A stretch of 64,000 nucleotides of DNA from Gluconobacter frateurii (lineage in GTDB: Bacteria; Pseudomonadota; Alphaproteobacteria; Acetobacterales; Acetobacteraceae). The stretch lies in NCBI RefSeq assembly GCF_002723955.1, contig NZ_BEWN01000001.1, positions 434,001 to 498,000 of the forward strand, read 5' to 3'. The notes beneath the pieces are model-generated. The model was not told where the DNA came from. It saw only the letters and a list, made by a program, of their open reading frames with translations, and did no database searches. The position numbers were made by a program, and so were the translations under genes. Of this stretch, positions 1 to 64,000 are shown piece by piece. Position 1 is the first letter of the stretch; each line of letters begins with the position of its first letter.

Positions 1-2
1 TG

Positions 3-1169
3 GGTGGTGCAGGCGTACTTCTGTCTCATGGGCGGGGTGCGGAAGATCACGGTCGAGACTCCCATGACGGGCGCAGCGTGATGAGCGCAACGTTCCTTCT
101 GGCGCTTCTGGTCTTTGTTCCCTGTGCTTTGCTGTTGTGGTTCGTGCAGCCGCTGTTCGCGTGGCTCGCAGAACCAAGTGATGTGGTGACGCAGGGCAGC
201 CACTTCATTCGTATTCTGCTGCTGTCGCTGTTGCCGGATCTTGCGGTGATCGGTGTGTTGCGTGTGGCGCTTCCATCGCTTGGGGCGGAAACGCTTCTGC
301 TGTGGATCATGCCGGCCATGGCGATCTGCAATGGCATTACGAATGCGGCGCTGATTCATGGCTGGTTCGGTCTGCCCGCCATGGGACTGTTTGGCTCAGC
401 AACGGCCACGACGCTGACGGGCTGGGCGATCAGCTTTGCCCTGACGGGTCTGTGCCTGATGCATCCGCGTGTGCGGGCTGTCATGAAGCCGGCGGCTGTA
501 CACTGGCCGGTCATGAAGGAACTTCTGAAGCTCGGTCTGCCCATGATGATGGGGGCTGCGGCTGAAATCCTGATGTTCCAGATCACCAGTCTTCGGGCGG
601 GGCAGTTGGGAACGCAGAGTCTGGCGGCTCATCAGGTTGCGGTGAATGTCAGTGCGCTGCTGTTCATGGTGTGTCTGGCGATCGGCCAATCCACGAACGT
701 CCGCGTAGCGTACTGGCGCGGGGCAGGGCGGATGGATCAGAGCCGTCGTGCTGCCTGGACTGGCATCTGGATTGTGCTGGTCTGGTCCGTGCTGTCTTCG
801 GCACTGCTGCTGGTCTGGCCGGAAAAGATCGTCAGTCTGTATTTCACCGGTCACGCCCCTGATCCGGCAACGGCTGCGCTTGTCATCACCCTGATGAAGA
901 TTGCCGGGATCTACCAGATTGTGGACGGCCTTCAGGTTGTCTTTAGCGGCGCTTTGAGAGGCTGTGGCGATACGGTCTGGCCGATGGTGATTGCCGTTTC
1001 GAACTACGGCCTGATTGGTCTGGTTTTTGGTGGGTGGTTGGCCTTCCAGGGACACTGGGGTGCGGAAGGCCTATGGATTGGCATGGCGGCAGCGCTGACG
1101 GTTAGCTCTGTCGCCTTGGGCATTCGGCTGTTCAGCGTGATGCGGAGAGCCGAGCCTGTGCCATCGTAA
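3..1169 (+). CDS. MATE-family efflux transporter (5' end outside window)
   Basis: Multidrug and toxin extrusion antiporter of the inner membrane (NorM/DinF type), which expels mostly cationic compounds in exchange for H+ or Na+. The frame is open to the left edge, so the N-terminal part lies outside the window; 388 residues are visible. A GTG-ATG at 78 could be read as a start, but transporter-like sequence (a GRGAED loop) continues upstream of it, so I call the gene partial. About nine hydrophobic helices follow, and GALRGCGDTVWP near the end is typical of the C-terminal half of MATE proteins. The last 38 bases overlap convergently with the MFS gene on the other strand, with no terminator between them. 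The substrate cannot be inferred. Confidence 0.9.
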   Translation, partial: GGAGVLLSHGRGAEDHGRDSHDGRSVMSATFLLALLVFVPCALLLWFVQPLFAWLAEPSDVVTQGSHFIRILLLSLLPDLAVIGVLRVALPSLGAETLLLWIMPAMAICNGITNAALIHGWFGLPAMGLFGSATATTLTGWAISFALTGLCLMHPRVRAVMKPAAVHWPVMKELLKLGLPMMMGAAAEILMFQITSLRAGQLGTQSLAAHQVAVNVSALLFMVCLAIGQSTNVRVAYWRGAGRMDQSRRAAWTGIWIVLVWSVLSSALLLVWPEKIVSLYFTGHAPDPATAALVITLMKIAGIYQIVDGLQVVFSGALRGCGDTVWPMVIAVSNYGLIGLVFGGWLAFQGHWGAEGLWIGMAAALTVSSVALGIRLFSVMRRAEPVPS

Positions 1170-2376
1170 TCAGATAGGCGAGGAAACCACCTGCGGAGAG
1201 AAGGGCCGATCCCCAGCCGATTGAGGCCAGCCCCAGCCCGGAACTGACCAGAAAAGCGCCCAGCCATGTGCCTGCGGCATTGGCGATGTTGAAGGCCGAG
1301 TTGTTCAGGGACGCGGCCAGTGTCTGGGCGTCTCCGGCAACTTCCATCAGATGGGTCTGGATAGCGGGGGAAATGCCGATCAGCGTGGCTGGGATCAGGA
1401 AAGTGATCAGCAGCATGGCGATGGGGGACGGCAGCAATAGCCAGAAGCCAAGCATGAAGACGCAACTGGCAGCGAGGGAGAACAGGATCGTCCGGTTGAT
1501 GTTCCGGTCCGCCATGGCGCCGCCGAACGAATTGCCTGCGACCATGCCCAGACCCCACACGATCTGATAGAGCGCCACGGCCCAGTCTGGCAGGTGTGTG
1601 ACGTCCGACAACGCTGTGGTGAGGAAGGTATAGACCTCGAAAAGGCCGCCGAAGCCGATGGCACTTGTCAGAAGGGTTAGCAGAACCTGAGGGCGCTTGA
1701 AGGCACCGAGTTCGGCGAGGGCATTGGCGTCCGGGTGAGGCTTGTCTCGCGGGGCGAAATACCAGAGAGCCAGAAAGCAGAGCAGTCCGAGGATGGAAAT
1801 TGCGCCGTATGCGGCTCGCCAGCCAAGGTGATTGGCGGCGTAGGTGGACAGGGGTGATCCTACCACGGTGGAGAACATGATGCCGGACAGGACACGTCCG
1901 ACGGCGCGGCCTCTTCTTGCGCGCTCAACCATGGAGGCGCCGACGAGTGCTGACACACCGAAAAATGCACCATGTGGAAGTCCGGTGATGAAGCGCATGA
2001 CTTCAATGTCAAGAAGGTTCGGCATCAGGATCGTGCCGATATTTCCCACAAGGAAAAGCACAAGCATGGCTAGCAGGAGTGTGCGGCGGGGGAGTTTTGC
2101 ACCAGCAACCGCAATGAGGGGTGCTCCGACCACGACACCCAGCGCATAGGCTGAAATGACGGAACTGGCACGGGAAATGGAAATGCCCAGGGAATGGGAG
2201 AATTCGGGCAGAAGGCCCATCATGGCGAATTCGCCAGTCCCGATCGTAAATGTTGCCAGCATAAGAGCAAACATGGCTGGCTCGACACCGTGGGGTGGAC
2301 GCACCCGTTCGACATCGACTGGTTCGATTAATTCCATATGGAAAAGGTCCGGAATAGGGGGAAATCCGCCCACCAT
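1132..2376 (-). CDS. MFS transporter, DHA1/AraJ-YdhP type
   Basis: Major facilitator superfamily inner-membrane transporter of the 12-helix drug:H+ antiporter/sugar-efflux group. Residues from about 34 read as helix 1 with the GTGEFAMMGLLPEFS signature seen in AraJ/YdhP-like proteins. The loop after helix 2 carries AGAKLPRRTLL, the family's motif A region, and a central cytoplasmic loop rich in charged residues separates the two six-helix halves. Length 414 matches the family. The start at 2376 has an AGGG five bases upstream; an ATG at 2337 would remove 13 unremarkable residues and is an alternative. The gene overlaps the convergent MATE gene at its 3' end. Its substrate is unknown. Confidence 0.9.
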   Translation of the reverse strand: MVGGFPPIPDLFHMELIEPVDVERVRPPHGVEPAMFALMLATFTIGTGEFAMMGLLPEFSHSLGISISRASSVISAYALGVVVGAPLIAVAGAKLPRRTLLLAMLVLFLVGNIGTILMPNLLDIEVMRFITGLPHGAFFGVSALVGASMVERARRGRAVGRVLSGIMFSTVVGSPLSTYAANHLGWRAAYGAISILGLLCFLALWYFAPRDKPHPDANALAELGAFKRPQVLLTLLTSAIGFGGLFEVYTFLTTALSDVTHLPDWAVALYQIVWGLGMVAGNSFGGAMADRNINRTILFSLAASCVFMLGFWLLLPSPIAMLLITFLIPATLIGISPAIQTHLMEVAGDAQTLAASLNNSAFNIANAAGTWLGAFLVSSGLGLASIGWGSALLSAGGFLAYLITMAQARLSASR

Positions 2377-2433
2377 CCGGACCCTGAAAAGCTATCCGGA
2401 CCTCTTCACGTGGAAGTGTCCGGGCAGGTCAGT

Positions 2434-2904
2434 TCAATTCTCCGTTGGCAGACGAATTGTCTGGCCCGGATAAATGTCATCCTTGCTTGTGACAAGCGGT
2501 TGATTTGCATCAAGAAGCTCATCGCCTGAAATATCTTCCGGCAGCTTCTCGGCGACCTCGTCCAGGTTCTGGCTGGTCTTGATTTCCAGGAACTTCGGAT
2601 CGGGCGTTCCGGGGGGAACCTGAATCTCGGCTTCGACAGCGGCCACGCCTGCAACATTGCCTGCGGTGAGGATCATCTGATCACGGGCCTTTGCGGAATC
2701 GGCCTTGCCGCGCAGATAGATCGTGCGGTCATCGATCACGAGGTGCGACATATGCATCTGTGCGAGGCCGAACTTCTTGAAGGCTCGTTTGATGGCGCTT
2801 TCACCCGGCTTGGGCGGCGGCGGTGCATCAAGGGACTGGATCAGTCCTTCGAGGGAACCCTCAGCGATACGGCCGGCCTTGGGATTGAAGCGATAGATTT
2901 TCAT
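2434..2904 (-). CDS. BON/LysM-domain protein (Kbp/YgaU-like)
   Basis: Small cytoplasmic or periplasmic-facing protein resembling the E. coli potassium-binding protein Kbp (YgaU): a BON domain (about residues 30-90, with VAGVAAVEAEIQV) followed by a diverged LysM domain (about 95-156, ending DIYPGQTIRLP). I chose the ATG at 2904 (156 residues). The longer frame to 2934 begins with TTG and has no better ribosome-binding site, and family members are about 150 residues. There is no signal peptide, as in Kbp. The usual LysM asparagine region is ANQPL here, also as in Kbp. It is transcribed away from rpsD. Binding of K+ is inferred from the family only. Confidence 0.8.
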   Translation of the reverse strand: MKIYRFNPKAGRIAEGSLEGLIQSLDAPPPPKPGESAIKRAFKKFGLAQMHMSHLVIDDRTIYLRGKADSAKARDQMILTAGNVAGVAAVEAEIQVPPGTPDPKFLEIKTSQNLDEVAEKLPEDISGDELLDANQPLVTSKDDIYPGQTIRLPTEN

Positions 2905-3038
2905 GGGCAAACTCAAAAAGGCATGGCTCCCCAATTCGCGGGGAGTACCAGACCGTTAGCGCAAACCCCCCGGAAGAGGTTGCGCGCTTTATACGCATCT
3001 GCCGCGAGAAAATAACAGGGGTCAGACTCGGCCTTCGA

Positions 3039-3067
3039 TTGACAGAAGAGCTCGGGACCTGTTAGGC
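3039..3067 (+). promoter_or_regulatory. Candidate rpsD promoter
   Basis: A perfect -35 hexamer TTGACA (3039-3044) is followed after 17 bases by TTAGGC (3062-3067), preceded by a TG that could act as an extended -10. The -10 match is weak. A 5-bp inverted repeat GGACC/GGTCC (3055-3059 and 3071-3075) brackets the -10. The promoter would give a leader of about 175 nt before rpsD. Confidence 0.45.
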
Positions 3068-3075
3068 GCGGGTCC

Positions 3076-3251
3076 ACTGCCGGAAACGAGGACGTACCGG
3101 CCGGGCCATCATCGCGGGTTTCTGTACCCCGCAGGCTCCGGTTTCTGGGTGCGCGCCCGTCCTTTCCAATTCGGGGAAGGGCCTACCGGCGCAACAAAAC
3201 GGCTCGCCATGCAGCATGGGGCGGGCCTGATGTATGAACAGGGGTTAACCC
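3076..3251 (+). promoter_or_regulatory. Structured 5' leader of rpsD
   Basis: This GC-rich stretch between the candidate promoter and the rpsD start has no credible gene. It can fold into several local hairpins: GCGGG/CCCGC with a nine-base loop near 3114-3132, and a seven-pair stem CCTTTCC/GGGGAAGG with an AATTC loop near 3161-3180. Ribosomal protein S4 represses its own translation in other bacteria, so an autoregulatory leader is plausible, but no match to a known S4 leader class is visible. Confidence 0.35.
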
Positions 3252-3869
3252 ATGTCAAAGCGTCTTGAGAGCAAGTACAAGATCAATCGCCGTCTCGGCG
3301 TAAACCTTTGGGGCCGTGCAAAGTCCCCTGTGAACCGTCGTGAATACGGTCCGGGTCAGCATGGTCAGCGTCGTAAGCAGAAGCCTTCTGACTTCTCCAT
3401 CCAGCTGATGGCCAAGCAGAAGCTCAAGGGCTACTACGGCAACATCAGCGAGAAGCAGTTCCGTAAGTACTACGACGAAGCCGTCCGTCGTAAGGGTGAC
3501 ACCTCCGAGAACCTGATCGGTCTGCTGGAGCGTCGTCTGGACGCCGTTGTGTACCGTCTGAAGTTTGCGATCACGCCGTTCGCAGCACGTCAGTTCATCA
3601 GCCATGGCCACGTTACGGTCAACGGCAAGAAGGTGAACATCCCGTCCTACCTCGTGAAGGAAGGCGACGTCATCGAAGTGCGCGAGAAGTCCAAGCACCT
3701 CGCCATCGTTCTTGACTCCGTGCAGACGGGCGAGCGCGACACGCCGGAATACGTTGAAGTCGATCATCGCCAGATGAAGGGTACGTTCCTGCGTACGCCG
3801 GTTCTCTCCGATGTGCCGTATCCGGTGCAGATGGAACCGAACCTGGTTGTCGAATTCTACTCCCGCTAA
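3252..3869 (+). CDS. rpsD: 30S ribosomal protein S4
   Basis: Primary 16S rRNA-binding protein that starts assembly of the 30S body and helps form the mRNA entry pore. At 205 residues it is full length. The N-terminal part has the typical [20 protein letters not shown] start and a YGPGQHGQ motif. An S4 RNA-binding domain spans about residues 94-155 ([15 protein letters not shown], then [24 protein letters not shown]). An AGGGG sits nine bases before the ATG. The gene stands alone, outside any ribosomal protein operon, as usual for alphaproteobacteria, and is closed by a strong terminator. Confidence 0.99.
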
Positions 3870-3910
3870 TTCGGGTTTTGGGCTTTCGGGCCCGGATCAG
3901 AACGCGATCG

Positions 3911-3946
3911 AAAAACGCCGGATGGGTCTCCCATCCGGCGTTTTTT
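3911..3946 (+). terminator. rpsD intrinsic terminator
   Basis: A perfect stem of about 13 pairs (CGCCGGATGGG / CCCATCCGGCG with flanking A/T pairs) closes a three-base TCT loop and is followed by six T residues. This is a textbook rho-independent terminator 42 bases after the rpsD stop. Confidence 0.95.
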
Positions 3947-4065
3947 GTTTTGGCCATGCAGAGAACTAAAGAAGCCGCGCAGGATTGAACTGTCCTGTCT
4001 TGTGAATGTATCAATACGTTTCTGAGTGATGCCTTGTGTGTCGCGTCAAGCAGGGGCGATGGAAG

Positions 4066-4347
4066 ATGCGTGTTGGGCTGGGTGTGGTTCTGATCTGTGC
4101 TGTAGTCTGCTGCCCGGCTGATGCACATGGGATCAATACCTTTGTGGCACCCGATACGCATTATTACCCTCCACCGCCGCCCCGCCTGCATCTTGTGCGG
4201 TGCAAGGACGGAACAGTTATTGTTTCATCCCAGAGATGCCCGATTAAGCCTCCCGTTATGGAACGAACTGCGGCCGGGAAAGCCGTAGATACCGTGACAG
4301 GTGTTGTCCGGAGTCTGACTGGCCATAATCTGGGTTTCAGATGGTAG
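4066..4347 (+). CDS. Small exported protein, paralogue of the next gene
   Basis: I do not recognise a named family. The 93-residue product from the ATG at 4066 has a signal peptide (MRVGLGVVLICAVVCC, cleavage probably after PADA), then HGINTFVAPDTHYYPPPPP, a short cysteine-containing segment (RCKDGTVIVSSQRC, two cysteines 13 apart) and a helical-looking tail. The frame extends ten codons upstream, but that would bury the signal peptide; AGGGG lies about nine bases before 4066. The gene 30 bases downstream encodes a second small exported protein whose mature end starts with the near-identical RGIDTFVP, so the two look like diverged duplicates. A periplasmic or secreted location is inferred. 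Confidence 0.65.
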   Translation: MRVGLGVVLICAVVCCPADAHGINTFVAPDTHYYPPPPPRLHLVRCKDGTVIVSSQRCPIKPPVMERTAAGKAVDTVTGVVRSLTGHNLGFRW

Positions 4348-4376
4348 GCAACGTGTAGAACTTCAGGAGCGGACAG

Positions 4377-4583
4377 ATGCGTTCATGGACGCTGAAAGCT
4401 GTCTGTTGGGCGATATTGGGCTGTTCCACATCCTTTTCTGAAGCAAGAGGTATCGACACTTTTGTGCCTCTGTCTTTTGCCATGCCTCCAGTTTCAGGAC
4501 TCTATGTTGTGACATCACGGCAGGTCATGCCAGATGCGTATGTAGATGCGCCTCAACCCCGAATTATGTGCCACCCGCCTTGA
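4377..4583 (+). CDS. Small exported protein, paralogue of the preceding gene
   Basis: Unrecognised 68-residue protein with an AGGAG ribosome-binding site seven bases before the ATG. Residues 1-23 look like a signal peptide ending SFSEA, followed by RGIDTFVPLSFAMPP, which mirrors HGINTFVAP in the upstream neighbour. The mature part would be only about 45 residues, with one cysteine near the C-terminus. It is probably co-transcribed with the gene 30 bases upstream. No function can be assigned. The short length leaves open that it is a truncated copy. Confidence 0.55.
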   Translation: MRSWTLKAVCWAILGCSTSFSEARGIDTFVPLSFAMPPVSGLYVVTSRQVMPDAYVDAPQPRIMCHPP

Positions 4584-4588
4584 CATAG

Positions 4589-4873
4589 ACGGCCAGTGGT
4601 AAGGTTTTTAAGTTTCTGAGGCGTCATCTTTCCCGAGATGGTTCAGATCGGGCAGGCGTTGGTGGTGTTCCTTCGGGGCATGATCCAGTTTCCGGGAATG
4701 CAATCGGGCAGTTTGGGGAGGCTTATGCTCAGGGCCGCCCGATGAGGGGGGAACTGATTTCCCCACTGGAGAACCAGCAGGGAAGGGAATGCTTGACGGC
4801 AAAAGCGGTCTTCTGCACATTGCGCCTCCCGATGGGTAAGGCTTCCATGAGGGCTGTCCTCTGTATTTGCTAA
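4589..4873 (+). pseudogene. Possible gene remnant in the 4584-4943 gap
   Basis: The 360 bases before prfC hold no convincing gene. One plus-strand frame stays open for 94 codons (4589-4873) with coding-like composition and segments such as NAIGQFGEAYAQGRP, but it has no start codon except an ATG at 4742 that lacks a ribosome-binding site. It is either the tail of a decayed gene or chance. It does not resemble the two small exported proteins upstream. Confidence 0.2.
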
Positions 4874-4943
4874 CAGGTCATGTGCCTGTCTGGACGTCGC
4901 GAAAGCTCCAGTCCCGGATTTTTTCTACGTTGCCGGAGGCATC

Positions 4944-6491
4944 ATGTCAGAGGCGCTGAGCGCTGAAATTACCCGCGAGATCGCTCGTCGGCGTACGTTT
5001 GCAATCATTTCCCATCCAGACGCCGGTAAGACGACCCTGACGGAACGTATCCTGCGTGCGGGTGGTGCCATTCAGCTTGCGGGTAATGTGCGTGCCAAGG
5101 GTGAGCGCCGCCGGACCAAATCTGACTGGATGGGCATCGAGCGCGATCGCGGCATTTCCGTCGTGACGTCTGTCATGACGTTTGAATACGGCAATTGCGT
5201 CTTCAACCTGCTTGATACGCCGGGCCATGAAGACTTCTCTGAAGATACATACCGAACCCTGACGGCTGTGGACTGTGCCGTCATGGTGATCGACGCCGCA
5301 AAGGGTATCGAGGACCGGACGCGTAAGCTGTTCGAGATCTGCCGTCTGCGCGATATTCCGATCATCACGTTCATCAACAAGATGGACCGTGAAGCACAGG
5401 ATTGCTTCGCCCTTCTGGATGAAATTTCCAATTCTCTGGCGCTGGATGTCTCGCCTGCGACATGGCCGATCGGGCGTGCTGCGACGTTTATTGGCACGTT
5501 CGATATCCGCACCCGGGAAGTGCACACCAAGGACCCGGTGGACGAAGCCGATCCGCGGATGGTGCAGCTTCGGGAAGATCTTGAACTGGTGGAAGCCGCG
5601 CTTCCCGAGTTCGATCGTGAGTCCTTCGATGCGGGGCATCTGTCTCCCGTGTTCTTCGGTTCGGCCATGAAGGAAATCGGTGTGACCGATCTTCTGGATG
5701 CGCTGGTGGCTTATGGTCCGGCACCGCGTGCACAGCCGACGGAAAACCGTGAAGTCAGAGCAGATGAAGAGCAGGTGACGGCCCTGATTTTCAAGATCCA
5801 GGCGAACATGGACCCGAACCATCGGGATCGTATGGCCTTCGCTCGTGTGTGCTCTGGACGTCTGACACGTGGGATGCGTCTCAAGCATGTGCGGACTGGC
5901 AAGCAGTTTGCTCTGCATACGCCGCAGTTCTTCTTCGCCCGTGATCGTCAGCTGGCTGAGGAAGCTTTTGGCGGAGATGTGGTCGGGATTCCGAACCATG
6001 GCACGCTGCGGATTGGCGATACGCTGAGCGAGAGCGAAGAGCTGCGCTTCACGGGCGTTCCGCACTTTGCGCCGGAAATCCTGCGTCGTGTTCGTCTCGA
6101 TGATGCCATGAAGGCCAAGAAGCTGCGTCAGGCTCTGGTGGAGCTGGCGGAAGAAGGCGTCGTGCAGCTTTTCCGCCCGCAGGATGGTCTACCGCCGATC
6201 GTGGGTGTTGTGGGAACGCTTCAGCTTGACGTTCTTCAGTCCCGGCTGAAGGGTGAGTATGGCGTGTCCATCGGTTTTGAAAACACGCCGTTCACGTTGG
6301 CTCGCTGGGTCACGGGGGATCGTGAGAAGATCGAGACGTTTATGATGACGAACCGGTCGTCCATGGCGGACGATCTGGACGGAGATCCGGTCTTCCTCGC
6401 CAGTTCGTCCTTCATGATGCGCCGCACCATCGAAATGAACCCGGATCTGGCGTTCCACGACATCAAGCAGATTGGTCTGGCTTCGGTCTGA
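4944..6491 (+). CDS. prfC: Peptide chain release factor 3
   Basis: RF3, the translational GTPase that recycles RF1/RF2 from the ribosome after peptide release. Length 515 fits the family. The G domain begins with HPDAGKTTLTERIL (P-loop); then come KSDWMGIERDRGISV (switch I/G2), DTPGHEDFSEDTYR (G3) and INKMDRE (G4). The EF-Tu-like domain 2 and the RF3-specific C-terminal domain follow. GGAGG lies seven bases before the ATG. The gene is monocistronic here and ends at a terminator shared in space with the convergent mtnK. prfC is not universal in alphaproteobacteria, so its presence is a useful marker. Confidence 0.98.
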   Translation: MSEALSAEITREIARRRTFAIISHPDAGKTTLTERILRAGGAIQLAGNVRAKGERRRTKSDWMGIERDRGISVVTSVMTFEYGNCVFNLLDTPGHEDFSEDTYRTLTAVDCAVMVIDAAKGIEDRTRKLFEICRLRDIPIITFINKMDREAQDCFALLDEISNSLALDVSPATWPIGRAATFIGTFDIRTREVHTKDPVDEADPRMVQLREDLELVEAALPEFDRESFDAGHLSPVFFGSAMKEIGVTDLLDALVAYGPAPRAQPTENREVRADEEQVTALIFKIQANMDPNHRDRMAFARVCSGRLTRGMRLKHVRTGKQFALHTPQFFFARDRQLAEEAFGGDVVGIPNHGTLRIGDTLSESEELRFTGVPHFAPEILRRVRLDDAMKAKKLRQALVELAEEGVVQLFRPQDGLPPIVGVVGTLQLDVLQSRLKGEYGVSIGFENTPFTLARWVTGDREKIETFMMTNRSSMADDLDGDPVFLASSSFMMRRTIEMNPDLAFHDIKQIGLASV

Positions 6492-6497
6492 TCTTTC

Positions 6498-6534
6498 AAG
6501 CCTCGCTCCTGTATCCGGGAGCGGGGCTTTTTTT
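6498..6534 (+). terminator. prfC intrinsic terminator
   Basis: AAGCCTCGCTCC pairs with GGAGCGGGGCTT (one G-T pair) around an eight-base loop and is followed by seven T residues, directly after the prfC stop. Confidence 0.9.
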
Positions 6535-6566
6535 ATGCCTGCTGTCTGCGGCTTTCCTAGTGGCTT

Positions 6567-7757
6567 TTACCTGAGCGTCAGTAAGTTCAGCAGGCCTTCC
6601 AGGTTGTGGACGGTCGGAGCTGCCAGAATAAGCGTGCGCCCTGTCTTGAGGGCTTTGCGGCGAGCTTCCGTGCGACTTTCTGGCGTAACGCAGAGCGTAT
6701 AATCCGCGACCTGAGCAAAGCCTATGGTCCGGCGAATCATCTCAAGGCCACAGAAGCCTGTCGTGTCCTGCAGAATACTGTGCAGGAAGGTATTGAGCAT
6801 CTCTTCACGCTCGACGTCATCGGACAACGCCCAGACGTCCCCGCCGCCTGTTTTCAAAAGGGTGCGGAAGTCGGCCGTGAAGCTGTTCCAGAAAGCCGTG
6901 ATTTCAGCTGTGATCAGGTTGCCCTTGTGTGGTGCCCCGCAGGCATGCAGGGCCAGATTTCCCAGATAGAGTCCACAGTCGAATCCGATCGGCCCCATCG
7001 TTGCGAACTCGCCGTCAATGACGCGCACATCGTCCTTGTGCTGCATGATGGAGCCTGTGTGCAGGTCTCCGTGCAGAAGCGCCTGTCGTGCAGTCAGGAA
7101 GCGCTCCTGAAGGTTGCCGACGGCACGGTGGAGGGGCTTGTCGGCCTGCAGGGCTTCCACGTCCGGAAGGAGGTCTGCTTCAGGGGCAGGGTTGCGCGAG
7201 CAGGGGCGGAACGGATCGGTCAGGATCAGATCGACCGTGATACGGGTGAGGGCCGTGTTGCCAGCGAAGTCGGCCAGTAATTTCGAACCGTGTTCAAAGG
7301 GCTGGCTGATCCAGCTTGTGGCATGCACGCTGCGGGCCACGTACTGGCCGATAACGGCGGAAAATCCCGGCTGTACCTCATCGCGGATCAGGGCGGTGCG
7401 CAGAACCTCATGTGGGGTCAGGCATTCCATGACGAGAAGGAACATCTCGTCATCGTAGAAATAGAGTTCGGGTGCGGCAGGGCGGACGGCATCCGCAGTC
7501 GCACGCATATAGCGGGCTTCGTACAGAGCGCGCTCCAAAGGCATGGGCCAATCCGGTGCGACGCGGACATGGGGGAGTGCCTGTTTGCAGCAGAGGGATC
7601 CGGCCGGCCCATCCACAAGGAAAACGGTATTCAGATTGCCATCACTGACTTCGCGGATGGTCCAGGCTGAGGGTGAGCCGCCGAGGAGGGACGCAAGGTC
7701 AGCGTGGTTTGTGAGCCAGTGCTGAAGGCTGGACGCATCAAGAGTAAAGTACGGCAT
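6567..7757 (-). CDS. mtnK: S-methyl-5-thioribose kinase
   Basis: Methionine-salvage kinase that phosphorylates 5-methylthioribose to its 1-phosphate in the cytoplasm; aminoglycoside-phosphotransferase fold. At 396 residues it aligns along its whole length with B. subtilis MtnK: SDGNLNTVFLV near the N-terminus, the catalytic loop LLHGDLHTGSIM, then VIDGEFATMGPIGFDCG in place of the usual IDPEF, and MIRRTIGFAQVADY near the C-terminus. Its start codon overlaps the stop of the upstream Nudix gene (TGATG), so the two are translationally coupled. No mtnA or other salvage gene is in the window. It is convergent with prfC. Confidence 0.92.
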   Translation of the reverse strand: MPYFTLDASSLQHWLTNHADLASLLGGSPSAWTIREVSDGNLNTVFLVDGPAGSLCCKQALPHVRVAPDWPMPLERALYEARYMRATADAVRPAAPELYFYDDEMFLLVMECLTPHEVLRTALIRDEVQPGFSAVIGQYVARSVHATSWISQPFEHGSKLLADFAGNTALTRITVDLILTDPFRPCSRNPAPEADLLPDVEALQADKPLHRAVGNLQERFLTARQALLHGDLHTGSIMQHKDDVRVIDGEFATMGPIGFDCGLYLGNLALHACGAPHKGNLITAEITAFWNSFTADFRTLLKTGGGDVWALSDDVEREEMLNTFLHSILQDTTGFCGLEMIRRTIGFAQVADYTLCVTPESRTEARRKALKTGRTLILAAPTVHNLEGLLNLLTLR

Positions 7758-8449
7758 CAGGAAAGTTCCAACAGGGCGGCCAGTGTGGGAACGACAGGGC
7801 CTTCGGGTGTGTGGTCAGGGCGGATCAGGTGCAATGCGCCATATTCGGCATTTCCCTGCTCGCGGCATCGCTTCTGAAGGTCGGAAAAACTCAGGGCCAC
7901 GTCAATGCGCATCCCGATGTCGACGATGTGCGTCGACGGATGTTCGCAGGCGAGCAAACATGGCCCGACCTGGCATTCCGCAGGTGTCAGGCCCAGTTCT
8001 TCCTCGCATTCCGCCAGAAGCTGCGTAGGAAGATCCACGATGTTTTCCTGTGCACGGCTTTCGACATTGCCTGCCGGCGCGCCCTGCCAGTAGCCGGGCA
8101 GGTAGATGGAAGTATCCGCGCGTCGACCGATCACAACGCCATCCTGTGCAAACATCAGCCCCACGACAGCCAGAGGTTTAAGCACTGTATCTCCATAAAT
8201 GCCCGGCTCCTTCATCTGCGCGAGAACGCGACGATATTCGGACCAGTGGCCGTGAATATGAGAGGGCGTAATGTCGTCCGCACAGAAGACGCGGCCGTTA
8301 TAAAGCGCCGGATACGATTGCAATGCGTCGGCCCAGATGCGCGAAACGGCTGCTTCCTGTGCTTCTGTGAGTGCTGGAAGAGGGCGGTCGACCAGAACAT
8401 GCACATCTGGCTGAAGGGGGATGATGGGCCAGGAAGCAGGGTGTGACAT
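7757..8449 (-). CDS. Nudix-like hydrolase coupled to mtnK
   Basis: Cytoplasmic protein of 230 residues with a C-terminal Nudix-like domain; Nudix enzymes hydrolyse nucleoside-diphosphate-linked substrates. Only the catalytic helix of the box is well kept (LLAECEEELGLTP near residue 140-155). The arginine of the REUXEE core is alanine, and the upstream glycine and glutamate positions are not conserved, so activity is uncertain. A characteristic N-terminal region contains NGRVFCADDITPSHIHGHWSEYRR. The stop codon overlaps the mtnK start, pointing to a linked role, perhaps clearing a nucleotide by-product, but this is inference. The ATG has AAGG about nine bases upstream. Confidence 0.75.
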   Translation of the reverse strand: MSHPASWPIIPLQPDVHVLVDRPLPALTEAQEAAVSRIWADALQSYPALYNGRVFCADDITPSHIHGHWSEYRRVLAQMKEPGIYGDTVLKPLAVVGLMFAQDGVVIGRRADTSIYLPGYWQGAPAGNVESRAQENIVDLPTQLLAECEEELGLTPAECQVGPCLLACEHPSTHIVDIGMRIDVALSFSDLQKRCREQGNAEYGALHLIRPDHTPEGPVVPTLAALLELS

Positions 8450-8524
8450 GACGGACCTTGGGTGGGGTGGAGACTGTACTGTCCTTCATGCGGCAAAAGT
8501 CCGGAGAGGCAAATACGTCTCAGC

Positions 8525-9385
8525 TCAGGGAAGATGCAGTCGCACGGAAACGGGGCAGTGGTCCGAAAGGCCATCCGGCATGGTGTCGTTCCGGTAAGTC
8601 ATGATCCGCAGACTGTCCGGGATGAGCCAGGAGCGCGCTTCGTTGCCGAGCATGATATGGTCGATGAAGTATTCGCCGCCCCAGCACGGGCTGGCTTTCC
8701 CGGCTGTTGTGAGCAGGACGGGGGCATCATGTTCGATTTGCTGCATGAGGGGATCATGGAGCGTCAGCCGGCGGTTGAAATCCCCGAGAACGGCATAGGG
8801 TTCGCCCTCATCCTGACGTTCGGCAATCCAGTCTTCGAGGATCTGGAACTGTTGATACAGCGTCGGACAGGAATGTTTGCGTTGAGTGAGAGGCTGATCC
8901 CAGCACCCGGTTTTCAGATGCACGACCAGAATGCGAAGATGCTCGGTTCCATCAGAAACAGTAACGTCCAGTCCTGTTCTCAGATGGTGCGAGGCCTCAG
9001 GACCAGCCACATCCAGAGCGGACAGTTCTTCATTGACCGTCACATGGAGCGGTCGTTTCACGGCCAGGCCGACGCGCTGGATGACGGGCGCTTCAGAGAG
9101 AATGATCTGATAGGTCTGCGGATCGAAGACCCGTGCAGCGGGTTCCGGACCGTCCACTTCCTGAAAAGCGATGATATCGGCGTTCAGATGGGTCGCGTAC
9201 TGATGCAGCCGGATGAAATCATCTGGCTTGCGGCCATGGACATCATCGGGAAGGGCAGGATCTCCCGTCTGTTTCAGGGAGAGCCAGTCCAGATTCCAGG
9301 TTGAGAGTTTGATGTCCCGGGCCTGGGCTGGAAAAGCCTCGCCGCACATCAGTGCGGCGAGGAGAATTAGGGAAAAAAACCTCAG
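8525..9385 (-). CDS. Secreted endonuclease/exonuclease/phosphatase-family protein
   Basis: Metal-dependent phosphodiesterase or nuclease of the EEP (DNase I-like) superfamily. All hallmark motifs are present in order: STWNLDWL, FQEVDG, VVHLKTGC, GDFNRR and the C-terminal SDHCPV. The first ATG (9349) falls inside a signal peptide. Reading upstream in frame gives R-F-F-S-L-I-L-L-A-A-L-M-C-G-E-A-F-P-A-Q-A, an ideal export signal, whose only start candidate is a CTG at 9385 overlapping the TGA of the carbonic anhydrase gene (CTGA). With that start the protein is 286 residues. It probably acts in the periplasm or outside the cell. If the true start is 9349, the export signal would be crippled. Confidence 0.85.
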   Translation of the reverse strand: MRFFSLILLAALMCGEAFPAQARDIKLSTWNLDWLSLKQTGDPALPDDVHGRKPDDFIRLHQYATHLNADIIAFQEVDGPEPAARVFDPQTYQIILSEAPVIQRVGLAVKRPLHVTVNEELSALDVAGPEASHHLRTGLDVTVSDGTEHLRILVVHLKTGCWDQPLTQRKHSCPTLYQQFQILEDWIAERQDEGEPYAVLGDFNRRLTLHDPLMQQIEHDAPVLLTTAGKASPCWGGEYFIDHIMLGNEARSWLIPDSLRIMTYRNDTMPDGLSDHCPVSVRLHLP

Positions 9386-10065
9386 ACGGCTTCTTTCTCG
9401 GCTGCGCCCATTTCGGCGAGGACACTTTCAACGGAGCGTGTGGTGCGGGTCTTCTCATCAAGGATGAGGACTTCACCATTCGGAATGTCGTAGAACCAGC
9501 CTTGCAGTGTCAGAGCACCCTGGGACAGGGCGCGAACGACAGCCGGATGCGTGCGCAGATGAGCGAGCTGGAGCAGGACGTTGTATTCTGCAAGCTGGCG
9601 GATATCGGCTGGGCCGGCATCCTCCGCCTTCAGATCGCCCATAGCTGCACGGGCGGCTTCGGCATTGCGCAGCCAGCTGCGAACAGTGGGGAGGGCGTCC
9701 AGCTTTGGAGCGTTCAGATCCAGCAGGGCATTCATGGCGCCGCAGTTGGAGTGACCGCAGACGACGACATTCTTCACCTTGAGAGCTGCAACGGCGTATT
9801 CGATGGCGGAAGACACGCCCCCCAGCATTTCGCCATAGGCTGGAACAATGTTGCCGACGTTACGGACGATGAAAAGCTCACCCGGTTCGGTCTGCGTGAC
9901 GAGGCTCGGGCTGATCCGGCTGTCGGCGCAGGTGATGAACAGTGTAGAAGGCGACTGGCTAGTGGCCAGACTTTCAAACAGCTCCGCACTCTCCGGATAG
10001 ACGTCCGTCTCAAATGTACGGACACCGCTCAGCAGTTTCGCCAGAGTATCACGACCACAGGCCAT
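9382..10065 (-). CDS. Beta-class carbonic anhydrase
   Basis: Zinc enzyme interconverting CO2 and bicarbonate in the cytoplasm, supplying bicarbonate to biotin carboxylases such as acetyl-CoA carboxylase. The 227 residues carry the beta-class zinc and dyad motifs CADSRISP (Cys, Asp, Arg) and HSNCGAM (His, Cys) about 55 residues apart, plus FIVRNVGNIVP. The ribosome-binding site AAGGAG lies before the ATG at 10065. Its last four bases overlap the proposed start of the downstream EEP-family gene. An 11-bp inverted repeat lies in its upstream region and could be an operator. Confidence 0.95.
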   Translation of the reverse strand: MACGRDTLAKLLSGVRTFETDVYPESAELFESLATSQSPSTLFITCADSRISPSLVTQTEPGELFIVRNVGNIVPAYGEMLGGVSSAIEYAVAALKVKNVVVCGHSNCGAMNALLDLNAPKLDALPTVRSWLRNAEAARAAMGDLKAEDAGPADIRQLAEYNVLLQLAHLRTHPAVVRALSQGALTLQGWFYDIPNGEVLILDEKTRTTRSVESVLAEMGAAEKEAV

Positions 10066-10107
10066 GGTGTTCTCCTTTTTATAAACTAACGAGCAGTTAG
10101 AAGGCTT

Positions 10108-10164
10108 TGTCAGGGCGGGTAAAGCAGTAAAAGAACCGCCTCATCATTTGTTACCGCCCTGACA
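10108..10164. repeat. Inverted repeat upstream of the carbonic anhydrase gene
   Basis: TGTCAGGGCGG at 10108-10118 is repeated in inverse orientation as CCGCCCTGACA at 10154-10164, perfect over 11 bases with partial TAA/TTA extension inside. The 35-base spacing suits a looped operator or a weak large-loop hairpin between alaS and the carbonic anhydrase gene. There is no T-run on the alaS side, so it is not a standard terminator. Confidence 0.5.
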
Positions 10165-10181
10165 TCTGTTGTCGTTACAGT

Positions 10182-12821
10182 TTATGACGCTGCCAGACGC
10201 TCGCGCAGCATTGCAAAAACTTCTTCAGCATTTGCATTCGGGCCGCCAGCCTGCGCCATATCTGGCCGTCCACCGCCACCCTTTCCGCCCATGACTTCCG
10301 AGGCCGCACGCACCAGTGTGACGGCATCCAGGCGGTCCTTCAGATCTGCTGTCACGGAAATGACAATGCTGCCACGACCATCAGCCTCAGAAATGAGGGC
10401 AACGATACCGGAACCGATCTGCTTGGAAATGCTATCCGCAAGGCCTTTGAGTTCCTTGGGGCTGACATCGCCGAGATTGCGGGCAGACAGCGTGATGCCA
10501 CTGATGGTTTCGGTGGCGCTCGTTCCTTCGCCCGTAGCCAGTTTGCGTTGAAGTTCGGAAATCTGGCTGTTCAGGGACTTCCGCTCTTCCAGCAGGGCAG
10601 CGACGCGGGTAATGGCGTCAGACACCGGAACCTTCAGCAGTTCGGCTATCTGCTTGAGGCGGTTTTCCGTTTCCAGAGCCAGTTTCTCGGCTGCCGCACC
10701 GCAGACGGCTTCGATACGGCGGACGCCAGCGGACACGCCACTTTCAGAAACGATACGGAACGGGCCGATCTCACCAACGCGGCCGACATGCGTGCCCCCG
10801 CAAAGCTCGATGGAGTAAGCCGGACGGCCTTCCTCCCCTTTGCCCATGGACACAACGCGGACTTCATCGCCATATTTTTCGCCAAAGAGTGCCATCGCAC
10901 CTTCTGCAACGGCCTGATCCTGCGTCATGATGCGCGTTTCAACCGGTGCGTTTTCGCGGATTCGAGCGTTCACTTCGGCTTCAACAGCCTGAAGTTCTTC
11001 GTCTGTCAGCGGACGGGGCTGGCTGATGTCGAAGCGCAGGCGTTCCGGCGCATTCAGGCTGCCCTTCTGCGTCACATGCGTGCCGATCTGGCGGCGCAGA
11101 GCTTCATGCAGAAGATGGGTTGCCGAGTGATGGCCACGAACGGCCGTGCGGCGCTCATGGTCGATCTCGGCATGAACGGCCATGCCCGGCTTCAACGTGC
11201 CTTCGACAACCTTGCCGTAATGAACAATCAGATCGCCATTACGCTTCTGGGTGTCCGTGATTTCCACGCGCACGCCGTCAGCCGTGAGGGTTCCATGATC
11301 GCCAACCTGGCCGCCGCTTTCACCATAGAACGGCGTCTGGTTCAGCAGGATGGCAATCGTGTCGTCGCCAGCAGGGGCTTCGGCGAGTTCATCATTGCCA
11401 CGGAAAATACCCTGGACTTCGGCATCCGACTTTTCCGAGACATATCCAAGGAACTCGCTCGCACCATGCTTGTCGCGGGCATCGAACCAGACGGTTTCAG
11501 CAGCAGTATCGCCAGAACCGACCCAGGCAGCGCGGGCACGCTGGCGCTGTTCGGTCATGGCAGTTTCAAAGCCGGCTTCGTCAACGGTGCGCCCCTGCTC
11601 ACGCAGGGCGTCCTGCGTCAGATCCAGCGGGAAACCGAAGGTGTCATAGAGCTTGAAGGCGACATCGCCGGGGAGGGCCTGCTTGTCACCGAGGCGGCTG
11701 ACTTCATCGGACAGGAGGGACAGGCCGCGTTCCAGCAGGGCGGTGAAGCGTTCTTCTTCACCCTTCATGGTTTCGGTGATCAGGGCCTGATGCTGCACGA
11801 GTTCCGGATAGGGAGCGCCCATCTGCTGGATCAGGGCAGGGAGCAGACGGTAGAAGACCGGGTCCTTGGCGCCCATGATGTGCAGGTGGCGCATGGCGCG
11901 ACGCATGATGCGACGTAGGACGTAGCCGCGACCTTCCTTGGAAGGCAGAACGCCATCAGCGATCAGGAACGCCGTGGAGCGTAGGTGATCCGCAACAACA
12001 CGATGGCTTGACTTGAACTGACCGTCTGCGTCCTGGTTCATGATATCGGCGGAGGACTCGATCAGCGCGCGCATCGTGTCCGTGTCGTAGTTGTCGCGCT
12101 TGCCTTGCATGATGGCGGCAAAGCGTTCCAGACCCATGCCGGTATCAATCGACGGGCGCGGCAGATTGTCACGGGAACCATCCGCCTGATCGAGGAACTG
12201 CATGAACACCAGGTTCCAGATCTCGACGAAGCGGTCACCATCTTCATCCGGGCTGCCCGGAGGGCCCCCGAAAACGCTGTCGCCATGATCATAGAAGATC
12301 TCGGAGCAGGGGCCGCAGGGTCCCGTGTCGCCCATACGCCAGAAATTGTCGGACGTGCCGATGCGGATGATGCGATCATCGCTCAGGCCGGCCACTTTCT
12401 TCCAGAGATCGGCAGCGTCTTCGTCTTCAGCGTAGACCGTTGCGAGGAGCTTTTCCTTGGGAAGGCCGAAGTCGCGCGTCAGCAGGGTCCATGCGAACTC
12501 AATGGCATCGGCTTTGAAGTAATCTCCAAAACTGAAATTGCCCATCATTTCGAAGAATGTGTGGTGACGGGCCGTATAGCCGACATTGTCGAGGTCGTTA
12601 TGTTTGCCGCCTGCGCGCACGACTTTCTGAGCTGTGGTCGCGCGGTTGTAGGGGCGTGTTTCCTGGCCTGTGAAAACATTCTTGAACGGCACCATGCCAG
12701 CGTTCGTAAACAGCAGCGTTGGATCGTTCTGCGGCACGAGGGAGGCCGAGGGAACAATGCGATGGCCGTTCGACCCGAAATATTCGAGGAAGGCTGAGCG
12801 GATGTCGTTTGTGCTGGTCAT
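10182..12821 (-). CDS. alaS: Alanyl-tRNA synthetase
   Basis: Class II synthetase that charges tRNA-Ala. At 879 residues it is full length. It begins with the family start [22 protein letters not shown]; the aminoacylation domain has [16 protein letters not shown]; the editing domain has the zinc motifs [13 protein letters not shown] and [13 protein letters not shown]; the C-terminal C-Ala domain ends [15 protein letters not shown]. It is the first gene of its transcript as far as can be seen, with GtrA-like and ompA genes further upstream on the same strand after a gap. Confidence 0.99.
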
Positions 12822-12904
12822 GAGCTGAAGCGTCAGGTTCCGAAGAAGGCGGGAAAAACTAACGCTACTCCTAGACCATTGTGAGCAGCTTGGAAATGTG
12901 CGGC

Positions 12905-13468
12905 TCAGGGGGCTTTCTGCGGAAAGATCTCTGAACTTTCCTGAGGCAACGGTATTTGCGGCTCAGGTTCTGGAGAAGTCAGACCTGCTGCGGGAATTTC
13001 CACGGCCATCTGGACAAGTTCCATTGGCGTTTCAGGAATCTTGGCTCTGAAAACCAGCCGTCTGGAAAGGTTGAAGTTGGCCAGCATTCCACAACCTGCG
13101 CCAATGGCAAGGGCGACGACAGGATAAGTGACCGTAAAGGGTACAAGAGCGTAAAGCAGAAAAACGGCGCCACGATTCAACAGAAAGCCAAAGGCATTGG
13201 CCAAAAGGAATCGCAGCCACTGAAGTATCAGGTGCTGGTTATCGGCTCCGGTAGAGCGAAACGTCCAGATGCGATTGAGGAGCCATGTAAACGTTGCAGC
13301 GACAAAATACGCACCAACCGTAGCTGCAATGAGGCCCACTTCTGGTCGAAGAATATCGACACTTGCCCAGTCCACGAAAAAACCGAGTGCTCCGACAATT
13401 CCAAATCGAAGGAACTGATCGACGATCTGGGGGCGGGACCGAGGATAGAAGATACGGGTGCGTCGCAA
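12905..13468 (-). CDS. GtrA-family membrane protein with acidic tail
   Basis: Four-helix inner-membrane protein of the GtrA family, linked in other bacteria to flipping or transferring undecaprenyl-phosphate sugars for cell-surface polysaccharide. Helices at about residues 20-40, 45-65, 85-105 and 110-130 (187-residue form), with [11 protein letters not shown] and [11 protein letters not shown] typical of the family; a Pro/Glu-rich tail follows. The frame extends to 13606, but that part covers the ompA terminators, so I prefer the TTG at 13468 with GGAG eight bases upstream. No glycosyltransferase partner is adjacent. The usual family length is about 130-150 residues. Confidence 0.8.
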
Positions 13469-13538
13469 GGAGGCGTCTCCGTGGCAGGGGTAAGGTGCTC
13501 TAACGTGAAGTGGCGTGGGCTGCAAATGTTCTGAAACC

Positions 13539-13568
13539 AAAAAAGGCGCCCCGAAGGACGCCTTTTCC
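13539..13568 (-). terminator. ompA terminator (distal hairpin)
   Basis: Read on the minus strand, AAAAGGCGTCC pairs with GGGGCGCCTTTT around a TTCG tetraloop and is followed by T residues. It lies about 45 bases after the ompA stop. Confidence 0.85.
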
Positions 13569-13574
13569 AGAAAA

Positions 13575-13596
13575 CCCGGAGCCCGAAGGCTCCGGC
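13575..13596 (-). terminator. ompA 3' hairpin (proximal)
   Basis: CCGGAGCC pairs with GGCTCCGG around a TTCG loop on the minus strand, just before the distal terminator. It has only a short T-run (GGGTTTT), so it probably stabilises or assists the tandem terminator. Confidence 0.7.
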
Positions 13597-13612
13597 GTCT
13601 TATCAAACTGAA

Positions 13613-14758
13613 TTACTTCAGGATGATTTCGACGCGACGGTTCTGCGGCTCGCGGGTGTTCGGGCCTGTCGGAACCAGCGGCTTGCTTTCGCCATAGCCG
13701 TGGATGTCGACAGCAGCTGCCGGAACGCCGTCACGGATCAGTTCAGCCTTCACGCTCTGGGCGCGACGGAGGGACAGACCCATGTTGTAACGCTCACCAC
13801 GCGGGCCCGGGTGGGCTGCGGAGTTATCGGTGTAGCCGTTGACTTCGATGCGCGTCGTCTGGACGTGCGTGGAAGCCTGAGCTGCCTGAGCAACGATCTC
13901 ACGAGCGCGGCCCGTCAGGTCAGACTTATCCCAGTCGAAGAACACGAGGTACGTGCGAGCTGGGGTCGGAGCTGGCGGAACAACAACCGGAGCCGGCGGC
14001 GGCGGCGGCGGAGCCGTGTCGAACGCATAACGCAGACCCAGGATGAACTGGTGCGAGAAGCGCTGATCGAAGTTCACGTTGCCCTTGTGCAGGCCGCTGC
14101 CGTTACCGTTCCAGGAAGTGGAGCGATAAGCGCCATCAGCGAACGTCTGGCCGATGAAGCGGTATTCGGTCGTGACAGCAAGACCCGGAACGCCCGGAAT
14201 GTCATAAGCTGCACCGACGATACCCTGATACGCGAAGCTGCCCTGCGTACCACCGACGCGGTTAACCGCACCGTTGGAGTAGCTCGTCGTGATCGGGTTG
14301 TAGTGCTGCCACAGGTAGCCAGCGCCAACACCAACGAACGGCGTGACAGGAACGTTCAGACCGAAGTGAGCCAGATCGATGTCGTACAGGACATTGACGA
14401 AGCCGCCGTATGCCTGGTCGGAACCGTTCGTGCTGCCCGTAGCGGCCGTCTTGTTGCGGTGGTTGATCTGGGAGTAGTTGTATACGCCCTCAACTTCAAC
14501 GCGCAGACCGTTGCCGAAGCCCCAGCCGAACGCACCGAAACCCGTGAAGCCGTCCTTGTGACGGAACTGGGAACGGCTACCAGCATTGCTGGTGGAGCCA
14601 TCAGCCTGCGTGGTCGGGGAGAAGCTGGCGTGCTGGTTCTGGACCAGGTTGTACCCACCGCCAATGTTGACGTACGGGCCGGTGACCGTGCTGGCCATGG
14701 CGAGCGACGGTGCGGCGACCATCGACGTCATGGCAAGGAGTGCCGTGCGGAGACGCAT
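13613..14758 (-). CDS. OmpA-family outer membrane protein
   Basis: Outer-membrane protein of 381 residues anchoring the envelope to peptidoglycan. Signal peptide 1-22 (MRLRTALLAMTSMVAAPSLA, cleavage after AMA). Residues about 23-250 form an eight-strand-barrel-like domain rich in Gly, Tyr and Asn. A Pro-rich hinge (PPPPPPAP, VVVPPAP) near 255-272 leads to the peptidoglycan-binding OmpA domain (273-381) with NGYTDNSA, NMGLSLRRAQSV and a C-terminal RRVEI. AGAGGACG precedes the ATG. Codon use is strongly biased towards few codons, suggesting high expression. A long leader (about 230 nt) is predicted if the promoter at 14994-15021 is real. Confidence 0.93.
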   Translation of the reverse strand: MRLRTALLAMTSMVAAPSLAMASTVTGPYVNIGGGYNLVQNQHASFSPTTQADGSTSNAGSRSQFRHKDGFTGFGAFGWGFGNGLRVEVEGVYNYSQINHRNKTAATGSTNGSDQAYGGFVNVLYDIDLAHFGLNVPVTPFVGVGAGYLWQHYNPITTSYSNGAVNRVGGTQGSFAYQGIVGAAYDIPGVPGLAVTTEYRFIGQTFADGAYRSTSWNGNGSGLHKGNVNFDQRFSHQFILGLRYAFDTAPPPPPPAPVVVPPAPTPARTYLVFFDWDKSDLTGRAREIVAQAAQASTHVQTTRIEVNGYTDNSAAHPGPRGERYNMGLSLRRAQSVKAELIRDGVPAAAVDIHGYGESKPLVPTGPNTREPQNRRVEIILK

Positions 14759-14993
14759 GTTTTCGTCCTCTTAGTGACTAACGTTTCGAGCCATTGGCAG
14801 AACTGCTTCGACCAACGGACCCAGCGCGATGCATAAGCGCATATAGATCGGGTAGTTCCCTCGGACAAAGCCGGACAGAGCCTTCCAGACCTACTCGGGG
14901 TGGAGGGAGTGACAAAAAAGTCACAATCCGTTCCGCCCAGTTTACGATCTACGCCTCGCGTCCCTGTTGCCATAGCTGAACGTTTCTGCGGAC

Positions 14994-15021
14994 GCCATAG
15001 TGTTCGCAGGATTTATGACAA
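14994..15021 (-). promoter_or_regulatory. Candidate ompA promoter in the 14759-15078 gap
   Basis: On the minus strand TTGTCA (15021-15016) and TATGGC (14999-14994) are 16 bases apart. The 320-base gap between aroKB and ompA contains no gene-like frame. The rest of the gap would be the ompA leader, as is common for stable OmpA messages. Confidence 0.35.
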
Positions 15022-15078
15022 TCAAATGAAGTGAAAAAACAGAAAGTTAGGCAAATCCATAATGGACTGTAACAGTCC

Positions 15079-16761
15079 TCATGGGCGGCAGCCTTCATTT
15101 ATCAGCAAGTTACGCACGGTTTCCATCGGAACATCACGACTTGTAAACGCCTTGCCAATACCGTGCAGCAGAACAAAAGAAATCCGTCCATTCTGCATCT
15201 TCTTGTCCCGAGTCATGTGGTCGAGAAGTGTTTGTGAAGAAAACGACTCTTCGAACCAGTCAAAGCTGGTTGGCATTTCAAGGGAACGAAGATGACGATC
15301 AAGGCGCGCGAGATCTTCGGCTGGAGCGTGGCCGAGCTTTACGGACAGGGCCATGGCCAGATGAATCCCGATTGAAACCGCCTCGCCGTGAAGGATACGG
15401 CCATCGTAACCGAGTTCCGCTTCAATGGCGTGGCCAAAGGTGTGGCCAAGATTGAGCAAAGCACGCCCATTCTGTTTGGCCTGCTCTTTTTCATCAGCTG
15501 CAACGACTGCCGCTTTGAAAGCGCATGCGCGGCGAACAGCTTCGGCAAGTGCCGTCGGATCCCCGTCTAAAACGTTTCCGCCATTGTTTTCACACCATGC
15601 GAAGAGGTCCGGATCTGCGATCAGGCCGGACTTCACAATTTCGGCATAACCGGCAACCCGCTGTCTGCGCGGTAGAGTCGCGAGGGCGGAATTGTCGGCG
15701 AGCACAATCACAGGCTGATGAAACGCGCCGATCAGATTTTTTCCAGATGGCGAATTGATGCCGGTTTTGCCGCCGACGGAACTATCCACCTGAGCCAGAA
15801 GAGTCGTGGGAATCTGAATGAACGGGAGACCACGCAGGGCCGTGGCCGCTACGAAGCCTGCAAGATCGCCCACGACGCCCCCGCCCAAGGCAACGATTGT
15901 CGTGCCACGTTCGATTCCCAACGATAGCAGACGGGTCATCACTTCGCCGTAAGTGGTGAGGGACTTGCTCTCTTCACCACCGACAACGGAAATGACGTCC
16001 GTCTGAATGGCGGTTTCTTCGAAAGAGGCCAGCAGACGCGGAAGGTGGAGCGCTGAGACGGCGTCGTCGGTAATTACGACGACACGCTTCTGACGCAGAA
16101 GGGGTGCTATCCATGCGCCTGCACGGGAAATAAGGTCTGAGCCAATCAGAACCTCATAGCTGTGCTGGGCCAGCGTGACAGGGACTTTTTGAGGGTGTGT
16201 GTGCTCTGAAAGGCTTTCGCAGACACGTTGGACGCCCTGTTCCACGGTTTCATCTCCGCAATCTATGATGATGTCAGCTTCCGCATAGACGGGGTAACGA
16301 ACCCCAACCAGACGGGTCATGATGTCTTCCGGGCTGCCCTGCGCCAGAAGGGGTCTGCCCCCTCGGCCATGCACGCGCCGCAGAAGGACGTGGACTGGTG
16401 CTCTCAGCCAGACCGAAACGGCATGCTTCCGAACAAGCTGGCGCGTCTGGGCGTCCATCCACGCACCACCCCCTGTCGCCAGGATGCAGGGCGGCCCCTT
16501 GATAAGGCGCTGGATGACGCGGCGCTCTCCGGCACGGAAATAGGCTTCTCCGTGGCGGGAAAAAATTTCGGGAATCGTGCAACCTGCGGCGCGCTCGATT
16601 TCTGCATCGGCATCAACGAACGGCAGGCCATAAACCTGTGCCAGGCGACGGCCGACAGTGGTTTTTCCGGCTCCCATCATGCCGACGAGAACGACTGTGC
16701 TTGTCGGTGTGGGGTGAGTGACCGCCCAATCGGCGGAAAGTGAGGGTGGCAGAGGTGACAT
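15079..16761 (-). CDS. aroKB: Shikimate kinase / 3-dehydroquinate synthase fusion
   Basis: Bifunctional enzyme of the shikimate pathway to aromatic amino acids, 560 residues in a single frame. The N-terminal shikimate kinase (about 20-190) has the P-loop GMMGAGKTTVGRRL, the substrate motif FVDADAEIERAAG and LATGGGAW. The C-terminal 3-dehydroquinate synthase (about 200-560) has the NAD-binding GGGVVGDLAGFVAA, TTLLAQVDSSVGGKTGIN and the metal-site histidines in NLGHTFGHAIE and HGEAV. In most bacteria these are neighbouring separate genes. The fusion probably arose by losing the stop between aroK and aroB and occurs in other Acetobacteraceae. Divergent from the gene at 16824. Confidence 0.97.
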   Translation of the reverse strand: MSPLPPSLSADWAVTHPTPTSTVVLVGMMGAGKTTVGRRLAQVYGLPFVDADAEIERAAGCTIPEIFSRHGEAYFRAGERRVIQRLIKGPPCILATGGGAWMDAQTRQLVRKHAVSVWLRAPVHVLLRRVHGRGGRPLLAQGSPEDIMTRLVGVRYPVYAEADIIIDCGDETVEQGVQRVCESLSEHTHPQKVPVTLAQHSYEVLIGSDLISRAGAWIAPLLRQKRVVVITDDAVSALHLPRLLASFEETAIQTDVISVVGGEESKSLTTYGEVMTRLLSLGIERGTTIVALGGGVVGDLAGFVAATALRGLPFIQIPTTLLAQVDSSVGGKTGINSPSGKNLIGAFHQPVIVLADNSALATLPRRQRVAGYAEIVKSGLIADPDLFAWCENNGGNVLDGDPTALAEAVRRACAFKAAVVAADEKEQAKQNGRALLNLGHTFGHAIEAELGYDGRILHGEAVSIGIHLAMALSVKLGHAPAEDLARLDRHLRSLEMPTSFDWFEESFSSQTLLDHMTRDKKMQNGRISFVLLHGIGKAFTSRDVPMETVRNLLINEGCRP

Positions 16762-16823
16762 GCTCTGCTACCTATCATAGGAGAGGGCATCACGTCCTGC
16801 CTGCACTTTGAGACCTGAACATA

Positions 16824-17258
16824 ATGGCCCAATCTGATCGTTCGTCCTCCCGTCTTCCCATGATTGCCGGGGGAGGCCTTGTCCTTCTGGCTGTTGTGCT
16901 GGGTGGCGGTTTCCTGCGTCTGGGCATGAATGCTGTTCCGCCTGAACAGACGCAGGTTCACAAGGAAATCCCGGCGTCCACGTTTGCGACGACGAGTTCC
17001 GCTCCGGCCGCGTTGCCCGCCATGCCGCCTGTTCCAGCTGCCCCTGTTGCGGGAGCTGCTCAGCCGGTTTCTGCGCCGGTCGCCACTACGCCTGCAGGTC
17101 AGGCCCCTGTTGCTGGTACCGTTCCTGCGTCCCCTCCGGCTGCTTCAAGCGCCCCTGTGCTGACGCCATCCACGCCGCTGCCGACAATGCCAGCCCCCAA
17201 GCCGGCACCGTCTCAGGGCGCGGCGGTGGCGCCTGCACAGGCTGCGCCAGCACACTGA
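16824..17258 (+). CDS. Single-pass membrane protein with Pro/Ala-rich periplasmic tail
   Basis: No family recognised. The 144-residue product has a short charged N-terminus, one transmembrane helix (about 12-34, MIAGGGLVLLAVVLGGG) and then about 100 residues made almost entirely of Ala, Pro, Val, Thr and Ser, which should be extended in the periplasm. Composition alone suggests a spacer or wall-spanning tether, as in TonB-like or division proteins, but no C-terminal functional domain is present. It lies 18 bases before xerD, so the two are probably co-transcribed. The low complexity makes database matches unreliable. Confidence 0.7.
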   Translation: MAQSDRSSSRLPMIAGGGLVLLAVVLGGGFLRLGMNAVPPEQTQVHKEIPASTFATTSSAPAALPAMPPVPAAPVAGAAQPVSAPVATTPAGQAPVAGTVPASPPAASSAPVLTPSTPLPTMPAPKPAPSQGAAVAPAQAAPAH

Positions 17259-17275
17259 AGGATACGGTCTGCCGG

Positions 17276-18196
17276 ATGACAGAGGTCACGGATCGTCACG
17301 TCGAGGCATTTCTGGAAATGCTTGCGGCGGAGCGTGGTGCGGCCTTGAAAACCCGGCAGGCCTACGCGTCTGACCTGTCTGACTTTGCCCGCCATTGTGC
17401 ACCCGCGTCGTTGGCGCAGGCGACGGGTGAGCAGGTTCGGAGTTATCTGGCGTCTCTGTCGCAAGCTGGAATGGCAGCCCGGACGGCGGCCCGGCGGCTG
17501 TCATGCCTGAAGCAGTTCTATCGCTTTCTCATGCTGGAATCGATTCGGTCCGATGATCCGACCGATCGTCAGCAGGCCCCCAAAATTACGGCTTCGCTTC
17601 CTCGACCTCTGGATGAGAAGGAGATTCGTCTTCTTCTGGAGGATGGGACGAGAGGGCATGAGAACGAACGGCGGGATCTTCTGTCCCGGGCCGCTTTGGA
17701 ACTTCTCTACACAACCGGGCTGCGCATTTCCGAACTTCTGTCGTTACCCGCCAACTGTGTGAAGGCAAAAGGCGCGATGCTTCTCGTGCGCGGTAAGGGG
17801 GGTAGAGAACGTCTAGTACCCTTGTCCCGTAGTGCGCGGGAGGCGGCGGACGCTCTGGTTCATTTTGATCGGGATTTGGGCAGCCCCTATCTCTTTCCGG
17901 GTCGTAATCCTGACAAGCCTCTGACACGTCAGGGGTTCGACAAGATCCTGTTGGCCTGTGCACTGAAAGCCGGGATTGATCCGGAACGCGTCAGTCCGCA
18001 TGTGCTCAGACATTCCTTCGCCAGTCATCTTCTGGCGCATGGGGCCGATTTGCGGGCGCTCCAGATGCTTCTGGGGCATGCTGACATCGCTACCACCCAG
18101 ATCTATACGCAGGTGATGGCGGAGCGTCTAAGGCAGCTTGTGACAGCCCATCATCCTTTGGCGAAAGTCACGCCTGTGGAACCGGCTGACTCGTAA
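17276..18196 (+). CDS. xerD: Tyrosine recombinase XerD/XerC
   Basis: Site-specific recombinase that resolves chromosome dimers at dif with its partner Xer protein. It has 306 residues. A SAM-like N-terminal DNA-binding domain occupies about 1-90 (FLEMLAAERGAALKTRQAYASDL). The catalytic domain has all the expected residues: Arg in TTGLRISELLSL, Lys in VRGKGGRERLVPL, His-x-x-Arg in SPHVLRHSFASHLL, His in LLGHADI and the nucleophilic Tyr in TQIYTQV. XerD is favoured over XerC from overall pattern only. It is followed by accA after a short gap. It is not part of a mobile element: no attachment sites or integrase partners are seen. Confidence 0.9.
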   Translation: MTEVTDRHVEAFLEMLAAERGAALKTRQAYASDLSDFARHCAPASLAQATGEQVRSYLASLSQAGMAARTAARRLSCLKQFYRFLMLESIRSDDPTDRQQAPKITASLPRPLDEKEIRLLLEDGTRGHENERRDLLSRAALELLYTTGLRISELLSLPANCVKAKGAMLLVRGKGGRERLVPLSRSAREAADALVHFDRDLGSPYLFPGRNPDKPLTRQGFDKILLACALKAGIDPERVSPHVLRHSFASHLLAHGADLRALQMLLGHADIATTQIYTQVMAERLRQLVTAHHPLAKVTPVEPADS

Positions 18197-18245
18197 AATC
18201 ACGGGGGGCTGTTTCCGGATGCGCTGGCGTGCTATCCGGCTGGCC

Positions 18246-19220
18246 ATGCGCCAATTCCTAGATTTCGAGAAGTCGGTCGCCGAACTCGAGACCAAGATCG
18301 ACGAACTCCGCCAGATGGGCAGCCAGGAGAAGGACTCCGGCACCAGCGGCATCAACATCGATGACGAGGTTGCCCGTCTTTCAGACAAGGCGGACAAACA
18401 GCTTCGTGCGACCTATGCAAAGCTTACGCCGTTGCAGAAGGTGCAGGTTGCCCGTCACGCCCAGCGGCCAAAGGCTCTGGACTATGTTCGTCTCCTGACC
18501 ACAGATTTCACGCCACTGGCCGGTGACCGCGCCTTTGGTGATGATAAAGCCATGATTGGCGGTCTGGCCCGTTTCCGTGGAGAACCCGTCGTGGTGATCG
18601 GGACGGAACGTGGTCACGATACGGAAACGCGTCTGCTGCATAATTTCGGCATGGCCCGCCCGGAAGGCTATCGGAAGGCGCAGCGTCTCGTGGAGATGGC
18701 TGGTCGTTTCGGTCTGCCGATTCTGAGCTTCATCGATACGGCCGGTGCGTGGCCGGGAATTGACGCAGAAGCTCGTGGGCAGGCTCAGGCTATCGCGAAG
18801 TCGATCGACATCTGCCTCAAGGCTCCTGTGCCCCTGATTGCCACGGTGATCGGTGAGGGTGGTTCCGGCGGTGCTATCGCCATTGGTGCCGGTGATCGCG
18901 TGCTCATGCTTGAGCATTCGATCTATTCCGTCATTTCGCCCGAAGCTGCTGCCTCCATCCTGTGGCGTGATCCGAAGCTGGCACCTGCAGCCGCAGAAGC
19001 CCTGAAGCTGACTGCGCAGGATCTGCAAAATCTGGGTCTGATCGACCGGATCGTTGCCGAGCCGATCGGGGGCGCGCAGCGCTCTCCGGATGATGCGGTT
19101 CATGCTGTTGGTAATGCCATTGCCGAGGAACTGGTGGAGCTTCAGAAGCTCACGGGGCCGGCTCTTCTTCAGAAGCGCCGGGACAAGTTCCTGGCCATGA
19201 CCCGTGGGTCTCTGAACTGA
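18246..19220 (+). CDS. accA: Acetyl-CoA carboxylase carboxyltransferase subunit alpha
   Basis: Alpha subunit of the carboxyltransferase that, with AccD, moves carboxyl from biotin to acetyl-CoA to form malonyl-CoA, the first step in fatty acid synthesis. From the ATG at 18246 it is 324 residues, beginning MRQFLDFEKSVAELETKI as in the family; an upstream ATG at 18219 adds nine residues with no family match. Conserved crotonase-fold segments include GDDKAMIGGLARF, FIDTAGAWPGIDAE, GEGGSGGAIAIGAGD and SVISPEAAASILW. The carbonic anhydrase at 9.4-10 kb may feed bicarbonate to this pathway. It ends at a strong terminator. Confidence 0.98.
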   Translation: MRQFLDFEKSVAELETKIDELRQMGSQEKDSGTSGINIDDEVARLSDKADKQLRATYAKLTPLQKVQVARHAQRPKALDYVRLLTTDFTPLAGDRAFGDDKAMIGGLARFRGEPVVVIGTERGHDTETRLLHNFGMARPEGYRKAQRLVEMAGRFGLPILSFIDTAGAWPGIDAEARGQAQAIAKSIDICLKAPVPLIATVIGEGGSGGAIAIGAGDRVLMLEHSIYSVISPEAAASILWRDPKLAPAAAEALKLTAQDLQNLGLIDRIVAEPIGGAQRSPDDAVHAVGNAIAEELVELQKLTGPALLQKRRDKFLAMTRGSLN

Positions 19221-19224
19221 TACG

Positions 19225-19259
19225 AAAAACCGCTGCCCTCTGGAGCAGCGGTTTTTTTT
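19225..19259 (+). terminator. accA intrinsic terminator
   Basis: AAAAACCGCTGC pairs with GCAGCGGTTTTT around an eight-base loop, with eight T residues on the plus side and a run of A on the left. It can therefore act for both accA and the convergent CinA-like gene. Confidence 0.93.
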
Positions 19260-19263
19260 GATC

Positions 19264-20028
19264 TTATGCCTTGTGCGGAGGATCACCGCTGATTGGCTCA
19301 CGGCCATGCGCCATAATGAGATCATGCAGCAAGGTTCCGGCTTCTGAGACGGATGCCGCTTCGTAGCCCTTGGCGACGAGGGCTGTCCCGGTTGTTCCAT
19401 CCGTCAGGCCATATGGATAGGAACCGAGGTCAATTCCCGGAAATTTATCCTGCAAGTGGCGGAGGTCTTCGGCGAAATCGCCTTCCTTCAGGCCTGCGGC
19501 ATGCCAGCTGACGGAGGTCAGGGGCGGACCTTTCTCCAGTTGAGGGACCAGAGCTTCCACCATGGAGGCGAAAATGGACGGCACCCCGGCCATTACATGC
19601 ACATTGCCGATGCTGAAGCCGGGCGCTGCGGAGATGGCGTTCTCAATGGGGGTAGAGCCTTCTGGCAGCATGGCCATGCGCTGACGGGCTGCGTTGAATT
19701 TCTCTTTTCCCATGAGAGCTTCGAGTTTCTGGAACGTCGGCTCATGGCGCAGCAGCGGAACGCCCATGGCCTTGGCAATGCATTCAGCCGTGATGTCATC
19801 ATGGGTTGGGCCGATGCCACCGCAGGTGAAGATGATATCGAATCGGGACCGGCATTCGGTGACGGTCTGGATGATGTGATCCTCAATGTCCGGGATGACG
19901 CGCACTTCGAGCAGCCGGATGCCTTGGGCATTCAGTGCACGCGCCAGAACCTGTGTGTTGGCGTCCTGGGTGCGGCCGGAGAGGATTTCGTTGCCTATGA
20001 CGAGCAGGCAGGCGTTTTTTTGAAGCAT
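19264..20028 (-). CDS. CinA-like molybdopterin-binding domain protein
   Basis: Single-domain protein of the MoaB/Mog fold corresponding to the N-terminal (COG1058) half of CinA, associated with nicotinamide-nucleotide or molybdopterin chemistry; the PncC deamidase domain is absent. From the ATG at 20028 (AGGACGAG upstream) it is 254 residues. Motifs: IGNEILSGRTQDANTQ at the N-terminus, FTCGGIGPTHDDIT, and HVMAGVPSIFASM. The frame continues 22 codons upstream, but without a good ribosome-binding site. It diverges from the SMP-30 gene 102 bases away. The precise reaction is unknown; the eukaryotic relatives are FAD synthetase-associated. Confidence 0.88.
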   Translation of the reverse strand: MLQKNACLLVIGNEILSGRTQDANTQVLARALNAQGIRLLEVRVIPDIEDHIIQTVTECRSRFDIIFTCGGIGPTHDDITAECIAKAMGVPLLRHEPTFQKLEALMGKEKFNAARQRMAMLPEGSTPIENAISAAPGFSIGNVHVMAGVPSIFASMVEALVPQLEKGPPLTSVSWHAAGLKEGDFAEDLRHLQDKFPGIDLGSYPYGLTDGTTGTALVAKGYEAASVSEAGTLLHDLIMAHGREPISGDPPHKA

Positions 20029-20130
20029 GAGTCTCGTCCTGATAGTCTGTGGAAAGAACGTAGCGCGTTGTGCCGCGTTGTCGAGTTGGGCCAAAAGTTT
20101 CGGCCTTGCGTAATTTCAGACAGGACACTC

Positions 20131-21024
20131 ATGAGCACTCTGAAGCACCATCTCCCTGAATGTATTCTCGATCTGCGTGCAACGCTGGGTGAGGGCCCCG
20201 TCTGGAGTGAGGCTGAAAAGTCGCTTTATTTCGTGGATATTGTGGCAGCCAAGGTTCACCGCTTTACGCCGGAGACGGGTGCGCACAAGACGTGGGATGC
20301 CCCTGATCGCCTGGGCTTCCTGCTGCCGGTCGCAAACGGAACCTTTCTTGCCGGTTTGCGTGACGGACTTCATGGTTTTGATCCGGAAAGCGGTGACTTC
20401 GAAGCGGGTCCAGAAATTGAGCCCGAGAAGCCGGGCAATCGTCTGAATGATGGTTGCGTGGATCCATTGGGTCGCGTCTGGTTCGGTACGATGGATGATG
20501 GAGAAGAAGAGCCAACCGGTTCTATTTACCGTGTTGTTCATACAGAAGACGGTCTTGAAATCACGCATCATAACGAAGGCTACATTGTCTCGAATGGTCC
20601 GGCCGTCTCACCTTGCGGTCGTGTGCTGTATGTCTGTCACAGCCCGAAGCAGACGATTTATGCCTTTGATATCGACGAGAACGGTGATCTTTCCAACGAG
20701 CGCGTTTTCGCCACGCTGACGCATGGCTATCCGGACGGGATCGTCACGGATAGTGAAGGCAACCTCTGGTGTGGGACGTGGCTGGGTGGTCGAGTGGCCC
20801 GTTTCCGTCCGGATGGAACGGAACTTCCGGCCATTAAAATGCCTGTGAGCAATGTCACGAAGGTTGCTTTTGGTGGCGATGACCTGAAAACCGTTTTTGT
20901 TACGACGGCGCGTAAGGGTCTGGACGAGGCCACGCTGGCCAAGGAACCGCAGGCTGGCTCGCTGTTTGCCTTCCGGACGGATATTGCCGGCGTTCCGCAG
21001 AAAGAGTTTCAGCTGAACGACTGA
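20131..21024 (+). CDS. SMP-30/gluconolactonase-family protein
   Basis: Six-bladed beta-propeller lactonase of the SMP-30/gluconolaconase/LRE family, 297 residues, without a signal peptide and so cytoplasmic. Metal-site motifs are visible: LGEGPVWSE with the first Glu, NRLNDGCVDPLGRVWFG with Asn and Asp, SNGPAVSPCGRVLYV, and YPDGIVTDSEGNLWCG with the catalytic Asp. The ATG at 20131 has an AGGA nine bases upstream; the much longer open frame to 19456 is only a shadow of the CinA-like gene. Sugar-acid lactones are abundant in this oxidative bacterial group, so an aldonolactone substrate is likely but not shown. Confidence 0.92.
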   Translation: MSTLKHHLPECILDLRATLGEGPVWSEAEKSLYFVDIVAAKVHRFTPETGAHKTWDAPDRLGFLLPVANGTFLAGLRDGLHGFDPESGDFEAGPEIEPEKPGNRLNDGCVDPLGRVWFGTMDDGEEEPTGSIYRVVHTEDGLEITHHNEGYIVSNGPAVSPCGRVLYVCHSPKQTIYAFDIDENGDLSNERVFATLTHGYPDGIVTDSEGNLWCGTWLGGRVARFRPDGTELPAIKMPVSNVTKVAFGGDDLKTVFVTTARKGLDEATLAKEPQAGSLFAFRTDIAGVPQKEFQLND

Positions 21025-21030
21025 AGCAGA

Positions 21031-21062
21031 CAGGGCGGTATTGAAAACGGCCCTGTTCTTTC
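21031..21062 (+). terminator. Terminator after the SMP-30 gene
   Basis: CAGGGCGGT and ACGGCCCTG form an imperfect stem with a G-G mismatch around a seven-base loop, followed by TTCTTTC. It lies seven bases after the lactonase stop, between convergent genes. Confidence 0.55.
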
Positions 21063-21065
21063 AAT

Positions 21066-22082
21066 CTATCCCAGAAGTTCCTGTAAGAGGGGAATGAGCG
21101 GCAGATCCGGGTCTGGCATGGGATATTTCGCCAGATCTGTCGCGCTCACCCAGGCCAGCTTTTGTCCTTCACGAGGTGCGGGAACACCTCGCCATCGGCG
21201 CACAACATAGAGTGGCATCAGGAGGTGGAAAGGACCGGCGTTCTCGCTGACGAACGTGAAGGGGGCGAGGCATGAACCGGTCAGATCCACGTCCAGCTCT
21301 TCCTTCATTTCCCGGATGAGGGCCTGTTCCGGCGTTTCATCCCGTTCGACCTTTCCTCCTGGAAACTCCCACAGACCGGCCAGCCGTTTTCCTTCCGGGC
21401 GACGGGCGAGCAGGATGCGTCCCTGCGCGTCGAGAAGGGCTGCCGCCACGACCAGTAGGGTTCGCGGCTTTGGCGATTGTGCCGCATTAGGTATCGGGCC
21501 TTTTTCCTGCACAGGCGGCGGGGCGACGACGTCTTGAACGCCAGCATCCTGCTGAAGAAAGCCTGAACGGGTTAATTCATGAATGATGATGGGGCATTCA
21601 GCTCCACGGGAGACAAAGCGGCGGCTGCCACGGCCTGTTTCCTGAAAACCCAGCTTGCGCAGGACAGCAGATGAGCCGGGGTTATCGACCGCAACATCTG
21701 CCGTCAGTTTCTCAATTTTGAGAACCTGTAACGCCCATTCTACGACACGCTGCGCCGCAGCCGTCGTCATGCCCTGTCCCCAGACGGCGGGGGAAGCCCA
21801 GTATCCGAGAGAGGCAGAGCGTCTGTCATCTGACAGGACAAGGCCGACCGCTCCCAGAAGGGTTCCGTCGCGCGTTACTGCAAAGTGGTGAGCTTCACCA
21901 CGTGCGCTGTCTTCCAGAGTAGATGCGATCCATTTCTCGGCAAGATCGCGGGGATAGGGAAAGGGAAGGCGGCTGAGCATGCGGACCACGCTCCAGTCGT
22001 TCACAAGGCGGTGGACGGCTGGTGCGTCTTCCGGGCGGAGGGGACGTAAAAGAAAATCCCCCGCTTTCAGTTCAGGTGTCAT
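21066..22082 (-). CDS. GNAT acetyltransferase-Nudix (MutT) fusion protein
   Basis: Two-domain cytoplasmic protein of 338 residues. Residues about 7-165 form a RimJ/RimL-type GNAT acetyltransferase ([20 protein letters not shown], then [18 protein letters not shown] for acetyl-CoA binding, and [15 protein letters not shown]). After a Pro-rich linker, residues about 205-338 form a MutT-like Nudix hydrolase whose box [20 protein letters not shown] is nearly identical to E. coli MutT, except Asp for the last Gly. MutT cleans 8-oxo-dGTP; the same is likely here. The ATG overlaps the stop of the Rieske oxygenase gene (ATGA), so the two are coupled. The GNAT substrate is unknown. Confidence 0.9.
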
Positions 22083-23194
22083 GTCGGGCTTGTTGAATCC
22101 TGCTCCTCAGGGACGCCGCAACGGGCCAGCAGACGGCGCAGCGTGTTGATGACGGGGAAGACTTCCTGATTGTGATCGCCCCCAAGCTCGTTCCAGGCGG
22201 CCTGTTCAAGCTCTACGATATCACGGTCTTCCTTAAAAATTCGTTCCGTGAAGGCGACAAGGAAGGGCCATGCCAGATCCAGAACAACCCGGACTTTTGG
22301 TTTGCGAACCGACAGGAGACCAAAAACGCGACAGGTTTTTTCTTCAGGATCCTGCGGAACATAGACGATCCATAGATCCATGACCGGCGGTTCGTCACCT
22401 GTTGCAATCCTCAGGGTCTGATACGGGTATTCCGTTCGGATCGTCATGACGTCGCGATGGGCGTAGCGCTCACTGGCATCCCGGCGCTCGCCAAAGATCA
22501 GGGCTTCACCCCAGGGCTGTTTTCCGCTGGTCCGGGCAAAGCTGTACCGGGCCTCGACTAGCGTTGGCTCGTCTTTGCCGCCCAGAAAGCGGGGTTTCAT
22601 CTGCCCCATCTGCTTCATGTGCATGAACTGATGGTTCATATCCATCAGGTTCTCATGCATGAAACTGTAGTGGCAGCCGACTTTCTTGCCGAACCGACGC
22701 GTCTTGTAGGCCGGATCACGAACTGAGCCGAGAGACGGGAAGGGGGTAGTGTCGGCTTTTGCCGGATCTCCGGGGAAGATGAAGATCAGGCCGCCTTCTT
22801 CCCGGCAAGGATAGGTGCGGACGCCATTGGGAAGTTTGTTCTTACCCAGATAGGGGACATCGATGCATCGGCCAGAGCGGCCATAAGCCCAGCCATGGTA
22901 GCAGCACTGCACAGCTTCACCGCTGACACGGCCTAGGCTGAGGGGAACCTGACGGTGAGCACAGCGGTCTTCAAGTGCGAACACGCTGCCATCCAGGGGG
23001 CGAACAAGGGCTATGGGCTGTCCGGCATAGCGCGTGCCGATGGTTTTGCCGCGCTGGAGTTCATGGGACCACGCGACAGGGTACCAGTAATCCGGGTTGG
23101 AGCGGATGCGACGCAGGTCTGTATTGCGGGCTGGAGGCTCGTTGGGGGAGATGCTGCTGATGATGTCATCAGCATCTACGGTACTCTGCGACAT
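22079..23194 (-). CDS. Rieske non-heme iron oxygenase, alpha subunit type
   Basis: Single-component-type oxygenase terminal subunit, 371 residues, related to vanillate O-demethylase and other aromatic-ring oxygenases. The Rieske [2Fe-2S] domain (about 35-140) has CAH, then 16 residues, then CCYHGW (C-X-H ... C-X2-H). The catalytic domain has the mononuclear iron motif [12 protein letters not shown] (N-x2-D-x2-H-x3-H). No ferredoxin, reductase or other catabolic gene lies beside it, so electron donor and substrate are unknown. It is the first gene of a unit with the coupled GNAT-Nudix gene and diverges from the TonB-dependent receptor. Confidence 0.9.
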
Positions 23195-23458
23195 TGAAAT
23201 CCCGATCCTTATAAAGCCGGGCCTTTTGAAAGGCGTCTTTCTAAAACGAGCCTAACAGGCAAAGGGTCCCGACCGGAAGGGGGAAGGCCGTATCGCGGTA
23301 AATCGCGTCATTTGGGCAACATGAGGCTGGAAAAGCACAGGTTGGATGTCATTGAAACATCATCCACGGCTGCAAAGGCTTTGCCTAATAAAGATGCTTG
23401 GTTAGGACACCGCTTCCTTGATCTCGTAATTGTTCATATTCCCGGAGTATTGGCCTCA

Positions 23459-25864
23459 GTGCGCACCAAACCCCTGCTTCTGTCTTCTATTGCACTGTTG
23501 GCCCTTCACTCTCAGGCACATGCCGCTGACGCAACCAAGACTGTCGCTCCGAAACATCGGCATGTACCGGGTCGTCATGATGCAGGTCCCGCTGCTGCGG
23601 TTGAACCGGCTGCACCCGCAGTTCCAGCAAAGCGCGCTCGTCGCACCAATGTGGAATCCCGTTCGACCGAAAGCGTGTCCGTAACCGCGCGTCAGTTGAC
23701 GGGGCGTGATGCTGAACAGGCTGTTTCCAAAGCTGTCATGCGGCAGTTCGTGCCGGGAACCAGTCCGTACCGCATGCTGGACCGGACGCCTGGTGTCAGC
23801 TTTACGTCTACAGATCCATTCGGAATCGATAGTTTCGGTGCAAATCTTTACGTCCGGGGTTTCTTCATGAACCAGATGGGCGTGACGGTTGATGGTGTCC
23901 CGCTGAACGATCAGACCTACCAGTCTGTTAGCGGTATGAGCCTCGCTTCAGCCATCATCCCGGACGATATTCAGTCCATGCGGATGTCTCAGGGGGCTGG
24001 GTCCGTGGAACTGCCATCGACCAACACGCTTGGCGGGACAATCCAGATTGGATCGTCTGATCCCAACGACACGCGCGGCGGCAAGGTCAGCCAGTCCTTC
24101 GGTAGCTACAATTCCTATCGTACTTATGTTCGTCTGGATTCCGGCAAGCTGAACAGCTCCGGCACGAAGTTCTACACGTCCTATGCCCGGACGGATGAAG
24201 GCATGTGGATGGGCAGTGGCGACCAGTTCATGCAGCAGGTTGATGCCAAGCTTGTGCAGCCGATCGGGCAGCGCAGCCGTATGTCCGCCTTCTTCAACTG
24301 GTCCAGTCTGGCTCAGTGGAACTACCCTGATACGTCCATCGGAATTCTGAAGAACCTCGGCTGGCGGACGCCGCATCTTTATCCGAACTACGGCCTTGCT
24401 TATCGCATTGCGAATGGTTCGGCTGCGCTTCCGGCAGGTTACGGCAATGTTTCCGGCATCGATGGGTCGGAAATTGCCATGTATGATGGTGGGCAGGCTG
24501 AAACCAACTACATGGGTGGCCTGCATTTCGATCTGGCGCTGACCGATCGTTTGACCTGGAACACGACGGTCTATGGCCACAGCCAGACTGGCTATTACAG
24601 CTATACGGACTCTGAAGATCCGTCCCCCAATGGTGCGCCTTTCTCCGAAGAAGTCTGGCAGAACCGCCAGGAGCGCTACGGCATTGATACCAGTCTGCGC
24701 TACAAGTGGGGGCGTCACACGATCGAGGGCGGTGTCTGGTATGAAAACAACAACCAGCAGGCTGGTCTGTTCAATTATCAGCAGCCGTTGTTGGGTGAGG
24801 GTGCGCCGCTTAAGGCTGTCGGGCCTTATGACGTTTACGGAAAGGCTTTTCTGGAAGGCTACAACTTCCAGTGGACGACCAACGTCATGCAGTTCCACCT
24901 GCAAGACAGCATCCGCCTGACCGAAGGTTTGACGCTGCATGCCGGATTTAAATCCATGGTTGCGACGACATCTGGTGGCGCAAACTACAACAACGCGGAC
25001 TGGACCGGCTCAGATGAACTGCCGAATGGTTCGCTAAAGGCCTCTCAGGCCTTCCTGCCGCATATCAACCTGGACTGGCACATCAACAGCCACCATGAAT
25101 TGTATGTGGACGTGGCCGAAAACATGCGCGCCTATGAGGTTTCGGCCTATGGCGTGGCGAACTCGGTTTATTCGGTTGAAGATCAGGCGACCTTCCAGGC
25201 CCAGAAAAAGTCTCTCGAGCCGTCCAAGGCGTGGGTCTATCTTGGCGGATATCGTTATACGTCCAAGTATCTTCAGGCGAATGCGACCGTCTATCACGCC
25301 AGTCTGATCCATCCGATCCTTGCGGCGGCTGTCGGGTCTCTGACCAATCCGGTGTCTCAGGTGATCGACTTCGGGCACATCTCCATGACGGGTGCCAATG
25401 GCGATATTACTTTGACGCCGGTTGAAGGTCTGAGCATCAGTAACAACCTGAGCTACAACAAGGGTACCTACGACCGCGATGTTGATACATCGGGCGGGTT
25501 CTATGCGCTGGCAGGCAAGAATATCGTCAATTACCCGGCCTGGATGTACAAGACGTCCGTCTCCTACACCTGGAAGGGGGCGACGGCGCATTTCGATGCC
25601 AACTACTATAGCCGCCGCTACTACAGCTTCATGAATGATACGTCCGTTGGTGGATACTGGCTGGCGAATGCCGGAATGCAGTATCGCTTCGGCAAGTTGA
25701 GTGTGTGGAAAGACGTTACCGCGAGCTTCAACGTCTATAATCTGTTCAACACGAAATATATCGCCATGATGGGCCAGAATGATAACCCTGCGACGGGTGA
25801 TTATCAGTCCATGGAGCGAGGTGCGGTTCGTGAGTTCTTTGGAACGGTTAGCGCGTCGTTCTGA
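23459..25864 (+). CDS. TonB-dependent outer membrane receptor
   Basis: Gated 22-strand outer-membrane transporter for siderophores or other bulky ligands, powered by TonB. I choose the GTG at 23459 (801 residues): it starts a clean signal peptide (RTKPLLLSSIALLALHSQAHA). The frame runs up to 23312 without a better start. A 45-residue Pro/Ala/Arg-rich stretch precedes a TonB-box-like ESVSVTARQ. The plug domain follows (GANLYVRGFFMNQMGVTVDG, then LPSTNTLGGTIQIGS), then the barrel ending in an aromatic-rich C-terminus closing VSASF. No TonB, ExbB or regulator gene is adjacent; the ligand is unknown. Ends at a strong terminator. Confidence 0.93.
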   Translation: MRTKPLLLSSIALLALHSQAHAADATKTVAPKHRHVPGRHDAGPAAAVEPAAPAVPAKRARRTNVESRSTESVSVTARQLTGRDAEQAVSKAVMRQFVPGTSPYRMLDRTPGVSFTSTDPFGIDSFGANLYVRGFFMNQMGVTVDGVPLNDQTYQSVSGMSLASAIIPDDIQSMRMSQGAGSVELPSTNTLGGTIQIGSSDPNDTRGGKVSQSFGSYNSYRTYVRLDSGKLNSSGTKFYTSYARTDEGMWMGSGDQFMQQVDAKLVQPIGQRSRMSAFFNWSSLAQWNYPDTSIGILKNLGWRTPHLYPNYGLAYRIANGSAALPAGYGNVSGIDGSEIAMYDGGQAETNYMGGLHFDLALTDRLTWNTTVYGHSQTGYYSYTDSEDPSPNGAPFSEEVWQNRQERYGIDTSLRYKWGRHTIEGGVWYENNNQQAGLFNYQQPLLGEGAPLKAVGPYDVYGKAFLEGYNFQWTTNVMQFHLQDSIRLTEGLTLHAGFKSMVATTSGGANYNNADWTGSDELPNGSLKASQAFLPHINLDWHINSHHELYVDVAENMRAYEVSAYGVANSVYSVEDQATFQAQKKSLEPSKAWVYLGGYRYTSKYLQANATVYHASLIHPILAAAVGSLTNPVSQVIDFGHISMTGANGDITLTPVEGLSISNNLSYNKGTYDRDVDTSGGFYALAGKNIVNYPAWMYKTSVSYTWKGATAHFDANYYSRRYYSFMNDTSVGGYWLANAGMQYRFGKLSVWKDVTASFNVYNLFNTKYIAMMGQNDNPATGDYQSMERGAVREFFGTVSASF

Positions 25865-25883
25865 GGATCAGATAGAGTATGGA

Positions 25884-25919
25884 AAAAGCCGCCCGACATT
25901 CGCCGGGCGGTTTTTTTTG
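25884..25919 (+). terminator. TonB-receptor terminator (bidirectional)
   Basis: AAAAGCCGCCCG pairs with CGGGCGGTTTTT, with eight T residues on the plus side and a run of A on the left, so it serves the receptor and possibly the convergent Hint-domain gene. Confidence 0.92.
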
Positions 25920-25934
25920 TGAGTTCTAGGCCGA

Positions 25935-27362
25935 TCAGGCGCGGAGTGCGGTCTGAGCCTCATCTACGGACACGACATAAGGGCCTGAGCCAGCAATTTC
26001 CATGCTCAGGATGGCCATGCCGTCCTCGGCGCGTTCTTCAAGAGAAAGCCACGCGCTTCCTGCCGTCCAGCGGTAGCGGGACGCATCTGTAGGATACCAG
26101 CCGGCGAGCGGTGCCTCAGTCTGGTGGGATGTGATCTGTTGTGTGCCTTTGGTATTTGAGATCGTGACGTTTCCAACCGGTACGCCAAGTGTGCGGCGGT
26201 CGTCCAGGAATGGTCCAACCACATCTGAAGGGCGGCTGGCACGAGACATGATCTGAATGGCGCGAACCCCTGCTGGAAGCATGAACTCAACCTTGCCCAC
26301 TTCAGTCTTCACCGGGCGGAGCGTGCATCCGTTGTCGCACACAAGATGCAGGTCTGAATCGGATGTCAGAACAGTCTGGGGGGCGTCTGTGTGAGGGGCT
26401 ACATGTTCAGCCCGGGCTTCGATCTCGCGGAAGATGGGTTCGACAATGGCGCGGTCTGTCGTGAGGGGAACTGCCGCATCTGCTTCCCAGCTTTTGGCTG
26501 GACTCGTCAGGCTGACCACCGTGCCGCTCTGGCTGAACATGCCGCGGTTACCGGTGTTGAGGTATGTCTCGGTCTGTACACCGTCAGCCGTGATGATCGA
26601 GTGATCCTCGGTTTCGACATGGTAATAGTCATAAGAGGTAATCGAGCGGTCGTAGGAAATGGAACGACCGTTCACCAGCATACGTGCCGGGATGAAATGT
26701 CCGTTCAGGAAGAGGCAGTGTTCGGCAGTTACCAGAAGATCCTTAAACGGAACGCCTTCAGAAATTGCGTTTTTTAGGATCCGGACGGGATAGCCAGCTT
26801 CATCATCATTCTGCCACGGGAAAGTCTGCTTCCGGTTTGATCCGGCCCAGATGACTTTCCGGGTTGCTGCCGTACCATTCGGGAGGGTGATGGAGAGAAC
26901 ATCTCCAATTTTCAGATCTTCGACCGCTACCAGGCCGTGGGGCGTCTGAATGAGAGTTCCGGCCAGGAAGCATGGATCGAAGCTTCCTGAAGAGGACATC
27001 GTAGAGTCCTGATTAAGGGTGTAGCTCTTTCCGTTGCTCGTGACAGTCCACTGATTTTTTGAAGTATTTGAACTGTAGCTGTAGCTATAAGACGTTCCGA
27101 TATTGCTCTTGGATGTTGTTATTATGTAATAACCACCATGCCCGTTCCCTGCAATAATCTCATTCAGGGATGTGGAGCCCCAAGAATAGTCGTAAGTATA
27201 AGAATAAGATGTCCCGTTTACCGTGAAAGAGAGGGTTTTCCCGCTCACTGTCACTGTAACATCTGTAAAAACATTAGAGACCTGACCGCTGCTGCTCAGG
27301 TCAGCGAGAGTCAGGGTATATGTTCCGTTATTTATGACCTGGCGGGGTGCCACGGCAGTCAT
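25935..27362 (-). CDS. Hint (Hedgehog/intein) domain protein, Hint_2 type
   Basis: Protein of 475 residues with a Hint_2-type domain at about 129-290. It begins at Cys131 (PCFLAGTLIQTP), has the VEDLKIGDVL strand, a TAEHCLF segment in the block-B-like position (about 212-218), PARMLVNGRSI, YYHVETEDHSII and TYLNTGNRGMF. Hint folds can cleave a peptide bond through the first Cys. The N-terminal 128 residues are a low-complexity, Tyr/Ser/Thr-rich beta-type region (repeated SYSYSYSS) with no signal peptide. The C-terminal 150 residues contain TVLTSDSDLHLVCDNG and VPVGNVTI. GAAGG directly abuts the ATG, so the leader is unusually short. The function is not known; relatives are common in acetic acid bacteria and Rhodobacterales. 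Confidence 0.85.
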   Translation of the reverse strand: MTAVAPRQVINNGTYTLTLADLSSSGQVSNVFTDVTVTVSGKTLSFTVNGTSYSYTYDYSWGSTSLNEIIAGNGHGGYYIITTSKSNIGTSYSYSYSSNTSKNQWTVTSNGKSYTLNQDSTMSSSGSFDPCFLAGTLIQTPHGLVAVEDLKIGDVLSITLPNGTAATRKVIWAGSNRKQTFPWQNDDEAGYPVRILKNAISEGVPFKDLLVTAEHCLFLNGHFIPARMLVNGRSISYDRSITSYDYYHVETEDHSIITADGVQTETYLNTGNRGMFSQSGTVVSLTSPAKSWEADAAVPLTTDRAIVEPIFREIEARAEHVAPHTDAPQTVLTSDSDLHLVCDNGCTLRPVKTEVGKVEFMLPAGVRAIQIMSRASRPSDVVGPFLDDRRTLGVPVGNVTISNTKGTQQITSHQTEAPLAGWYPTDASRYRWTAGSAWLSLEERAEDGMAILSMEIAGSGPYVVSVDEAQTALRA

Positions 27363-27377
27363 CCTTCGAGTGTTCGT

Positions 27378-27405
27378 ATTATGCTAACCTATAGAATAGT
27401 GACAA
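27378..27405 (-). promoter_or_regulatory. Candidate promoter of the Hint-domain gene
   Basis: On the minus strand TTGTCA (27405-27400) and CATAAT (27383-27378) are 16 bases apart, each a five- or four-of-six match to consensus. The transcript would begin about 9-10 bases before the ATG, which leaves almost no room for a normal ribosome-binding site. Confidence 0.5.
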
Positions 27406-27425
27406 GAATAAAGAAACAAAGAATT

Positions 27426-27467
27426 GGCGGTGCTTCTAAAATAACCTCTGCCTACCGCCAATTGCGT
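27426..27467 (-). terminator. Large-loop inverted repeat after the DUF815 gene
   Basis: AATTGGCGGT and ACCGCCAATT form a perfect 10-bp inverted repeat separated by 22 bases, located 36 bases past the DUF815 stop. On the minus strand it is followed by CTTTGTTTCTTT. The long loop makes it a weak terminator; it could alternatively be an operator for the Hint gene promoter just downstream. Confidence 0.45.
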
Positions 27468-27502
27468 TCGATGCTTCCGTGCAATCTGGTTTGAAACAGG
27501 CC

Positions 27503-28369
27503 TCAGGGGTGGCTGCCCAGCTCTGCGCTGAGATCGTCGATGAACTGGGCCGCAACGCGCCCGGAGCGGCTTCCTCGTGTGAGGGACCATTGAAGGGCTT
27601 TCCGGCGCAGGTCTTCCGGGGAGATGGGAAGTTTGCGGGCGGCGGCGTAGGTCTGGACGATATCCAGATATTCGTCCTGGCTAGCGCCATAGAGGCCAAT
27701 CCAGAGGCCAAACCGGTCTGAAAGAGAGACTTTCTCTTCGATGGCTTCGGATGGATTAATGGCGCTTCCGGTTTCGTTCTCGATCATGTCACGTGGCATG
27801 AGGTGGCGGCGGTTCGAGGTTGCGTAGACAAGAACGTTATCGGGTCGTCCGCCGATGCCACCATCCAGAACGGATTTGAGGGATTTGTAGTCAGCGTCCT
27901 GGCTTTCGAAGGACAAATCGTCGCAGAACAGGATGCAGCGGCGATCGGTCGTGCGCAGGACGGCCAGAAGTTTCGGTAGGGTGGAAAGCTCGTCGCGCTG
28001 GATTTCGATCAGGGCCAGTGTCGGCTGTCCCTTGGCGCGTTGTTCGGCATTGACCGTGGCAATCGAAGCCTTCACTAGCGAGGACTTGCCCATGCCACGA
28101 GCGCCCCAGAGCATCACGTTGTTGGCCGTGAAGCCTTCCGCGAAATGACGTGTATTTGTCATGACCTGCGAAATCTGTCGTTCAATGCCGCGAAGCAGTG
28201 AAAGCGAAACGCCGCATACCTTCTCGACAGGAGCCAGCGTTCCCATCGCGGCCTGCCAGATGAATGCATCATGATGTTTCAGGATATCAGCACTCGGCGG
28301 CTTGGGGCTCATGCGTTCGAGGCTGTCCGCAATACGTTCAAGGACGCTGAACAGGGCGTGATCGGTCAT
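27503..28369 (-). CDS. DUF815-family P-loop ATPase
   Basis: AAA-type ATPase of the DUF815 family, 288 residues from the ATG at 28369; the frame extends to a TTG at 28456, which I consider less likely. Walker A is MLWGARGMGKSSLVKA, Walker B is CILFCDDLSFE, and sensor-type YATSNRRHLMPRDM follows, then ERVSL-like EEKVSLSDRFGLWIGLY, all hallmark of this family. It is a cytoplasmic protein of unknown role, related to DnaC/IstB-like ATPases. It diverges from yajC with about 100 bases between starts. A hairpin with a 22-base loop follows its stop. Confidence 0.9.
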   Translation of the reverse strand: MTDHALFSVLERIADSLERMSPKPPSADILKHHDAFIWQAAMGTLAPVEKVCGVSLSLLRGIERQISQVMTNTRHFAEGFTANNVMLWGARGMGKSSLVKASIATVNAEQRAKGQPTLALIEIQRDELSTLPKLLAVLRTTDRRCILFCDDLSFESQDADYKSLKSVLDGGIGGRPDNVLVYATSNRRHLMPRDMIENETGSAINPSEAIEEKVSLSDRFGLWIGLYGASQDEYLDIVQTYAAARKLPISPEDLRRKALQWSLTRGSRSGRVAAQFIDDLSAELGSHP

Positions 28370-28473
28370 GGAATTCGCTTTGTGCCAGTGATGAAGGAAG
28401 CGCCCGTCCTTGACGGGGAAACTGCGGACGATATGGTCCGCGCACGTTTCACTCAAGACTGGACCAATAATCC

Positions 28474-28818
28474 ATGAGCAGTCTGTTCATTTCTTCCGCA
28501 CAGGCCGCCGATGGCGGCGGGCTCCTTGCGAACCCGACGGTGCTTCAGTTCGCCCCGATGATCTTCATCTTCGTGGTTTTCTACTTCCTGCTGATCCGTC
28601 CGCAGCAGCAGCGTCAGCGCAAGCTCCGTGAAGAGCAGGGCGGTTTGCGTCGTGGTGACAAGATCGTGACGGCTGGCGGTATCGTTGGTGTCGTGCAGGC
28701 GACGCGTGACGGCAGCGATGAAGTTGATGTCGAAATTGCTCAGGGCGTTCGCGTAAAGATCGTTCGCAGCACGATCACGAACATCGTGTCTCGCGACAAG
28801 GCTGCAAACGACTCCTGA
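28474..28818 (+). CDS. yajC: Sec translocase accessory protein YajC
   Basis: Small inner-membrane subunit of the SecDF-YajC complex that assists preprotein translocation. The 114 residues have a short Gly/Ala-rich N-terminus, one transmembrane helix (about 20-42, MIFIFVVFYFLLIRPQQQR with the family's RPQQQR boundary) and a soluble domain with LRRGDKIVTAGGIVGVV. secD and secF, often directly downstream, are not here: the gene is followed by a terminator and sodB on the other strand. It diverges from the DUF815 gene. Confidence 0.97.
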   Translation: MSSLFISSAQAADGGGLLANPTVLQFAPMIFIFVVFYFLLIRPQQQRQRKLREEQGGLRRGDKIVTAGGIVGVVQATRDGSDEVDVEIAQGVRVKIVRSTITNIVSRDKAANDS

Positions 28819-28839
28819 TCGGGGTCATAGTGCGCCAAG

Positions 28840-28877
28840 AAAAACGCCCCGCCGGGAGACCGGTCGGGGCGTTTTCC
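28840..28877 (+). terminator. yajC intrinsic terminator
   Basis: AAAACGCCCCG pairs with CGGGGCGTTTT around a 13-base loop that can extend the stem through CCGG, followed by CCGTTTTC. It lies between the convergent yajC and sodB. Confidence 0.88.
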
Positions 28878-28899
28878 GTTTTCAGACTGTCTGAAAGAT

Positions 28900-29508
28900 T
28901 CAGGCAGACTTCAGTTCAGCTTCTGCAAACTCATAGTTCGCCAGCTTGTCCAGATAGTTCGTGATGTAGTCCGGACGGCGGTTGCGGAAGTCGAGGTAGT
29001 AGGCGTGTTCCCAGACATCGAGGCCGAGAAGGGCCTTGCCCTGACCTTCGGCGAGCGGGTTGGAGCCATTGGCCGTCTTCGTCACGGCAAGCTTGCCGGA
29101 CTTGTCGAGAACGAGCCAGGCCCAGCCGGAACCGAACTGCGTCGTGGCAGCCTGCTTGAATGCGGTCTTGAAGGCGTCCACGGAGCCGAAGTCTTCCGTG
29201 ATCTTCTTTTCGAGCGATGTCGGCAGCTTGCCGCCTGTCGGGGACAGGTTCTTCCAGAACAGGATATGGTTCCAGTGCTGGCCGGCATTGTTGAAGACCG
29301 GAGCAATGTCAGGCTTGCCATGAGAGAACGCGATGATCTCTTCAAGGGACTTGCCAGCCAGTTCCGGCTTGCTTTCGACGAAGCCGTTCAGGGCCGTGAC
29401 ATAGGCCTGATGATGCTTGCCGTGGTGAAGTTCCAGGGTCTCCTGGCACATGCCAGCGCCTGCGAGCGCGTTGGCGGCGTAGGGCAGTGAAGGCAGTTCG
29501 AAGGCCAT
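28900..29508 (-). CDS. sodB: Superoxide dismutase, Fe/Mn family
   Basis: Cytoplasmic enzyme converting superoxide to oxygen and hydrogen peroxide. From the ATG at 29508 (AGGAG eight bases upstream) it is 202 residues; the frame above that start is untranslated leader. The four metal ligands are visible: His in LELHHGKHHQAYV, His in AGQHWNHILFWKN, Asp and His in DVWEHAYYLDF. The GSGWAWLVLD strand is also present. The sequence pattern suits the iron or cambialistic alphaproteobacterial type rather than strict Mn. It is downstream of a hydroxyisobutyrate dehydrogenase-like gene on the same strand. Confidence 0.97.
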   Translation of the reverse strand: MAFELPSLPYAANALAGAGMCQETLELHHGKHHQAYVTALNGFVESKPELAGKSLEEIIAFSHGKPDIAPVFNNAGQHWNHILFWKNLSPTGGKLPTSLEKKITEDFGSVDAFKTAFKQAATTQFGSGWAWLVLDKSGKLAVTKTANGSNPLAEGQGKALLGLDVWEHAYYLDFRNRRPDYITNYLDKLANYEFAEAELKSA

Positions 29509-29580
29509 GATGTTACTCCTTGGCAAAAATGAAGGGGTCAGCTCTTCAGGGATGATGAGTGACCGCTGGCACAACCGATC

Positions 29581-30453
29581 TCATTTATGAGGCGTGTTGG
29601 CAACGCTGTGTTCCATCGCGCCGAGCAGGGCTGAGTAATCCTCATCGGCATGACGACGGTTCGAAAGAGCCAGAGCCTGATCCGCTATCGCCATGGCGGG
29701 CATGAAAGCTCCGGCTTTTCGGCCTGCATCCATCAGCAGTCCCATATCCTTGGACATCAGCCGTGTGGGGAACTGGGATGGAAAAGACTTGTCCTGCGCC
29801 ATCTTGAGCTTGCGCTTGTGATGGGGGCTGATGACTGCGACCTGCTGTAGAGCATTGAACAGGACGTCCCGATCCAGACCGGAGGAAAGACCGAAGCTGA
29901 CGCCCTCTGCCACGACATTCAGGGTGGCGCCCATGATGCCGTTGATGACGAGCTTGAGGCGAGCGGCGGACCCTACTGGTCCGGCGTGAATCGTTAGCTT
30001 CCCGATGACATCCAGAATCGGTTTCGCCCGTTCCACGGTTTCTGCGTCACCACCTGCCAGCATGACCAGATCGCCCGTTTCGGCTTCGGGCGTGCTGCCT
30101 GACATTGGGGTTTCAAGAACGACAAAGCCGTTTTCTGCTCCCAGTTTGGCCAGTGCGAGAGCCTGTTCAGGAGAAACGGTGGACGTGTCCAGAACAAGTT
30201 TGCCTTCGGAAATGCCGGCGAGCATTCCGTCGTCACCGTGCAGGGACTGGTTCTCTGCTGCATCGGTGGGAACGCAAAGGATGATGACGTCTGAGGCTTC
30301 AGCAATGGCGCGCGGAGTAGGCAGCATCTCCGTCTCGTCTTTGCCTCCCGATGGTGCAAAAGCCACGACGGAATACCCAGCACGTCGCAGGTTGGCACCC
30401 ATGAGGCGGGCCATGGCGCCGTAGCCGATAAAACCGATTTTCATATCGGGCAT
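29581..30453 (-). CDS. 3-hydroxyisobutyrate dehydrogenase-family NAD(P)-dependent oxidoreductase
   Basis: Beta-hydroxyacid dehydrogenase (6-phosphogluconate/3-hydroxyisobutyrate type), 290 residues. The Rossmann domain starts with MKIGFIGYGAMARLMGANL. The substrate loop is PMSGSTPEAETGDLVMLAGG, and the catalytic lysine lies in AARLKLVINGIMG, followed by the all-helical domain. I chose the ATG at 30453, with AAGGAG nine bases upstream; 14 extra residues are possible. Substrates in this family include succinate semialdehyde, glyoxylate, tartronate semialdehyde and hydroxyisobutyrate, and the sequence does not discriminate. It diverges from msrP. Confidence 0.88.
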   Translation of the reverse strand: MPDMKIGFIGYGAMARLMGANLRRAGYSVVAFAPSGGKDETEMLPTPRAIAEASDVIILCVPTDAAENQSLHGDDGMLAGISEGKLVLDTSTVSPEQALALAKLGAENGFVVLETPMSGSTPEAETGDLVMLAGGDAETVERAKPILDVIGKLTIHAGPVGSAARLKLVINGIMGATLNVVAEGVSFGLSSGLDRDVLFNALQQVAVISPHHKRKLKMAQDKSFPSQFPTRLMSKDMGLLMDAGRKAGAFMPAMAIADQALALSNRRHADEDYSALLGAMEHSVANTPHK

Positions 30454-30533
30454 GCAAACAGGCTCCTTGACTATGCGTTGCACAAACTCACGCACTATGG
30501 CTGCCAGAGTTTCATCCAGATCGGAAATTGATC

Positions 30534-31478
30534 ATGGCGATTTTTCGCTATCCGCGTCCGGCACCCTCGGACATCACACCCAAAGACGTCTATCTGTCAC
30601 GTCGGGAAATGCTTGGGGCTGGCGCATTGAGCCTGACCGCCATGCTGGCCGGGACCGCGAGCGCTGAGGCGTTGAAAACGCATCCAGGTCCGTATTCCGG
30701 CGGCTTGACGCCGACGCCGGAAGAGTTCGTGACCGGGTATAATAATTTCTACGAGTTCGGGATGGAGAAGGATGATCCGGTCTCCCATTCCAGTGACTTC
30801 CATCCTCTACCGTGGACGCTTGAAATCAGTGGCATGGTAAAAAAGCCGCAACGGCTGGATGTCGGGGCACTGCTGAAGTCGGCTGATATTGAAGAGCGGA
30901 TTTATCGGATGCGGTGTGTGGAGGCCTGGTCCATGATCATTCCATGGGATGGGATTCCACTGGCCAAACTGCTTCAGGCTGCCGAGCCGGAAAGTGGAGC
31001 AAAATACGTCGCATTTGAAAGTATCGTGCGGCCTTCGGAAATGCCGGGGCAGAGCAGCGCATTCTCTGGAATTTCATGGCCATATGTCGAGGGATTGCGA
31101 CTGGATGAGGCCATGAATCCGCTGACGCTCCTGGCTGTCGGGATTTATGGCGAGAGCCTGCCGAACCAGAATGGTGCGCCGATCCGGCTGGTCGTGCCGT
31201 GGAAATATGGTTTCAAGGGTATCAAATCCATCCAGCGCATCCGGGTGATGGATAAACAGCCTCCGACAACCTGGAATCGTCTCGCGCCGAACGAATACGG
31301 CTTTTATGCCAATGTGAACCCGCAGGTCGATCATCCCCGCTGGAGTCAGGCCAGTGAGCGTGTCATCGGCTCCAAAACGCTTTTCGGCACGAAACGTCAG
31401 CCGACGCTGATGTTCAATGGATACGGAGAACAGGTGGCAGGCCTGTATCGAGGCATGAATCTGCATGACAATTTCTAG
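30534..31478 (+). CDS. msrP: Protein-methionine-sulfoxide reductase catalytic subunit MsrP
   Basis: Periplasmic molybdopterin enzyme (formerly YedY) that repairs oxidised methionines in envelope proteins. A Tat signal occupies residues about 22-50 ([19 protein letters not shown], with the twin arginine). The molybdenum-binding cysteine is in [11 protein letters not shown], and [13 protein letters not shown] is conserved. I prefer the ATG at 30534 (314 residues) over the TTG two codons earlier. Its last 14 bases overlap msrQ, its heme partner. The preceding divergent genes include superoxide dismutase, so the neighbourhood has an oxidative-stress flavour. Confidence 0.97.
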
Positions 31479-32094
31479 GAGCGCAGCGCCTGCGTTTGTC
31501 CGGCGTCACTGGTCTATAGTGTTATATCCGCTCGGCCTGCTGCCTGCCGTATGGCTGGTTTGGGAAGGGCAGAATGGGAATCTGGGGGCGGACCCGGTCA
31601 ATGTCTTTGAGCGATCTCTCGGTCTTTGGGCGTTCCGCTTTCTTCTCGTCTGTCTGGCGTTGGCGCCTCTTCAGCGGGTTGTCAGCTTCAATCTGGTGCG
31701 CTTTCGTCGGCTGACCGGCTTGCTCGCATTTTTCTATGCCGTTCTGCATTTGGCCGCTTATGTCGTGCTGGATCTTCAGTTTGATGTCGGAATTTTCTGG
31801 CGGGATCTGACGCACCGAACGTTTATTATTCTTGGTATGGCAGCACTTACGCTGCTGCTTCCTTTGGCGCTGACGTCCAACCGGTTTTCGATGAAACGCC
31901 TGAAGAGAGGCTGGAAGCGACTGCATCGCCTTGTGTACGGTGCAGCCATTCTTGCTGGCATTCACTTTTTCCTGTCGTTCAAGACACTGAACGGAACAAG
32001 TGCGCTTTATCTGAGTCTGCTGGCCCTCGTTCTTCTGGCAAGGGCTCCGATGATCTGGATCAGTTTCAGGCGGAAGGGCGCAGGGCGGCTCTGA
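31465..32094 (+). CDS. msrQ: MsrQ heme-binding membrane subunit
   Basis: Inner-membrane b-type cytochrome (formerly YedZ) that passes electrons from the quinone pool or flavin reductase to MsrP. The 209 residues contain about six hydrophobic helices with the family's heme-linked histidines in [14 protein letters not shown] and [20 protein letters not shown]. It overlaps msrP by 14 bases, so the two are translated together. Its end overlaps convergently by 29 bases with the glycosylase-like gene. Confidence 0.96.
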
Positions 32095-32632
32095 TCTTCG
32101 GTATCAGATCCATGAGGACGTTTCTGCGCTGAGCCAGCAGCTCGCTGCTTACCGGATCGAAAGGAAGGTGACAGGCGTCTGCGAGGAGCAGGCCGTCGGG
32201 GAGGCGCGTGATGTCGCCGGGTCTGAAATCAAGGCGTGTCAGGGGAATGCCGCAGGCTCCAAGCGCTGTGATATGCGCACTGACACCCAGCACCAGAACC
32301 AGACGAAGCTGGGTCATGGTCTGAAGTTCGCGGCAGAGGGCTGCGCTACACCGTTCCAGTTCATCTGGCTGAGGAACGCCATCTGTAGGCAGCGATGCTG
32401 TCACGCCGGTGATGCGGGCCCTGATAAGAGAAGATCCACTTTCATCGGATGTGAAAACCATTCCCTGTTCCTGGAGGAGAGAAACAAGTGTCTGGGTAGC
32501 TTCCGCCGGATCGAGGCAAATCACCAGAAGTTCGGCAGACAGGGCGCCAATGCCCTGATGATCTGTCGTGGGTTCTGGCGTTGCGGGCACTGAGACGAGG
32601 GTTGGTGATCCGGAAGAAGCCTGGGGTATCAT
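32066..32632 (-). CDS. Diverged uracil-DNA glycosylase-superfamily protein
   Basis: Protein of 188 residues whose second half resembles family 4/5 uracil-DNA glycosylases: RITGVTASLPTDGVPQPDEL, LERCSAALCREL and LRLVLVLGVSAHITAL match the stretch that in active enzymes reads roughly TNAVKCVPP...KPTPEEI..C.P.L and LGRIAHDAVL. The N-terminal catalytic motif (GEAPG type), most iron-sulfur cysteines and the C-terminal SYHPSRYN motif are missing or replaced by LADACHLPFDP, so it is probably inactive as a glycosylase or has a new role. The ATG overlaps the stop of the NYN-domain gene (ATGA), implying coupled synthesis. The assignment rests on motif resemblance by eye. Confidence 0.55.
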   Translation of the reverse strand: MIPQASSGSPTLVSVPATPEPTTDHQGIGALSAELLVICLDPAEATQTLVSLLQEQGMVFTSDESGSSLIRARITGVTASLPTDGVPQPDELERCSAALCRELQTMTQLRLVLVLGVSAHITALGACGIPLTRLDFRPGDITRLPDGLLLADACHLPFDPVSSELLAQRRNVLMDLIPKIRAALRPSA

Positions 32633-33231
32633 GTGTCGCTGTTCTCGTCGCTGTTGAGGTCTGCTGGATGACGAACAGGCGCCTGACGTGTCCGCTGTTC
32701 TGACTGGCGGCGTGTAAAGGACGGGGCGATATCGGCCAGTTCCACAAAGCGGTCAGCCTGTCTGCGCAGATCGTCTCCGATCATCGGCGGCGTCGAACGC
32801 ATCGAGGAAATGACTGTCACGCGTACGCCACGGTTCTGGGCCGCTTCGACGGCGCGGCGCAAATCGGAATCACCGCTGATGATAACGGCATGATCCAGTC
32901 TTGAAGACTGTTCGAGCAGATCGACGGTGAGTTCGACATCCATATTCCCCTTGATACGGCGTCTTCCTGAATGATCCGTAAATTCACGGGCATTTTTCAG
33001 AATAAGATGGAAGCCGTTATAGGCGAGCCAGTCTGTAAGGGGACGAAGAGGGGAGTAGTCGTCCGTTTCAGGCATGGCCGCGTAATAGAAGGCGCGCTGA
33101 AACTGGCACTGGCTTTCAAACAGGGAGCGAAGGCTGCGAAAATCGACTTCAAACCCGAGGTTGCGTGCAGCATGGTGAAGGCTGGCGCCATCAATGAAGA
33201 GAGCGGTGCGTTCGTTCTGACGCAGAAGCAT
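32629..33231 (-). CDS. NYN-domain (LabA/DUF88) protein
   Basis: PIN-like fold protein of the NYN/LabA family, 200 residues, predicted metal-dependent RNase. The acidic site residues are visible: FIDGASLHHAARNL at the N-terminus, IKGNMDVELTVDLLEQ in the middle, and AVIISGDSDLRRAVEAAQNRG, then VTVISS. A basic, Gln/Arg-rich tail follows from about 165. It is coupled to the glycosylase-like gene downstream and diverges from rpoZ. NYN genes are found beside rpoZ in other alphaproteobacteria. Its RNA target is unknown. Confidence 0.88.
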   Translation of the reverse strand: MLLRQNERTALFIDGASLHHAARNLGFEVDFRSLRSLFESQCQFQRAFYYAAMPETDDYSPLRPLTDWLAYNGFHLILKNAREFTDHSGRRRIKGNMDVELTVDLLEQSSRLDHAVIISGDSDLRRAVEAAQNRGVRVTVISSMRSTPPMIGDDLRRQADRFVELADIAPSFTRRQSEQRTRQAPVRHPADLNSDENSDT

Positions 33232-33358
33232 ATGATATTCCTGATTTTAAAATGATCTTCCCGCGCAGGGAGCTGTGGTGGCCCTGCCATGAACAGGTCA
33301 AACGATCCCGGAGACACTTAAGTTTTCATTGTGATTATGGCAGAAAAGCGGGCACGCG

Positions 33359-33387
33359 TTGCATTGCCACGTTCAGCGTGCTAATGC
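33359..33387 (+). promoter_or_regulatory. Candidate rpoZ promoter
   Basis: TTGCAT (33359-33364) and TAATGC (33382-33387) are separated by 17 bases and lie about 55 bases before the rpoZ start, in the only sizeable gap upstream of the long rpoZ-to-era block. Both hexamers are imperfect. Confidence 0.35.
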
Positions 33388-33440
33388 CAGTTTCTTCTTG
33401 TATCCATTTTTTGTAGTTTTACCCGAAGGGGGCCAGTCGC

Positions 33441-33836
33441 ATGGCGCGTGTAACCGTCGAAGATTGCATCGAAAAGGTTCCCAACCGTTTCGAGCTGGTT
33501 CTGCTGGCTGCCCAGCGTGCCCGCGCTCTGTCTCGCGGCGAAGAAATGCTGCTTGACCGTGACAATGACAAGAACCCTGTTGTTGCACTGCGCGAAATCG
33601 CTGAAGACAAGCTGAGCCTGAATGGGCTGCGTGATGGCATTATCCGCTCTCTGGCCCGTGCGCCGGAGCCGGAGCCAGTAGACGAAGAAGTCATGGACAT
33701 CATCCCGACCGATCAGAACATCTTTGGTTTGCAGGATGTGTCTTCCGAAGAAGAGCATGCTCACATGGCTGAGAACATGTCTTCTGACGAAGCTGCTGCC
33801 ATTGAAGCAGAGCTGGGTGGCCGGGGTCGCCGCTGA
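33441..33836 (+). CDS. rpoZ: RNA polymerase omega subunit
   Basis: Small RNA polymerase subunit that chaperones beta-prime and forms part of a ppGpp site. It has 131 residues; the N-terminal 60 are the conserved omega domain ([20 protein letters not shown], then [10 protein letters not shown], then [12 protein letters not shown]). An acidic C-terminal tail follows, longer than in E. coli, as in other alphaproteobacteria. AGGGGG precedes the ATG. It is directly upstream of the RSH gene, the same order as spoT-rpoZ links elsewhere, fitting a shared stringent-response role. Confidence 0.97.
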
Positions 33837-33871
33837 TTTCTCTGCTATCCTGACAAAGAGGAGTGCGCATC

Positions 33872-36169
33872 ATGCCTGACGCATCTCCTCCTGTTGAGCG
33901 GACCGCTGTCGCAACGGGAGATTTCAAGCCTTCCATCAGCGGGCTGCTCCGTCGGATCGAAAGTTATGATCCGACAGCCGACCTGTCCCGTGTCGAAGCT
34001 GCCTATGATCTGGCAGCAGATGCTCATAACGAGCAACGCCGGGATAATGGTGATGCTTACATCACGCATCCTATTGCCGTAGCCAATATTCTTGCAGGTT
34101 TCCGGATGGATACAACGTCCATCATCGTTGGCCTGCTGCATGATACGGTTGAAGATACGGGTGTCTCCTGTGCGTCCCTGAAAAACCGCTTTGGCGAGGA
34201 CGTTGCGTCTCTTGTCGACGGCGTGACGAAGCTGACGCGGCTTGAGCTTCAGTCTGACCGGACGAAGCAGGCGGAGAATTTCCGTAAGCTTGTCCTGGCG
34301 ATGTCGCGGGATATCCGGGTCCTGATCGTCAAGCTTGCCGATCGTCTGCACAACATGCGCACGCTGCATTATGTCCAGAGGCTGGATCGACGGCAGCGTA
34401 TCGCCCGTGAAACCATGGATATCTATGCGCCACTGGCCGAGCGCATTGGTATGGACCGGGTCAAGACGGAGCTCCAGAACCTTTCCTTTGCCCAGCTTGA
34501 GCCGGAAGCTGACGCGACCATCCGGGCGCGCCTGAACTTCCTTCGCGGGCAGGGGGCCGATATCATCGAGCATATCCGCAAGGAACTGATTGCTCTGTGT
34601 GCGGAAGCTGGCCTCGACAAGGTAGAAGTGACCGGGCGTGAAAAATCGCCTTTTTCCATCTGGGAAAAAATGCAGCGCCGGAATGTGGCGTTCGAGCAGC
34701 TTTCGGACATCATGGCGTTCCGTCTGCTCGTTCCAACCCGTGATGCCTGCTACATGGCGCTGGGGGCGATCCACGGCGCCTACCCAATGATTGCCGGGCG
34801 TTTCAAGGATTACATCTCTACGCCTAAGGCGAACGGCTACCAGAGCCTTCATACCGGGGTAACGCTGCGGCATCCGCGCAATCAAAAGATCGAAGTTCAG
34901 ATTCGAACGGCCGAAATGCATGACCTCGCCGAAAACGGTGTGGCGTCGCATTGGGCCTATAAAGAAGACGCAACTCCCAGCGAGCGTGAGGCGGCGGCGT
35001 TGTCCTCCGCTTTTGGCGCTGGTAGTCGCAAGCTGCGCTGGGTGCAGGACCTTCTGGAAATTCTGGAAGACAGTCAGGCTCCGGACGAATTCCTCGAAAA
35101 TACCAAGCTTGAACTTTATCAGGACCAGGTTTTCTGCTTCACGCCGAAGGGGCAACTGATTTCCCTGCCGCGTGGCGCAACGCCTGTCGATTTTGCTTAC
35201 GCGGTTCACAGTCAGGTTGGTGATACCTGCGTAGGGGCAAAGGTGAACGGGCGGCTGATGCCGCTGCGTCACGAGCTTCAGAACGGCGACCAGGTCGAGA
35301 TCATGACGGCTCGCGGCGGCACGCCGTCTCCGTCCTGGGAACGGTTCGTCGTCACAGGCAAGGCGCGTGCACGTGTGCGGCGCTTTGTGGCGGCTCAGCA
35401 GCGTCAGGTCCATGTGGACAATGGGCGTGCTGCGATTGCCAAAGCGTTCCGTCAGGAAGGTGTGGACGGTTCCGAAAAGGTGCTGGATGGCATCCTGAAG
35501 GAACTGCGGCAGGCTTCCGTGGAAGATCTGTATGTCGCGGTTGGTAATGGTCAGCTTGGCCCGAAAGATGTGGTCAACACGGCTTATCCGGATCTGCGTC
35601 AGACCGGTCGCGCTCCGCGGATGGTGCCTGGGCTGTCTCCGCGTTTTGGTCAGTCGCTTTTGCTGGGCGCTGGCAATGGCTCTGCGCGACCGGCACCCGT
35701 CCAGTCCACCAATATTCTCACAGGTATTGGATCGGGCATTGCGACGAGTTTCGCCGGATGCTGTCGTCCGCTACCGGGGGATCCCATTGTCGGCATCATT
35801 GCCCAGAGCAAGGGCGTGACCATTCATCGGCGCGGATGCCAGAATCTTTCGAGTTTTGCCGATACGCCGGAACGTTTCATTGAAGTGGACTGGGACTATG
35901 AGGCTCTGGGTCGCCGCAAGGATTCAGTGCCTTATACGGCTCGTCTGTCTGTAATTGCCGCTAATGAGCCGGAGGTTCTGGCAACGCTGACCAATACGGC
36001 GGCCAAGCACAGTGGCAGTGTCGTTAACCTGAAGATCGTGAATCGCCAGCTCGATTTCATGGAGATTCTGGTGGATCTTGAGGTGCGTGATCTGAGGCAT
36101 CTCTCGTCCCTGATTGCTGCCTTCCGGACGGCTGTGGGTGTCATGCAGGTCGAGCGCGCGAAGGGGTGA
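33872..36169 (+). CDS. rsh: Bifunctional (p)ppGpp synthetase/hydrolase (RSH)
   Basis: The stringent-response enzyme that makes and degrades (p)ppGpp, 765 residues from the ATG at 33872 (AGGAG upstream; a GTG three codons earlier is possible). Hydrolase HD domain about 40-190 (HPIAVANIL, LLHDTVEDTG, KLADRLHNMRTL). Synthetase domain about 240-370 (FRLLVPTRDACY, RFKDYISTPKANGYQSLHT; the RFKD form marks bifunctional enzymes). TGS domain about 400-460 (CFTPKGQLISLPRGATPVDF), then a zinc-finger-like CCRPLPGDPI and a C-terminal ACT domain. It sits between rpoZ and acpS. As the only RSH seen here, it is likely the main one. Confidence 0.97.
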   Translation: MPDASPPVERTAVATGDFKPSISGLLRRIESYDPTADLSRVEAAYDLAADAHNEQRRDNGDAYITHPIAVANILAGFRMDTTSIIVGLLHDTVEDTGVSCASLKNRFGEDVASLVDGVTKLTRLELQSDRTKQAENFRKLVLAMSRDIRVLIVKLADRLHNMRTLHYVQRLDRRQRIARETMDIYAPLAERIGMDRVKTELQNLSFAQLEPEADATIRARLNFLRGQGADIIEHIRKELIALCAEAGLDKVEVTGREKSPFSIWEKMQRRNVAFEQLSDIMAFRLLVPTRDACYMALGAIHGAYPMIAGRFKDYISTPKANGYQSLHTGVTLRHPRNQKIEVQIRTAEMHDLAENGVASHWAYKEDATPSEREAAALSSAFGAGSRKLRWVQDLLEILEDSQAPDEFLENTKLELYQDQVFCFTPKGQLISLPRGATPVDFAYAVHSQVGDTCVGAKVNGRLMPLRHELQNGDQVEIMTARGGTPSPSWERFVVTGKARARVRRFVAAQQRQVHVDNGRAAIAKAFRQEGVDGSEKVLDGILKELRQASVEDLYVAVGNGQLGPKDVVNTAYPDLRQTGRAPRMVPGLSPRFGQSLLLGAGNGSARPAPVQSTNILTGIGSGIATSFAGCCRPLPGDPIVGIIAQSKGVTIHRRGCQNLSSFADTPERFIEVDWDYEALGRRKDSVPYTARLSVIAANEPEVLATLTNTAAKHSGSVVNLKIVNRQLDFMEILVDLEVRDLRHLSSLIAAFRTAVGVMQVERAKG

Positions 36170-36173
36170 CGGA

Positions 36174-36578
36174 GTGATTCTTGGCATGGGGACGGACCTG
36201 TGCATGATCTCCCGCATCGAGCGTAGCATTGACCGGTTTGGTGCCCGTTTTCTGGACCGGGTTTTCACGGATGCTGAACGCACTCATGCAGAGCGCTTAT
36301 CAGGTGCTGCTCGCATGGGAAGCTACGCCAAGCGCTGGGCCGCGAAGGAGGCCTGCGTCAAGGCTTTGGGGACGGGGGTTGCTGACGGTGTGCAGCTTCA
36401 GGACATTGGTGTTTTGAATGATGGCAGGGGAGCGCCCAGACTCGTTTTGTCGGGTGGGGCTCGTCTTGCTCTGGAGCGTTTGACGCCTGAAGGATGCCGG
36501 GCGGACGTGCTTGTCAGCCTGACGGATGATCCTCCCTTTGCACTGGCGCAGGTCCTCATTCAGTCTGTTAAGGTTTGA
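36174..36578 (+). CDS. acpS: Holo-[acyl-carrier-protein] synthase
   Basis: Transfers 4'-phosphopantetheine from CoA to acyl carrier protein. It has 134 residues from a GTG at 36174 with AAGGGG eight bases upstream; the frame further up is inside the RSH gene. Motifs: ILGMGTDLCMISRIERSI with the metal-binding Asp, FTDAERTHAERL, and KRWAAKEACVKALGTG with the second metal ligand Glu. It follows the RSH gene with a few bases between and precedes lepB, a standard alphaproteobacterial order. Confidence 0.96.
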   Translation: MILGMGTDLCMISRIERSIDRFGARFLDRVFTDAERTHAERLSGAARMGSYAKRWAAKEACVKALGTGVADGVQLQDIGVLNDGRGAPRLVLSGGARLALERLTPEGCRADVLVSLTDDPPFALAQVLIQSVKV

Positions 36579-36618
36579 AGCGCTCGCCATTGCGGGCAAG
36601 CTGCGTTAAGAGCGTCTC

Positions 36619-37434
36619 ATGACTCAGGAGAAAAGCCCCGTGAAGGGTTCAGAGAAGGCTGGCGTAAAGCCAGCAGCCCGTGAAGAATCTCTGGGCGAGA
36701 CCGTGCGTTGGCTCGCCCTGATGGTGCTGGCAGTTGTGGCTGTGCGTTCTCTGGTGTTCGAACCGTTCAACATTCCGTCCGGTTCCATGATTCCAACCCT
36801 GCAGATCGGGGACTTCGTTTACGTCTCGAAGTTCAGCTACGGCTATTCCCGGTTCTCATTTCCGTTTTCACCAAACCTGTTCAATGGTCGGGTCATGGGG
36901 GCGGAGCCGCATCGTGGGGATGTCGCAGTTTTCCGGTATACGCAGAATACATCCATTGATTACATCAAGCGCATTGTCGGTCTGCCGGGTGATCATATCC
37001 AGATGACGGGCGGCAAGCTCTTCCTGAACGGAATTGAGGTGCCCCGGACGTCTCTTGGTCATTATGAGGTGCTGGACGAGAACAATCGTCTCCTCAGCGG
37101 AGAGCGATATCGTGAAAGCCTGCCGGGAAGTGCGGGGCGTGCGCCTGTCGACCATGACATCCTGAAGCTGACGGACGAGGGTTTTGCCAACGATACGCCT
37201 GAGTACGTTGTGCCGCAGGGGTACTTCTTCGCGATGGGCGATGACCGTGACGATAGCGCCGACAGCCGCTTCCAGGGAGATGGCCCGGACGATCTTGGCT
37301 ATGTGCCGATGCAGAACCTTGTCGGTCGTGCGCCGATGGTCCTGTTCTCAATCGATCTGCGGCATCCGGCGTGGCAGTTCTGGTACTGGCCTGTCGAGAT
37401 CCGCTGGAATCGCTTTCTGCATCCTGTCACATGA
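36619..37434 (+). CDS. lepB: Signal peptidase I
   Basis: Inner-membrane protease that removes signal peptides from Sec- and Tat-exported proteins. The 271 residues have a basic N-terminus, one transmembrane helix (about 28-48) and a periplasmic catalytic domain with the Ser in FNIPSGSMIPTLQIGD (box B), the Lys in YIKRIVGLPGD (box D) and FAMGDDRDDSADSR (box E). Only one clear N-terminal helix is seen. Its TGA overlaps the rnc ATG (ATGA). Confidence 0.97.
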   Translation: MTQEKSPVKGSEKAGVKPAAREESLGETVRWLALMVLAVVAVRSLVFEPFNIPSGSMIPTLQIGDFVYVSKFSYGYSRFSFPFSPNLFNGRVMGAEPHRGDVAVFRYTQNTSIDYIKRIVGLPGDHIQMTGGKLFLNGIEVPRTSLGHYEVLDENNRLLSGERYRESLPGSAGRAPVDHDILKLTDEGFANDTPEYVVPQGYFFAMGDDRDDSADSRFQGDGPDDLGYVPMQNLVGRAPMVLFSIDLRHPAWQFWYWPVEIRWNRFLHPVT

Positions 37435-38165
37435 AGCTGTCACAGGAAGAGGCCATGGAGGCCATGGAGCAGGCACTCGGCCATCGTTTTGCAAACCGGG
37501 ATCTGCTTCTGGAGGCGTTGACGCATCGCTCGGCGGTCAGTGGGCGTGATCCTCGCAAAGGGAAGCGTGCTCAGGGGCCGAAGGGGACTGGTTCGAACGA
37601 GCGGCTTGAATTTATTGGGGATCGCGTTCTGGGCCTGCTGATGGCGGAATGGCTCTTTGAGCAGTATCCGCTGGAGCAGGAAGGGGCGCTTGGTCCCAGG
37701 CATGCGCATCTGGTGTCACGGCCTGTTCTGGCAGAGATTGCTGACGATATCAGACTGTCATCGGCGCTGAGAATTTCCCCTCATGAAGAGGCTGCGGGAA
37801 TTCGGCGTCTGTCCAGTATCCGTGCGGACGCAATGGAAGCCCTTCTGGGGGCGCTCTATCTGGATGCAGGGCTGGAGCCGGCACGTCAGGTTGTTCGCAA
37901 GCAGTGGGGAAGCCGGATTGATAATCAGGCCCGTCCTCACAAGGAGCCGAAGACCCTGCTGCAGGAATACCTTTTGTCGCAAGGGTTGCCGCTCCCGAAA
38001 TATGAGCTTCTCGCTGCTGAAGGGCCGTCTCATGCGCCGGTTTTTCGCGTCGCTGTTCAGGCCCGGGGTCTGACGGGGCGTGGGGAAGCGGGAAGCAAGC
38101 GCGTGGCGGAAAGTGCCGCTGCGATCGATCTTCTGAAACTTCTTGGTCAAGACGTGGCGTCGTGA
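37431..38165 (+). CDS. rnc: Ribonuclease III
   Basis: Double-strand-specific endoribonuclease that processes rRNA precursors and some mRNAs. It has 244 residues. The RNase III domain (about 1-160) carries the signature NERLEFIGDRVLGL, including the catalytic acids, and DAMEALLGALYLDAG. A double-stranded-RNA-binding domain follows (about 165-240, DPKTLLQEYL-like EPKTLLQEYLLSQG, then KRVAESAAAIDLL). The ATG overlaps the lepB stop; era begins 25 bases after its end, the widespread rnc-era pairing. Confidence 0.97.
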   Translation: MKLSQEEAMEAMEQALGHRFANRDLLLEALTHRSAVSGRDPRKGKRAQGPKGTGSNERLEFIGDRVLGLLMAEWLFEQYPLEQEGALGPRHAHLVSRPVLAEIADDIRLSSALRISPHEEAAGIRRLSSIRADAMEALLGALYLDAGLEPARQVVRKQWGSRIDNQARPHKEPKTLLQEYLLSQGLPLPKYELLAAEGPSHAPVFRVAVQARGLTGRGEAGSKRVAESAAAIDLLKLLGQDVAS

Positions 38166-38190
38166 GGCGCATGTGGAAAAGGATAGGAAC

Positions 38191-39078
38191 ATGACCACAC
38201 GCTGCGGTTTCGTCGCCCTTGTCGGGGCGCCGAATGCTGGAAAATCAACTCTGCTGAACCGGATTGCCGGGGCGAAGCTCTCCATTGTCAGTCCCAAGGC
38301 GCAGACAACGCGCTTTCGGACGCTGGGGATCGTGGTTCATCAGGACGCCCAGATCATCCTCGTTGACCTGCCGGGTATCTTCAAGCCGCGCCGTCGCCTG
38401 GATCGGGCGATGGTGAACGCCGCTTGGACGGGTTCGCAGGATGCTGATCTCACGCTTCTGCTGATTGATGCGAAAGCGGGTCTGCGCGAAGACGTCCGGG
38501 AGATCATCGCCAAGCTGGCTGAGGGCAATAAGAAGATCTGGCTTGTTCTGAACAAGACGGATCTGGTCAGTGCAGAGGAGCTTCTGCCCCTCACGCAGGA
38601 AGTCAGCGGTCTGCTGACTGTTGAGCATGTGTTCATGCTGAGCGCGCGTTCCGGCGATGGTGTTGAAGATCTGATGAACCATCTGGCGCGTGAGTTGCCG
38701 GAGGGGCCTTATCTTTACCCGGAAGACGACCTGACGGATCTGCCTGACCGCCTGCTGGCCGCGGAACTGGTTCGGGAACAGATTTTCATGCAGACGCATG
38801 AGGAAATCCCCTATCAGGCAACAGTCGAGACTGAGAGCTTCAAAGAGCGCCCTGATGGCTCAGTGCGCATCGAGGTAACGATTTATGTGTCTCGCCCGGG
38901 CCATAAGGCCATTCTGATCGGCGAAGGTGGCCACAAGATCAAGTCCATTGGCGCTCGCGCCCGTATGGAGCTTCAGGGATTGTTGGAGCGGCCCTGCCAT
39001 CTTTTCCTGAACGTGAAGGAGCGTGCAGGGTGGGATGAGGAAAAAGCCCGTTTGAGAGCAATCGGTCTGGAAGAGTAA
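38191..39078 (+). CDS. era: GTPase Era
   Basis: GTPase that binds the 3' end of 16S rRNA and is needed for 30S maturation. It has 295 residues. The G domain has GAPNAGKSTLLNR (P-loop), QTTRFRTLGI, VDLPGIF and LNKTDLV. The C-terminal KH domain has AILIGEGGHKIKSIGARAR. I chose the ATG at 38191 (AAAAGGA upstream); the frame extends back into rnc without meaning. It is the last gene of the rpoZ-era block before a 126-base gap. Confidence 0.97.
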   Translation: MTTRCGFVALVGAPNAGKSTLLNRIAGAKLSIVSPKAQTTRFRTLGIVVHQDAQIILVDLPGIFKPRRRLDRAMVNAAWTGSQDADLTLLLIDAKAGLREDVREIIAKLAEGNKKIWLVLNKTDLVSAEELLPLTQEVSGLLTVEHVFMLSARSGDGVEDLMNHLARELPEGPYLYPEDDLTDLPDRLLAAELVREQIFMQTHEEIPYQATVETESFKERPDGSVRIEVTIYVSRPGHKAILIGEGGHKIKSIGARARMELQGLLERPCHLFLNVKERAGWDEEKARLRAIGLEE

Positions 39079-39135
39079 AACGAGCGTCTGTCTGAGGGCG
39101 TAGGGCGTCTTGTGACGTCTCTCCTCTGACATCGC

Positions 39136-39164
39136 TTGTTCCCAGCCGTGTGCGTCTGTATGAA
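39136..39164 (+). promoter_or_regulatory. Candidate pyrH promoter
   Basis: TTGTTC (39136-39141) and TATGAA (39159-39164) are 17 bases apart in the 126-base gap between era and pyrH, about 35 bases before the pyrH start. The hexamers are only partial matches; the position is the main argument. Confidence 0.3.
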
Positions 39165-39204
39165 CAGGCGCAAAGTCACCATAATCCAGCAAGAGACGGG
39201 CACG

Positions 39205-39942
39205 ATGACCGACAAACGAGAAGAAAGCCCCTCCTACAAGCGCGTTCTGCTCAAAGTGTCCGGCGAGGCACTGATGGGCAAGGGCTCCGGTGGAGTGGAC
39301 CCGGAAATGGTGGATATGGTTGCCGCCGATATTGCTGCGGTTGTGGCATCCGGCGTGCAGGTGTGCCTGGTTGTCGGTGGCGGTAACATTTTCCGCGGCC
39401 TGTCCGCCGCAGCGCGTGGCATGGATCGTGCGCAGGGTGATTATGCCGGTATGCTCGCAACCGTCATTAACGCACTGATGCTTCAGAATGGTCTGGAGCG
39501 TCAGGGGCTTGAGACGCGTGTCATGACCGCCATTCAGATGGCGGCGATTGCCGAGCCGTACATCCGTCGTCGTGCCGTTCGTCACATGGAGAAGGGGCGG
39601 GTCGTTATTTTCGCTGCAGGAACGGGCAATCCGTTCTTCACGACCGATACGGCTGCAGCCCTGCGTGCCAACGAAATGGAATGTGATGCTCTGTTCAAGG
39701 GCACGCAGGTTGACGGAATTTATTCCGATGACCCGCGTCGCAACCCGGATGCTGTGCGTTATGACCAGTTGACCTACATGGACGTTCTGGCCCGGCAGTT
39801 GAATGTCATGGATGCGGCGGCCATCAGCCTTGCCCGTGAAAATAAATTGCCGATTGTGGTCTTTAACATGCATGCTCCGGGCGCATTTGCCGCCGTCGTG
39901 CGTGGTGAAGGCCGCTTTACGCGGGTCATCGAGGCTGGCTGA
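39205..39942 (+). CDS. pyrH: Uridylate kinase
   Basis: Amino-acid-kinase-fold enzyme phosphorylating UMP to UDP for nucleotide and envelope precursor synthesis. It has 245 residues from the ATG at 39205. Motifs: [40 protein letters not shown] and [14 protein letters not shown]. It opens the pyrH-frr-uppS-cdsA-dxr-rseP-bamA-skp-lpxD-fabZ-lpxA-lpxI cluster. The longer frame from 39136 only adds leader sequence. Confidence 0.98.
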
Positions 39943-40013
39943 AAGCCTCATTTTCAACGAACCTTTCAGGATAAACTCCTGAACCTTACGTCGATTTTGC
40001 AAAGGAACAGCTT

Positions 40014-40580
40014 ATGCCTGCTGACCTGAAAGACCTGATAGACGATCTTACGCGCCGTATGGACGGTGCGATTGAGAGTCTTCGTCGTGATCTCTCTGGC
40101 CTCCGTTCCGGCCGTGCGAGCCCGAACCTGCTGGAGCCTGTTCGTGTCGAGGCCTACGGCTCCGAAGTGCCCTTGTCCCAGGTTGGCTCCATTGCCGTTC
40201 CTGAAGCGCGTATGCTGACGGTTTCTGTCTGGGATCGGACGGTGGTGGGCGCTGTTGAGCGTGCCATTCGTGATAGTGGTCTAGGTCTGAATCCGGCTGC
40301 TGACGGACAGACCATTCGCGTGCCGATTCCTGTGCTGACGGAAGAGCGCCGTAACGAGCTTGCCCGTGCAGCCAATCGCTACGCTGAGAATGGCAAAATC
40401 GCTATTCGTGGCGTCCGTCGTGACGGCATGGAGCAGGCAAAGGCGCTCGAAAAGAAGGGTGAAATCAGCCAGGACGATCTGAAGACCTGGTCTGATTCCA
40501 TTCAGAAACTGACGGATCAGTACGTCAAGAAAGTTGATGATACGCTCGCGGATAAAGAACGCGAGATCAAGCAGGTCTGA
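40014..40580 (+). CDS. frr: Ribosome recycling factor
   Basis: Splits post-termination ribosomes together with EF-G. The 188 residues have the family start ([20 protein letters not shown]), the hinge [12 protein letters not shown], the highly conserved LTVSVWDR segment, and [14 protein letters not shown] leading to the long C-terminal helix ending [19 protein letters not shown] precedes the ATG. It follows pyrH with 71 bases between. Confidence 0.98.
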
Positions 40581-40588
40581 CCTTTCTC

Positions 40589-41356
40589 TTGACGATCGGA
40601 TCCGTACCTAAACCCAGTGTGGCTGCTCCTTTACCTTCTCACGAGGAAAGGGGTGCCGTTCCTGTGCATGTCGCCATGATCATGGACGGCAATGGCCGAT
40701 GGGCACGCTCGCGTAGCCTGCCGGTCGTGGCCGGGCACCGGAAAGGGGCGGAGTCCGTGCAGGGTTGTGTCAAGTCCGCCATTCGGCAGGGCGTTCGTTA
40801 CCTGACGCTCTATGCTTTTTCTTCGGAAAACTGGCGACGTTCTGCGGAAGAGATCGGTGATCTGACCTCTCTTTTGCGCTTCTATCTGCGTCATAAGCTC
40901 AATGAGCTGCATGAGCAGGGCGTGCGGCTGAGAGTGATTGGCGAGCCTGAGCGCTTTGAGGGTGCTTTACGCGAGGAACTGAGGCGCGCTGAAGCCAAGA
41001 CTTTCAATAACACGACGCTGACACTAACGCTGGCTCTGTCCTATGGTGGTCGTGCTGATATTGCGCAGGCTGCACGGCGGCTTGCCGATCAGGTTGCGCG
41101 AGGAGAGCTGGCACCTTCGGAAATTACTGAAGAGCGGCTGGCGAGTACCCTCCAGACCTCGGATATGCCAGACCCCGATCTGGTTATTCGGACAAGCGGT
41201 GAGTGCCGCCTTTCCAATTTTCTGCTTTGGCAGAGTGCTTACGCAGAGCTGGTCTTCATGGATGTTCTGTGGCCGGACTTCGGTGAGGCTGAATTTCTTC
41301 AGGCGCTGTCTCATTTTGCTGGCCGTCAGCGGCGTTTTGGTGGCCGACCGGCATGA
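40589..41356 (+). CDS. uppS: Undecaprenyl pyrophosphate synthase
   Basis: Cis-prenyltransferase making the C55 lipid carrier for peptidoglycan and lipopolysaccharide. It has 255 residues from a TTG at 40589; a GTG at 40664 with GAGGAAAGGGG upstream is an attractive alternative that still keeps the catalytic Asp in MIMDGNGRWARS. Further motifs are GHRKGAESV, YLTLYAFSSENWRR and DPDLVIRTSGECRLSNFLLWQ. Its stop overlaps the cdsA start (ATGA). Confidence 0.96.
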   Translation: MTIGSVPKPSVAAPLPSHEERGAVPVHVAMIMDGNGRWARSRSLPVVAGHRKGAESVQGCVKSAIRQGVRYLTLYAFSSENWRRSAEEIGDLTSLLRFYLRHKLNELHEQGVRLRVIGEPERFEGALREELRRAEAKTFNNTTLTLTLALSYGGRADIAQAARRLADQVARGELAPSEITEERLASTLQTSDMPDPDLVIRTSGECRLSNFLLWQSAYAELVFMDVLWPDFGEAEFLQALSHFAGRQRRFGGRPA

Positions 41357-42201
41357 GTGGCTCGTCCCGCTGGTCTGATTTGAAGCTGCGGCTGTCATCG
41401 GCTGTTATTCTGGTTGCTGTGGCCGGGATCTGCCTTTGGCAGGGTGGCATGATTTATAATGCACTCATTCTGCTGGCGATGTTCGGGCTGGTTTGGGAAG
41501 GGGAAACCCTAATCCGCCAGCCTCTGCCGACATGGCGCGGTATTCTGCTCCTTTTCTGGCCGCTTGTCTCGGGCGTTGCCGCATTGCGGGGTGAGTGGAG
41601 TGGTGCGTTCTGGATGGTCTGGCCAAGTCTTGTTTTTGGTGTGCCAGCCTGTCTTCCGGTGATCGTATCGATCCTGGGCGGACTTTCGCTGCTTTGGCTT
41701 CGCCATCTGCCTGCGGGTTTTGAGAGCGTTCTGTTCGTTTTGTGCGTTGTAATCGCCAGCGACAGCTTTGCGTATCTTTTTGGACGTGTCTTTGGCGGCC
41801 CAAAGCTTGCACCCTCCATTTCGCCTGGGAAAACACGTTCAGGCGCGATCGGGGGGCTGGTGGGGGCCTCCCTGGCTGGTGGGGCGGTAGCGTGGTTTTC
41901 TGGCTTGGGATTTGTTGGTGGCGGCCTGATCTGGGGTGCTGTGCTGGGAATTTTTTCCCAGAGTGGCGACCTGATCGAAAGCGCGGCCAAACGTCGCCTC
42001 GGCGTTAAGGATTCCGGCACCCTTATTCCAGGCCATGGCGGTTTGCTGGACCGGTTTGACGGCCTTCTGGCGGCGGCGCCGCTAGCCGCTCTTCTTTCTC
42101 TGGCAGCTTTCGGACAGGTGTTCTGGTCTGTCACTCCTGCGGATCTGGTAGGCGGGTCTGCACATCATACCATTCCTCAGGGGAGTTCTTCTCATGACTG
42201 A
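41353..42201 (+). CDS. cdsA: Phosphatidate cytidylyltransferase
   Basis: Integral membrane enzyme forming CDP-diacylglycerol, the precursor of phospholipids. The 282 residues have about seven hydrophobic segments and the C-terminal signature SPGKTRSGAIGG followed by SQSGDLIESAAKRRLGVKDS and IPGHGGLLDRFDGL. The ATG overlaps the uppS stop and the last eight bases overlap dxr, showing tight coupling in the envelope operon. Confidence 0.96.
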   Translation: MSGSSRWSDLKLRLSSAVILVAVAGICLWQGGMIYNALILLAMFGLVWEGETLIRQPLPTWRGILLLFWPLVSGVAALRGEWSGAFWMVWPSLVFGVPACLPVIVSILGGLSLLWLRHLPAGFESVLFVLCVVIASDSFAYLFGRVFGGPKLAPSISPGKTRSGAIGGLVGASLAGGAVAWFSGLGFVGGGLIWGAVLGIFSQSGDLIESAAKRRLGVKDSGTLIPGHGGLLDRFDGLLAAAPLAALLSLAAFGQVFWSVTPADLVGGSAHHTIPQGSSSHD

Positions 42202-43417
42202 CGGTTCTGTGGCCAAGCCTCGCCGGATCAGTGTTCTCGGCAGTACGGGCAGTATCGGTACGTCAACGGTTGATCTGCTCAAGCGTATGGCAGCGGATAT
42301 TGAGGTTCGTGCTCTGGTGGGTGGCCGCAATGTTGCACTGCTGGCAGAGCAGGCTCGCGAATTGTGTGCGGAAATCGCTGTCATTCATGATGAAAGCCTG
42401 CATGAGGAATTGAAAGCCCGGTTGGCTGGCAGTGGCATTCGGACCGCTGCGGGGCGTCAGGCTGTCATTGAAGCCGGTGCCATGGAAGCTGACTGGACGA
42501 TGGCAGCCATTACGGGTGCAGCAGGGCTGGAGCCTACGCTCGCCGCGGCCCGCAACGGCTACGCAATCGCCTTGGCGAACAAGGAAGCGCTTGTGTGTGC
42601 TGGCGATGTTATGCTTCGCGCTGTCGGTGAAGCTGGGGCGACGCTGCTGCCGGTGGATTCAGAGCACAATGCCATTGCACAGGCCCTTGGCGGCTGCGAC
42701 ATGAGCACGGTCGAGAAGATTGTCCTGACAGCATCTGGCGGCCCGTTTCGTCAGTCTTCCTTGGAAGACATGCGTGCGGCTACCCCAGAAAAGGCCCTGA
42801 AGCATCCGACATGGACAATGGGTGCCAAGATCACGATTGACTCCGCCTCGATGGCGAACAAGGGCCTTGAAGTAATTGAAGCGGCTCGTCTGTTCGGCCT
42901 GACTGAAGACCGGATTGACGTGCTGGTGCATCCGCAGTCTGTGGTTCATGGGCTGGTACAGTTCCGGGACGGCAGTCTCGTCGCTCAGATGGGCTCGGCA
43001 GACATGCGTATTCCTATTGCGCACACCTTGGCATGGCCGCAGCGCATGGAAACACCCTGTCAGAGGCTGGATCTTGCAGCATTTGGACGTCTGGATTTCG
43101 AAGCGCCGGATGAGATGCGTTTTGTTCCACTGCGGCTGGCGAGACAGGTGCTGAGGGCAGGGGGGGCGGCTCCCGCGGTCTTCTCAGCGGCTAATGAAAT
43201 TGCCGTTGATGCTTTTCTGAACCGCCGGATCGGTTTTCTTGGTATTGGTGAGACGATCGATAGTGCTCTTCAGGCCATGACCGAAAATCCTGAGCTGACG
43301 ACACTGGATGAAGTCCTGGAATGGGATGCCCGTGGTCGCGCGCTTGCCGAGGAGCATATTCTTCGGGAAAGCGGCCGTCTGCGGAATACAGCGAGCGAGA
43401 ATGCCCTGCATGCATGA
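42194..43417 (+). CDS. dxr: 1-deoxy-D-xylulose 5-phosphate reductoisomerase
   Basis: Second step of the MEP isoprenoid pathway, making 2-C-methyl-D-erythritol 4-phosphate, which feeds UppS. It has 407 residues. The NADPH motif is VLGSTGSIGTSTVDLL; further motifs are LANKEALVCAGD, PVDSEHNAIAQ (metal ligands), TASGGPFR and MGAKITIDSASMANKGLEVIE. It overlaps cdsA by eight bases and rseP by eight bases. Confidence 0.98.
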   Translation: MTDGSVAKPRRISVLGSTGSIGTSTVDLLKRMAADIEVRALVGGRNVALLAEQARELCAEIAVIHDESLHEELKARLAGSGIRTAAGRQAVIEAGAMEADWTMAAITGAAGLEPTLAAARNGYAIALANKEALVCAGDVMLRAVGEAGATLLPVDSEHNAIAQALGGCDMSTVEKIVLTASGGPFRQSSLEDMRAATPEKALKHPTWTMGAKITIDSASMANKGLEVIEAARLFGLTEDRIDVLVHPQSVVHGLVQFRDGSLVAQMGSADMRIPIAHTLAWPQRMETPCQRLDLAAFGRLDFEAPDEMRFVPLRLARQVLRAGGAAPAVFSAANEIAVDAFLNRRIGFLGIGETIDSALQAMTENPELTTLDEVLEWDARGRALAEEHILRESGRLRNTASENALHA

Positions 43418-44510
43418 TTTTCTGCGCACCATCATCGCCTATGTCCTGATTCTTGGCATTCTGGTTTTCATCCATGAACTGGGACATTACCTTGCGGCGC
43501 GCTGGCGTGGCGTGAAGGTTGAGACTTTTTCCATTGGTTTCGGGCCGGCCGTGCGACGTTGGTATGACAAGTCCGGAACGGAATGGCGCCTGAGCGCTAT
43601 CCCGTTGGGCGGATACGTCAAACCTCATGGGTTTGAAGGGCCGGATGACGCGACGGATGAGCAGAAAGCGGCCTGGATTCCGGGCAGGACATTCCATGAC
43701 AAACCTGTAGGCTCTCGGGCCCTGGTGATTGTCATGGGGCCTATGTTCAACTTCCTGTTCGCGATTATTGCTTTCACGCTGCTGTTTGCGACTGTTGGCA
43801 AGCCGGAGCTTCGGAATGATATTTCTCAGGTCGTCGCAGGAAGTGCTGCGGAAAAGGCGGGCGTGAAAACGGGTGATGTGATCACGCGTATCGGTCCACT
43901 TTCCATTTCTGGTCCTGAAGATGTGATGGGGACTGTTGCCTCTCACCCGAACGATACGACAACGCTTGGAATTCGTCGCAACGGAGAAGATCTGACCCTG
44001 CCGGTCACGATTGGGGCTCTAAAAAGCGGCTCGCATGCGACTGGCGTGCTCGGAGTGGGATTTGCTGCTTCTCCCGGGCATCCTGTTTCGCCAGGTAAAG
44101 CTGCCGTAATGGGTGTGCAGGAGACCTGGACGATGTCTGTGCGCACGCTGCAGGGCGTCTGGCAGATCCTTTCTGGCCAACGCAGCGCGAAAGAGCTGGG
44201 CGGAACGATCCGAATCGCACAGATGTCAGGTCAGGTCGCCAGCTATGGTATGGCGAGCATTGTGTCTTTCATGGCGCTTCTGTCCATCAATCTTGGGCTT
44301 ATAAACCTGTTTCCGATCCCGGTTCTCGATGGTGGACGACTGATCTTTTATGCCATTGAAGCCATCAAGGGGCGTCCTGTTTCACGGCGTGTACAGGAAG
44401 TAAGTATGCAGGTCGGAATGGCGCTTATCGGCGCACTTTTCCTTTTTTCTACGGTGAATGACCTGACAAATATCGGCTTGTTCCACTGGATGTTTCACGC
44501 CGGCAGCTAG
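43410..44510 (+). CDS. rseP: Site-2 protease RseP
   Basis: Intramembrane zinc metalloprotease that cleaves membrane-bound anti-sigma factors and leftover signal peptides. From the ATG at 43410 it has 366 residues. HELGH near residue 22 gives the zinc histidines and catalytic Glu; one PDZ-like domain occupies about 125-200 (VVAGSAAEKAGVKTGDVITRI), so it is shorter than the E. coli double-PDZ form; NLFPIPVLDGGRL carries the third zinc ligand. Located, as usual, between dxr and bamA. Confidence 0.96.
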   Translation: MHDFLRTIIAYVLILGILVFIHELGHYLAARWRGVKVETFSIGFGPAVRRWYDKSGTEWRLSAIPLGGYVKPHGFEGPDDATDEQKAAWIPGRTFHDKPVGSRALVIVMGPMFNFLFAIIAFTLLFATVGKPELRNDISQVVAGSAAEKAGVKTGDVITRIGPLSISGPEDVMGTVASHPNDTTTLGIRRNGEDLTLPVTIGALKSGSHATGVLGVGFAASPGHPVSPGKAAVMGVQETWTMSVRTLQGVWQILSGQRSAKELGGTIRIAQMSGQVASYGMASIVSFMALLSINLGLINLFPIPVLDGGRLIFYAIEAIKGRPVSRRVQEVSMQVGMALIGALFLFSTVNDLTNIGLFHWMFHAGS

Positions 44511-44678
44511 GCTGCGATACGCCCCGTAACTCTTCGTGAGTGAAGGGAGATCTTGCATGGTGGGGGGCTTTTCGGATACCTCCGCCAATGGCGTAGCGTG
44601 TCATGCGCCTACGAAAAATCTGTTACAAGGAAAACCGGTTTGTCAGGATCACGGTCAAGAGGTTCCCGGTCCCCGAAC

Positions 44679-47147
44679 ATGCGTCTGTTGCTTCTGGCAT
44701 CGGCATGTCTTCTCCCGACCGCCCTCGGTGTGGCGGAGGCCCGTTCCGCACGTCAGCACCAGGCATCAGGTGCAGCCTCGGGTAGCAACGTGATCCAGGC
44801 CATTACGGTCTCTGGCAATACACGTATCGAAACCAGCACGGTTCTTTCTTACATGGTTGCCCAGCCGGGAGATTCCTTTAACCAGGATGATCTCGACCGG
44901 TCTCTGAAGTCGCTTTACGCGACCGGCCTGTTCAAGGACGTAACCCTTCATCGTGATGGCAATACGCTTCTGGTGAATCTGGTTGAGAACCCCATCGTCA
45001 ATCGTATTGTCTTTGAGGGTAACCATGCACTGAAGGATGAGGATCTCCGCAAGGAAATCAGCCTTCGCCCGCGTGCGGTTTTCTCATCTCAGACCACGGC
45101 CGCTGATCGTCAGAAGATCCTGAACCAGTATGCTGGCAAGGCGCGGTTCGGTGCGACGGTTACGCCGCAGATCATCCAGTTGTCTCACAACCGGGTTGAT
45201 GTGGTTTTCAAGATCAACGAAGCCCAGCAGACGCTGATCCACAAGATCGTGTTCGTGGGCAACCATGCGTTCAGTGAAGCCCGTCTGGCGCAGGTGATTT
45301 CTTCCAAGGAAAACACCTGGTACCGGTTCTTCTCGTCCTCGGATGAATATAACCCCGAGCGCATCAAGTATGATGCCGAACTGCTGCGCCGGTTCTACCT
45401 CCATAACGGATATGTTGATTTCCACATGGTGGACGCGACAGGTGAGCTTTCGCCTGATCACAAGTCCTTCTATGTGACGTTCACCATCCACGAGGGTGAT
45501 CAGTATCATATCGGCAAGATGGACATTCGTTCCAACGTGCGCCGTGTGACGCCTGAAATGATGAGGCCAAAGATCCAGCTGTTCAAGCATCAGATCTATG
45601 ATGGAACAGCGATCCAGCATAACACAACGGACATGCAGGAGTGGCTTCAGGCTCAGGGGCATCCCTTTGCCATGGTGCGTTCCGAGATCGCACGTAATCC
45701 TGAAAAGCGGATCGTGGATCTGCTGTTCGATATTACAGAAGGTCCGCATGTCTACGTCGAGCGTATCGACATCAACGGCAACACCATTACCCGCGATAAC
45801 GTGATCCGCCGTAACCTGCCGATGGCAGAGGGCGACCCGTACACCCCGTTTGACAAGAAGTACTCTAAACTTGCTCTGCAGGACCTTGGATATTTCAGCA
45901 CGGTGTCGGTTGACCAGACGCAGGGTTCTGCACCTGACCGGGTCAACGTTGCTGCGAATGTCGTGGAAAAGCCAACTGGCGAATTCTCGCTGGGTGGCGG
46001 TTACTCAACGGACGTTGGTGTTCTCGGTAATGCGTCAGTCAAGCAGCACAACATGCTGGGAACTGGCATTGATGCCGGTATTTCCGGAACGGTTGCGTAT
46101 TATGAGAAGCAGGCGGATATCTCCATTACGGATCCGTACTTCCTGAACCGTAACCTTGTTGCTGGTGCTGATTTCTACTTTATCCAGAATAACTACCAGA
46201 CGTATCAGAGCTATAAAGAATCCCAGTACGGCATGAGTCTGCGTCTCGGATATGCATACAACCGCTATCTGTCGCAGTCCTTCAGCTATACCCTTGTAGA
46301 TCGTCAGGTCGGTAACTTCTACGATGCGGCGACGATTGCCGCAGACCCATCTTACATTGAATGGGTTCCTTCCGTGTATGTGCAGCAGTCTGCTGGCTGG
46401 TCGCTTCTGTCCCAGTTGAGCACGTCTCTGACCTATGATCGTCGTGACCGTCGCATGAACCCTCATGAGGGTTACATGATGAAGGTGGGTGGAGATTTTG
46501 CCGGCGTTGGCGGTAATGCAAAATACTACCGCTTCAAGGCAGACGGAGCTTACTACCTGCCGCTGGACCGGATTACCGGCAGTCATGACTGGACCATGCA
46601 GTTCAAGGGCGGCGTGGGCTACATGGGCGACTGGGATTCCAACAGCAAGCGCAACATCATTGATAACTTCTATCTGGGTGGTGAAAACCTGCGAGGCTTC
46701 CTCCAGGGTGGTGTAGGTCCGCGTTCTGGTCACATCTGTACTGGCGCCTATGTCAACGGGTCCTGCCCGACGCTTGATTATCTTCCGCGTCAGGGTCAGG
46801 AAGATCTTCTGGGTGGCCGGTTCATGTACACGGCCTCTGCGCAGTTGAACTTCCCAATGCCGATGGGTGACGATCTTGGTATTTCCGGTCGTTACTTTGT
46901 CGATGCCGGTAGCCTGTCGAGTGTGCGTGTCCAGAAGAAGTACACGGACTACTCCCGTCGTTATGAGTCCGGATATGCGTATACCCCTATTACGGGCGAC
47001 ACCATGATCCCGCGTGTTTCTACCGGTCTTGGTATTTCCTGGAAGAGCCCGTTCGGTCTCGTGAACATCGACGGTGCTATTCCGCTGCGTAAGGAAAAGG
47101 GCGATCGCCTTTACCCGCTGCGCTTTGGCTTCGGGCAGCAGTTCTAA
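44679..47147 (+). CDS. bamA: Outer membrane protein assembly factor BamA
   Basis: Central subunit of the BAM complex that folds beta-barrels into the outer membrane. I start at the ATG at 44679 (822 residues), which begins the signal peptide MRLLLLASACLLPTALG; the frame runs back to 44553 without purpose. Five POTRA domains span about 35-390 (SGNTRIETSTVLSYM, FEGNHALKDEDL, FVGNHAFSEARL and so on), then a 16-strand barrel with the surface-loop RGF motif (ENLRGFLQGG) and an aromatic C-terminus (RFGFGQQF). It is the largest gene of the envelope cluster. Confidence 0.98.
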   Translation: MRLLLLASACLLPTALGVAEARSARQHQASGAASGSNVIQAITVSGNTRIETSTVLSYMVAQPGDSFNQDDLDRSLKSLYATGLFKDVTLHRDGNTLLVNLVENPIVNRIVFEGNHALKDEDLRKEISLRPRAVFSSQTTAADRQKILNQYAGKARFGATVTPQIIQLSHNRVDVVFKINEAQQTLIHKIVFVGNHAFSEARLAQVISSKENTWYRFFSSSDEYNPERIKYDAELLRRFYLHNGYVDFHMVDATGELSPDHKSFYVTFTIHEGDQYHIGKMDIRSNVRRVTPEMMRPKIQLFKHQIYDGTAIQHNTTDMQEWLQAQGHPFAMVRSEIARNPEKRIVDLLFDITEGPHVYVERIDINGNTITRDNVIRRNLPMAEGDPYTPFDKKYSKLALQDLGYFSTVSVDQTQGSAPDRVNVAANVVEKPTGEFSLGGGYSTDVGVLGNASVKQHNMLGTGIDAGISGTVAYYEKQADISITDPYFLNRNLVAGADFYFIQNNYQTYQSYKESQYGMSLRLGYAYNRYLSQSFSYTLVDRQVGNFYDAATIAADPSYIEWVPSVYVQQSAGWSLLSQLSTSLTYDRRDRRMNPHEGYMMKVGGDFAGVGGNAKYYRFKADGAYYLPLDRITGSHDWTMQFKGGVGYMGDWDSNSKRNIIDNFYLGGENLRGFLQGGVGPRSGHICTGAYVNGSCPTLDYLPRQGQEDLLGGRFMYTASAQLNFPMPMGDDLGISGRYFVDAGSLSSVRVQKKYTDYSRRYESGYAYTPITGDTMIPRVSTGLGISWKSPFGLVNIDGAIPLRKEKGDRLYPLRFGFGQQF

Positions 47148-47204
47148 GACTGCGTGCCTGATTTCAAGCCTCAAGCAATTTTATCCCCTTCTCCAGAGGT
47201 GGTC

Positions 47205-48119
47205 ATGACCTTTCATTCCCTGATGCGTCCGGCTTCGGTCGGCGCGCTTCTGGCCGCGACGGTTCTTGCCGTTGCTCCGTCCGCTCACGCTCAGGCTGCC
47301 AACAATGGCGGCTGGTTTGTTCCGAAGGCTGCGCATCCAGATGCTCCTCCGGCTGCACGGCCAGCGCCGCGCCGGAGTGTGCCGGTTGCAGCCGAGGCTC
47401 CGACGGATGACGAACAGGGCGCGCCGAGCGCACAGCAGGCGCCTCCAGTGCTGCCGCTGCCGCCAATTCCGAACCCGCCCACAGTCGCGAAGGCCGCTCC
47501 TCCACCAGCAGCGGTTATCGGTGTGATCAACGTGCAGGCCGTCATGCAGATGTCGTCCGCCGCACAGGAGATCCAGCAGGTTCTTGGTGCGCGCCGTGAC
47601 AAGCTGGCTCAGGCTGTCCAGCGCGAAGAAGGTGCATGGCGTGGCGAGCAGCAGAAGCTGCAGTCCGAAGCTCGGACCCTGACCGCTGACCAGATCCAGC
47701 TCAGAGAGCGTCATCTGCAGGAACGTCGTGCCAAGGACCAGCGCGATTTCGGCAATCAGGCCCGTATCATTCAGGAAGCCGCTCAGGTCGGGTTCCACCA
47801 GATCGAGCGTGAGCTTGAGCAGGGCAACGGCATCATTGCCGCCGTCGCGGGTTCGCATAACATGAACCTTGTTCTGCATGCAGAACAGGTTGTGCTGCAT
47901 GTGGGCGAGCAGGACATCACGGAAGAAGTGGCGAACCAGCTGAACAAGACGCTGCCGCATGTCTTTATTCCGGGAGACGGTGTCGATCCTGAGCAGCTTG
48001 CCAAGTCTGGCAAGATGCCAACGACGGCTGATGAGCAACGTGCTGCCCAGGGGCCGGAACAGGCTGCTGCCCCTGCTGCTCCGGCTCAGCCTGAGTCCGT
48101 TCTGCGTCAGCATCACTGA
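47205..48119 (+). CDS. skp: OmpH/Skp-family periplasmic chaperone
   Basis: Periplasmic chaperone for unfolded outer-membrane proteins, placed after bamA as in E. coli. From the ATG at 47205 (AGAGGTGG upstream) it has 304 residues, about twice E. coli Skp. Signal peptide 1-28 (ending SAHAQA), then a Pro/Ala-rich stretch to about 105, then the OmpH core (IGVINVQAVMQMSSAAQEIQ, a coiled-coil rich in Gln/Glu/Arg to about 215, and a C-terminal part resembling NLVLHAEQVVLHV), then an Ala/Pro-rich tail. The added low-complexity ends are unusual for Skp but seen in related bacteria. Confidence 0.92.
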   Translation: MTFHSLMRPASVGALLAATVLAVAPSAHAQAANNGGWFVPKAAHPDAPPAARPAPRRSVPVAAEAPTDDEQGAPSAQQAPPVLPLPPIPNPPTVAKAAPPPAAVIGVINVQAVMQMSSAAQEIQQVLGARRDKLAQAVQREEGAWRGEQQKLQSEARTLTADQIQLRERHLQERRAKDQRDFGNQARIIQEAAQVGFHQIERELEQGNGIIAAVAGSHNMNLVLHAEQVVLHVGEQDITEEVANQLNKTLPHVFIPGDGVDPEQLAKSGKMPTTADEQRAAQGPEQAAAPAAPAQPESVLRQHH

Positions 48120-48130
48120 GGTCTGAGCCT

Positions 48131-49192
48131 GTGGGTGACACGATGTCCACCGAGACGCGTCCGGGTGATGAGCGCTTCTTCCTTCGTGCCGGTCCTTTTG
48201 GGCTGGCACAGTTGGCAGAAGTATCGGGAAGTGAGGTGCGTCCTGCCCTTGAAGGTCAGGACGGGAGCACGCTGTTTCGCGGCGTAGCGCCATTGCATGT
48301 GGCAGGCCCGGAAGACGTCAGTTTCCTGGATAACCGGCGCTATCTGCCCCTGCTGGAAAACACAAAAGCGGGTGCCGTCATTCTCGCACCCGCCTTTGCC
48401 GATAAGTTGCCTCCCAAAACGGCTGGACTGGTTTGCAAGACGCCTTACCTTGCCTGGGCTCGGATAGCGGCGTCGTTTCATCCCGCTCCGTCTTCCAGCG
48501 GTGCTCAACATCCTTCAGCCTATGTGAGCGAGAAAGCTGACATTGGCGAGAATGTTGAGATCGGTCCGTTTGCCGTGATCGAAGATGGTGCAAAAATCGG
48601 CAGCGGCACCCTGATCGGAGCGCATGCTACGATTGGCCGGAGCGTTGAGATAGGCGAGCGTTGCCGCATTGGCAGTCATGTCAGCCTGACCCATGCACGT
48701 GTTGGTCATCGTGTGACCCTGTATCCAGGCGCGCGGATTGGTCAGGACGGCTTTGGGTTTGCTGTTGGTCCGGAAGGCTTCGAGACCGTTCCCCAGCTTG
48801 GGTTGGTTGTGATCGAAGACGATGTCGAAATTGGTGCCAATTCCACCATTGATCGTGGCTCCATGCGCGATACGGTGATTGGTGCTGGCACCCGGATCGA
48901 TAATCTTGTGCAGATTGGTCACAATGCGCGACTGGGACGGTGCTGCATTGTGGTGTCTCAGGCCGGTATTTCCGGTTCTACGGAACTCGGTGATTTCGTC
49001 ACGATTGCGGCCCAGGCTGGTCTGATCGGTCACATCAAGATCGGCGACAAGGCCCGGGTCGGGGCCCAGTGTGGTGTCATGTCTGACGTTGATGCCGGGG
49101 CAGATGTGATTGGTAGTCCCGCCATGCCGTTCCGGGAGTTCTTCAGGAATGTGGCCACTCTGCGAAAGCTCTCCAAAAAGAGTACCGACTGA
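48131..49192 (+). CDS. lpxD: UDP-3-O-acylglucosamine N-acyltransferase
   Basis: Third enzyme of lipid A synthesis, adding the second acyl chain to UDP-GlcN. It has 353 residues with an N-terminal uridine-binding domain (about 20-115) and a left-handed parallel beta-helix of hexapeptide repeats (IGENVEIGPFAVIEDGAKIG and onward), the catalytic His in QIGHNARLG, and a C-terminal helix ending in LRKLSKK. I use the GTG at 48131; an ATG at 48143 is equally possible. Confidence 0.97.
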   Translation: MGDTMSTETRPGDERFFLRAGPFGLAQLAEVSGSEVRPALEGQDGSTLFRGVAPLHVAGPEDVSFLDNRRYLPLLENTKAGAVILAPAFADKLPPKTAGLVCKTPYLAWARIAASFHPAPSSSGAQHPSAYVSEKADIGENVEIGPFAVIEDGAKIGSGTLIGAHATIGRSVEIGERCRIGSHVSLTHARVGHRVTLYPGARIGQDGFGFAVGPEGFETVPQLGLVVIEDDVEIGANSTIDRGSMRDTVIGAGTRIDNLVQIGHNARLGRCCIVVSQAGISGSTELGDFVTIAAQAGLIGHIKIGDKARVGAQCGVMSDVDAGADVIGSPAMPFREFFRNVATLRKLSKKSTD

Positions 49193-49294
49193 CCTGAACG
49201 GGTGATGGATGGTATCCCTTGACCAGTTTTGCTAAGGGAGGCCAATCGCACTGCTCGGAGAGCAGAAAACTGACAAAATTTCTCCCGGAAGGGT

Positions 49295-49813
49295 ATGGTG
49301 AAGAAGATGGATCGAGTGGACGCTCCGGCTGAAAAGACGACCCCGGCAGAAGGGGCTTCGGGAACACCTCAGGTTCCCGAGAGCATCGACATTCTGCAGA
49401 TCATGCAGGCGATCCCTCATCGCTATCCTTTCCTCCTGATCGACAAGATGCAGGAGATCAAGGCTGGTGAGTCGGCTGTCGGCATCAAGAATGTCACGGT
49501 CAATGAGCCCTTCTTCCAGGGGCATTTCCCTTCTCATCCGGTCATGCCGGGTGTTCTGATCATCGAAGCCATGGCTCAGACGGCTGCCACGCTTGTTGTT
49601 CTGACGCTTGGGAAGGCTTTCGAAGGTAAGCTCGTTTATTTCATGACCATCGAAGGTGCGAAGTTCCGCCGTCCGGTGGGGCCTGGCGATCAGCTTCGTA
49701 TCGAGGTCGTCAAGGAGCGCTCCCGGGCGAATGTCTGGAAATTCAAGGGTATTGCCCGTGTTGACGGCGTTGCTGTCGCAGAGGCAACCTTCAGTGCCAT
49801 GATCATGGGCTGA
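49295..49813 (+). CDS. fabZ: 3-hydroxyacyl-[ACP] dehydratase FabZ
   Basis: Hot-dog-fold dehydratase of fatty acid elongation; placed between lpxD and lpxA, where its hydroxyacyl-ACP substrate is also the lipid A acyl donor. It has 172 residues with an N-terminal 30-residue extension, then IMQAIPHRYPFLLID (active His), and the second active-site segment QGHFPSHPVMPGVLIIEAMAQ truncated here as GHFPSHPVMPGVLI with Glu in IIEAMAQ. GGAAGGG lies just before the ATG. It is four bases ahead of lpxA. Confidence 0.97.
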   Translation: MVKKMDRVDAPAEKTTPAEGASGTPQVPESIDILQIMQAIPHRYPFLLIDKMQEIKAGESAVGIKNVTVNEPFFQGHFPSHPVMPGVLIIEAMAQTAATLVVLTLGKAFEGKLVYFMTIEGAKFRRPVGPGDQLRIEVVKERSRANVWKFKGIARVDGVAVAEATFSAMIMG

Positions 49814-49817
49814 ACTG

Positions 49818-50675
49818 ATGCAGATTGCAGGAAAACGATCCGACAGCGCCGAAATCCATGCGACCGCTCTTGTTGATGAGCGGGCCCGGATTGGAGATAA
49901 TGTCCGTATTGGTCCGTGGTGTGTCGTCGGACCGCATGTGACACTTGGCGACGGCGTGCACCTGCATGCTTCCGTTATCGTTGACGGGCATACGACCCTT
50001 CGTGAAGGGGTGGAAGTTTATCCCTTCGTCACGATCGGCATGGCCCCTCAGGATCTCAAATATGCTGGCGAGCCGACGCTCTGCGAAATCGGGGCTCACA
50101 CGATCATTCGTGAGAACGTCACGATCCATCGTGGAACGGCTCAGGGCCATGCACTGACCAAGATCGGCGCGCGCTGCCTGATCATGGCGAACGCGCATGT
50201 GGCCCATGACTGCGTTCTGGGTGATCGGGTCATCATCGTGAACAATGTTGTCATGGGCGGTCATGTCGAGATCGCGGATGATGCCAAGGTCATGGGATCT
50301 GCTGCGCTTCACCAATTTGTTCGTGTTGGCCGTGGAGCCGTTGTTGGTGGCGTCTGTGGTGTTGAGATGGACGTTATTCCTTATGGCAGCGTTCTGGGGA
50401 ACCGTGCGCGTCTGGTTGGTCTGAACTGGATTGGCCTGAAGCGTTCAGGCGTTGGGCCGGAGGAGATGCAGGCCATGCGTCGGGCTTTCCGGACCCTGTA
50501 TCCCCGTCATGGCAGCACGGATGTTGTTCTGGAAGCGCGCATTGCAGAAGTTCGTCGCGAATATGGGCATCTGCAACGCATTGCTGAAATGCTTGACTTC
50601 ATGGAAGCGCCAAGCCGTCGCGGCCTGACGCGCGTTGCCCGAAATGAGGGATTGTCCGAGACCGAAGGAGCCTGA
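49818..50675 (+). CDS. lpxA: UDP-N-acetylglucosamine acyltransferase
   Basis: First committed acyltransferase of lipid A. The 285 residues form a hexapeptide-repeat beta-helix (EIHATALVDERARIGDNVRI and onward) with the catalytic His in HVAHDCVLGD, VTIHRGT and GAAGLHQFVRVGR-like SAALHQFVRVGR, then a helical C-terminal domain. It follows fabZ with four bases between, and lpxI begins two bases after its stop. Confidence 0.98.
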   Translation: MQIAGKRSDSAEIHATALVDERARIGDNVRIGPWCVVGPHVTLGDGVHLHASVIVDGHTTLREGVEVYPFVTIGMAPQDLKYAGEPTLCEIGAHTIIRENVTIHRGTAQGHALTKIGARCLIMANAHVAHDCVLGDRVIIVNNVVMGGHVEIADDAKVMGSAALHQFVRVGRGAVVGGVCGVEMDVIPYGSVLGNRARLVGLNWIGLKRSGVGPEEMQAMRRAFRTLYPRHGSTDVVLEARIAEVRREYGHLQRIAEMLDFMEAPSRRGLTRVARNEGLSETEGA

Positions 50676-50677
50676 GT

Positions 50678-51523
50678 ATGCCAGGGGGAGGTTGCGTCGG
50701 TATTCTGGCCGGGGCAGGCCCCTTGCCTGCACAGGTAGCTGCGGCTGCTCTGGAAAAAGGGAAGTCCGTTTTTATTGTCGGCTTCCGGGATTTTGCGGAT
50801 ACGGCCCGTTTGGCGCCCTATCCGCATGAGATCATCCGTCTTGCCGCGGTAGGGGAAATCCTGGCGGCTCTTAAAAAACATGGCTGTCGTGAACTGGTCC
50901 TGATCGGTCCCGTGAGACGCCCTGCCTGGCGCGATCTTCGGCCAGATGCGGAAGGCGCGCGCATTCTTGCCCGTTTGGGGCGTGCCATTTTCCTGGGTGA
51001 TGACGGTCTTTTGGGCGCGGTGGTCCGGGTTCTGGGAGAAGAGGGCTTCATTGTCCGCGGTGCGCATGAATTTCTGGATCATGCGACAGGTCGTAGCGGA
51101 ACGCTTGGGCGCGTAGCTCCGGACGAGCAGGCCCAGCAGGATATTGCCCGCGGCGTTAAGGTTCTGCGCGCCATGGCCGCACTGGATATCGGGCAGGGAT
51201 GTGTCGTGCAGAGCGGCCTGGTTCTGGCTGTGGAGGCTTTGGAGGGCACTGACGCGATGTTGGGGCGCTGCGGGAAGCTGATGCAGGCTGGAAGTGGCGG
51301 TGTTCTCATCAAGATGCCCAAGAGTGGTCAGGACTTAAGGGCAGACATGCCCACAATTGGTCCGGAGACACTCGAGAATGCTGCTCGGAACGGATTGCGC
51401 GGGGTAGCGTTTCAGCCTGGTGTGACCCTACTGACAGACCCGGATCGCTGCGTTTCTCTGGCTGACCGATACGGGCTGTTCCTTTATGGGCTGACGACCG
51501 AAGATCTTAAGGAAGAAAAATGA
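50678..51523 (+). CDS. lpxI: UDP-2,3-diacylglucosamine pyrophosphatase LpxI
   Basis: Alphaproteobacterial replacement for LpxH, cleaving UDP-2,3-diacyl-GlcN to lipid X. The 281 residues show the family's N-terminal GILAGAGPLPAQVA, the core LGRVAPDEQAQQDIARG (metal ligands), AVEALEGTDAML and the C-terminal KSGQDLRADMPTIGPETLENA. It is two bases after lpxA. The usual next gene, lpxB, is not here; instead the stop overlaps a glyoxalase start (ATGA), so lpxB must be elsewhere. Confidence 0.95.
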   Translation: MPGGGCVGILAGAGPLPAQVAAAALEKGKSVFIVGFRDFADTARLAPYPHEIIRLAAVGEILAALKKHGCRELVLIGPVRRPAWRDLRPDAEGARILARLGRAIFLGDDGLLGAVVRVLGEEGFIVRGAHEFLDHATGRSGTLGRVAPDEQAQQDIARGVKVLRAMAALDIGQGCVVQSGLVLAVEALEGTDAMLGRCGKLMQAGSGGVLIKMPKSGQDLRADMPTIGPETLENAARNGLRGVAFQPGVTLLTDPDRCVSLADRYGLFLYGLTTEDLKEEK

Positions 51524-51927
51524 GCACATTTCTGCATACGATGGTCCGCATCCGGGACATTGATCGCAGTCTGGCGTTCTACAGCCTTCTGGGCATGAAG
51601 GAGCTGCGCCGCAAGGAAGTTCGTGAGGGGCGTTATACGCTGGTCTTCATCGGATTCGCGGATAATGAGCACGGACAGGCCGAAATCGAGCTGACCTACA
51701 ACTGGGATCAGGATTCTGATTACGAAGTCGGTACCGGTTTCGGGCATTTCGCTATTGGTGTGCCTGACGTCGCGGGGCTGGTAGAGACTGTCCGGTCTGG
51801 CGGTGGAACTGTAACGCGTGAGGCCGGCCCGTTAAAGTTCGGGACGATCATCATTGCCTTCGTGCAGGACCCCGATGGCTACAAGATCGAGCTTATTGAG
51901 AAGAAGCCGACGTCTTCAGAAGACTGA
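51520..51927 (+). CDS. gloA: Lactoylglutathione lyase (glyoxalase I)
   Basis: Metal-dependent detoxification of methylglyoxal with glutathione. The 135 residues contain the paired beta-alpha-beta motifs with metal ligands: His in FLHTMVRIRD, Glu in AEIELTYNWD, His in GFGHFAIGVPD and Glu in YKIELIEKK; LGMKELRRKEVREGRYTLVF is typical. The ATG overlaps the lpxI stop. Its 3' end overlaps by 35 bases with the small minus-strand gene at 51893-52102. Confidence 0.95.
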   Translation: MSTFLHTMVRIRDIDRSLAFYSLLGMKELRRKEVREGRYTLVFIGFADNEHGQAEIELTYNWDQDSDYEVGTGFGHFAIGVPDVAGLVETVRSGGGTVTREAGPLKFGTIIIAFVQDPDGYKIELIEKKPTSSED

Positions 51928-52102
51928 GTGCCTTCTCAAGTGAGTGTATGATTGTCTCTGCATTCCGCCGTACAGAATCGTCTGTGTGGGATGACAGGAT
52001 GTCGGCGCAGAGCAGGGCAGGTGAGAGTGCGTTTCGCAAATCATGGCGAAATGCACTGGATTCGTTCGATTGAGACGGTGTTAGAGTCGGTTTTTGGCTC
52101 AT
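51893..52102 (-). CDS. Orphan mini-protein resembling a histidine-kinase DHp helix pair
   Basis: A 69-residue protein from the ATG at 52102 (GGAAG about eight bases upstream; the frame extends 18 codons further). After a Ser/Gln-rich start it reads FRHDLRNALSPALLCADIL, which matches the H-box of HisKA-type sensor kinases (phospho-acceptor His at position 20 in a HDLRN context), then a second amphipathic helix (RRNAETIIHSLEKALSLL). There is no ATP-binding domain, sensor or membrane helix, and no such domain nearby. It could be a phosphotransfer, dimerisation or inhibitor module of a two-component system. It lies between the glyoxalase and rpmH and overlaps the former. It may also be a decayed kinase fragment. 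Confidence 0.55.
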   Translation of the reverse strand: MSQKPTLTPSQSNESSAFRHDLRNALSPALLCADILSSHTDDSVRRNAETIIHSLEKALSLLKTSASSQ

Positions 52103-52128
52103 ATCCTCAGCTTCCTGATCGTCCGGCA

Positions 52129-52157
52129 TTGACAGGCGGAGACCCGGTGAGTACAAG
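52129..52157 (+). promoter_or_regulatory. rpmH: Promoter of rpmH-rnpA
   Basis: A consensus TTGACA (52129-52134) is followed after exactly 17 bases by TACAAG (52152-52157). A 9-bp perfect inverted repeat GAGACCCGG/CCGGGTCTC (52139-52147 and 52159-52167) brackets the -10, and a second, overlapping 8-bp pair CCCGGTGA/TCACCGGG (52143-52150 and 52170-52177) shares its left arm. The repeats could be operators or alternative hairpins at the start of the message. Confidence 0.65.
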
Positions 52158-52244
52158 CCCGGGTCTCATTCACCGGGCGTTTCGTGCGCCCGATCGACGC
52201 GGATGTCCAGAGGGGCGTCTGCATGGTTTTTAAGGATCGATGTC

Positions 52245-52379
52245 ATGAAGCGCACGTATCAACCCTCCAAGCTGGTTCGTAAGCGTCGTCACGGTTTCCG
52301 TGCACGTACTGCTACAGTCGGTGGCCGCCGCGTGCTGGCAAACCGCCGCACGAAGGGTCGCAAGAAGCTCTCCGCCTGA
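52245..52379 (+). CDS. rpmH: 50S ribosomal protein L34
   Basis: Very small, highly basic 50S protein, 44 residues, too short for a default gene track. The translation begins [18 protein letters not shown] and ends with [10 protein letters not shown], the universal L34 pattern including [13 protein letters not shown] lies nine bases before the ATG. Its stop codon TGA overlaps the CTG proposed as the rnpA start. It opens the rpmH-rnpA-yidD-yidC-engB-argB block. A consensus promoter lies about 90 bases upstream. Confidence 0.98.
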
Positions 52380-52723
52380 GCGCGAACCATACAGCTGGCC
52401 GCCTGAAAAAGCGGCCGCAGTTTCTGCGTGTTGCCGGGAAGGGGCGTAAAGTCGCTACCCCGGGAATGGTTGTGCAGATCCTGCAGGATGATACCCAGCC
52501 TGAAAGCCGTGTCGGCTTTACCGTCACGAAAAAGGTTGGGAATTCAGTCATCCGAAATCGCACCAGACGCCGCCTCCGTGAGGTGCTGCGTCTTGTTGCA
52601 CGTGAGGATGGTCTCCCAACAGGGGACTTTGTCCTGATTGGTCGAGACGGTACCCGCCGACGCGATTTTTCTCTGCTTCAGGAAGATCTCCGGAAAGCCC
52701 TCCGTAAGGGTACGGAAAAATGA
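52376..52723 (+). CDS. rnpA: Ribonuclease P protein component
   Basis: Protein cofactor of RNase P, which trims tRNA 5' ends. The conserved family sequence starts at [16 protein letters not shown] and continues through [20 protein letters not shown], the RNA-binding signature. The first ATG in frame (52466) would remove the whole N-terminal strand-helix region. Upstream of that the frame contains no ATG, GTG, TTG or ATN codon back to a stop inside rpmH; only CTG at 52376 (overlapping the rpmH TGA as CTGA) or CTG at 52403 remain. I give 52376 (115 residues). The stop overlaps the yidD ATG (ATGA). Confidence 0.9.
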
Positions 52724-52968
52724 CAGGCTTTTTTAGCAAGCCTGTCACTGTCTTCCTGCTCGCACTGATTGATTCTTACAAACTTTTCGTCAGTCCATAT
52801 CTGGGACGGAACTGCCGGTTTGAGCCGGGGTGTAGCACCTATGCTGTCATGGTGATCAAATCGCATGGCCCGTTGCGGGGCGGATGGCTGGCATGCAGGA
52901 GACTCCTGCGCTGTCATCCTTGGTCAAAAGGGGGTTGTGACCTCCCTCCTGAGCGCCATCAGCATTAA
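52720..52968 (+). CDS. yidD: Membrane protein insertion efficiency factor YidD
   Basis: Small membrane-associated protein that aids YidC-dependent insertion. The 82 residues show the family pattern: an N-terminal amphipathic helix ([19 protein letters not shown]), the cysteines in EPGCSTYAV and [13 protein letters not shown]. It is coupled to rnpA and sits 90 bases before yidC, the standard order. Confidence 0.97.
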
Positions 52969-53058
52969 AAAACGCGGCCAGCTATTGTTTTGATCGCGGT
53001 TTTCGGCCACTTGAGGCTCAGCATTCCTCCGTAGAGACGAAAGACCGGCATCCGCCCG

Positions 53059-54780
53059 ATGGAAATCAAGCGCATCATTGCGGCCACTATCCTCTCGGCC
53101 CTCATCCTGATCGGTTTCGACTATTTCATGCCGAAGCCCCATCAGGACAGTCATCCCGCTGTCACGCAGACTGCTGCGACACAGTCCCCATCAGCCCCGG
53201 CTCAGGCCGCACCCTCAGAGGCTGCTCCTGAACCTGCGGTAACGGCGCGACGTATCGCAATCACGAGCGAAGACGTGCAGGGTTCCCTGAACCTCAAGGG
53301 TGCGCTGCTTGATGATGCGGTGCTGACCAAGTATCGCGCCACACTGGCGAAGGACAGCCCGCTGGTCCGCCTGCTGGATAAGCCTGGCAGCGAGCATCCG
53401 AACTTCTTCGTTATTGGCTGGAGCAATGCTCCGGGTTCGAATGCCAAGGTGCCTGACCTGAATACGGTCTGGACCAGTGCAGACGAAGCTCTGTCTCCTG
53501 GTCATCCGGTGACGCTGAAGTGGGACAATGGCGAAGGGCTGATCTTCACAATCCAGCTGTCGGTCGATGAGCATTACATGTTCTCGGTCGTCCAGTCCGT
53601 GGAGAACCATTCCTCACAGCCGGTCGCTCTGGTTCCGTTTCAGCGTGTTCAGCGTGACTATCAGGCAGCAGAAGGGTTCTGGACGGCTCATGAAGGCCCG
53701 ATTGCCGTCATGGATGGTCGTCTGAATGACGAAACCTACAAGAATGTCCGCAAGGGTGCCGAGCACGCAGACCATACGTTCTGGGCCAAGGGTGGGACTG
53801 GTGGCTGGGGCGGTATCAGCGACAAGTACTGGCTGACGGCGGTAGCACCAGACGCTAATGCCGCTGTCACGGCCAGCTTTGCCTATGCGCCTGGCAATCC
53901 CGGTTCGTATCGGATTGGCTTTACCTCGCAGGCTCCCCAGCAGATCATGCCGAACGGCACGATCACGCAGACGAGCCATCTTTTTGCCGGTGCGAAGGTT
54001 CCGAGCCTGCTTCAGTCTTATAGCAGCAACCTGCACATTGCGGATTTTGACAAGGCAATTGATTTCGGTTGGTTCAGCTTCCTGACGCGCCCGATCCTGT
54101 ATCTGTTGCACTGGCTGTATCTGCATCTTGGTAACTTTGGTCTGGCGCTGATGGCGCTGACGTTGATCGTCAAGATCGTGCTCTTCCCGCTGGCGTCCAA
54201 GGCTGCCACGTCTTCCGCGCGGATGCGTCTGCTGGCTCCGAAGATCAAGGAGATCCGCGAGAAGAACAAAGACGACCCGATGGTGATGAACCAGAAGGTC
54301 ATGGCCCTGTATCGGGAAGAGGGCGTGAACCCGGCCAGTGGGTGCCTGCCGGTTCTGATCCAGGCTCCAATTTTCTTCTGCCTGTACAAAATGCTGAACA
54401 TCAGCATTGACGAGCGTCATGCACCGTTCTTCGGCTGGATCCGTGATCTGTCCGTCCCAGACCCGACGAACATCTTCAATCTGTTTGGTCTGATCCCGTT
54501 TGATCCAACGGTTTATTTCTCCTTTCTGCATATCAGTGTCTGGGGAGCCGCTTTGGGTGTTACGTTCTGGCTGCTGCAGCGTCAGACGATGGTCAGCATG
54601 GACCCGGCTCAGGCGCGCATCATGCAGTTCATGCCGCTGGTGTATGTGTTTGTGATGTCCGGGTTCCCGGCCAGTCTTCTGGTCTATTACACCTGGAACA
54701 ACCTGCTGACGTTCGCTCAGCAGACCTTTATCCAGAGCCGCGCCAAGCTGCCGGTTCCAGTTGCCAAGAACGGACGCTGA
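53059..54780 (+). CDS. yidC: Membrane protein insertase YidC
   Basis: Inner-membrane insertase that folds and inserts membrane proteins with or without Sec. The 573 residues have an N-terminal helix, a Pro/Ala linker (about 30-60), a large periplasmic beta-sandwich domain (about 65-320), and the conserved five-helix core beginning LLHWLYLHLGNFGLALMAL, with the cytoplasmic hairpin MVMNQKVMALYREEGVNPA and the hydrophilic-groove region in helix 2. The C-terminus is basic (RAKLPVPVAKNGR). Confidence 0.98.
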   Translation: MEIKRIIAATILSALILIGFDYFMPKPHQDSHPAVTQTAATQSPSAPAQAAPSEAAPEPAVTARRIAITSEDVQGSLNLKGALLDDAVLTKYRATLAKDSPLVRLLDKPGSEHPNFFVIGWSNAPGSNAKVPDLNTVWTSADEALSPGHPVTLKWDNGEGLIFTIQLSVDEHYMFSVVQSVENHSSQPVALVPFQRVQRDYQAAEGFWTAHEGPIAVMDGRLNDETYKNVRKGAEHADHTFWAKGGTGGWGGISDKYWLTAVAPDANAAVTASFAYAPGNPGSYRIGFTSQAPQQIMPNGTITQTSHLFAGAKVPSLLQSYSSNLHIADFDKAIDFGWFSFLTRPILYLLHWLYLHLGNFGLALMALTLIVKIVLFPLASKAATSSARMRLLAPKIKEIREKNKDDPMVMNQKVMALYREEGVNPASGCLPVLIQAPIFFCLYKMLNISIDERHAPFFGWIRDLSVPDPTNIFNLFGLIPFDPTVYFSFLHISVWGAALGVTFWLLQRQTMVSMDPAQARIMQFMPLVYVFVMSGFPASLLVYYTWNNLLTFAQQTFIQSRAKLPVPVAKNGR

Positions 54781-54786
54781 GACGCC

Positions 54787-55455
54787 ATGAAAGAAGTCGC
54801 GGGCCCTCCTACTCCAGAGCAGATTGAAGACGGACGTCTTCTTTTTGCGGGGGAGTGCGAGTTTTTCTTCGGGTCCCAGAAGATCGAGCAGCTTCCACCA
54901 GTCGGTCGGCCTGAAGTTGCATTCGCAGGACGTTCGAATGTTGGTAAATCCAGCATCATCAATGCCCTGACGGGACGAAAGGCGCTTGCACGCGCGTCTT
55001 CCGAACCTGGGCGCACCAAGCAGCTCAACTTCTTCAATCTGTCAGACCGCATTTCTCTCGTGGATATGCCGGGTTACGGTTTTGCGAAGGCTGCAAAGTC
55101 CGTCAAGGAAGATTGGCAGAACATGATGTTCGCTTATCTCCGTGGCCGGACGACGCTCGCACGCGTTATTCTGCTTCTTGATGCCCGCATCGAGCTCAAG
55201 CCGTCCGACAAGGATGTCATGGAACTTCTGGATCGGGCAGCAGTCGTTTTTCAGATCGTTCTGACCAAGTGCGATCAGGTGCGGCCCACGGCACTCAAAG
55301 CCAAGATTGCGGATGTGGAAGCTCTTGCGCTCAAGCATGCTGCTGCCTATCCACGCATCGTTTGCACCAGTAGCCAGACCGGCGAAGGTATCGAAGATCT
55401 GCGTGCGGAAATTGCCCGCTTTGCAGATCCTGCCAAGACCTCAGTGGAAGGATAA
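54787..55455 (+). CDS. engB: Ribosome biogenesis GTPase YsxC/EngB
   Basis: GTPase needed for late 50S assembly. The 222 residues have an N-terminal extension, then the P-loop [28 protein letters not shown] (switch I), [11 protein letters not shown] (G3) and LTKCDQVRP (G4). It starts six bases after yidC and ends eight bases before argB. Confidence 0.96.
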
Positions 55456-55463
55456 GTCCGGCC

Positions 55464-56399
55464 GTGAGCAAAAAGACCCACAGTGAAAAGCTGCCGGAAA
55501 TTCCGCCGGCCGTGAATATGGATGATGCCCAGCAGCAGGCGGCCATCCTTGCCAGTGCCCTTCCGTATCTGCGGCGTTATGCCGGTGACACCATCGTTGT
55601 GAAGTATGGTGGCCATGCGATGGGCGAGGGAAAGCTTGCCAGCGCTTTTGGCTACGATATTGCCCTGCTCAAGCTGGTGGGGATCAACCCGATCGTCGTG
55701 CACGGCGGTGGCCCGCAGATCAGTTCCATGCTGGATCGTTTGCAGATTCGTTCCCATTTCATAGATGGCCTTCGCGTGACAGACGCCGCGATGGTGGACG
55801 TCATCGAAATGGTTCTCGCTGGCAGTGTGAACAAGCAGGTTGCAGAACTCATCAATCGTGCTGGTGCGATGGCTGTTGGTATTTCCGGCAAGGACGGGAG
55901 TCTGATCCAGGCGCGTAAGATGACCCGGAGCCGTCGCGATCCGGACAGTCAGATCGAGAGCGTGATTGATCTTGGGTTTGTCGGTCAGCCGGAAAAGATT
56001 GATCCGCGCGTGCTGTACGCCCTGCTTGGGTCAGGGTTGATCCCGGTCATTGCTCCAGTCGGTGCGGGCGAAAACGGTGAGACGTACAACATCAACGCCG
56101 ACACGGCAGCTGGTGCAATCGCCGGCGCAGTTCATGCTTCACGTCTGCTGATGCTGACAGATGTTCCGGGTGTTCTGGATCGGGACGGTAAGTTGATTGA
56201 GGAACTGAGTGCTGAAGAGGCGCGCAACCTTATCAAGGATGGCACGATCTCGGGCGGTATGATCCCGAAGGTTGAAACCTGTCTGGACGCTGTTCAGAGC
56301 GGCGCGAAGGCTGCCGTTATTCTGGATGGCCGTGTGCCGCATACCTGCCTGTTGGAGCTGTTCACACGGGCTGGACCGGGAACGCTCATCAAAGCATGA
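55464..56399 (+). CDS. argB: Acetylglutamate kinase
   Basis: Second step of arginine biosynthesis, phosphorylating N-acetylglutamate. It has 311 residues from a GTG at 55464. Motifs: [37 protein letters not shown] (feedback-sensitive type N-terminal region is short) and [15 protein letters not shown], then [11 protein letters not shown]. Found with engB in many alphaproteobacteria. It is closed by a terminator whose stem lies inside the 3' coding end of the convergent GGDEF-like gene. Confidence 0.97.
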
Positions 56400-56405
56400 A
56401 CCGGA

Positions 56406-57389
56406 TTATGGCGCTTCGTAAGAGAAGCGCCATTTTTTTTGCTCGTCCATAGCGTCGTGAAGGGCCTGTGTCGCTCTCTCAAGCAGAGTGTCAGGAGAGG
56501 TTTCCTGATCTTCTGGCTCCCTGCTGATAAGGCCGAGATACAGGGGAAGGTGCGCGGGCGGTTCGATCAGCAGGGGAATGCCGTGCGCTGTCATGCGTTC
56601 AGCGCGCTCGGCCATGGCAAAACGGTCCCCACCATCCATCCAGAGCGCAAATGTATTGCCGCTCAACCGTGCGACGGCATCTGTCGGGCGAACGGCTTTG
56701 CGGAGAAGGGCTATGCACTGGGCCAGAGCCTCTTCTCCCGCCTGAAAGCCGTTCTTCTGCGTGATGTCAGTTAGACCAGGGACGTATGCGACCATGAGGG
56801 TTGCTGGAAGGCCTTCCCGGTCCAGGCGCGGAATGCGACGTTCCATCTCATCTTTCAGGCCATCCCAGTTCAGAAGATTGGATGCGAGATCGTAGTGGGA
56901 TTCCCCCAGAACCCGGCGTTGAAGAGCATCATGCTCCTGAATGGTGGCAATGAATGCCATAACGGTCTGAAGGAGTTCAATTTCCTCATGAGACCAGGAC
57001 GTATTTTTCCAGAAGATCAGCCCAAGTGGAGATTGACTGCGGATAACCTCACAGATCAGGACGCCATAGTCTGAGCCGGCTGAAAACCGGATGGCGGACT
57101 GATCGGGGATGAGTGTGTTTCCTTGAAGACATTCCTGCAGACCCTGTGGAAATGCCGCGGACTGATGAAGGATGCTCTCATCCGTTGGGGGCGTGAATGA
57201 ATTGAAGAGCAGGCTGTTAGCCTGAAGAATTCCCTGAAGCTCGGTCAGCGCCGCGGCGATACCCAGACGAGGCAGAATAGCTCCGCGCATGGCCTTCAGA
57301 ATCTTGCGGATCACGGGCAGGGTTAAGGACTGATTTTCCCGCAGCGGGAGGAGGCTGGGATGGTTCAGTCCTGGATCAGGCATTGCCAC
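56406..57389 (-). CDS. Degenerate GGDEF-domain protein with GAF-like N-terminus
   Basis: Cytoplasmic protein of 327 residues. About 20-155 looks like a GAF-type sensory domain (SAIRFSAGSDYGVLICEVIR, LIFWKNTSWSHEEIELLQ), and about 165-320 follows the diguanylate cyclase layout (HYDLASNLLNWDGLKDEMERR, LPATLMVAYVPGLTDITQKNG, AVRPTDAVARL). The signature GGDEF is SGNTF at 243-247, and the upstream metal site is also altered, so it should not make c-di-GMP. It may bind nucleotides or act by protein contacts. No EAL domain is fused. Its 3' end forms the argB terminator. Confidence 0.75.
   Translation of the reverse strand: MAMPDPGLNHPSLLPLRENQSLTLPVIRKILKAMRGAILPRLGIAAALTELQGILQANSLLFNSFTPPTDESILHQSAAFPQGLQECLQGNTLIPDQSAIRFSAGSDYGVLICEVIRSQSPLGLIFWKNTSWSHEEIELLQTVMAFIATIQEHDALQRRVLGESHYDLASNLLNWDGLKDEMERRIPRLDREGLPATLMVAYVPGLTDITQKNGFQAGEEALAQCIALLRKAVRPTDAVARLSGNTFALWMDGGDRFAMAERAERMTAHGIPLLIEPPAHLPLYLGLISREPEDQETSPDTLLERATQALHDAMDEQKKWRFSYEAP
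56408..56441 (+). terminator. argB terminator embedded in the opposite gene
   Basis: ATGGCGCTTC pairs perfectly with GAAGCGCCAT around a six-base GTAAGA loop, followed by eight T residues. On the minus strand the same bases encode the last residues (KKWRFSYEAP) and most of the stop of the GGDEF-like protein. Confidence 0.93.
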
Positions 57390-57643
57390 GAAGGCTCCAT
57401 GCTGGCGCGGCCCATAAAGCCGCCTTGATGATGCAGGCTGCTACCCTGCGGCGTGGATGAACTTGAAACGGGCTTGTTGTTCCAAAGAAAGGCCCGGAGC
57501 AGATCAGGAGTTTCTTTCGGGCCGTTTCTGAGACAGTACGCTCCCTGTTTTCCATAGGCGCAATAGGTTAACGGAAGCTTAATAACGTGACCCACTCCGC
57601 TGAAGGGGAAAGAGCCGTTGACAGGCACGGCCGGGGATCGCAT
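57365..57643 (-). CDS. Possible small protein upstream of the GGDEF-like gene
   Basis: A 92-codon frame from an ATG at 57643 has coding-like composition and would overlap the start of the GGDEF-like gene by 25 bases, as coupled genes do. The product (containing [15 protein letters not shown] and [20 protein letters not shown]) matches no family I know and has no signal peptide or clear ribosome-binding site. The 57390-57681 stretch otherwise holds only the dapD upstream region. Confidence 0.25.
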
Positions 57644-57681
57644 GGTCCGGCGGTTTTCTGCTCCTTTTCCGGATGGTCCTG

Positions 57682-58512
57682 ATGCCTCACGATACGCTTC
57701 GCACCGCCATTGACGCTCTTTGGGAGCGTCGTAACACTCTGAACGCACAGACAGAGGGGGAAGATCGCGAGGTCATCGAAACCGCGCTTAAAGGTCTTGA
57801 TGCCGGTACGCTGCGTGTGGCCGAGCCGAGTGAAGATGGCTGGGTCGTGCATGAATGGCTAAAGAAGGCCGTTCTGCTGTCCTTCCGTCTGAATGACAGC
57901 CGCGTCATGGTCGGTGGTTGCGGTGGTGAGCCGGCTTTTGACAAGGTTCCGCTGAAGTTCGACGGCTGGGATCAGTTCCGTTTCGCTGAAGCCGGTTTCC
58001 GGGCGGTTCCGGGCGCCATTGTTCGTCGTTCGGCATTTATTGCTCCGAACGTTGTTCTGATGCCGAGCTTCGTCAATGTTGGTGCCCGTGTGGACAGCGG
58101 CACGATGATCGACACCTGGGCAACGGTTGGCTCCTGCGCCCAGATTGGCAAGAACTGCCATATCAGCGGTGGCGCTGGCATTGGTGGCGTTCTGGAGCCG
58201 CTCCAGGCTGCTCCGGTCATCATTGAAGACGACTGCTTTATTGGTGCACGTTCGGAAGTTGCTGAGGGCGTGATCGTGGAGAAGGGCTCTGTCCTGTCCA
58301 TGGGTGTGTTTATCGGTGCATCCACAAAGATTGTGGATCGTGCGACGGGTGAGATCTTTATGGGCCGTGTTCCGGCTTATTCCGTTGTCATTCCAGGTAC
58401 GCTGCCGCCGAAGGAGCCGGGTCAGCCGTCTCTCGCCTGTGCCGTGATCGTCAAGCGCGTTGACGAGCGTACGCGCTCCAAGACGTCCATCAACGAACTT
58501 CTGCGCGACTGA
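57682..58512 (+). CDS. dapD: 2,3,4,5-tetrahydropyridine-2,6-dicarboxylate N-succinyltransferase
   Basis: Succinylates tetrahydrodipicolinate in the lysine/diaminopimelate pathway. It has 276 residues from the ATG at 57682 (another ATG three codons earlier has no better ribosome-binding site). An N-terminal helical part ([15 protein letters not shown]) precedes a left-handed beta-helix of hexapeptide repeats ([20 protein letters not shown], then [19 protein letters not shown]) and a C-terminal [10 protein letters not shown]. dapE starts three bases after its stop. Confidence 0.97.
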
Positions 58513-58515
58513 TCT

Positions 58516-59661
58516 ATGCCGTCCCCATCTTTTCCGACTGACCCTGTTGCCCTTGCGCAGGATCTGATCCGTTGCCAGTCCGTTACTCCAGCCGATGATG
58601 GAGCACAGGCTCTTCTGGTATCGGTTCTGGAAGGGATGGGGTTTGAGGTCACGCATCTTCCTTTTGGACCAGAAGATGCGCCGACTCCGAATTTTTACGC
58701 CCGGATCGGAACGGGGAGCCCGTCTCTCTGTTTCGCAGGGCATACGGATGTTGTACCCCCCGGCGAGGGCTGGGTGCATGATCCGTTCTCCGCCGAAATC
58801 CATGATGGCCGCCTCTATGGGCGTGGCATTGCGGACATGAAGGGCGGTGTGGCCTGCTCCGTTGCAGCTATCGCCCGCTTTCTGAAAAGCCGTCCGCTCA
58901 AGGGATCGATTTCCCTTCTCATTACGGGCGATGAAGAAGGCCCGGCGCATTTTGGTACGAAGCCTGTTATCGATTGGCTGGCCGCACGTGGAGAGGTGCC
59001 GGATTTCTGCCTTCTGGGTGAGCCGACTAATCCGTCCGCTCTTGGCGATACCATCAAGATTGGTCGCCGCGGCAGCATGAATGCTGAAATTACCATGCGT
59101 GGCGTGCAGGGGCATGTGGCCTATCCCCATCTGGCGGATAATCCCGTACATCGCCTTCTGGCGGCCCTGACTGAACTGACAGGCCGCTGCCTTGATGAAG
59201 GGACGGAATGGTTTTCTCCGTCGTCTCTGCAGGTGACGAGTGTTGATGTTGGAAATCCAGCTACGAATGTTATTCCGACCGATGCGCGTGCACGGCTGAA
59301 CATACGGTTCAATGACAGCCACACGGGAGCCGCTCTGGCTGACTGGATCAGGGGCGTTGTAAGCCGTCATGCACCAGACGGCGACGTGAAGATCGCCATC
59401 AGTGGTGAAGCATTCCTGACGCAGCCAGGACCGGCAGTGAACTGTCTTGAACAGGCTGTTCAGGATGTGACGGGGCGTCGCCCGAAGCTCGATACGGGTG
59501 GCGGAACATCCGATGCCCGCTTCATTTCGCAGTATTGTGCTGTTGCAGAGTTTGGTCTGGTGGGCGCGACCATGCACAAGCGGGACGAGCATGTTGATGT
59601 TTCGACCCTTGAAGATCTGACCCGCATTTATCTGACGTTCATGGAAAGATTTGGCCTGTGA
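58516..59661 (+). CDS. dapE: Succinyl-diaminopimelate desuccinylase
   Basis: Zinc aminopeptidase-like hydrolase (M20 family) releasing LL-diaminopimelate. It has 381 residues. Metal and catalytic motifs: LCFAGHTDVVPPGEGW (His, Asp), GRGIADMKGG (Asp), TGDEEGPAHFGT (Glu-Glu), the lid dimerisation domain in the middle, and the final His in VGATMHKRDEHV. It is co-transcribed with dapD; its stop overlaps the next GTG (GTGA). Confidence 0.97.
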   Translation: MPSPSFPTDPVALAQDLIRCQSVTPADDGAQALLVSVLEGMGFEVTHLPFGPEDAPTPNFYARIGTGSPSLCFAGHTDVVPPGEGWVHDPFSAEIHDGRLYGRGIADMKGGVACSVAAIARFLKSRPLKGSISLLITGDEEGPAHFGTKPVIDWLAARGEVPDFCLLGEPTNPSALGDTIKIGRRGSMNAEITMRGVQGHVAYPHLADNPVHRLLAALTELTGRCLDEGTEWFSPSSLQVTSVDVGNPATNVIPTDARARLNIRFNDSHTGAALADWIRGVVSRHAPDGDVKIAISGEAFLTQPGPAVNCLEQAVQDVTGRRPKLDTGGGTSDARFISQYCAVAEFGLVGATMHKRDEHVDVSTLEDLTRIYLTFMERFGL

Positions 59662-60278
59662 CCCCAGACCGCCCGAATGGCATGCCTCCCGTCGGAGGGA
59701 TGAATGTTCCGCTCGGAGTATGGCTTCTGGGGCGCGGCCGTGGCGTCGGAATTAACTGTTTCGCGCCGGGTATGCAGCCACTCATGGCAGCGCTGGCCCC
59801 GACGGTAGCGATAGCGCTGATCGGAATTTTCGGGGCGTTTTTCATGCCCGTGGAGCAGCGCGGGCTCCGATTGACGCAGGCGCTTGTTCAGCTTGTCTGC
59901 ACGCTGCTTCAGCTTGTGGTGTCTGAGCGGTATGCCGCTTTTGCGGGGCGCAAGGGCCTGTGGTCGCGTTACGCGACGGCCTCGCTCTGGTGTGCGTGGC
60001 TGCCGCTGGTCATGATGATCATGGCCGAGGGTGTCATGCGGATGGTGATGCCGGGCAGTGCATCATCATCGGCAGCCGTTGCGGGAGTGGCTGCTGGTGT
60101 GCAGCTCTACAGCCTTTGGCTGACCTGGTATGTCACGCGCGTTGGCCTGATGATGACAGCGTTGCAGGCGGTCATCATGACGGTTTTGCAGACGCTGAGC
60201 GCTGTTGTTCTGTTCGGCCTGCTGTGGCTACTGCCACCGCATTACAATGCTTTGGTTGATCTGTTCGGGGGCGTTTGA
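59658..60278 (+). CDS. Multi-pass membrane protein coupled to dapE
   Basis: No family recognised. The 206-residue protein starts with a GTG that overlaps the dapE stop. After about 40 residues rich in Gly and Pro it has roughly five hydrophobic helices (about 43-65, 72-90, 108-130, 138-160, 168-195) with few charged residues between. It could be a Yip1-like or small transporter-type protein, but no diagnostic motif is seen. Coupling to dapE may reflect only shared expression. It converges on truA with four bases between and no terminator. Confidence 0.75.
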   Translation: MTPDRPNGMPPVGGMNVPLGVWLLGRGRGVGINCFAPGMQPLMAALAPTVAIALIGIFGAFFMPVEQRGLRLTQALVQLVCTLLQLVVSERYAAFAGRKGLWSRYATASLWCAWLPLVMMIMAEGVMRMVMPGSASSSAAVAGVAAGVQLYSLWLTWYVTRVGLMMTALQAVIMTVLQTLSAVVLFGLLWLLPPHYNALVDLFGGV

Positions 60279-60282
60279 CGTC

Positions 60283-61062
60283 TTAGGCGAACGGATCTTC
60301 AGGGTAGCCGACGCCTGTCAGGCATAAGCCGTCTGGCGGAGATGTCGGCCCTGCGGCACAGCGGTTTTTCGCTTCTAGAATATCCCGCATTTTTTCTGCT
60401 GGCCACTGGCGTGATCCGACCATGACGAGCGAGCCGACCATATTCCGGACCTGATGGTGCAGGAAGGATCGGGCTTGTGTATCGACAAGGACGAGGTCAC
60501 CCTCACGGTGGATTTTTAAGACATCCAGAGTGCGGACCGCGCTTTTGGCCTGACAGGCGATGGCCCGGAAGGATGTGAAATCGTGCGTTCCGAGCAGGAA
60601 GTTCGCACCTTCCTGCATGAGATCTACGTCCAGCGACCGTTTGACGTGCCAGACGTGGCTTTCCTGCAAGGCCGGACGAGCCTGACGGTTGAGGATGGTA
60701 AACCGGTAGCTCCGCCACGTCGCGGAGAAGCGGGCGCTCCAGTCCAGACTGACGGGCGCGGCCTGAAGCACAACGACAGGGTGGGGCTTGAGATAATATC
60801 CCATGCCATCGCGGATCTGACGGCCATTGATCGGTGCGTCGGCCGGGAAATCGAGATGGATTACCATGCCGGAGGCGTGGACGCCTGCATCCGTGCGCCC
60901 CGCTGTAATGCTGGAGACGGCACGGCCGCCAACCAGTTTTGAGGCTGCTGCCTCAATCAGGGTCTGGATGGAGAGGCCGTCTTTCTGGCGCTGCCAGCCG
61001 ACGTAATTTGTACCGTCATATTCAATCTTCAGGGCCCAGCGTGCGATGTCGTCCTCAGCCAA
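60283..61062 (-). CDS. truA: tRNA pseudouridine(38-40) synthase
   Basis: Converts uridines 38-40 in the tRNA anticodon arm to pseudouridine. The 259 residues contain KIEYDGTNYVGWQRQ, the catalytic Asp in AGRTDAGVHASGMV, and SFLHHQVRNMVGSLVMVG. It overlaps fmt by eight bases; def, fmt and truA form one minus-strand unit. Confidence 0.97.
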   Translation of the reverse strand: MAEDDIARWALKIEYDGTNYVGWQRQKDGLSIQTLIEAAASKLVGGRAVSSITAGRTDAGVHASGMVIHLDFPADAPINGRQIRDGMGYYLKPHPVVVLQAAPVSLDWSARFSATWRSYRFTILNRQARPALQESHVWHVKRSLDVDLMQEGANFLLGTHDFTSFRAIACQAKSAVRTLDVLKIHREGDLVLVDTQARSFLHHQVRNMVGSLVMVGSRQWPAEKMRDILEAKNRCAAGPTSPPDGLCLTGVGYPEDPFA

Positions 61063-61966
61063 GACGTGTCCCCTTCGGGACGGCTTGTCCTCGTACGAAA
61101 TCGCTGGCGTTCATCATGCTGCGTCCGGGTTTCTGAATACGCTCGATGCGGAGCGCGCCGGTGCCACAGGCAATGGTCAGGGCGTGGTCAATGGCCGTAC
61201 CCGCATCAGAGCCCGACTGTTCAGGCAGCGGTGTTGCGGCGCCAATCTTGAGCACCACATCATCGAGTGTCGTGAATGCCCCGGGCCATGGGGTCAGGCC
61301 ACGGATCTGACGGTCGATGTCCTCGCAACTGCGAGACCAGTCGATCCGACCGTCCTCGCGCTTGAGCATGTGGGCGTAGGTCACGCCTTCTTCAGGCTGG
61401 GGCACGGCAACAGGCTGTTCCTGCAAGGCGCGAACGATCAGTCGCCCACCGATTTCTGCCAGACGGTCATGCAGCGTGCTGGCTGTGTCGGACGCACTGA
61501 TGGGGGTGGCTTCTTCTAGCAGCACGGCGCCGGTATCGAGACCTTCATCCATCTGCATGATCGAGACGCCGCTTTGGCTGTCTCCTGCAACGATGGACGA
61601 CTGGATTGGCGAGGCACCACGCCAGCGGGGAAGAAGGCTGGCATGGATGTTCAGGCAGCCAAGACGGGGCGCATCCAACATGACCTTGGGCAGGATCAGC
61701 CCGTAAGCCGCGACGACGGCAGCATCGGCATTGAGCGCGGCAAAGGCTTCATGCTCTGCTACGTCTTTGCGGACCCTGGCGGGCGTGCGGACTTCAATTC
61801 CGGCAGCTTCCGCCGCTTCATGGACAGGTGAGCGGCGCACGGCCTTGCCACGCCCTGCGGGGCGGGGTGGCTGCGTGTAGACTGCAACGATCTCGTGTCC
61901 TGCGGCCATGAGGGCATGCAGGGCCGGGACCGCGAAATCCGGCGTGCCCATGAAGATCAGACGCAT
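61055..61966 (-). CDS. fmt: Methionyl-tRNA formyltransferase
   Basis: Formylates initiator Met-tRNA. The 303 residues have the family start MRLIFMGTPDFAVPALHAL, the catalytic Asn/His/Asp set in LNIHASLLPRWRGASPIQ and QMDEGLDTGAVL, and a C-terminal OB-type domain (KIGAATPLPEQSG, RGQAVPKG). It lies six bases after def, overlapping truA, so deformylation and formylation enzymes are made together. Confidence 0.98.
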   Translation of the reverse strand: MRLIFMGTPDFAVPALHALMAAGHEIVAVYTQPPRPAGRGKAVRRSPVHEAAEAAGIEVRTPARVRKDVAEHEAFAALNADAAVVAAYGLILPKVMLDAPRLGCLNIHASLLPRWRGASPIQSSIVAGDSQSGVSIMQMDEGLDTGAVLLEEATPISASDTASTLHDRLAEIGGRLIVRALQEQPVAVPQPEEGVTYAHMLKREDGRIDWSRSCEDIDRQIRGLTPWPGAFTTLDDVVLKIGAATPLPEQSGSDAGTAIDHALTIACGTGALRIERIQKPGRSMMNASDFVRGQAVPKGTRLG

Positions 61967-61972
61967 TAGTGA

Positions 61973-62527
61973 TTAACGCCTTCCCAGCTTCTGCTCTTTG
62001 GCGAGGCGGCGCATGATCATATTGCGCTTGAGCGTGGAAAGATGGTCCACGAATAGGACGCCATCCAGATGATCCATTTCGTGTTGGATGCAGGTCGCGA
62101 GAAGACCATCCGCGTCCCGCTCGATGATTTCGCCGGCAAGGTCCCGGTAACGGACGCGAATCGATTCGGGGCGGATCACTTCGGCATACTGGTTCGGCAG
62201 GGAGAGGCAGCCTTCTTCCCGAACGGCCATCTGCTCGGAATCCGTGACGATTTCCGGATTGATCAGAACCATTGGCTCACGGGGGGCGTCTTCCTCGGCC
62301 ACATCCACGAGGGCAAAGCGCATGCCAAGGCCGACCTGCGGGGCGGCGAGGCCGATGCCGGGGGCCTTGTACATGGCGGAAAACATGCCTGGAAGCGTTT
62401 CACGCAGGAACGCCATGTCTTCCGCGCGTACTTCGCGGGCGACCTGACGCAGCACGGGGGCAGGGGCAATCAGGATCGGGGTCGGGGGCACCGCATCGAT
62501 GCCGGACAGGAAATCGAATTCGCTCAT
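61973..62527 (-). CDS. def: Peptide deformylase
   Basis: Removes the N-formyl group from nascent chains. From the ATG at 62527 it has 183 residues; the frame to 62662 only covers the divergent promoter region. The three metal motifs are present: GIGLAAPQVG, EEGCLSLP (metal Cys) and QHEMDHLDGVLF (HExxH). It begins the def-fmt-truA unit and diverges from hsp20. Confidence 0.98.
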   Translation of the reverse strand: MSEFDFLSGIDAVPPTPILIAPAPVLRQVAREVRAEDMAFLRETLPGMFSAMYKAPGIGLAAPQVGLGMRFALVDVAEEDAPREPMVLINPEIVTDSEQMAVREEGCLSLPNQYAEVIRPESIRVRYRDLAGEIIERDADGLLATCIQHEMDHLDGVLFVDHLSTLKRNMIMRRLAKEQKLGRR

Positions 62528-62591
62528 GCTCTGCGATGTAGCGAGGGTGAGGCTTTTGTGCCAGTCCTGAGGGGCATTTCCCAAGGCATAA

Positions 62592-62619
62592 CTTGCATCT
62601 TTGGGGTGCTCCACCATAT
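62592..62619 (+). promoter_or_regulatory. Sigma-32 (RpoH)-type promoter of hsp20
   Basis: CTTGCA (62592-62597) and CACCATAT (62612-62619) with 14 bases between closely fit the heat-shock promoter consensus CTTGAA and CCCCATnT. Transcription would begin about 65 bases before the Hsp20 gene. Confidence 0.65.
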
Positions 62620-62692
62620 CCTGTGCTGATGTCAGGTGCCTCATGGAGGGTCTGACACCCATTGTCTCGCTCGTGGAGGAGGCTCAAGCCCT

Positions 62693-63202
62693 ATGTCCGG
62701 TCGTCTGTTTACGTCACCCATGTTCCTTGGTTTCGATCATCTTGAGCAGATGCTTGAGCGTGCGTCCAAGTCTACGTCCGACGGTTATCCGCCTTACAAC
62801 ATCGAACAGCTGAGCCAGACGGCCCTGCGGATCACGCTGGCTGTGGCGGGGTTCGTGATGGACGATCTTCAGATCACGCAGGAAGACAACCAGCTTGTGA
62901 TCCGCGGTCGCCAGACCGATGACAGTCAGGGGCGGGTGTTCCTTCATCGTGGGATTGCTGCGCGGCAGTTTCACAAGGCGTTCGTTCTGGCGGAAGGCAT
63001 CGAAATTGGTGGAGCCTGGCTTGATAATGGCCTGCTGCATATCGATCTTCTGCGCCCAGAGCCGGAAGTGCGCGTGAAGCGGATTGCCATCACGCAGGGC
63101 CGCCGGACGGCAGGAACGCCGCAGACCGTGCAGCACGAAGTGGTTCCACCCGTGGTCAAACCGCGCCGGGCACGACCGGTGCGTGATCTTGACGACGAAT
63201 AA
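62693..63202 (+). CDS. Hsp20-family small heat shock protein
   Basis: ATP-independent chaperone that holds unfolding proteins in a refoldable state. From the ATG at 62693 (GGAGGAGG upstream) it has 169 residues: a short N-terminus (RLFTSPMFLGFDHLEQMLER), the alpha-crystallin domain (about 35-130, YNIEQLSQTALRITLAVAGF, LVIRGRQ, GIAARQFHKAFVLAEGI), and a basic C-terminal tail with few of the usual IxI contacts. It resembles alphaproteobacterial HspA/IbpA-type proteins that are followed by DUF1150, as here. The longer frame from 62636 is leader. Confidence 0.95.
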   Translation: MSGRLFTSPMFLGFDHLEQMLERASKSTSDGYPPYNIEQLSQTALRITLAVAGFVMDDLQITQEDNQLVIRGRQTDDSQGRVFLHRGIAARQFHKAFVLAEGIEIGGAWLDNGLLHIDLLRPEPEVRVKRIAITQGRRTAGTPQTVQHEVVPPVVKPRRARPVRDLDDE

Positions 63203-63278
63203 ACCGTTTTTTGACAGTTTGTATGTTTCAACCTGACTGGTGCCACAGAAGCCCACAGGTTTCAGTAAGGATCAGGAC

Positions 63279-63530
63279 TTGAACAATCCGTTCGAAAACA
63301 GTGATGGGCATGAAGAGATGCTCCCGGCCGATCTGAGACGGATCACGGGACCACAGCTTCGCACGTTGGGCATGTCCCAGCTCGCCTATGTCAGATCCGT
63401 CATGCATGACGGTGAGCTGATGGTTGCAATTCATGCTGCTGATGGCACACCCATGGCCGTGGCAGACGATGAGGAAAGCGCTATGGACGCGATCCTTGAA
63501 CATGAAATGATTCCCACTCTTCTTCAGTAA
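63279..63530 (+). CDS. DUF1150-family protein
   Basis: Small cytoplasmic protein of unknown function that accompanies Hsp20 genes in alphaproteobacteria. From a TTG at 63279 (AAGGATCAGGA upstream) it has 83 residues starting NNPFENSDG, then the family core LPADLRRITGPQLRTLGMSQ and AIHAADGTPMAVADDEESA. A GTG at 63240 is a longer option; an ATG further in would cut the core. It is probably in the hsp20 transcript and may share heat-shock control. Confidence 0.85.
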   Translation: MNNPFENSDGHEEMLPADLRRITGPQLRTLGMSQLAYVRSVMHDGELMVAIHAADGTPMAVADDEESAMDAILEHEMIPTLLQ

Positions 63531-63539
63531 GGTTCAGGC

Positions 63540-63902
63540 GTGCGCACCAACTCCGACATTACCCGCCATCTTGAGGAAAACCGTCTTGCCGGTGTCGTGA
63601 CCCATAATGGTCTGGCCTATCTGGCCGGACAGGTCGCGGATGATGCCACGCTGGATACCGAAGGCCAGACGGCTGACATCCTGCGCCAGATCGACGCACT
63701 TCTGGCGGATCTGGGTACAGACAAAACGCGTATCCTCTCCGTTCAGATCTTCCTGACCGACATCAATGAGATCGGGAACATGAACAAGGCTTGGGATGCG
63801 TGGTTGGATACGGGTCATAAGCCCGCCCGTGCCACTGTTGAGGCCAAGCTGGCCGATCCGGACTGGCGGGTGGAAATTACGGCGATTGCGGCCCTGCGCT
63901 GA
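63540..63902 (+). CDS. RidA-family protein (YjgF/UK114)
   Basis: Small trimeric protein of the Rid family, which hydrolyses reactive enamine/imine intermediates of amino acid metabolism. It has 120 residues from a GTG at 63540. Family motifs: AYLAGQVADD, TADILRQIDALLADLG, VQIFLTDINEIGNMNKAWDAW and the C-terminal KPARATVEAKLADPDWRVEI, in which the key Arg of the active site (ARATVE) is present. This subgroup (archetype closest to Rid6/7-like) is not certain. It follows DUF1150 after nine bases. Confidence 0.9.
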   Translation: MRTNSDITRHLEENRLAGVVTHNGLAYLAGQVADDATLDTEGQTADILRQIDALLADLGTDKTRILSVQIFLTDINEIGNMNKAWDAWLDTGHKPARATVEAKLADPDWRVEITAIAALR

Positions 63903-63920
63903 GCAGAAGCAACTCCCAAC

Positions 63921-63962
63921 AAAAAAAGCGGTACGGCCAAACAGGTTGTACCGCTTTTTTTA
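63921..63962 (+). terminator. Terminator of the hsp20-DUF1150-ridA unit
   Basis: AAAAAAGCGGTAC pairs with GTACCGCTTTTTT around a 13-base loop, followed by further T residues, just after the RidA gene. Confidence 0.92.
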
Positions 63963-64000
63963 TTTGTTCGGGATCGTTTAGAGTCCGGTACGGGTTTTAT

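Follow-up and report, generated by a model that had tools for sequence, protein, structure and literature searches.

The analyzed window, a 64,000 nt stretch of a Gluconobacter frateurii contig, harbors rpmH, rnpA, and yidD in a head-to-tail arrangement with overlapping ends, and rnpA is read in a different frame than rpmH. The features of the junction, numbered by position in the window, are as follows.

52245–52379, + strand: rpmH, ribosomal protein L34, 44 aa, with an ATG start and a TGA stop at 52377–52379
52280–52282, + strand: TAA in the rnpA frame, inside rpmH
52376–52378, + strand: CTG, candidate (inferred) rnpA start, nine codons ahead of LKKR and overlapping the rpmH TGA as CTGA
52376–52720, + strand: rnpA coding sequence with an inferred start, 115 codons from the CTG, with a TGA stop at 52721–52723
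52397–52416, + strand: hairpin at the rnpA start (GGCCGC, 8 nt, GCGGCC) with compensatory changes in relatives
52403–52405, + strand: second CTG, the L codon of LKKRPQFL, an alternative but disfavored start
52466–52468, + strand: first in-frame ATG of rnpA, rejected as the start
52720–52968, + strand: yidD, the ATG of which overlaps the rnpA TGA (ATGA)

The rpmH product matches Pfam family PF00468 (E = 3.3e-22), and RnpA matches PF00825 (E = 2.8e-25; 88.9 bits against a cut-off of 22.3) over positions 5–107 of the 109-position profile. The gene rnpA is the sole PF00825 gene of its genome and has rpmH adjoining it upstream. No second RNase P protein was found for PF00825 or PF08745, the two families searched in the genome, the latter being the family of the protein-only HARP enzyme. 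At the junction (52000–53100), no known RNA family was detected, and an antisense match to Atu_C7 within yidD was sub-threshold (21.1 bits against a gathering score of 45).

A first-pass annotation of this DNA had claimed that the rnpA frame is open from a stop inside rpmH and that no ATG, GTG, TTG, or ATN codon precedes the conserved LKKRPQFL segment, two CTG codons being present instead. Reading of the frame bears out both statements. The frame is open from the TAA at 52280–52282 onward, past the rpmH stop, and contains no ATG, GTG, TTG, ATT, ATC, or ATA between this TAA and the L of LKKRPQFL (hereafter codon 0, with codons ahead of it numbered negatively). The two CTG codons are the one in the CTGA overlap at 52376 and codon 0 itself at 52403. 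A further near-cognate codon in the rnpA frame, ACG at 52304 within rpmH, was absent from the earlier list. The first in-frame ATG, at 52466, sits 21 codons into the conserved core.

Start codons between rpmH and rnpA in related genomes

The lack of a standard start codon extends across the genus. When the rnpA frame was scored from 12 nt before the end of the stop codon to the codon preceding LKKR, ATG, GTG, and TTG were absent from all 25 distinct junctions, which represent 26 genomes (33 loci, of which 8 duplicates were dropped; the set includes sequences matching Neokomagataea). In a comparison sample that was not random, being composed of the best-scoring matches listed and hand-picked loci, with most genera or families represented by one or a few loci, the same rule found no standard start in 2 of 130 junctions from other Acetobacteraceae (149 entered; 16 duplicates, 1 with an anchor problem, and 2 without rpmH dropped), 2 of 79 from other Alphaproteobacteria (87 entered; 8 without rpmH dropped), and 18 of 33 from Sphingomonadaceae. 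The Sphingomonadaceae were removed from the Alphaproteobacteria group after their differing pattern was noticed, and the survey of the class was ranked by likeness to a Sphingomonas RnpA, with distant orders under-represented.

The same absence was found in 14 of 14 named Gluconobacter and Neokomagataea records. The named records listed as closest to the window are Gluconobacter, with G. cerinus ranking first at 91%, in a comparison that may pass over very near records. Because the absence extends to all 26 genomes of the genus, one assembly error is no explanation, and a sequencing error was rejected. A narrower rule, limited to the 15 codons before the core, gave 25/25 junctions for the genus against 22/133 for other genera of the family. 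Extending the scan back across rpmH and a further 45 nt upstream still yielded no standard start in 23 of the 25 genus junctions, and the remaining two (L006 and L016) have only a GTG inside rpmH. The start codons of the 130 other Acetobacteraceae junctions comprise 88 ATG, 24 GTG, and 16 TTG, with none in 2. Weak starts are common in Acetobacteraceae, and Gluconobacter is the extreme.

Several other loci of the family have unusual junctions. In L178, from an Acetobacteraceae genome of ~2 Mb, all three standard start codons are missing from the rnpA frame between rpmH and the core. An ATT four codons ahead of the core is common to L178 and L180, which belong to one genus, and is possibly an independent near-cognate case. 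The Acetobacteraceae locus L144 is similar to Gluconobacter, with CTG over the rpmH TGA at −9 and no ATG, GTG, or TTG before codon 0, which is TTG. The start of rpmH itself is ATG in Gluconobacter and GTG in many other Acetobacteraceae loci (L027–L056).

In Sphingomonadaceae, a start codon (TTG in one case, otherwise ATG) stands exactly 7 nt ahead of rpmH in 38 of 49 distinct junctions, within an rnpA frame that is open through rpmH. Of the 32 junctions lacking a later start, 31 have this −7 start, as do 7 of the 17 that possess a later one, with related species counted without correction for kinship, and elsewhere it was found in 1 of 154 Acetobacteraceae junctions and 3 of 78 from other Alphaproteobacteria. 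The Sphingomonadaceae loci (L235–L263, including named Sphingomonas, L264, and L354–L383) were assigned by likeness to named Sphingomonas records and by the family tag of the collection. The −7 ATG sits in a purine-rich stretch, which could serve as the Shine-Dalgarno sequence of rpmH. An alphaproteobacterial locus outside this family, L343, has no start after rpmH and has a GTG 7 nt before rpmH in an open rnpA frame, and is possibly nested as well.

In Thermus, rpmH lies inside rnpA with the two AUGs one base apart (AUGGAUG), an arrangement called the only described case in its report (PMC9841429). As described there, Thermus likewise has an unusual rnpA start that is tied to rpmH. Its layout is excluded in the window by the TAA at 52280, and nesting of this type was not found in the genus, given the absence of any start up to 45 nt before rpmH in 23/25 junctions and the GTG inside rpmH in the other 2, whereas the Sphingomonadaceae resemble Thermus. 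The −7 starts suggest that the gene-within-gene layout of Thermus has a parallel among Alphaproteobacteria in the Sphingomonadaceae.

Candidate start codons and competing readings

One reading is that a short RnpA is made from ATG 52466, and ATG does occur at this codon in all 26 genus genomes. However, the 21 codons ahead of it are conserved as protein. Codons 0 to 20 differ by 49 synonymous versus 20 non-synonymous single-step codon pairs (20 distinct sequences), where the expectation from all possible single changes is 54 synonymous to 135 non-synonymous, and the Pfam match begins 23 residues earlier than this ATG. Since the preceding codons evolve as protein, ATG 52466 was rejected as the start, as the first-pass annotation had done on the grounds of the lost N-terminal core, and a short RnpA is extremely improbable.

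Ahead of the core, CTG is found nine codons before LKKR in 12 of the 26 genomes. Eight of these have the CTG over the rpmH TGA, and in four (Neokomagataea type) rpmH ends in TAA and the CTG lies 13–15 nt beyond it. In three of these four (L023–L025), CTG at −9 is the sole codon among CTG, ATT, ATC, ATA, and ACG from the upstream stop to the core, and codon 0 is TTA. The other 14 genomes have ATC instead of CTG, at −9 in 8 and at −13 in 6, and they form one well-supported clade (100/100) in a midpoint-rooted tree whose root is unsure, as the long outgroup row L063 was placed among Gluconobacter. A named G. oxydans record is likewise of the ATC type. Directly upstream of the ATC, a 1-nt indel differs among species of this clade (GACCCAGATCGG versus GACCCGATCGG). 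The frame above the ATC is therefore not maintained, which argues that the start common to the clade would be at or after the ATC. Altogether, a near-cognate CTG or ATC stands nine codons before LKKR in 20/26 genomes and thirteen codons before it in 6/26, and relative to the rpmH stop these candidate starts are placed at −1, +13, +14, or +15 nt in 26/26 genomes.

These alignments make it likely that Gluconobacter rnpA is translated from a near-cognate codon immediately after rpmH, and CTG 52376 is the best reading of the putative start for the species of the window. The first-pass annotation placed the start at CTG by reinitiation at the rpmH stop. Its central idea, a near-cognate start following rpmH, holds up, but its emphasis on the CTGA overlap was mistaken. 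The overlap is in the rnpA frame in 15/26 genomes; among the 14 ATC-type genomes, the 1-nt indel takes it out of that frame in 7, and it is absent in the 4 Neokomagataea-type genomes, where rpmH ends in TAA. What the genus has in common is instead a candidate near-cognate codon shortly after rpmH.

Several points count against the reading. None of the candidate codons could be the start in all 26 genomes, and the CTG of the CTGA overlap is partly dictated by an Ala codon of rpmH followed by TGA. Furthermore, CUG initiation in E. coli is 0.86% of that from AUG, according to a study that also puts CUG at 0.024% of bacterial initiation codons (PMC11497404). A transcriptome study of G. oxydans 621H gives a CTG start for 22 of 973 analyzed transcripts, apparently as annotated, and does not mention rnpA in its main text (PMC5756330).

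The variation of candidates by species (CTG, ATC, ATT, and ACG) may also point to some other non-standard codon or mechanism, such as initiation at ACG, at a codon less similar to AUG, or at several weak starts jointly. However, ACG is not conserved (ACA in L019), and CTG at −9 or ATC at −9 or −13 covers all 26 genomes, which makes such an explanation quite unlikely.

Initiation at codon 0 (CTG 52403 in the window and TTG in many relatives) would yield fMet-KKRPQFL. Codon 0 is TTG in 12 of the 25 distinct genus junctions, which leaves a TTG start possible there, and ATG is found at the same place in four Acetobacteraceae loci (L035, L043, L046, and L049), all of which have another ATG four codons earlier. 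On the other hand, codon 0 is TTA or CTT in L014, L020, L021, and L023–L025, and residues just ahead of it are kept, with R at −1 in 26/26 genus genomes and P at −3 in 20/26; P and R (or K) at about the same places are usual in sister genera with an upstream ATG. Codon 0 also lies in the loop of the covarying hairpin described below, and a start there is, on balance, unlikely. Substitutions in codons −8 to −1 favor coding in the ATC −9 group alone (6 synonymous versus 2 non-synonymous pairs; 8 junctions, 5 distinct). The counts are small, with 9 versus 15 and fast evolution in the 8 CTG-overlap junctions and 2 versus 3 in both the ATC −13 group and the Neokomagataea type, and coding by these codons in the other groups is not proven.

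Alternatively, ribosomes might slip by −1 or +1 close to the 3′ end of rpmH and produce an L34-RnpA fusion with no reinitiation, and the rnpA frame of the window is indeed open from 52283 through the rpmH stop. In other species, however, a TAA lies five codons before the stop-overlapping CTG (L002, L012, L015, and L022), rnpA is in frame with rpmH behind the rpmH TAA (L023–L025), or another stop intervenes (L026), and no slip geometry is common to the species. Because the frame relation of rnpA to rpmH varies by species, the fusion was rejected as a common mechanism, and we consider it very improbable. A start inside or before rpmH was rejected on the basis of the TAA at 52280 in the window and of the stops near the junction in L002, L012, L015, and L022.

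A conserved hairpin at the rnpA start

In the hairpin, GGCCGC (52397–52402) pairs with GCGGCC (52411–52416), which places the codon at 52403 in the loop. Covariation was assessed on 23 distinct sequences from the genus and from sister genera around Bombella and Saccharibacter, with kinship ignored. Of the cells in this set, 90.6% pair, versus 25–53% with slid partners, and three of the six pairs have changes on both sides. None of 500 shuffles reached the paired percentage and covariation score of the hairpin, whereas its numbers of altered pairs and of different pair types were reached by 23 and 48 of 500 shuffles, respectively, so that on these two measures, of five in total, the hairpin exceeds the shuffles only moderately. 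RNAalifold alone predicts the inner five pairs. Relative to synonymous recoding, the mean z was −2.5 for 17 distinct genus sequences versus −0.27 for 157 others, again with kinship ignored. With the codon usage of the window genes, the z values of the genus hairpin were weaker (−3.3 to +0.1), and the hairpin is weak in L026 and L022 by both recodings (z of −0.64 and −1.29 by synonymous recoding).

Since the hairpin is also present in sister genera with an ATG, it is not linked to start-codon loss. It may conceal codon 0. A function as a fixed-distance downstream enhancer of initiation is unsupported, as the spacing to the presumed start varies, being 21 nt with a −9 start, 33 nt with a −13 start, and 9 nt with the −5 ATG of the sister genera. 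A terminator function was also rejected; none was predicted there on the + strand, and one terminator-like site lies on the − strand at 52428–52416.

Probable coupling of rnpA to rpmH and known near-cognate starts

Among four sites of the window (rpmH, CTG 52376, CTG 52403, and ATG 52466), pairing with the anti-Shine-Dalgarno sequence is strongest for rpmH (−5.9 kcal/mol) and weak for CTG 52376 (−2.2 kcal/mol), on a scale that discriminates poorly, as random positions have a mean of −3.0 and a tenth percentile of −6.1 kcal/mol and the rpmH value is not exceptional. Across the genus, rpmH pairing is −5.4 to −5.9 kcal/mol, and that of the putative rnpA starts is −1.5 to −2.9 kcal/mol in 23/26 genomes and −5.0 kcal/mol in three of Neokomagataea type.

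Termination-reinitiation occurs at overlapping stop-start codons such as AUGA. The putative rnpA start resembles such pairs in that it overlaps or closely follows the upstream stop and has weak Shine-Dalgarno pairing, and it differs from them in having a near-cognate codon instead of AUG or GUG and in that the coupling is deduced from sequence. Given that every candidate start falls between −1 and +15 nt of the rpmH stop, the natural and likely source of rnpA translation is ribosomes that come off rpmH and reinitiate. In the window, ribosomes finishing rpmH would reinitiate at CTG 52376 with fMet-tRNA at a low efficiency, since the Shine-Dalgarno pairing is weak, and the outcome would be far less RnpA than L34. 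Such a ratio would suit an enzyme, of which cells require many fewer copies than of a ribosomal protein. A link between RNase P output and L34 output, which the first-pass annotation had also drawn, is plausible. IF3 counteracts initiation at near-cognate codons, and one may speculate, by analogy with infC and sigR, that RnpA would also follow the level of IF3.

The gene infC starts at a near-cognate codon, AUU in E. coli and AUC in Streptomyces, and is autoregulated by IF3, which represses the near-cognate starts of both infC and Streptomyces sigR (PMC5472188). In the genus, an ATA preceded by CAGGAG is present at infC in all 25 loci that could be read among 26 (L183 from the window's own genome and L384–L408), and infC probably starts at this ATA, although an ATG five codons downstream leaves the start unproven. 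Both infC and rnpA would be translation-related genes kept on a near-cognate start across species. In contrast to infC, which has a clear Shine-Dalgarno motif in the genus, rnpA has weak pairing in 23/26 genomes and lies directly behind rpmH. For Streptomyces sigR, the same source reports a GTC start that was experimentally shown (PMC5472188). As portrayed there, the non-standard start keeps the sigR product scarce compared with its operon partner, which would be the likeness to rnpA, and IF3 sensitivity of rnpA is proposed here by analogy. However, the non-standard start of sigR is on the upstream gene of the pair, and the start of rnpA is a prediction from sequence. The rnpA case would be one of near-cognate initiation at a single-copy RNase P gene, probably coupled to the termination of rpmH.

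Among the matches listed in a search of open-licence PubMed Central (titles and the start of abstracts), there was no paper on this rnpA start or on the nested rpmH-rnpA of Sphingomonas. Gene finders usually accept only ATG, GTG, and TTG, and rnpA may consequently be truncated or mis-started in annotations.

A wider scenario can be put forward tentatively, and we regard it as doubtful in its entirety. In it, the single-copy rnpA would have shifted throughout the genus to near-cognate starts, CUG and then, in one clade, AUC, at which ribosomes that have just finished rpmH begin. The conserved hairpin would mask the competing codon, and the supply of RNase P would be throttled relative to L34 and tied to the stringency of initiation through IF3. 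Together with the nesting in Sphingomonadaceae, the rpmH-rnpA junction might then be a recurrent site at which standard initiation is replaced in order to fix a large protein ratio.

Gluconobacter is a genus of industrial bacteria. If the near-cognate start of rnpA is true, it would be a rare instance of a probably essential gene that uses such a start genus-wide. The species of the genus would also constitute natural replicates (CTG versus ATC, with and without stop overlap), which would make the use of CUG and AUC by ribosomes after termination directly testable.
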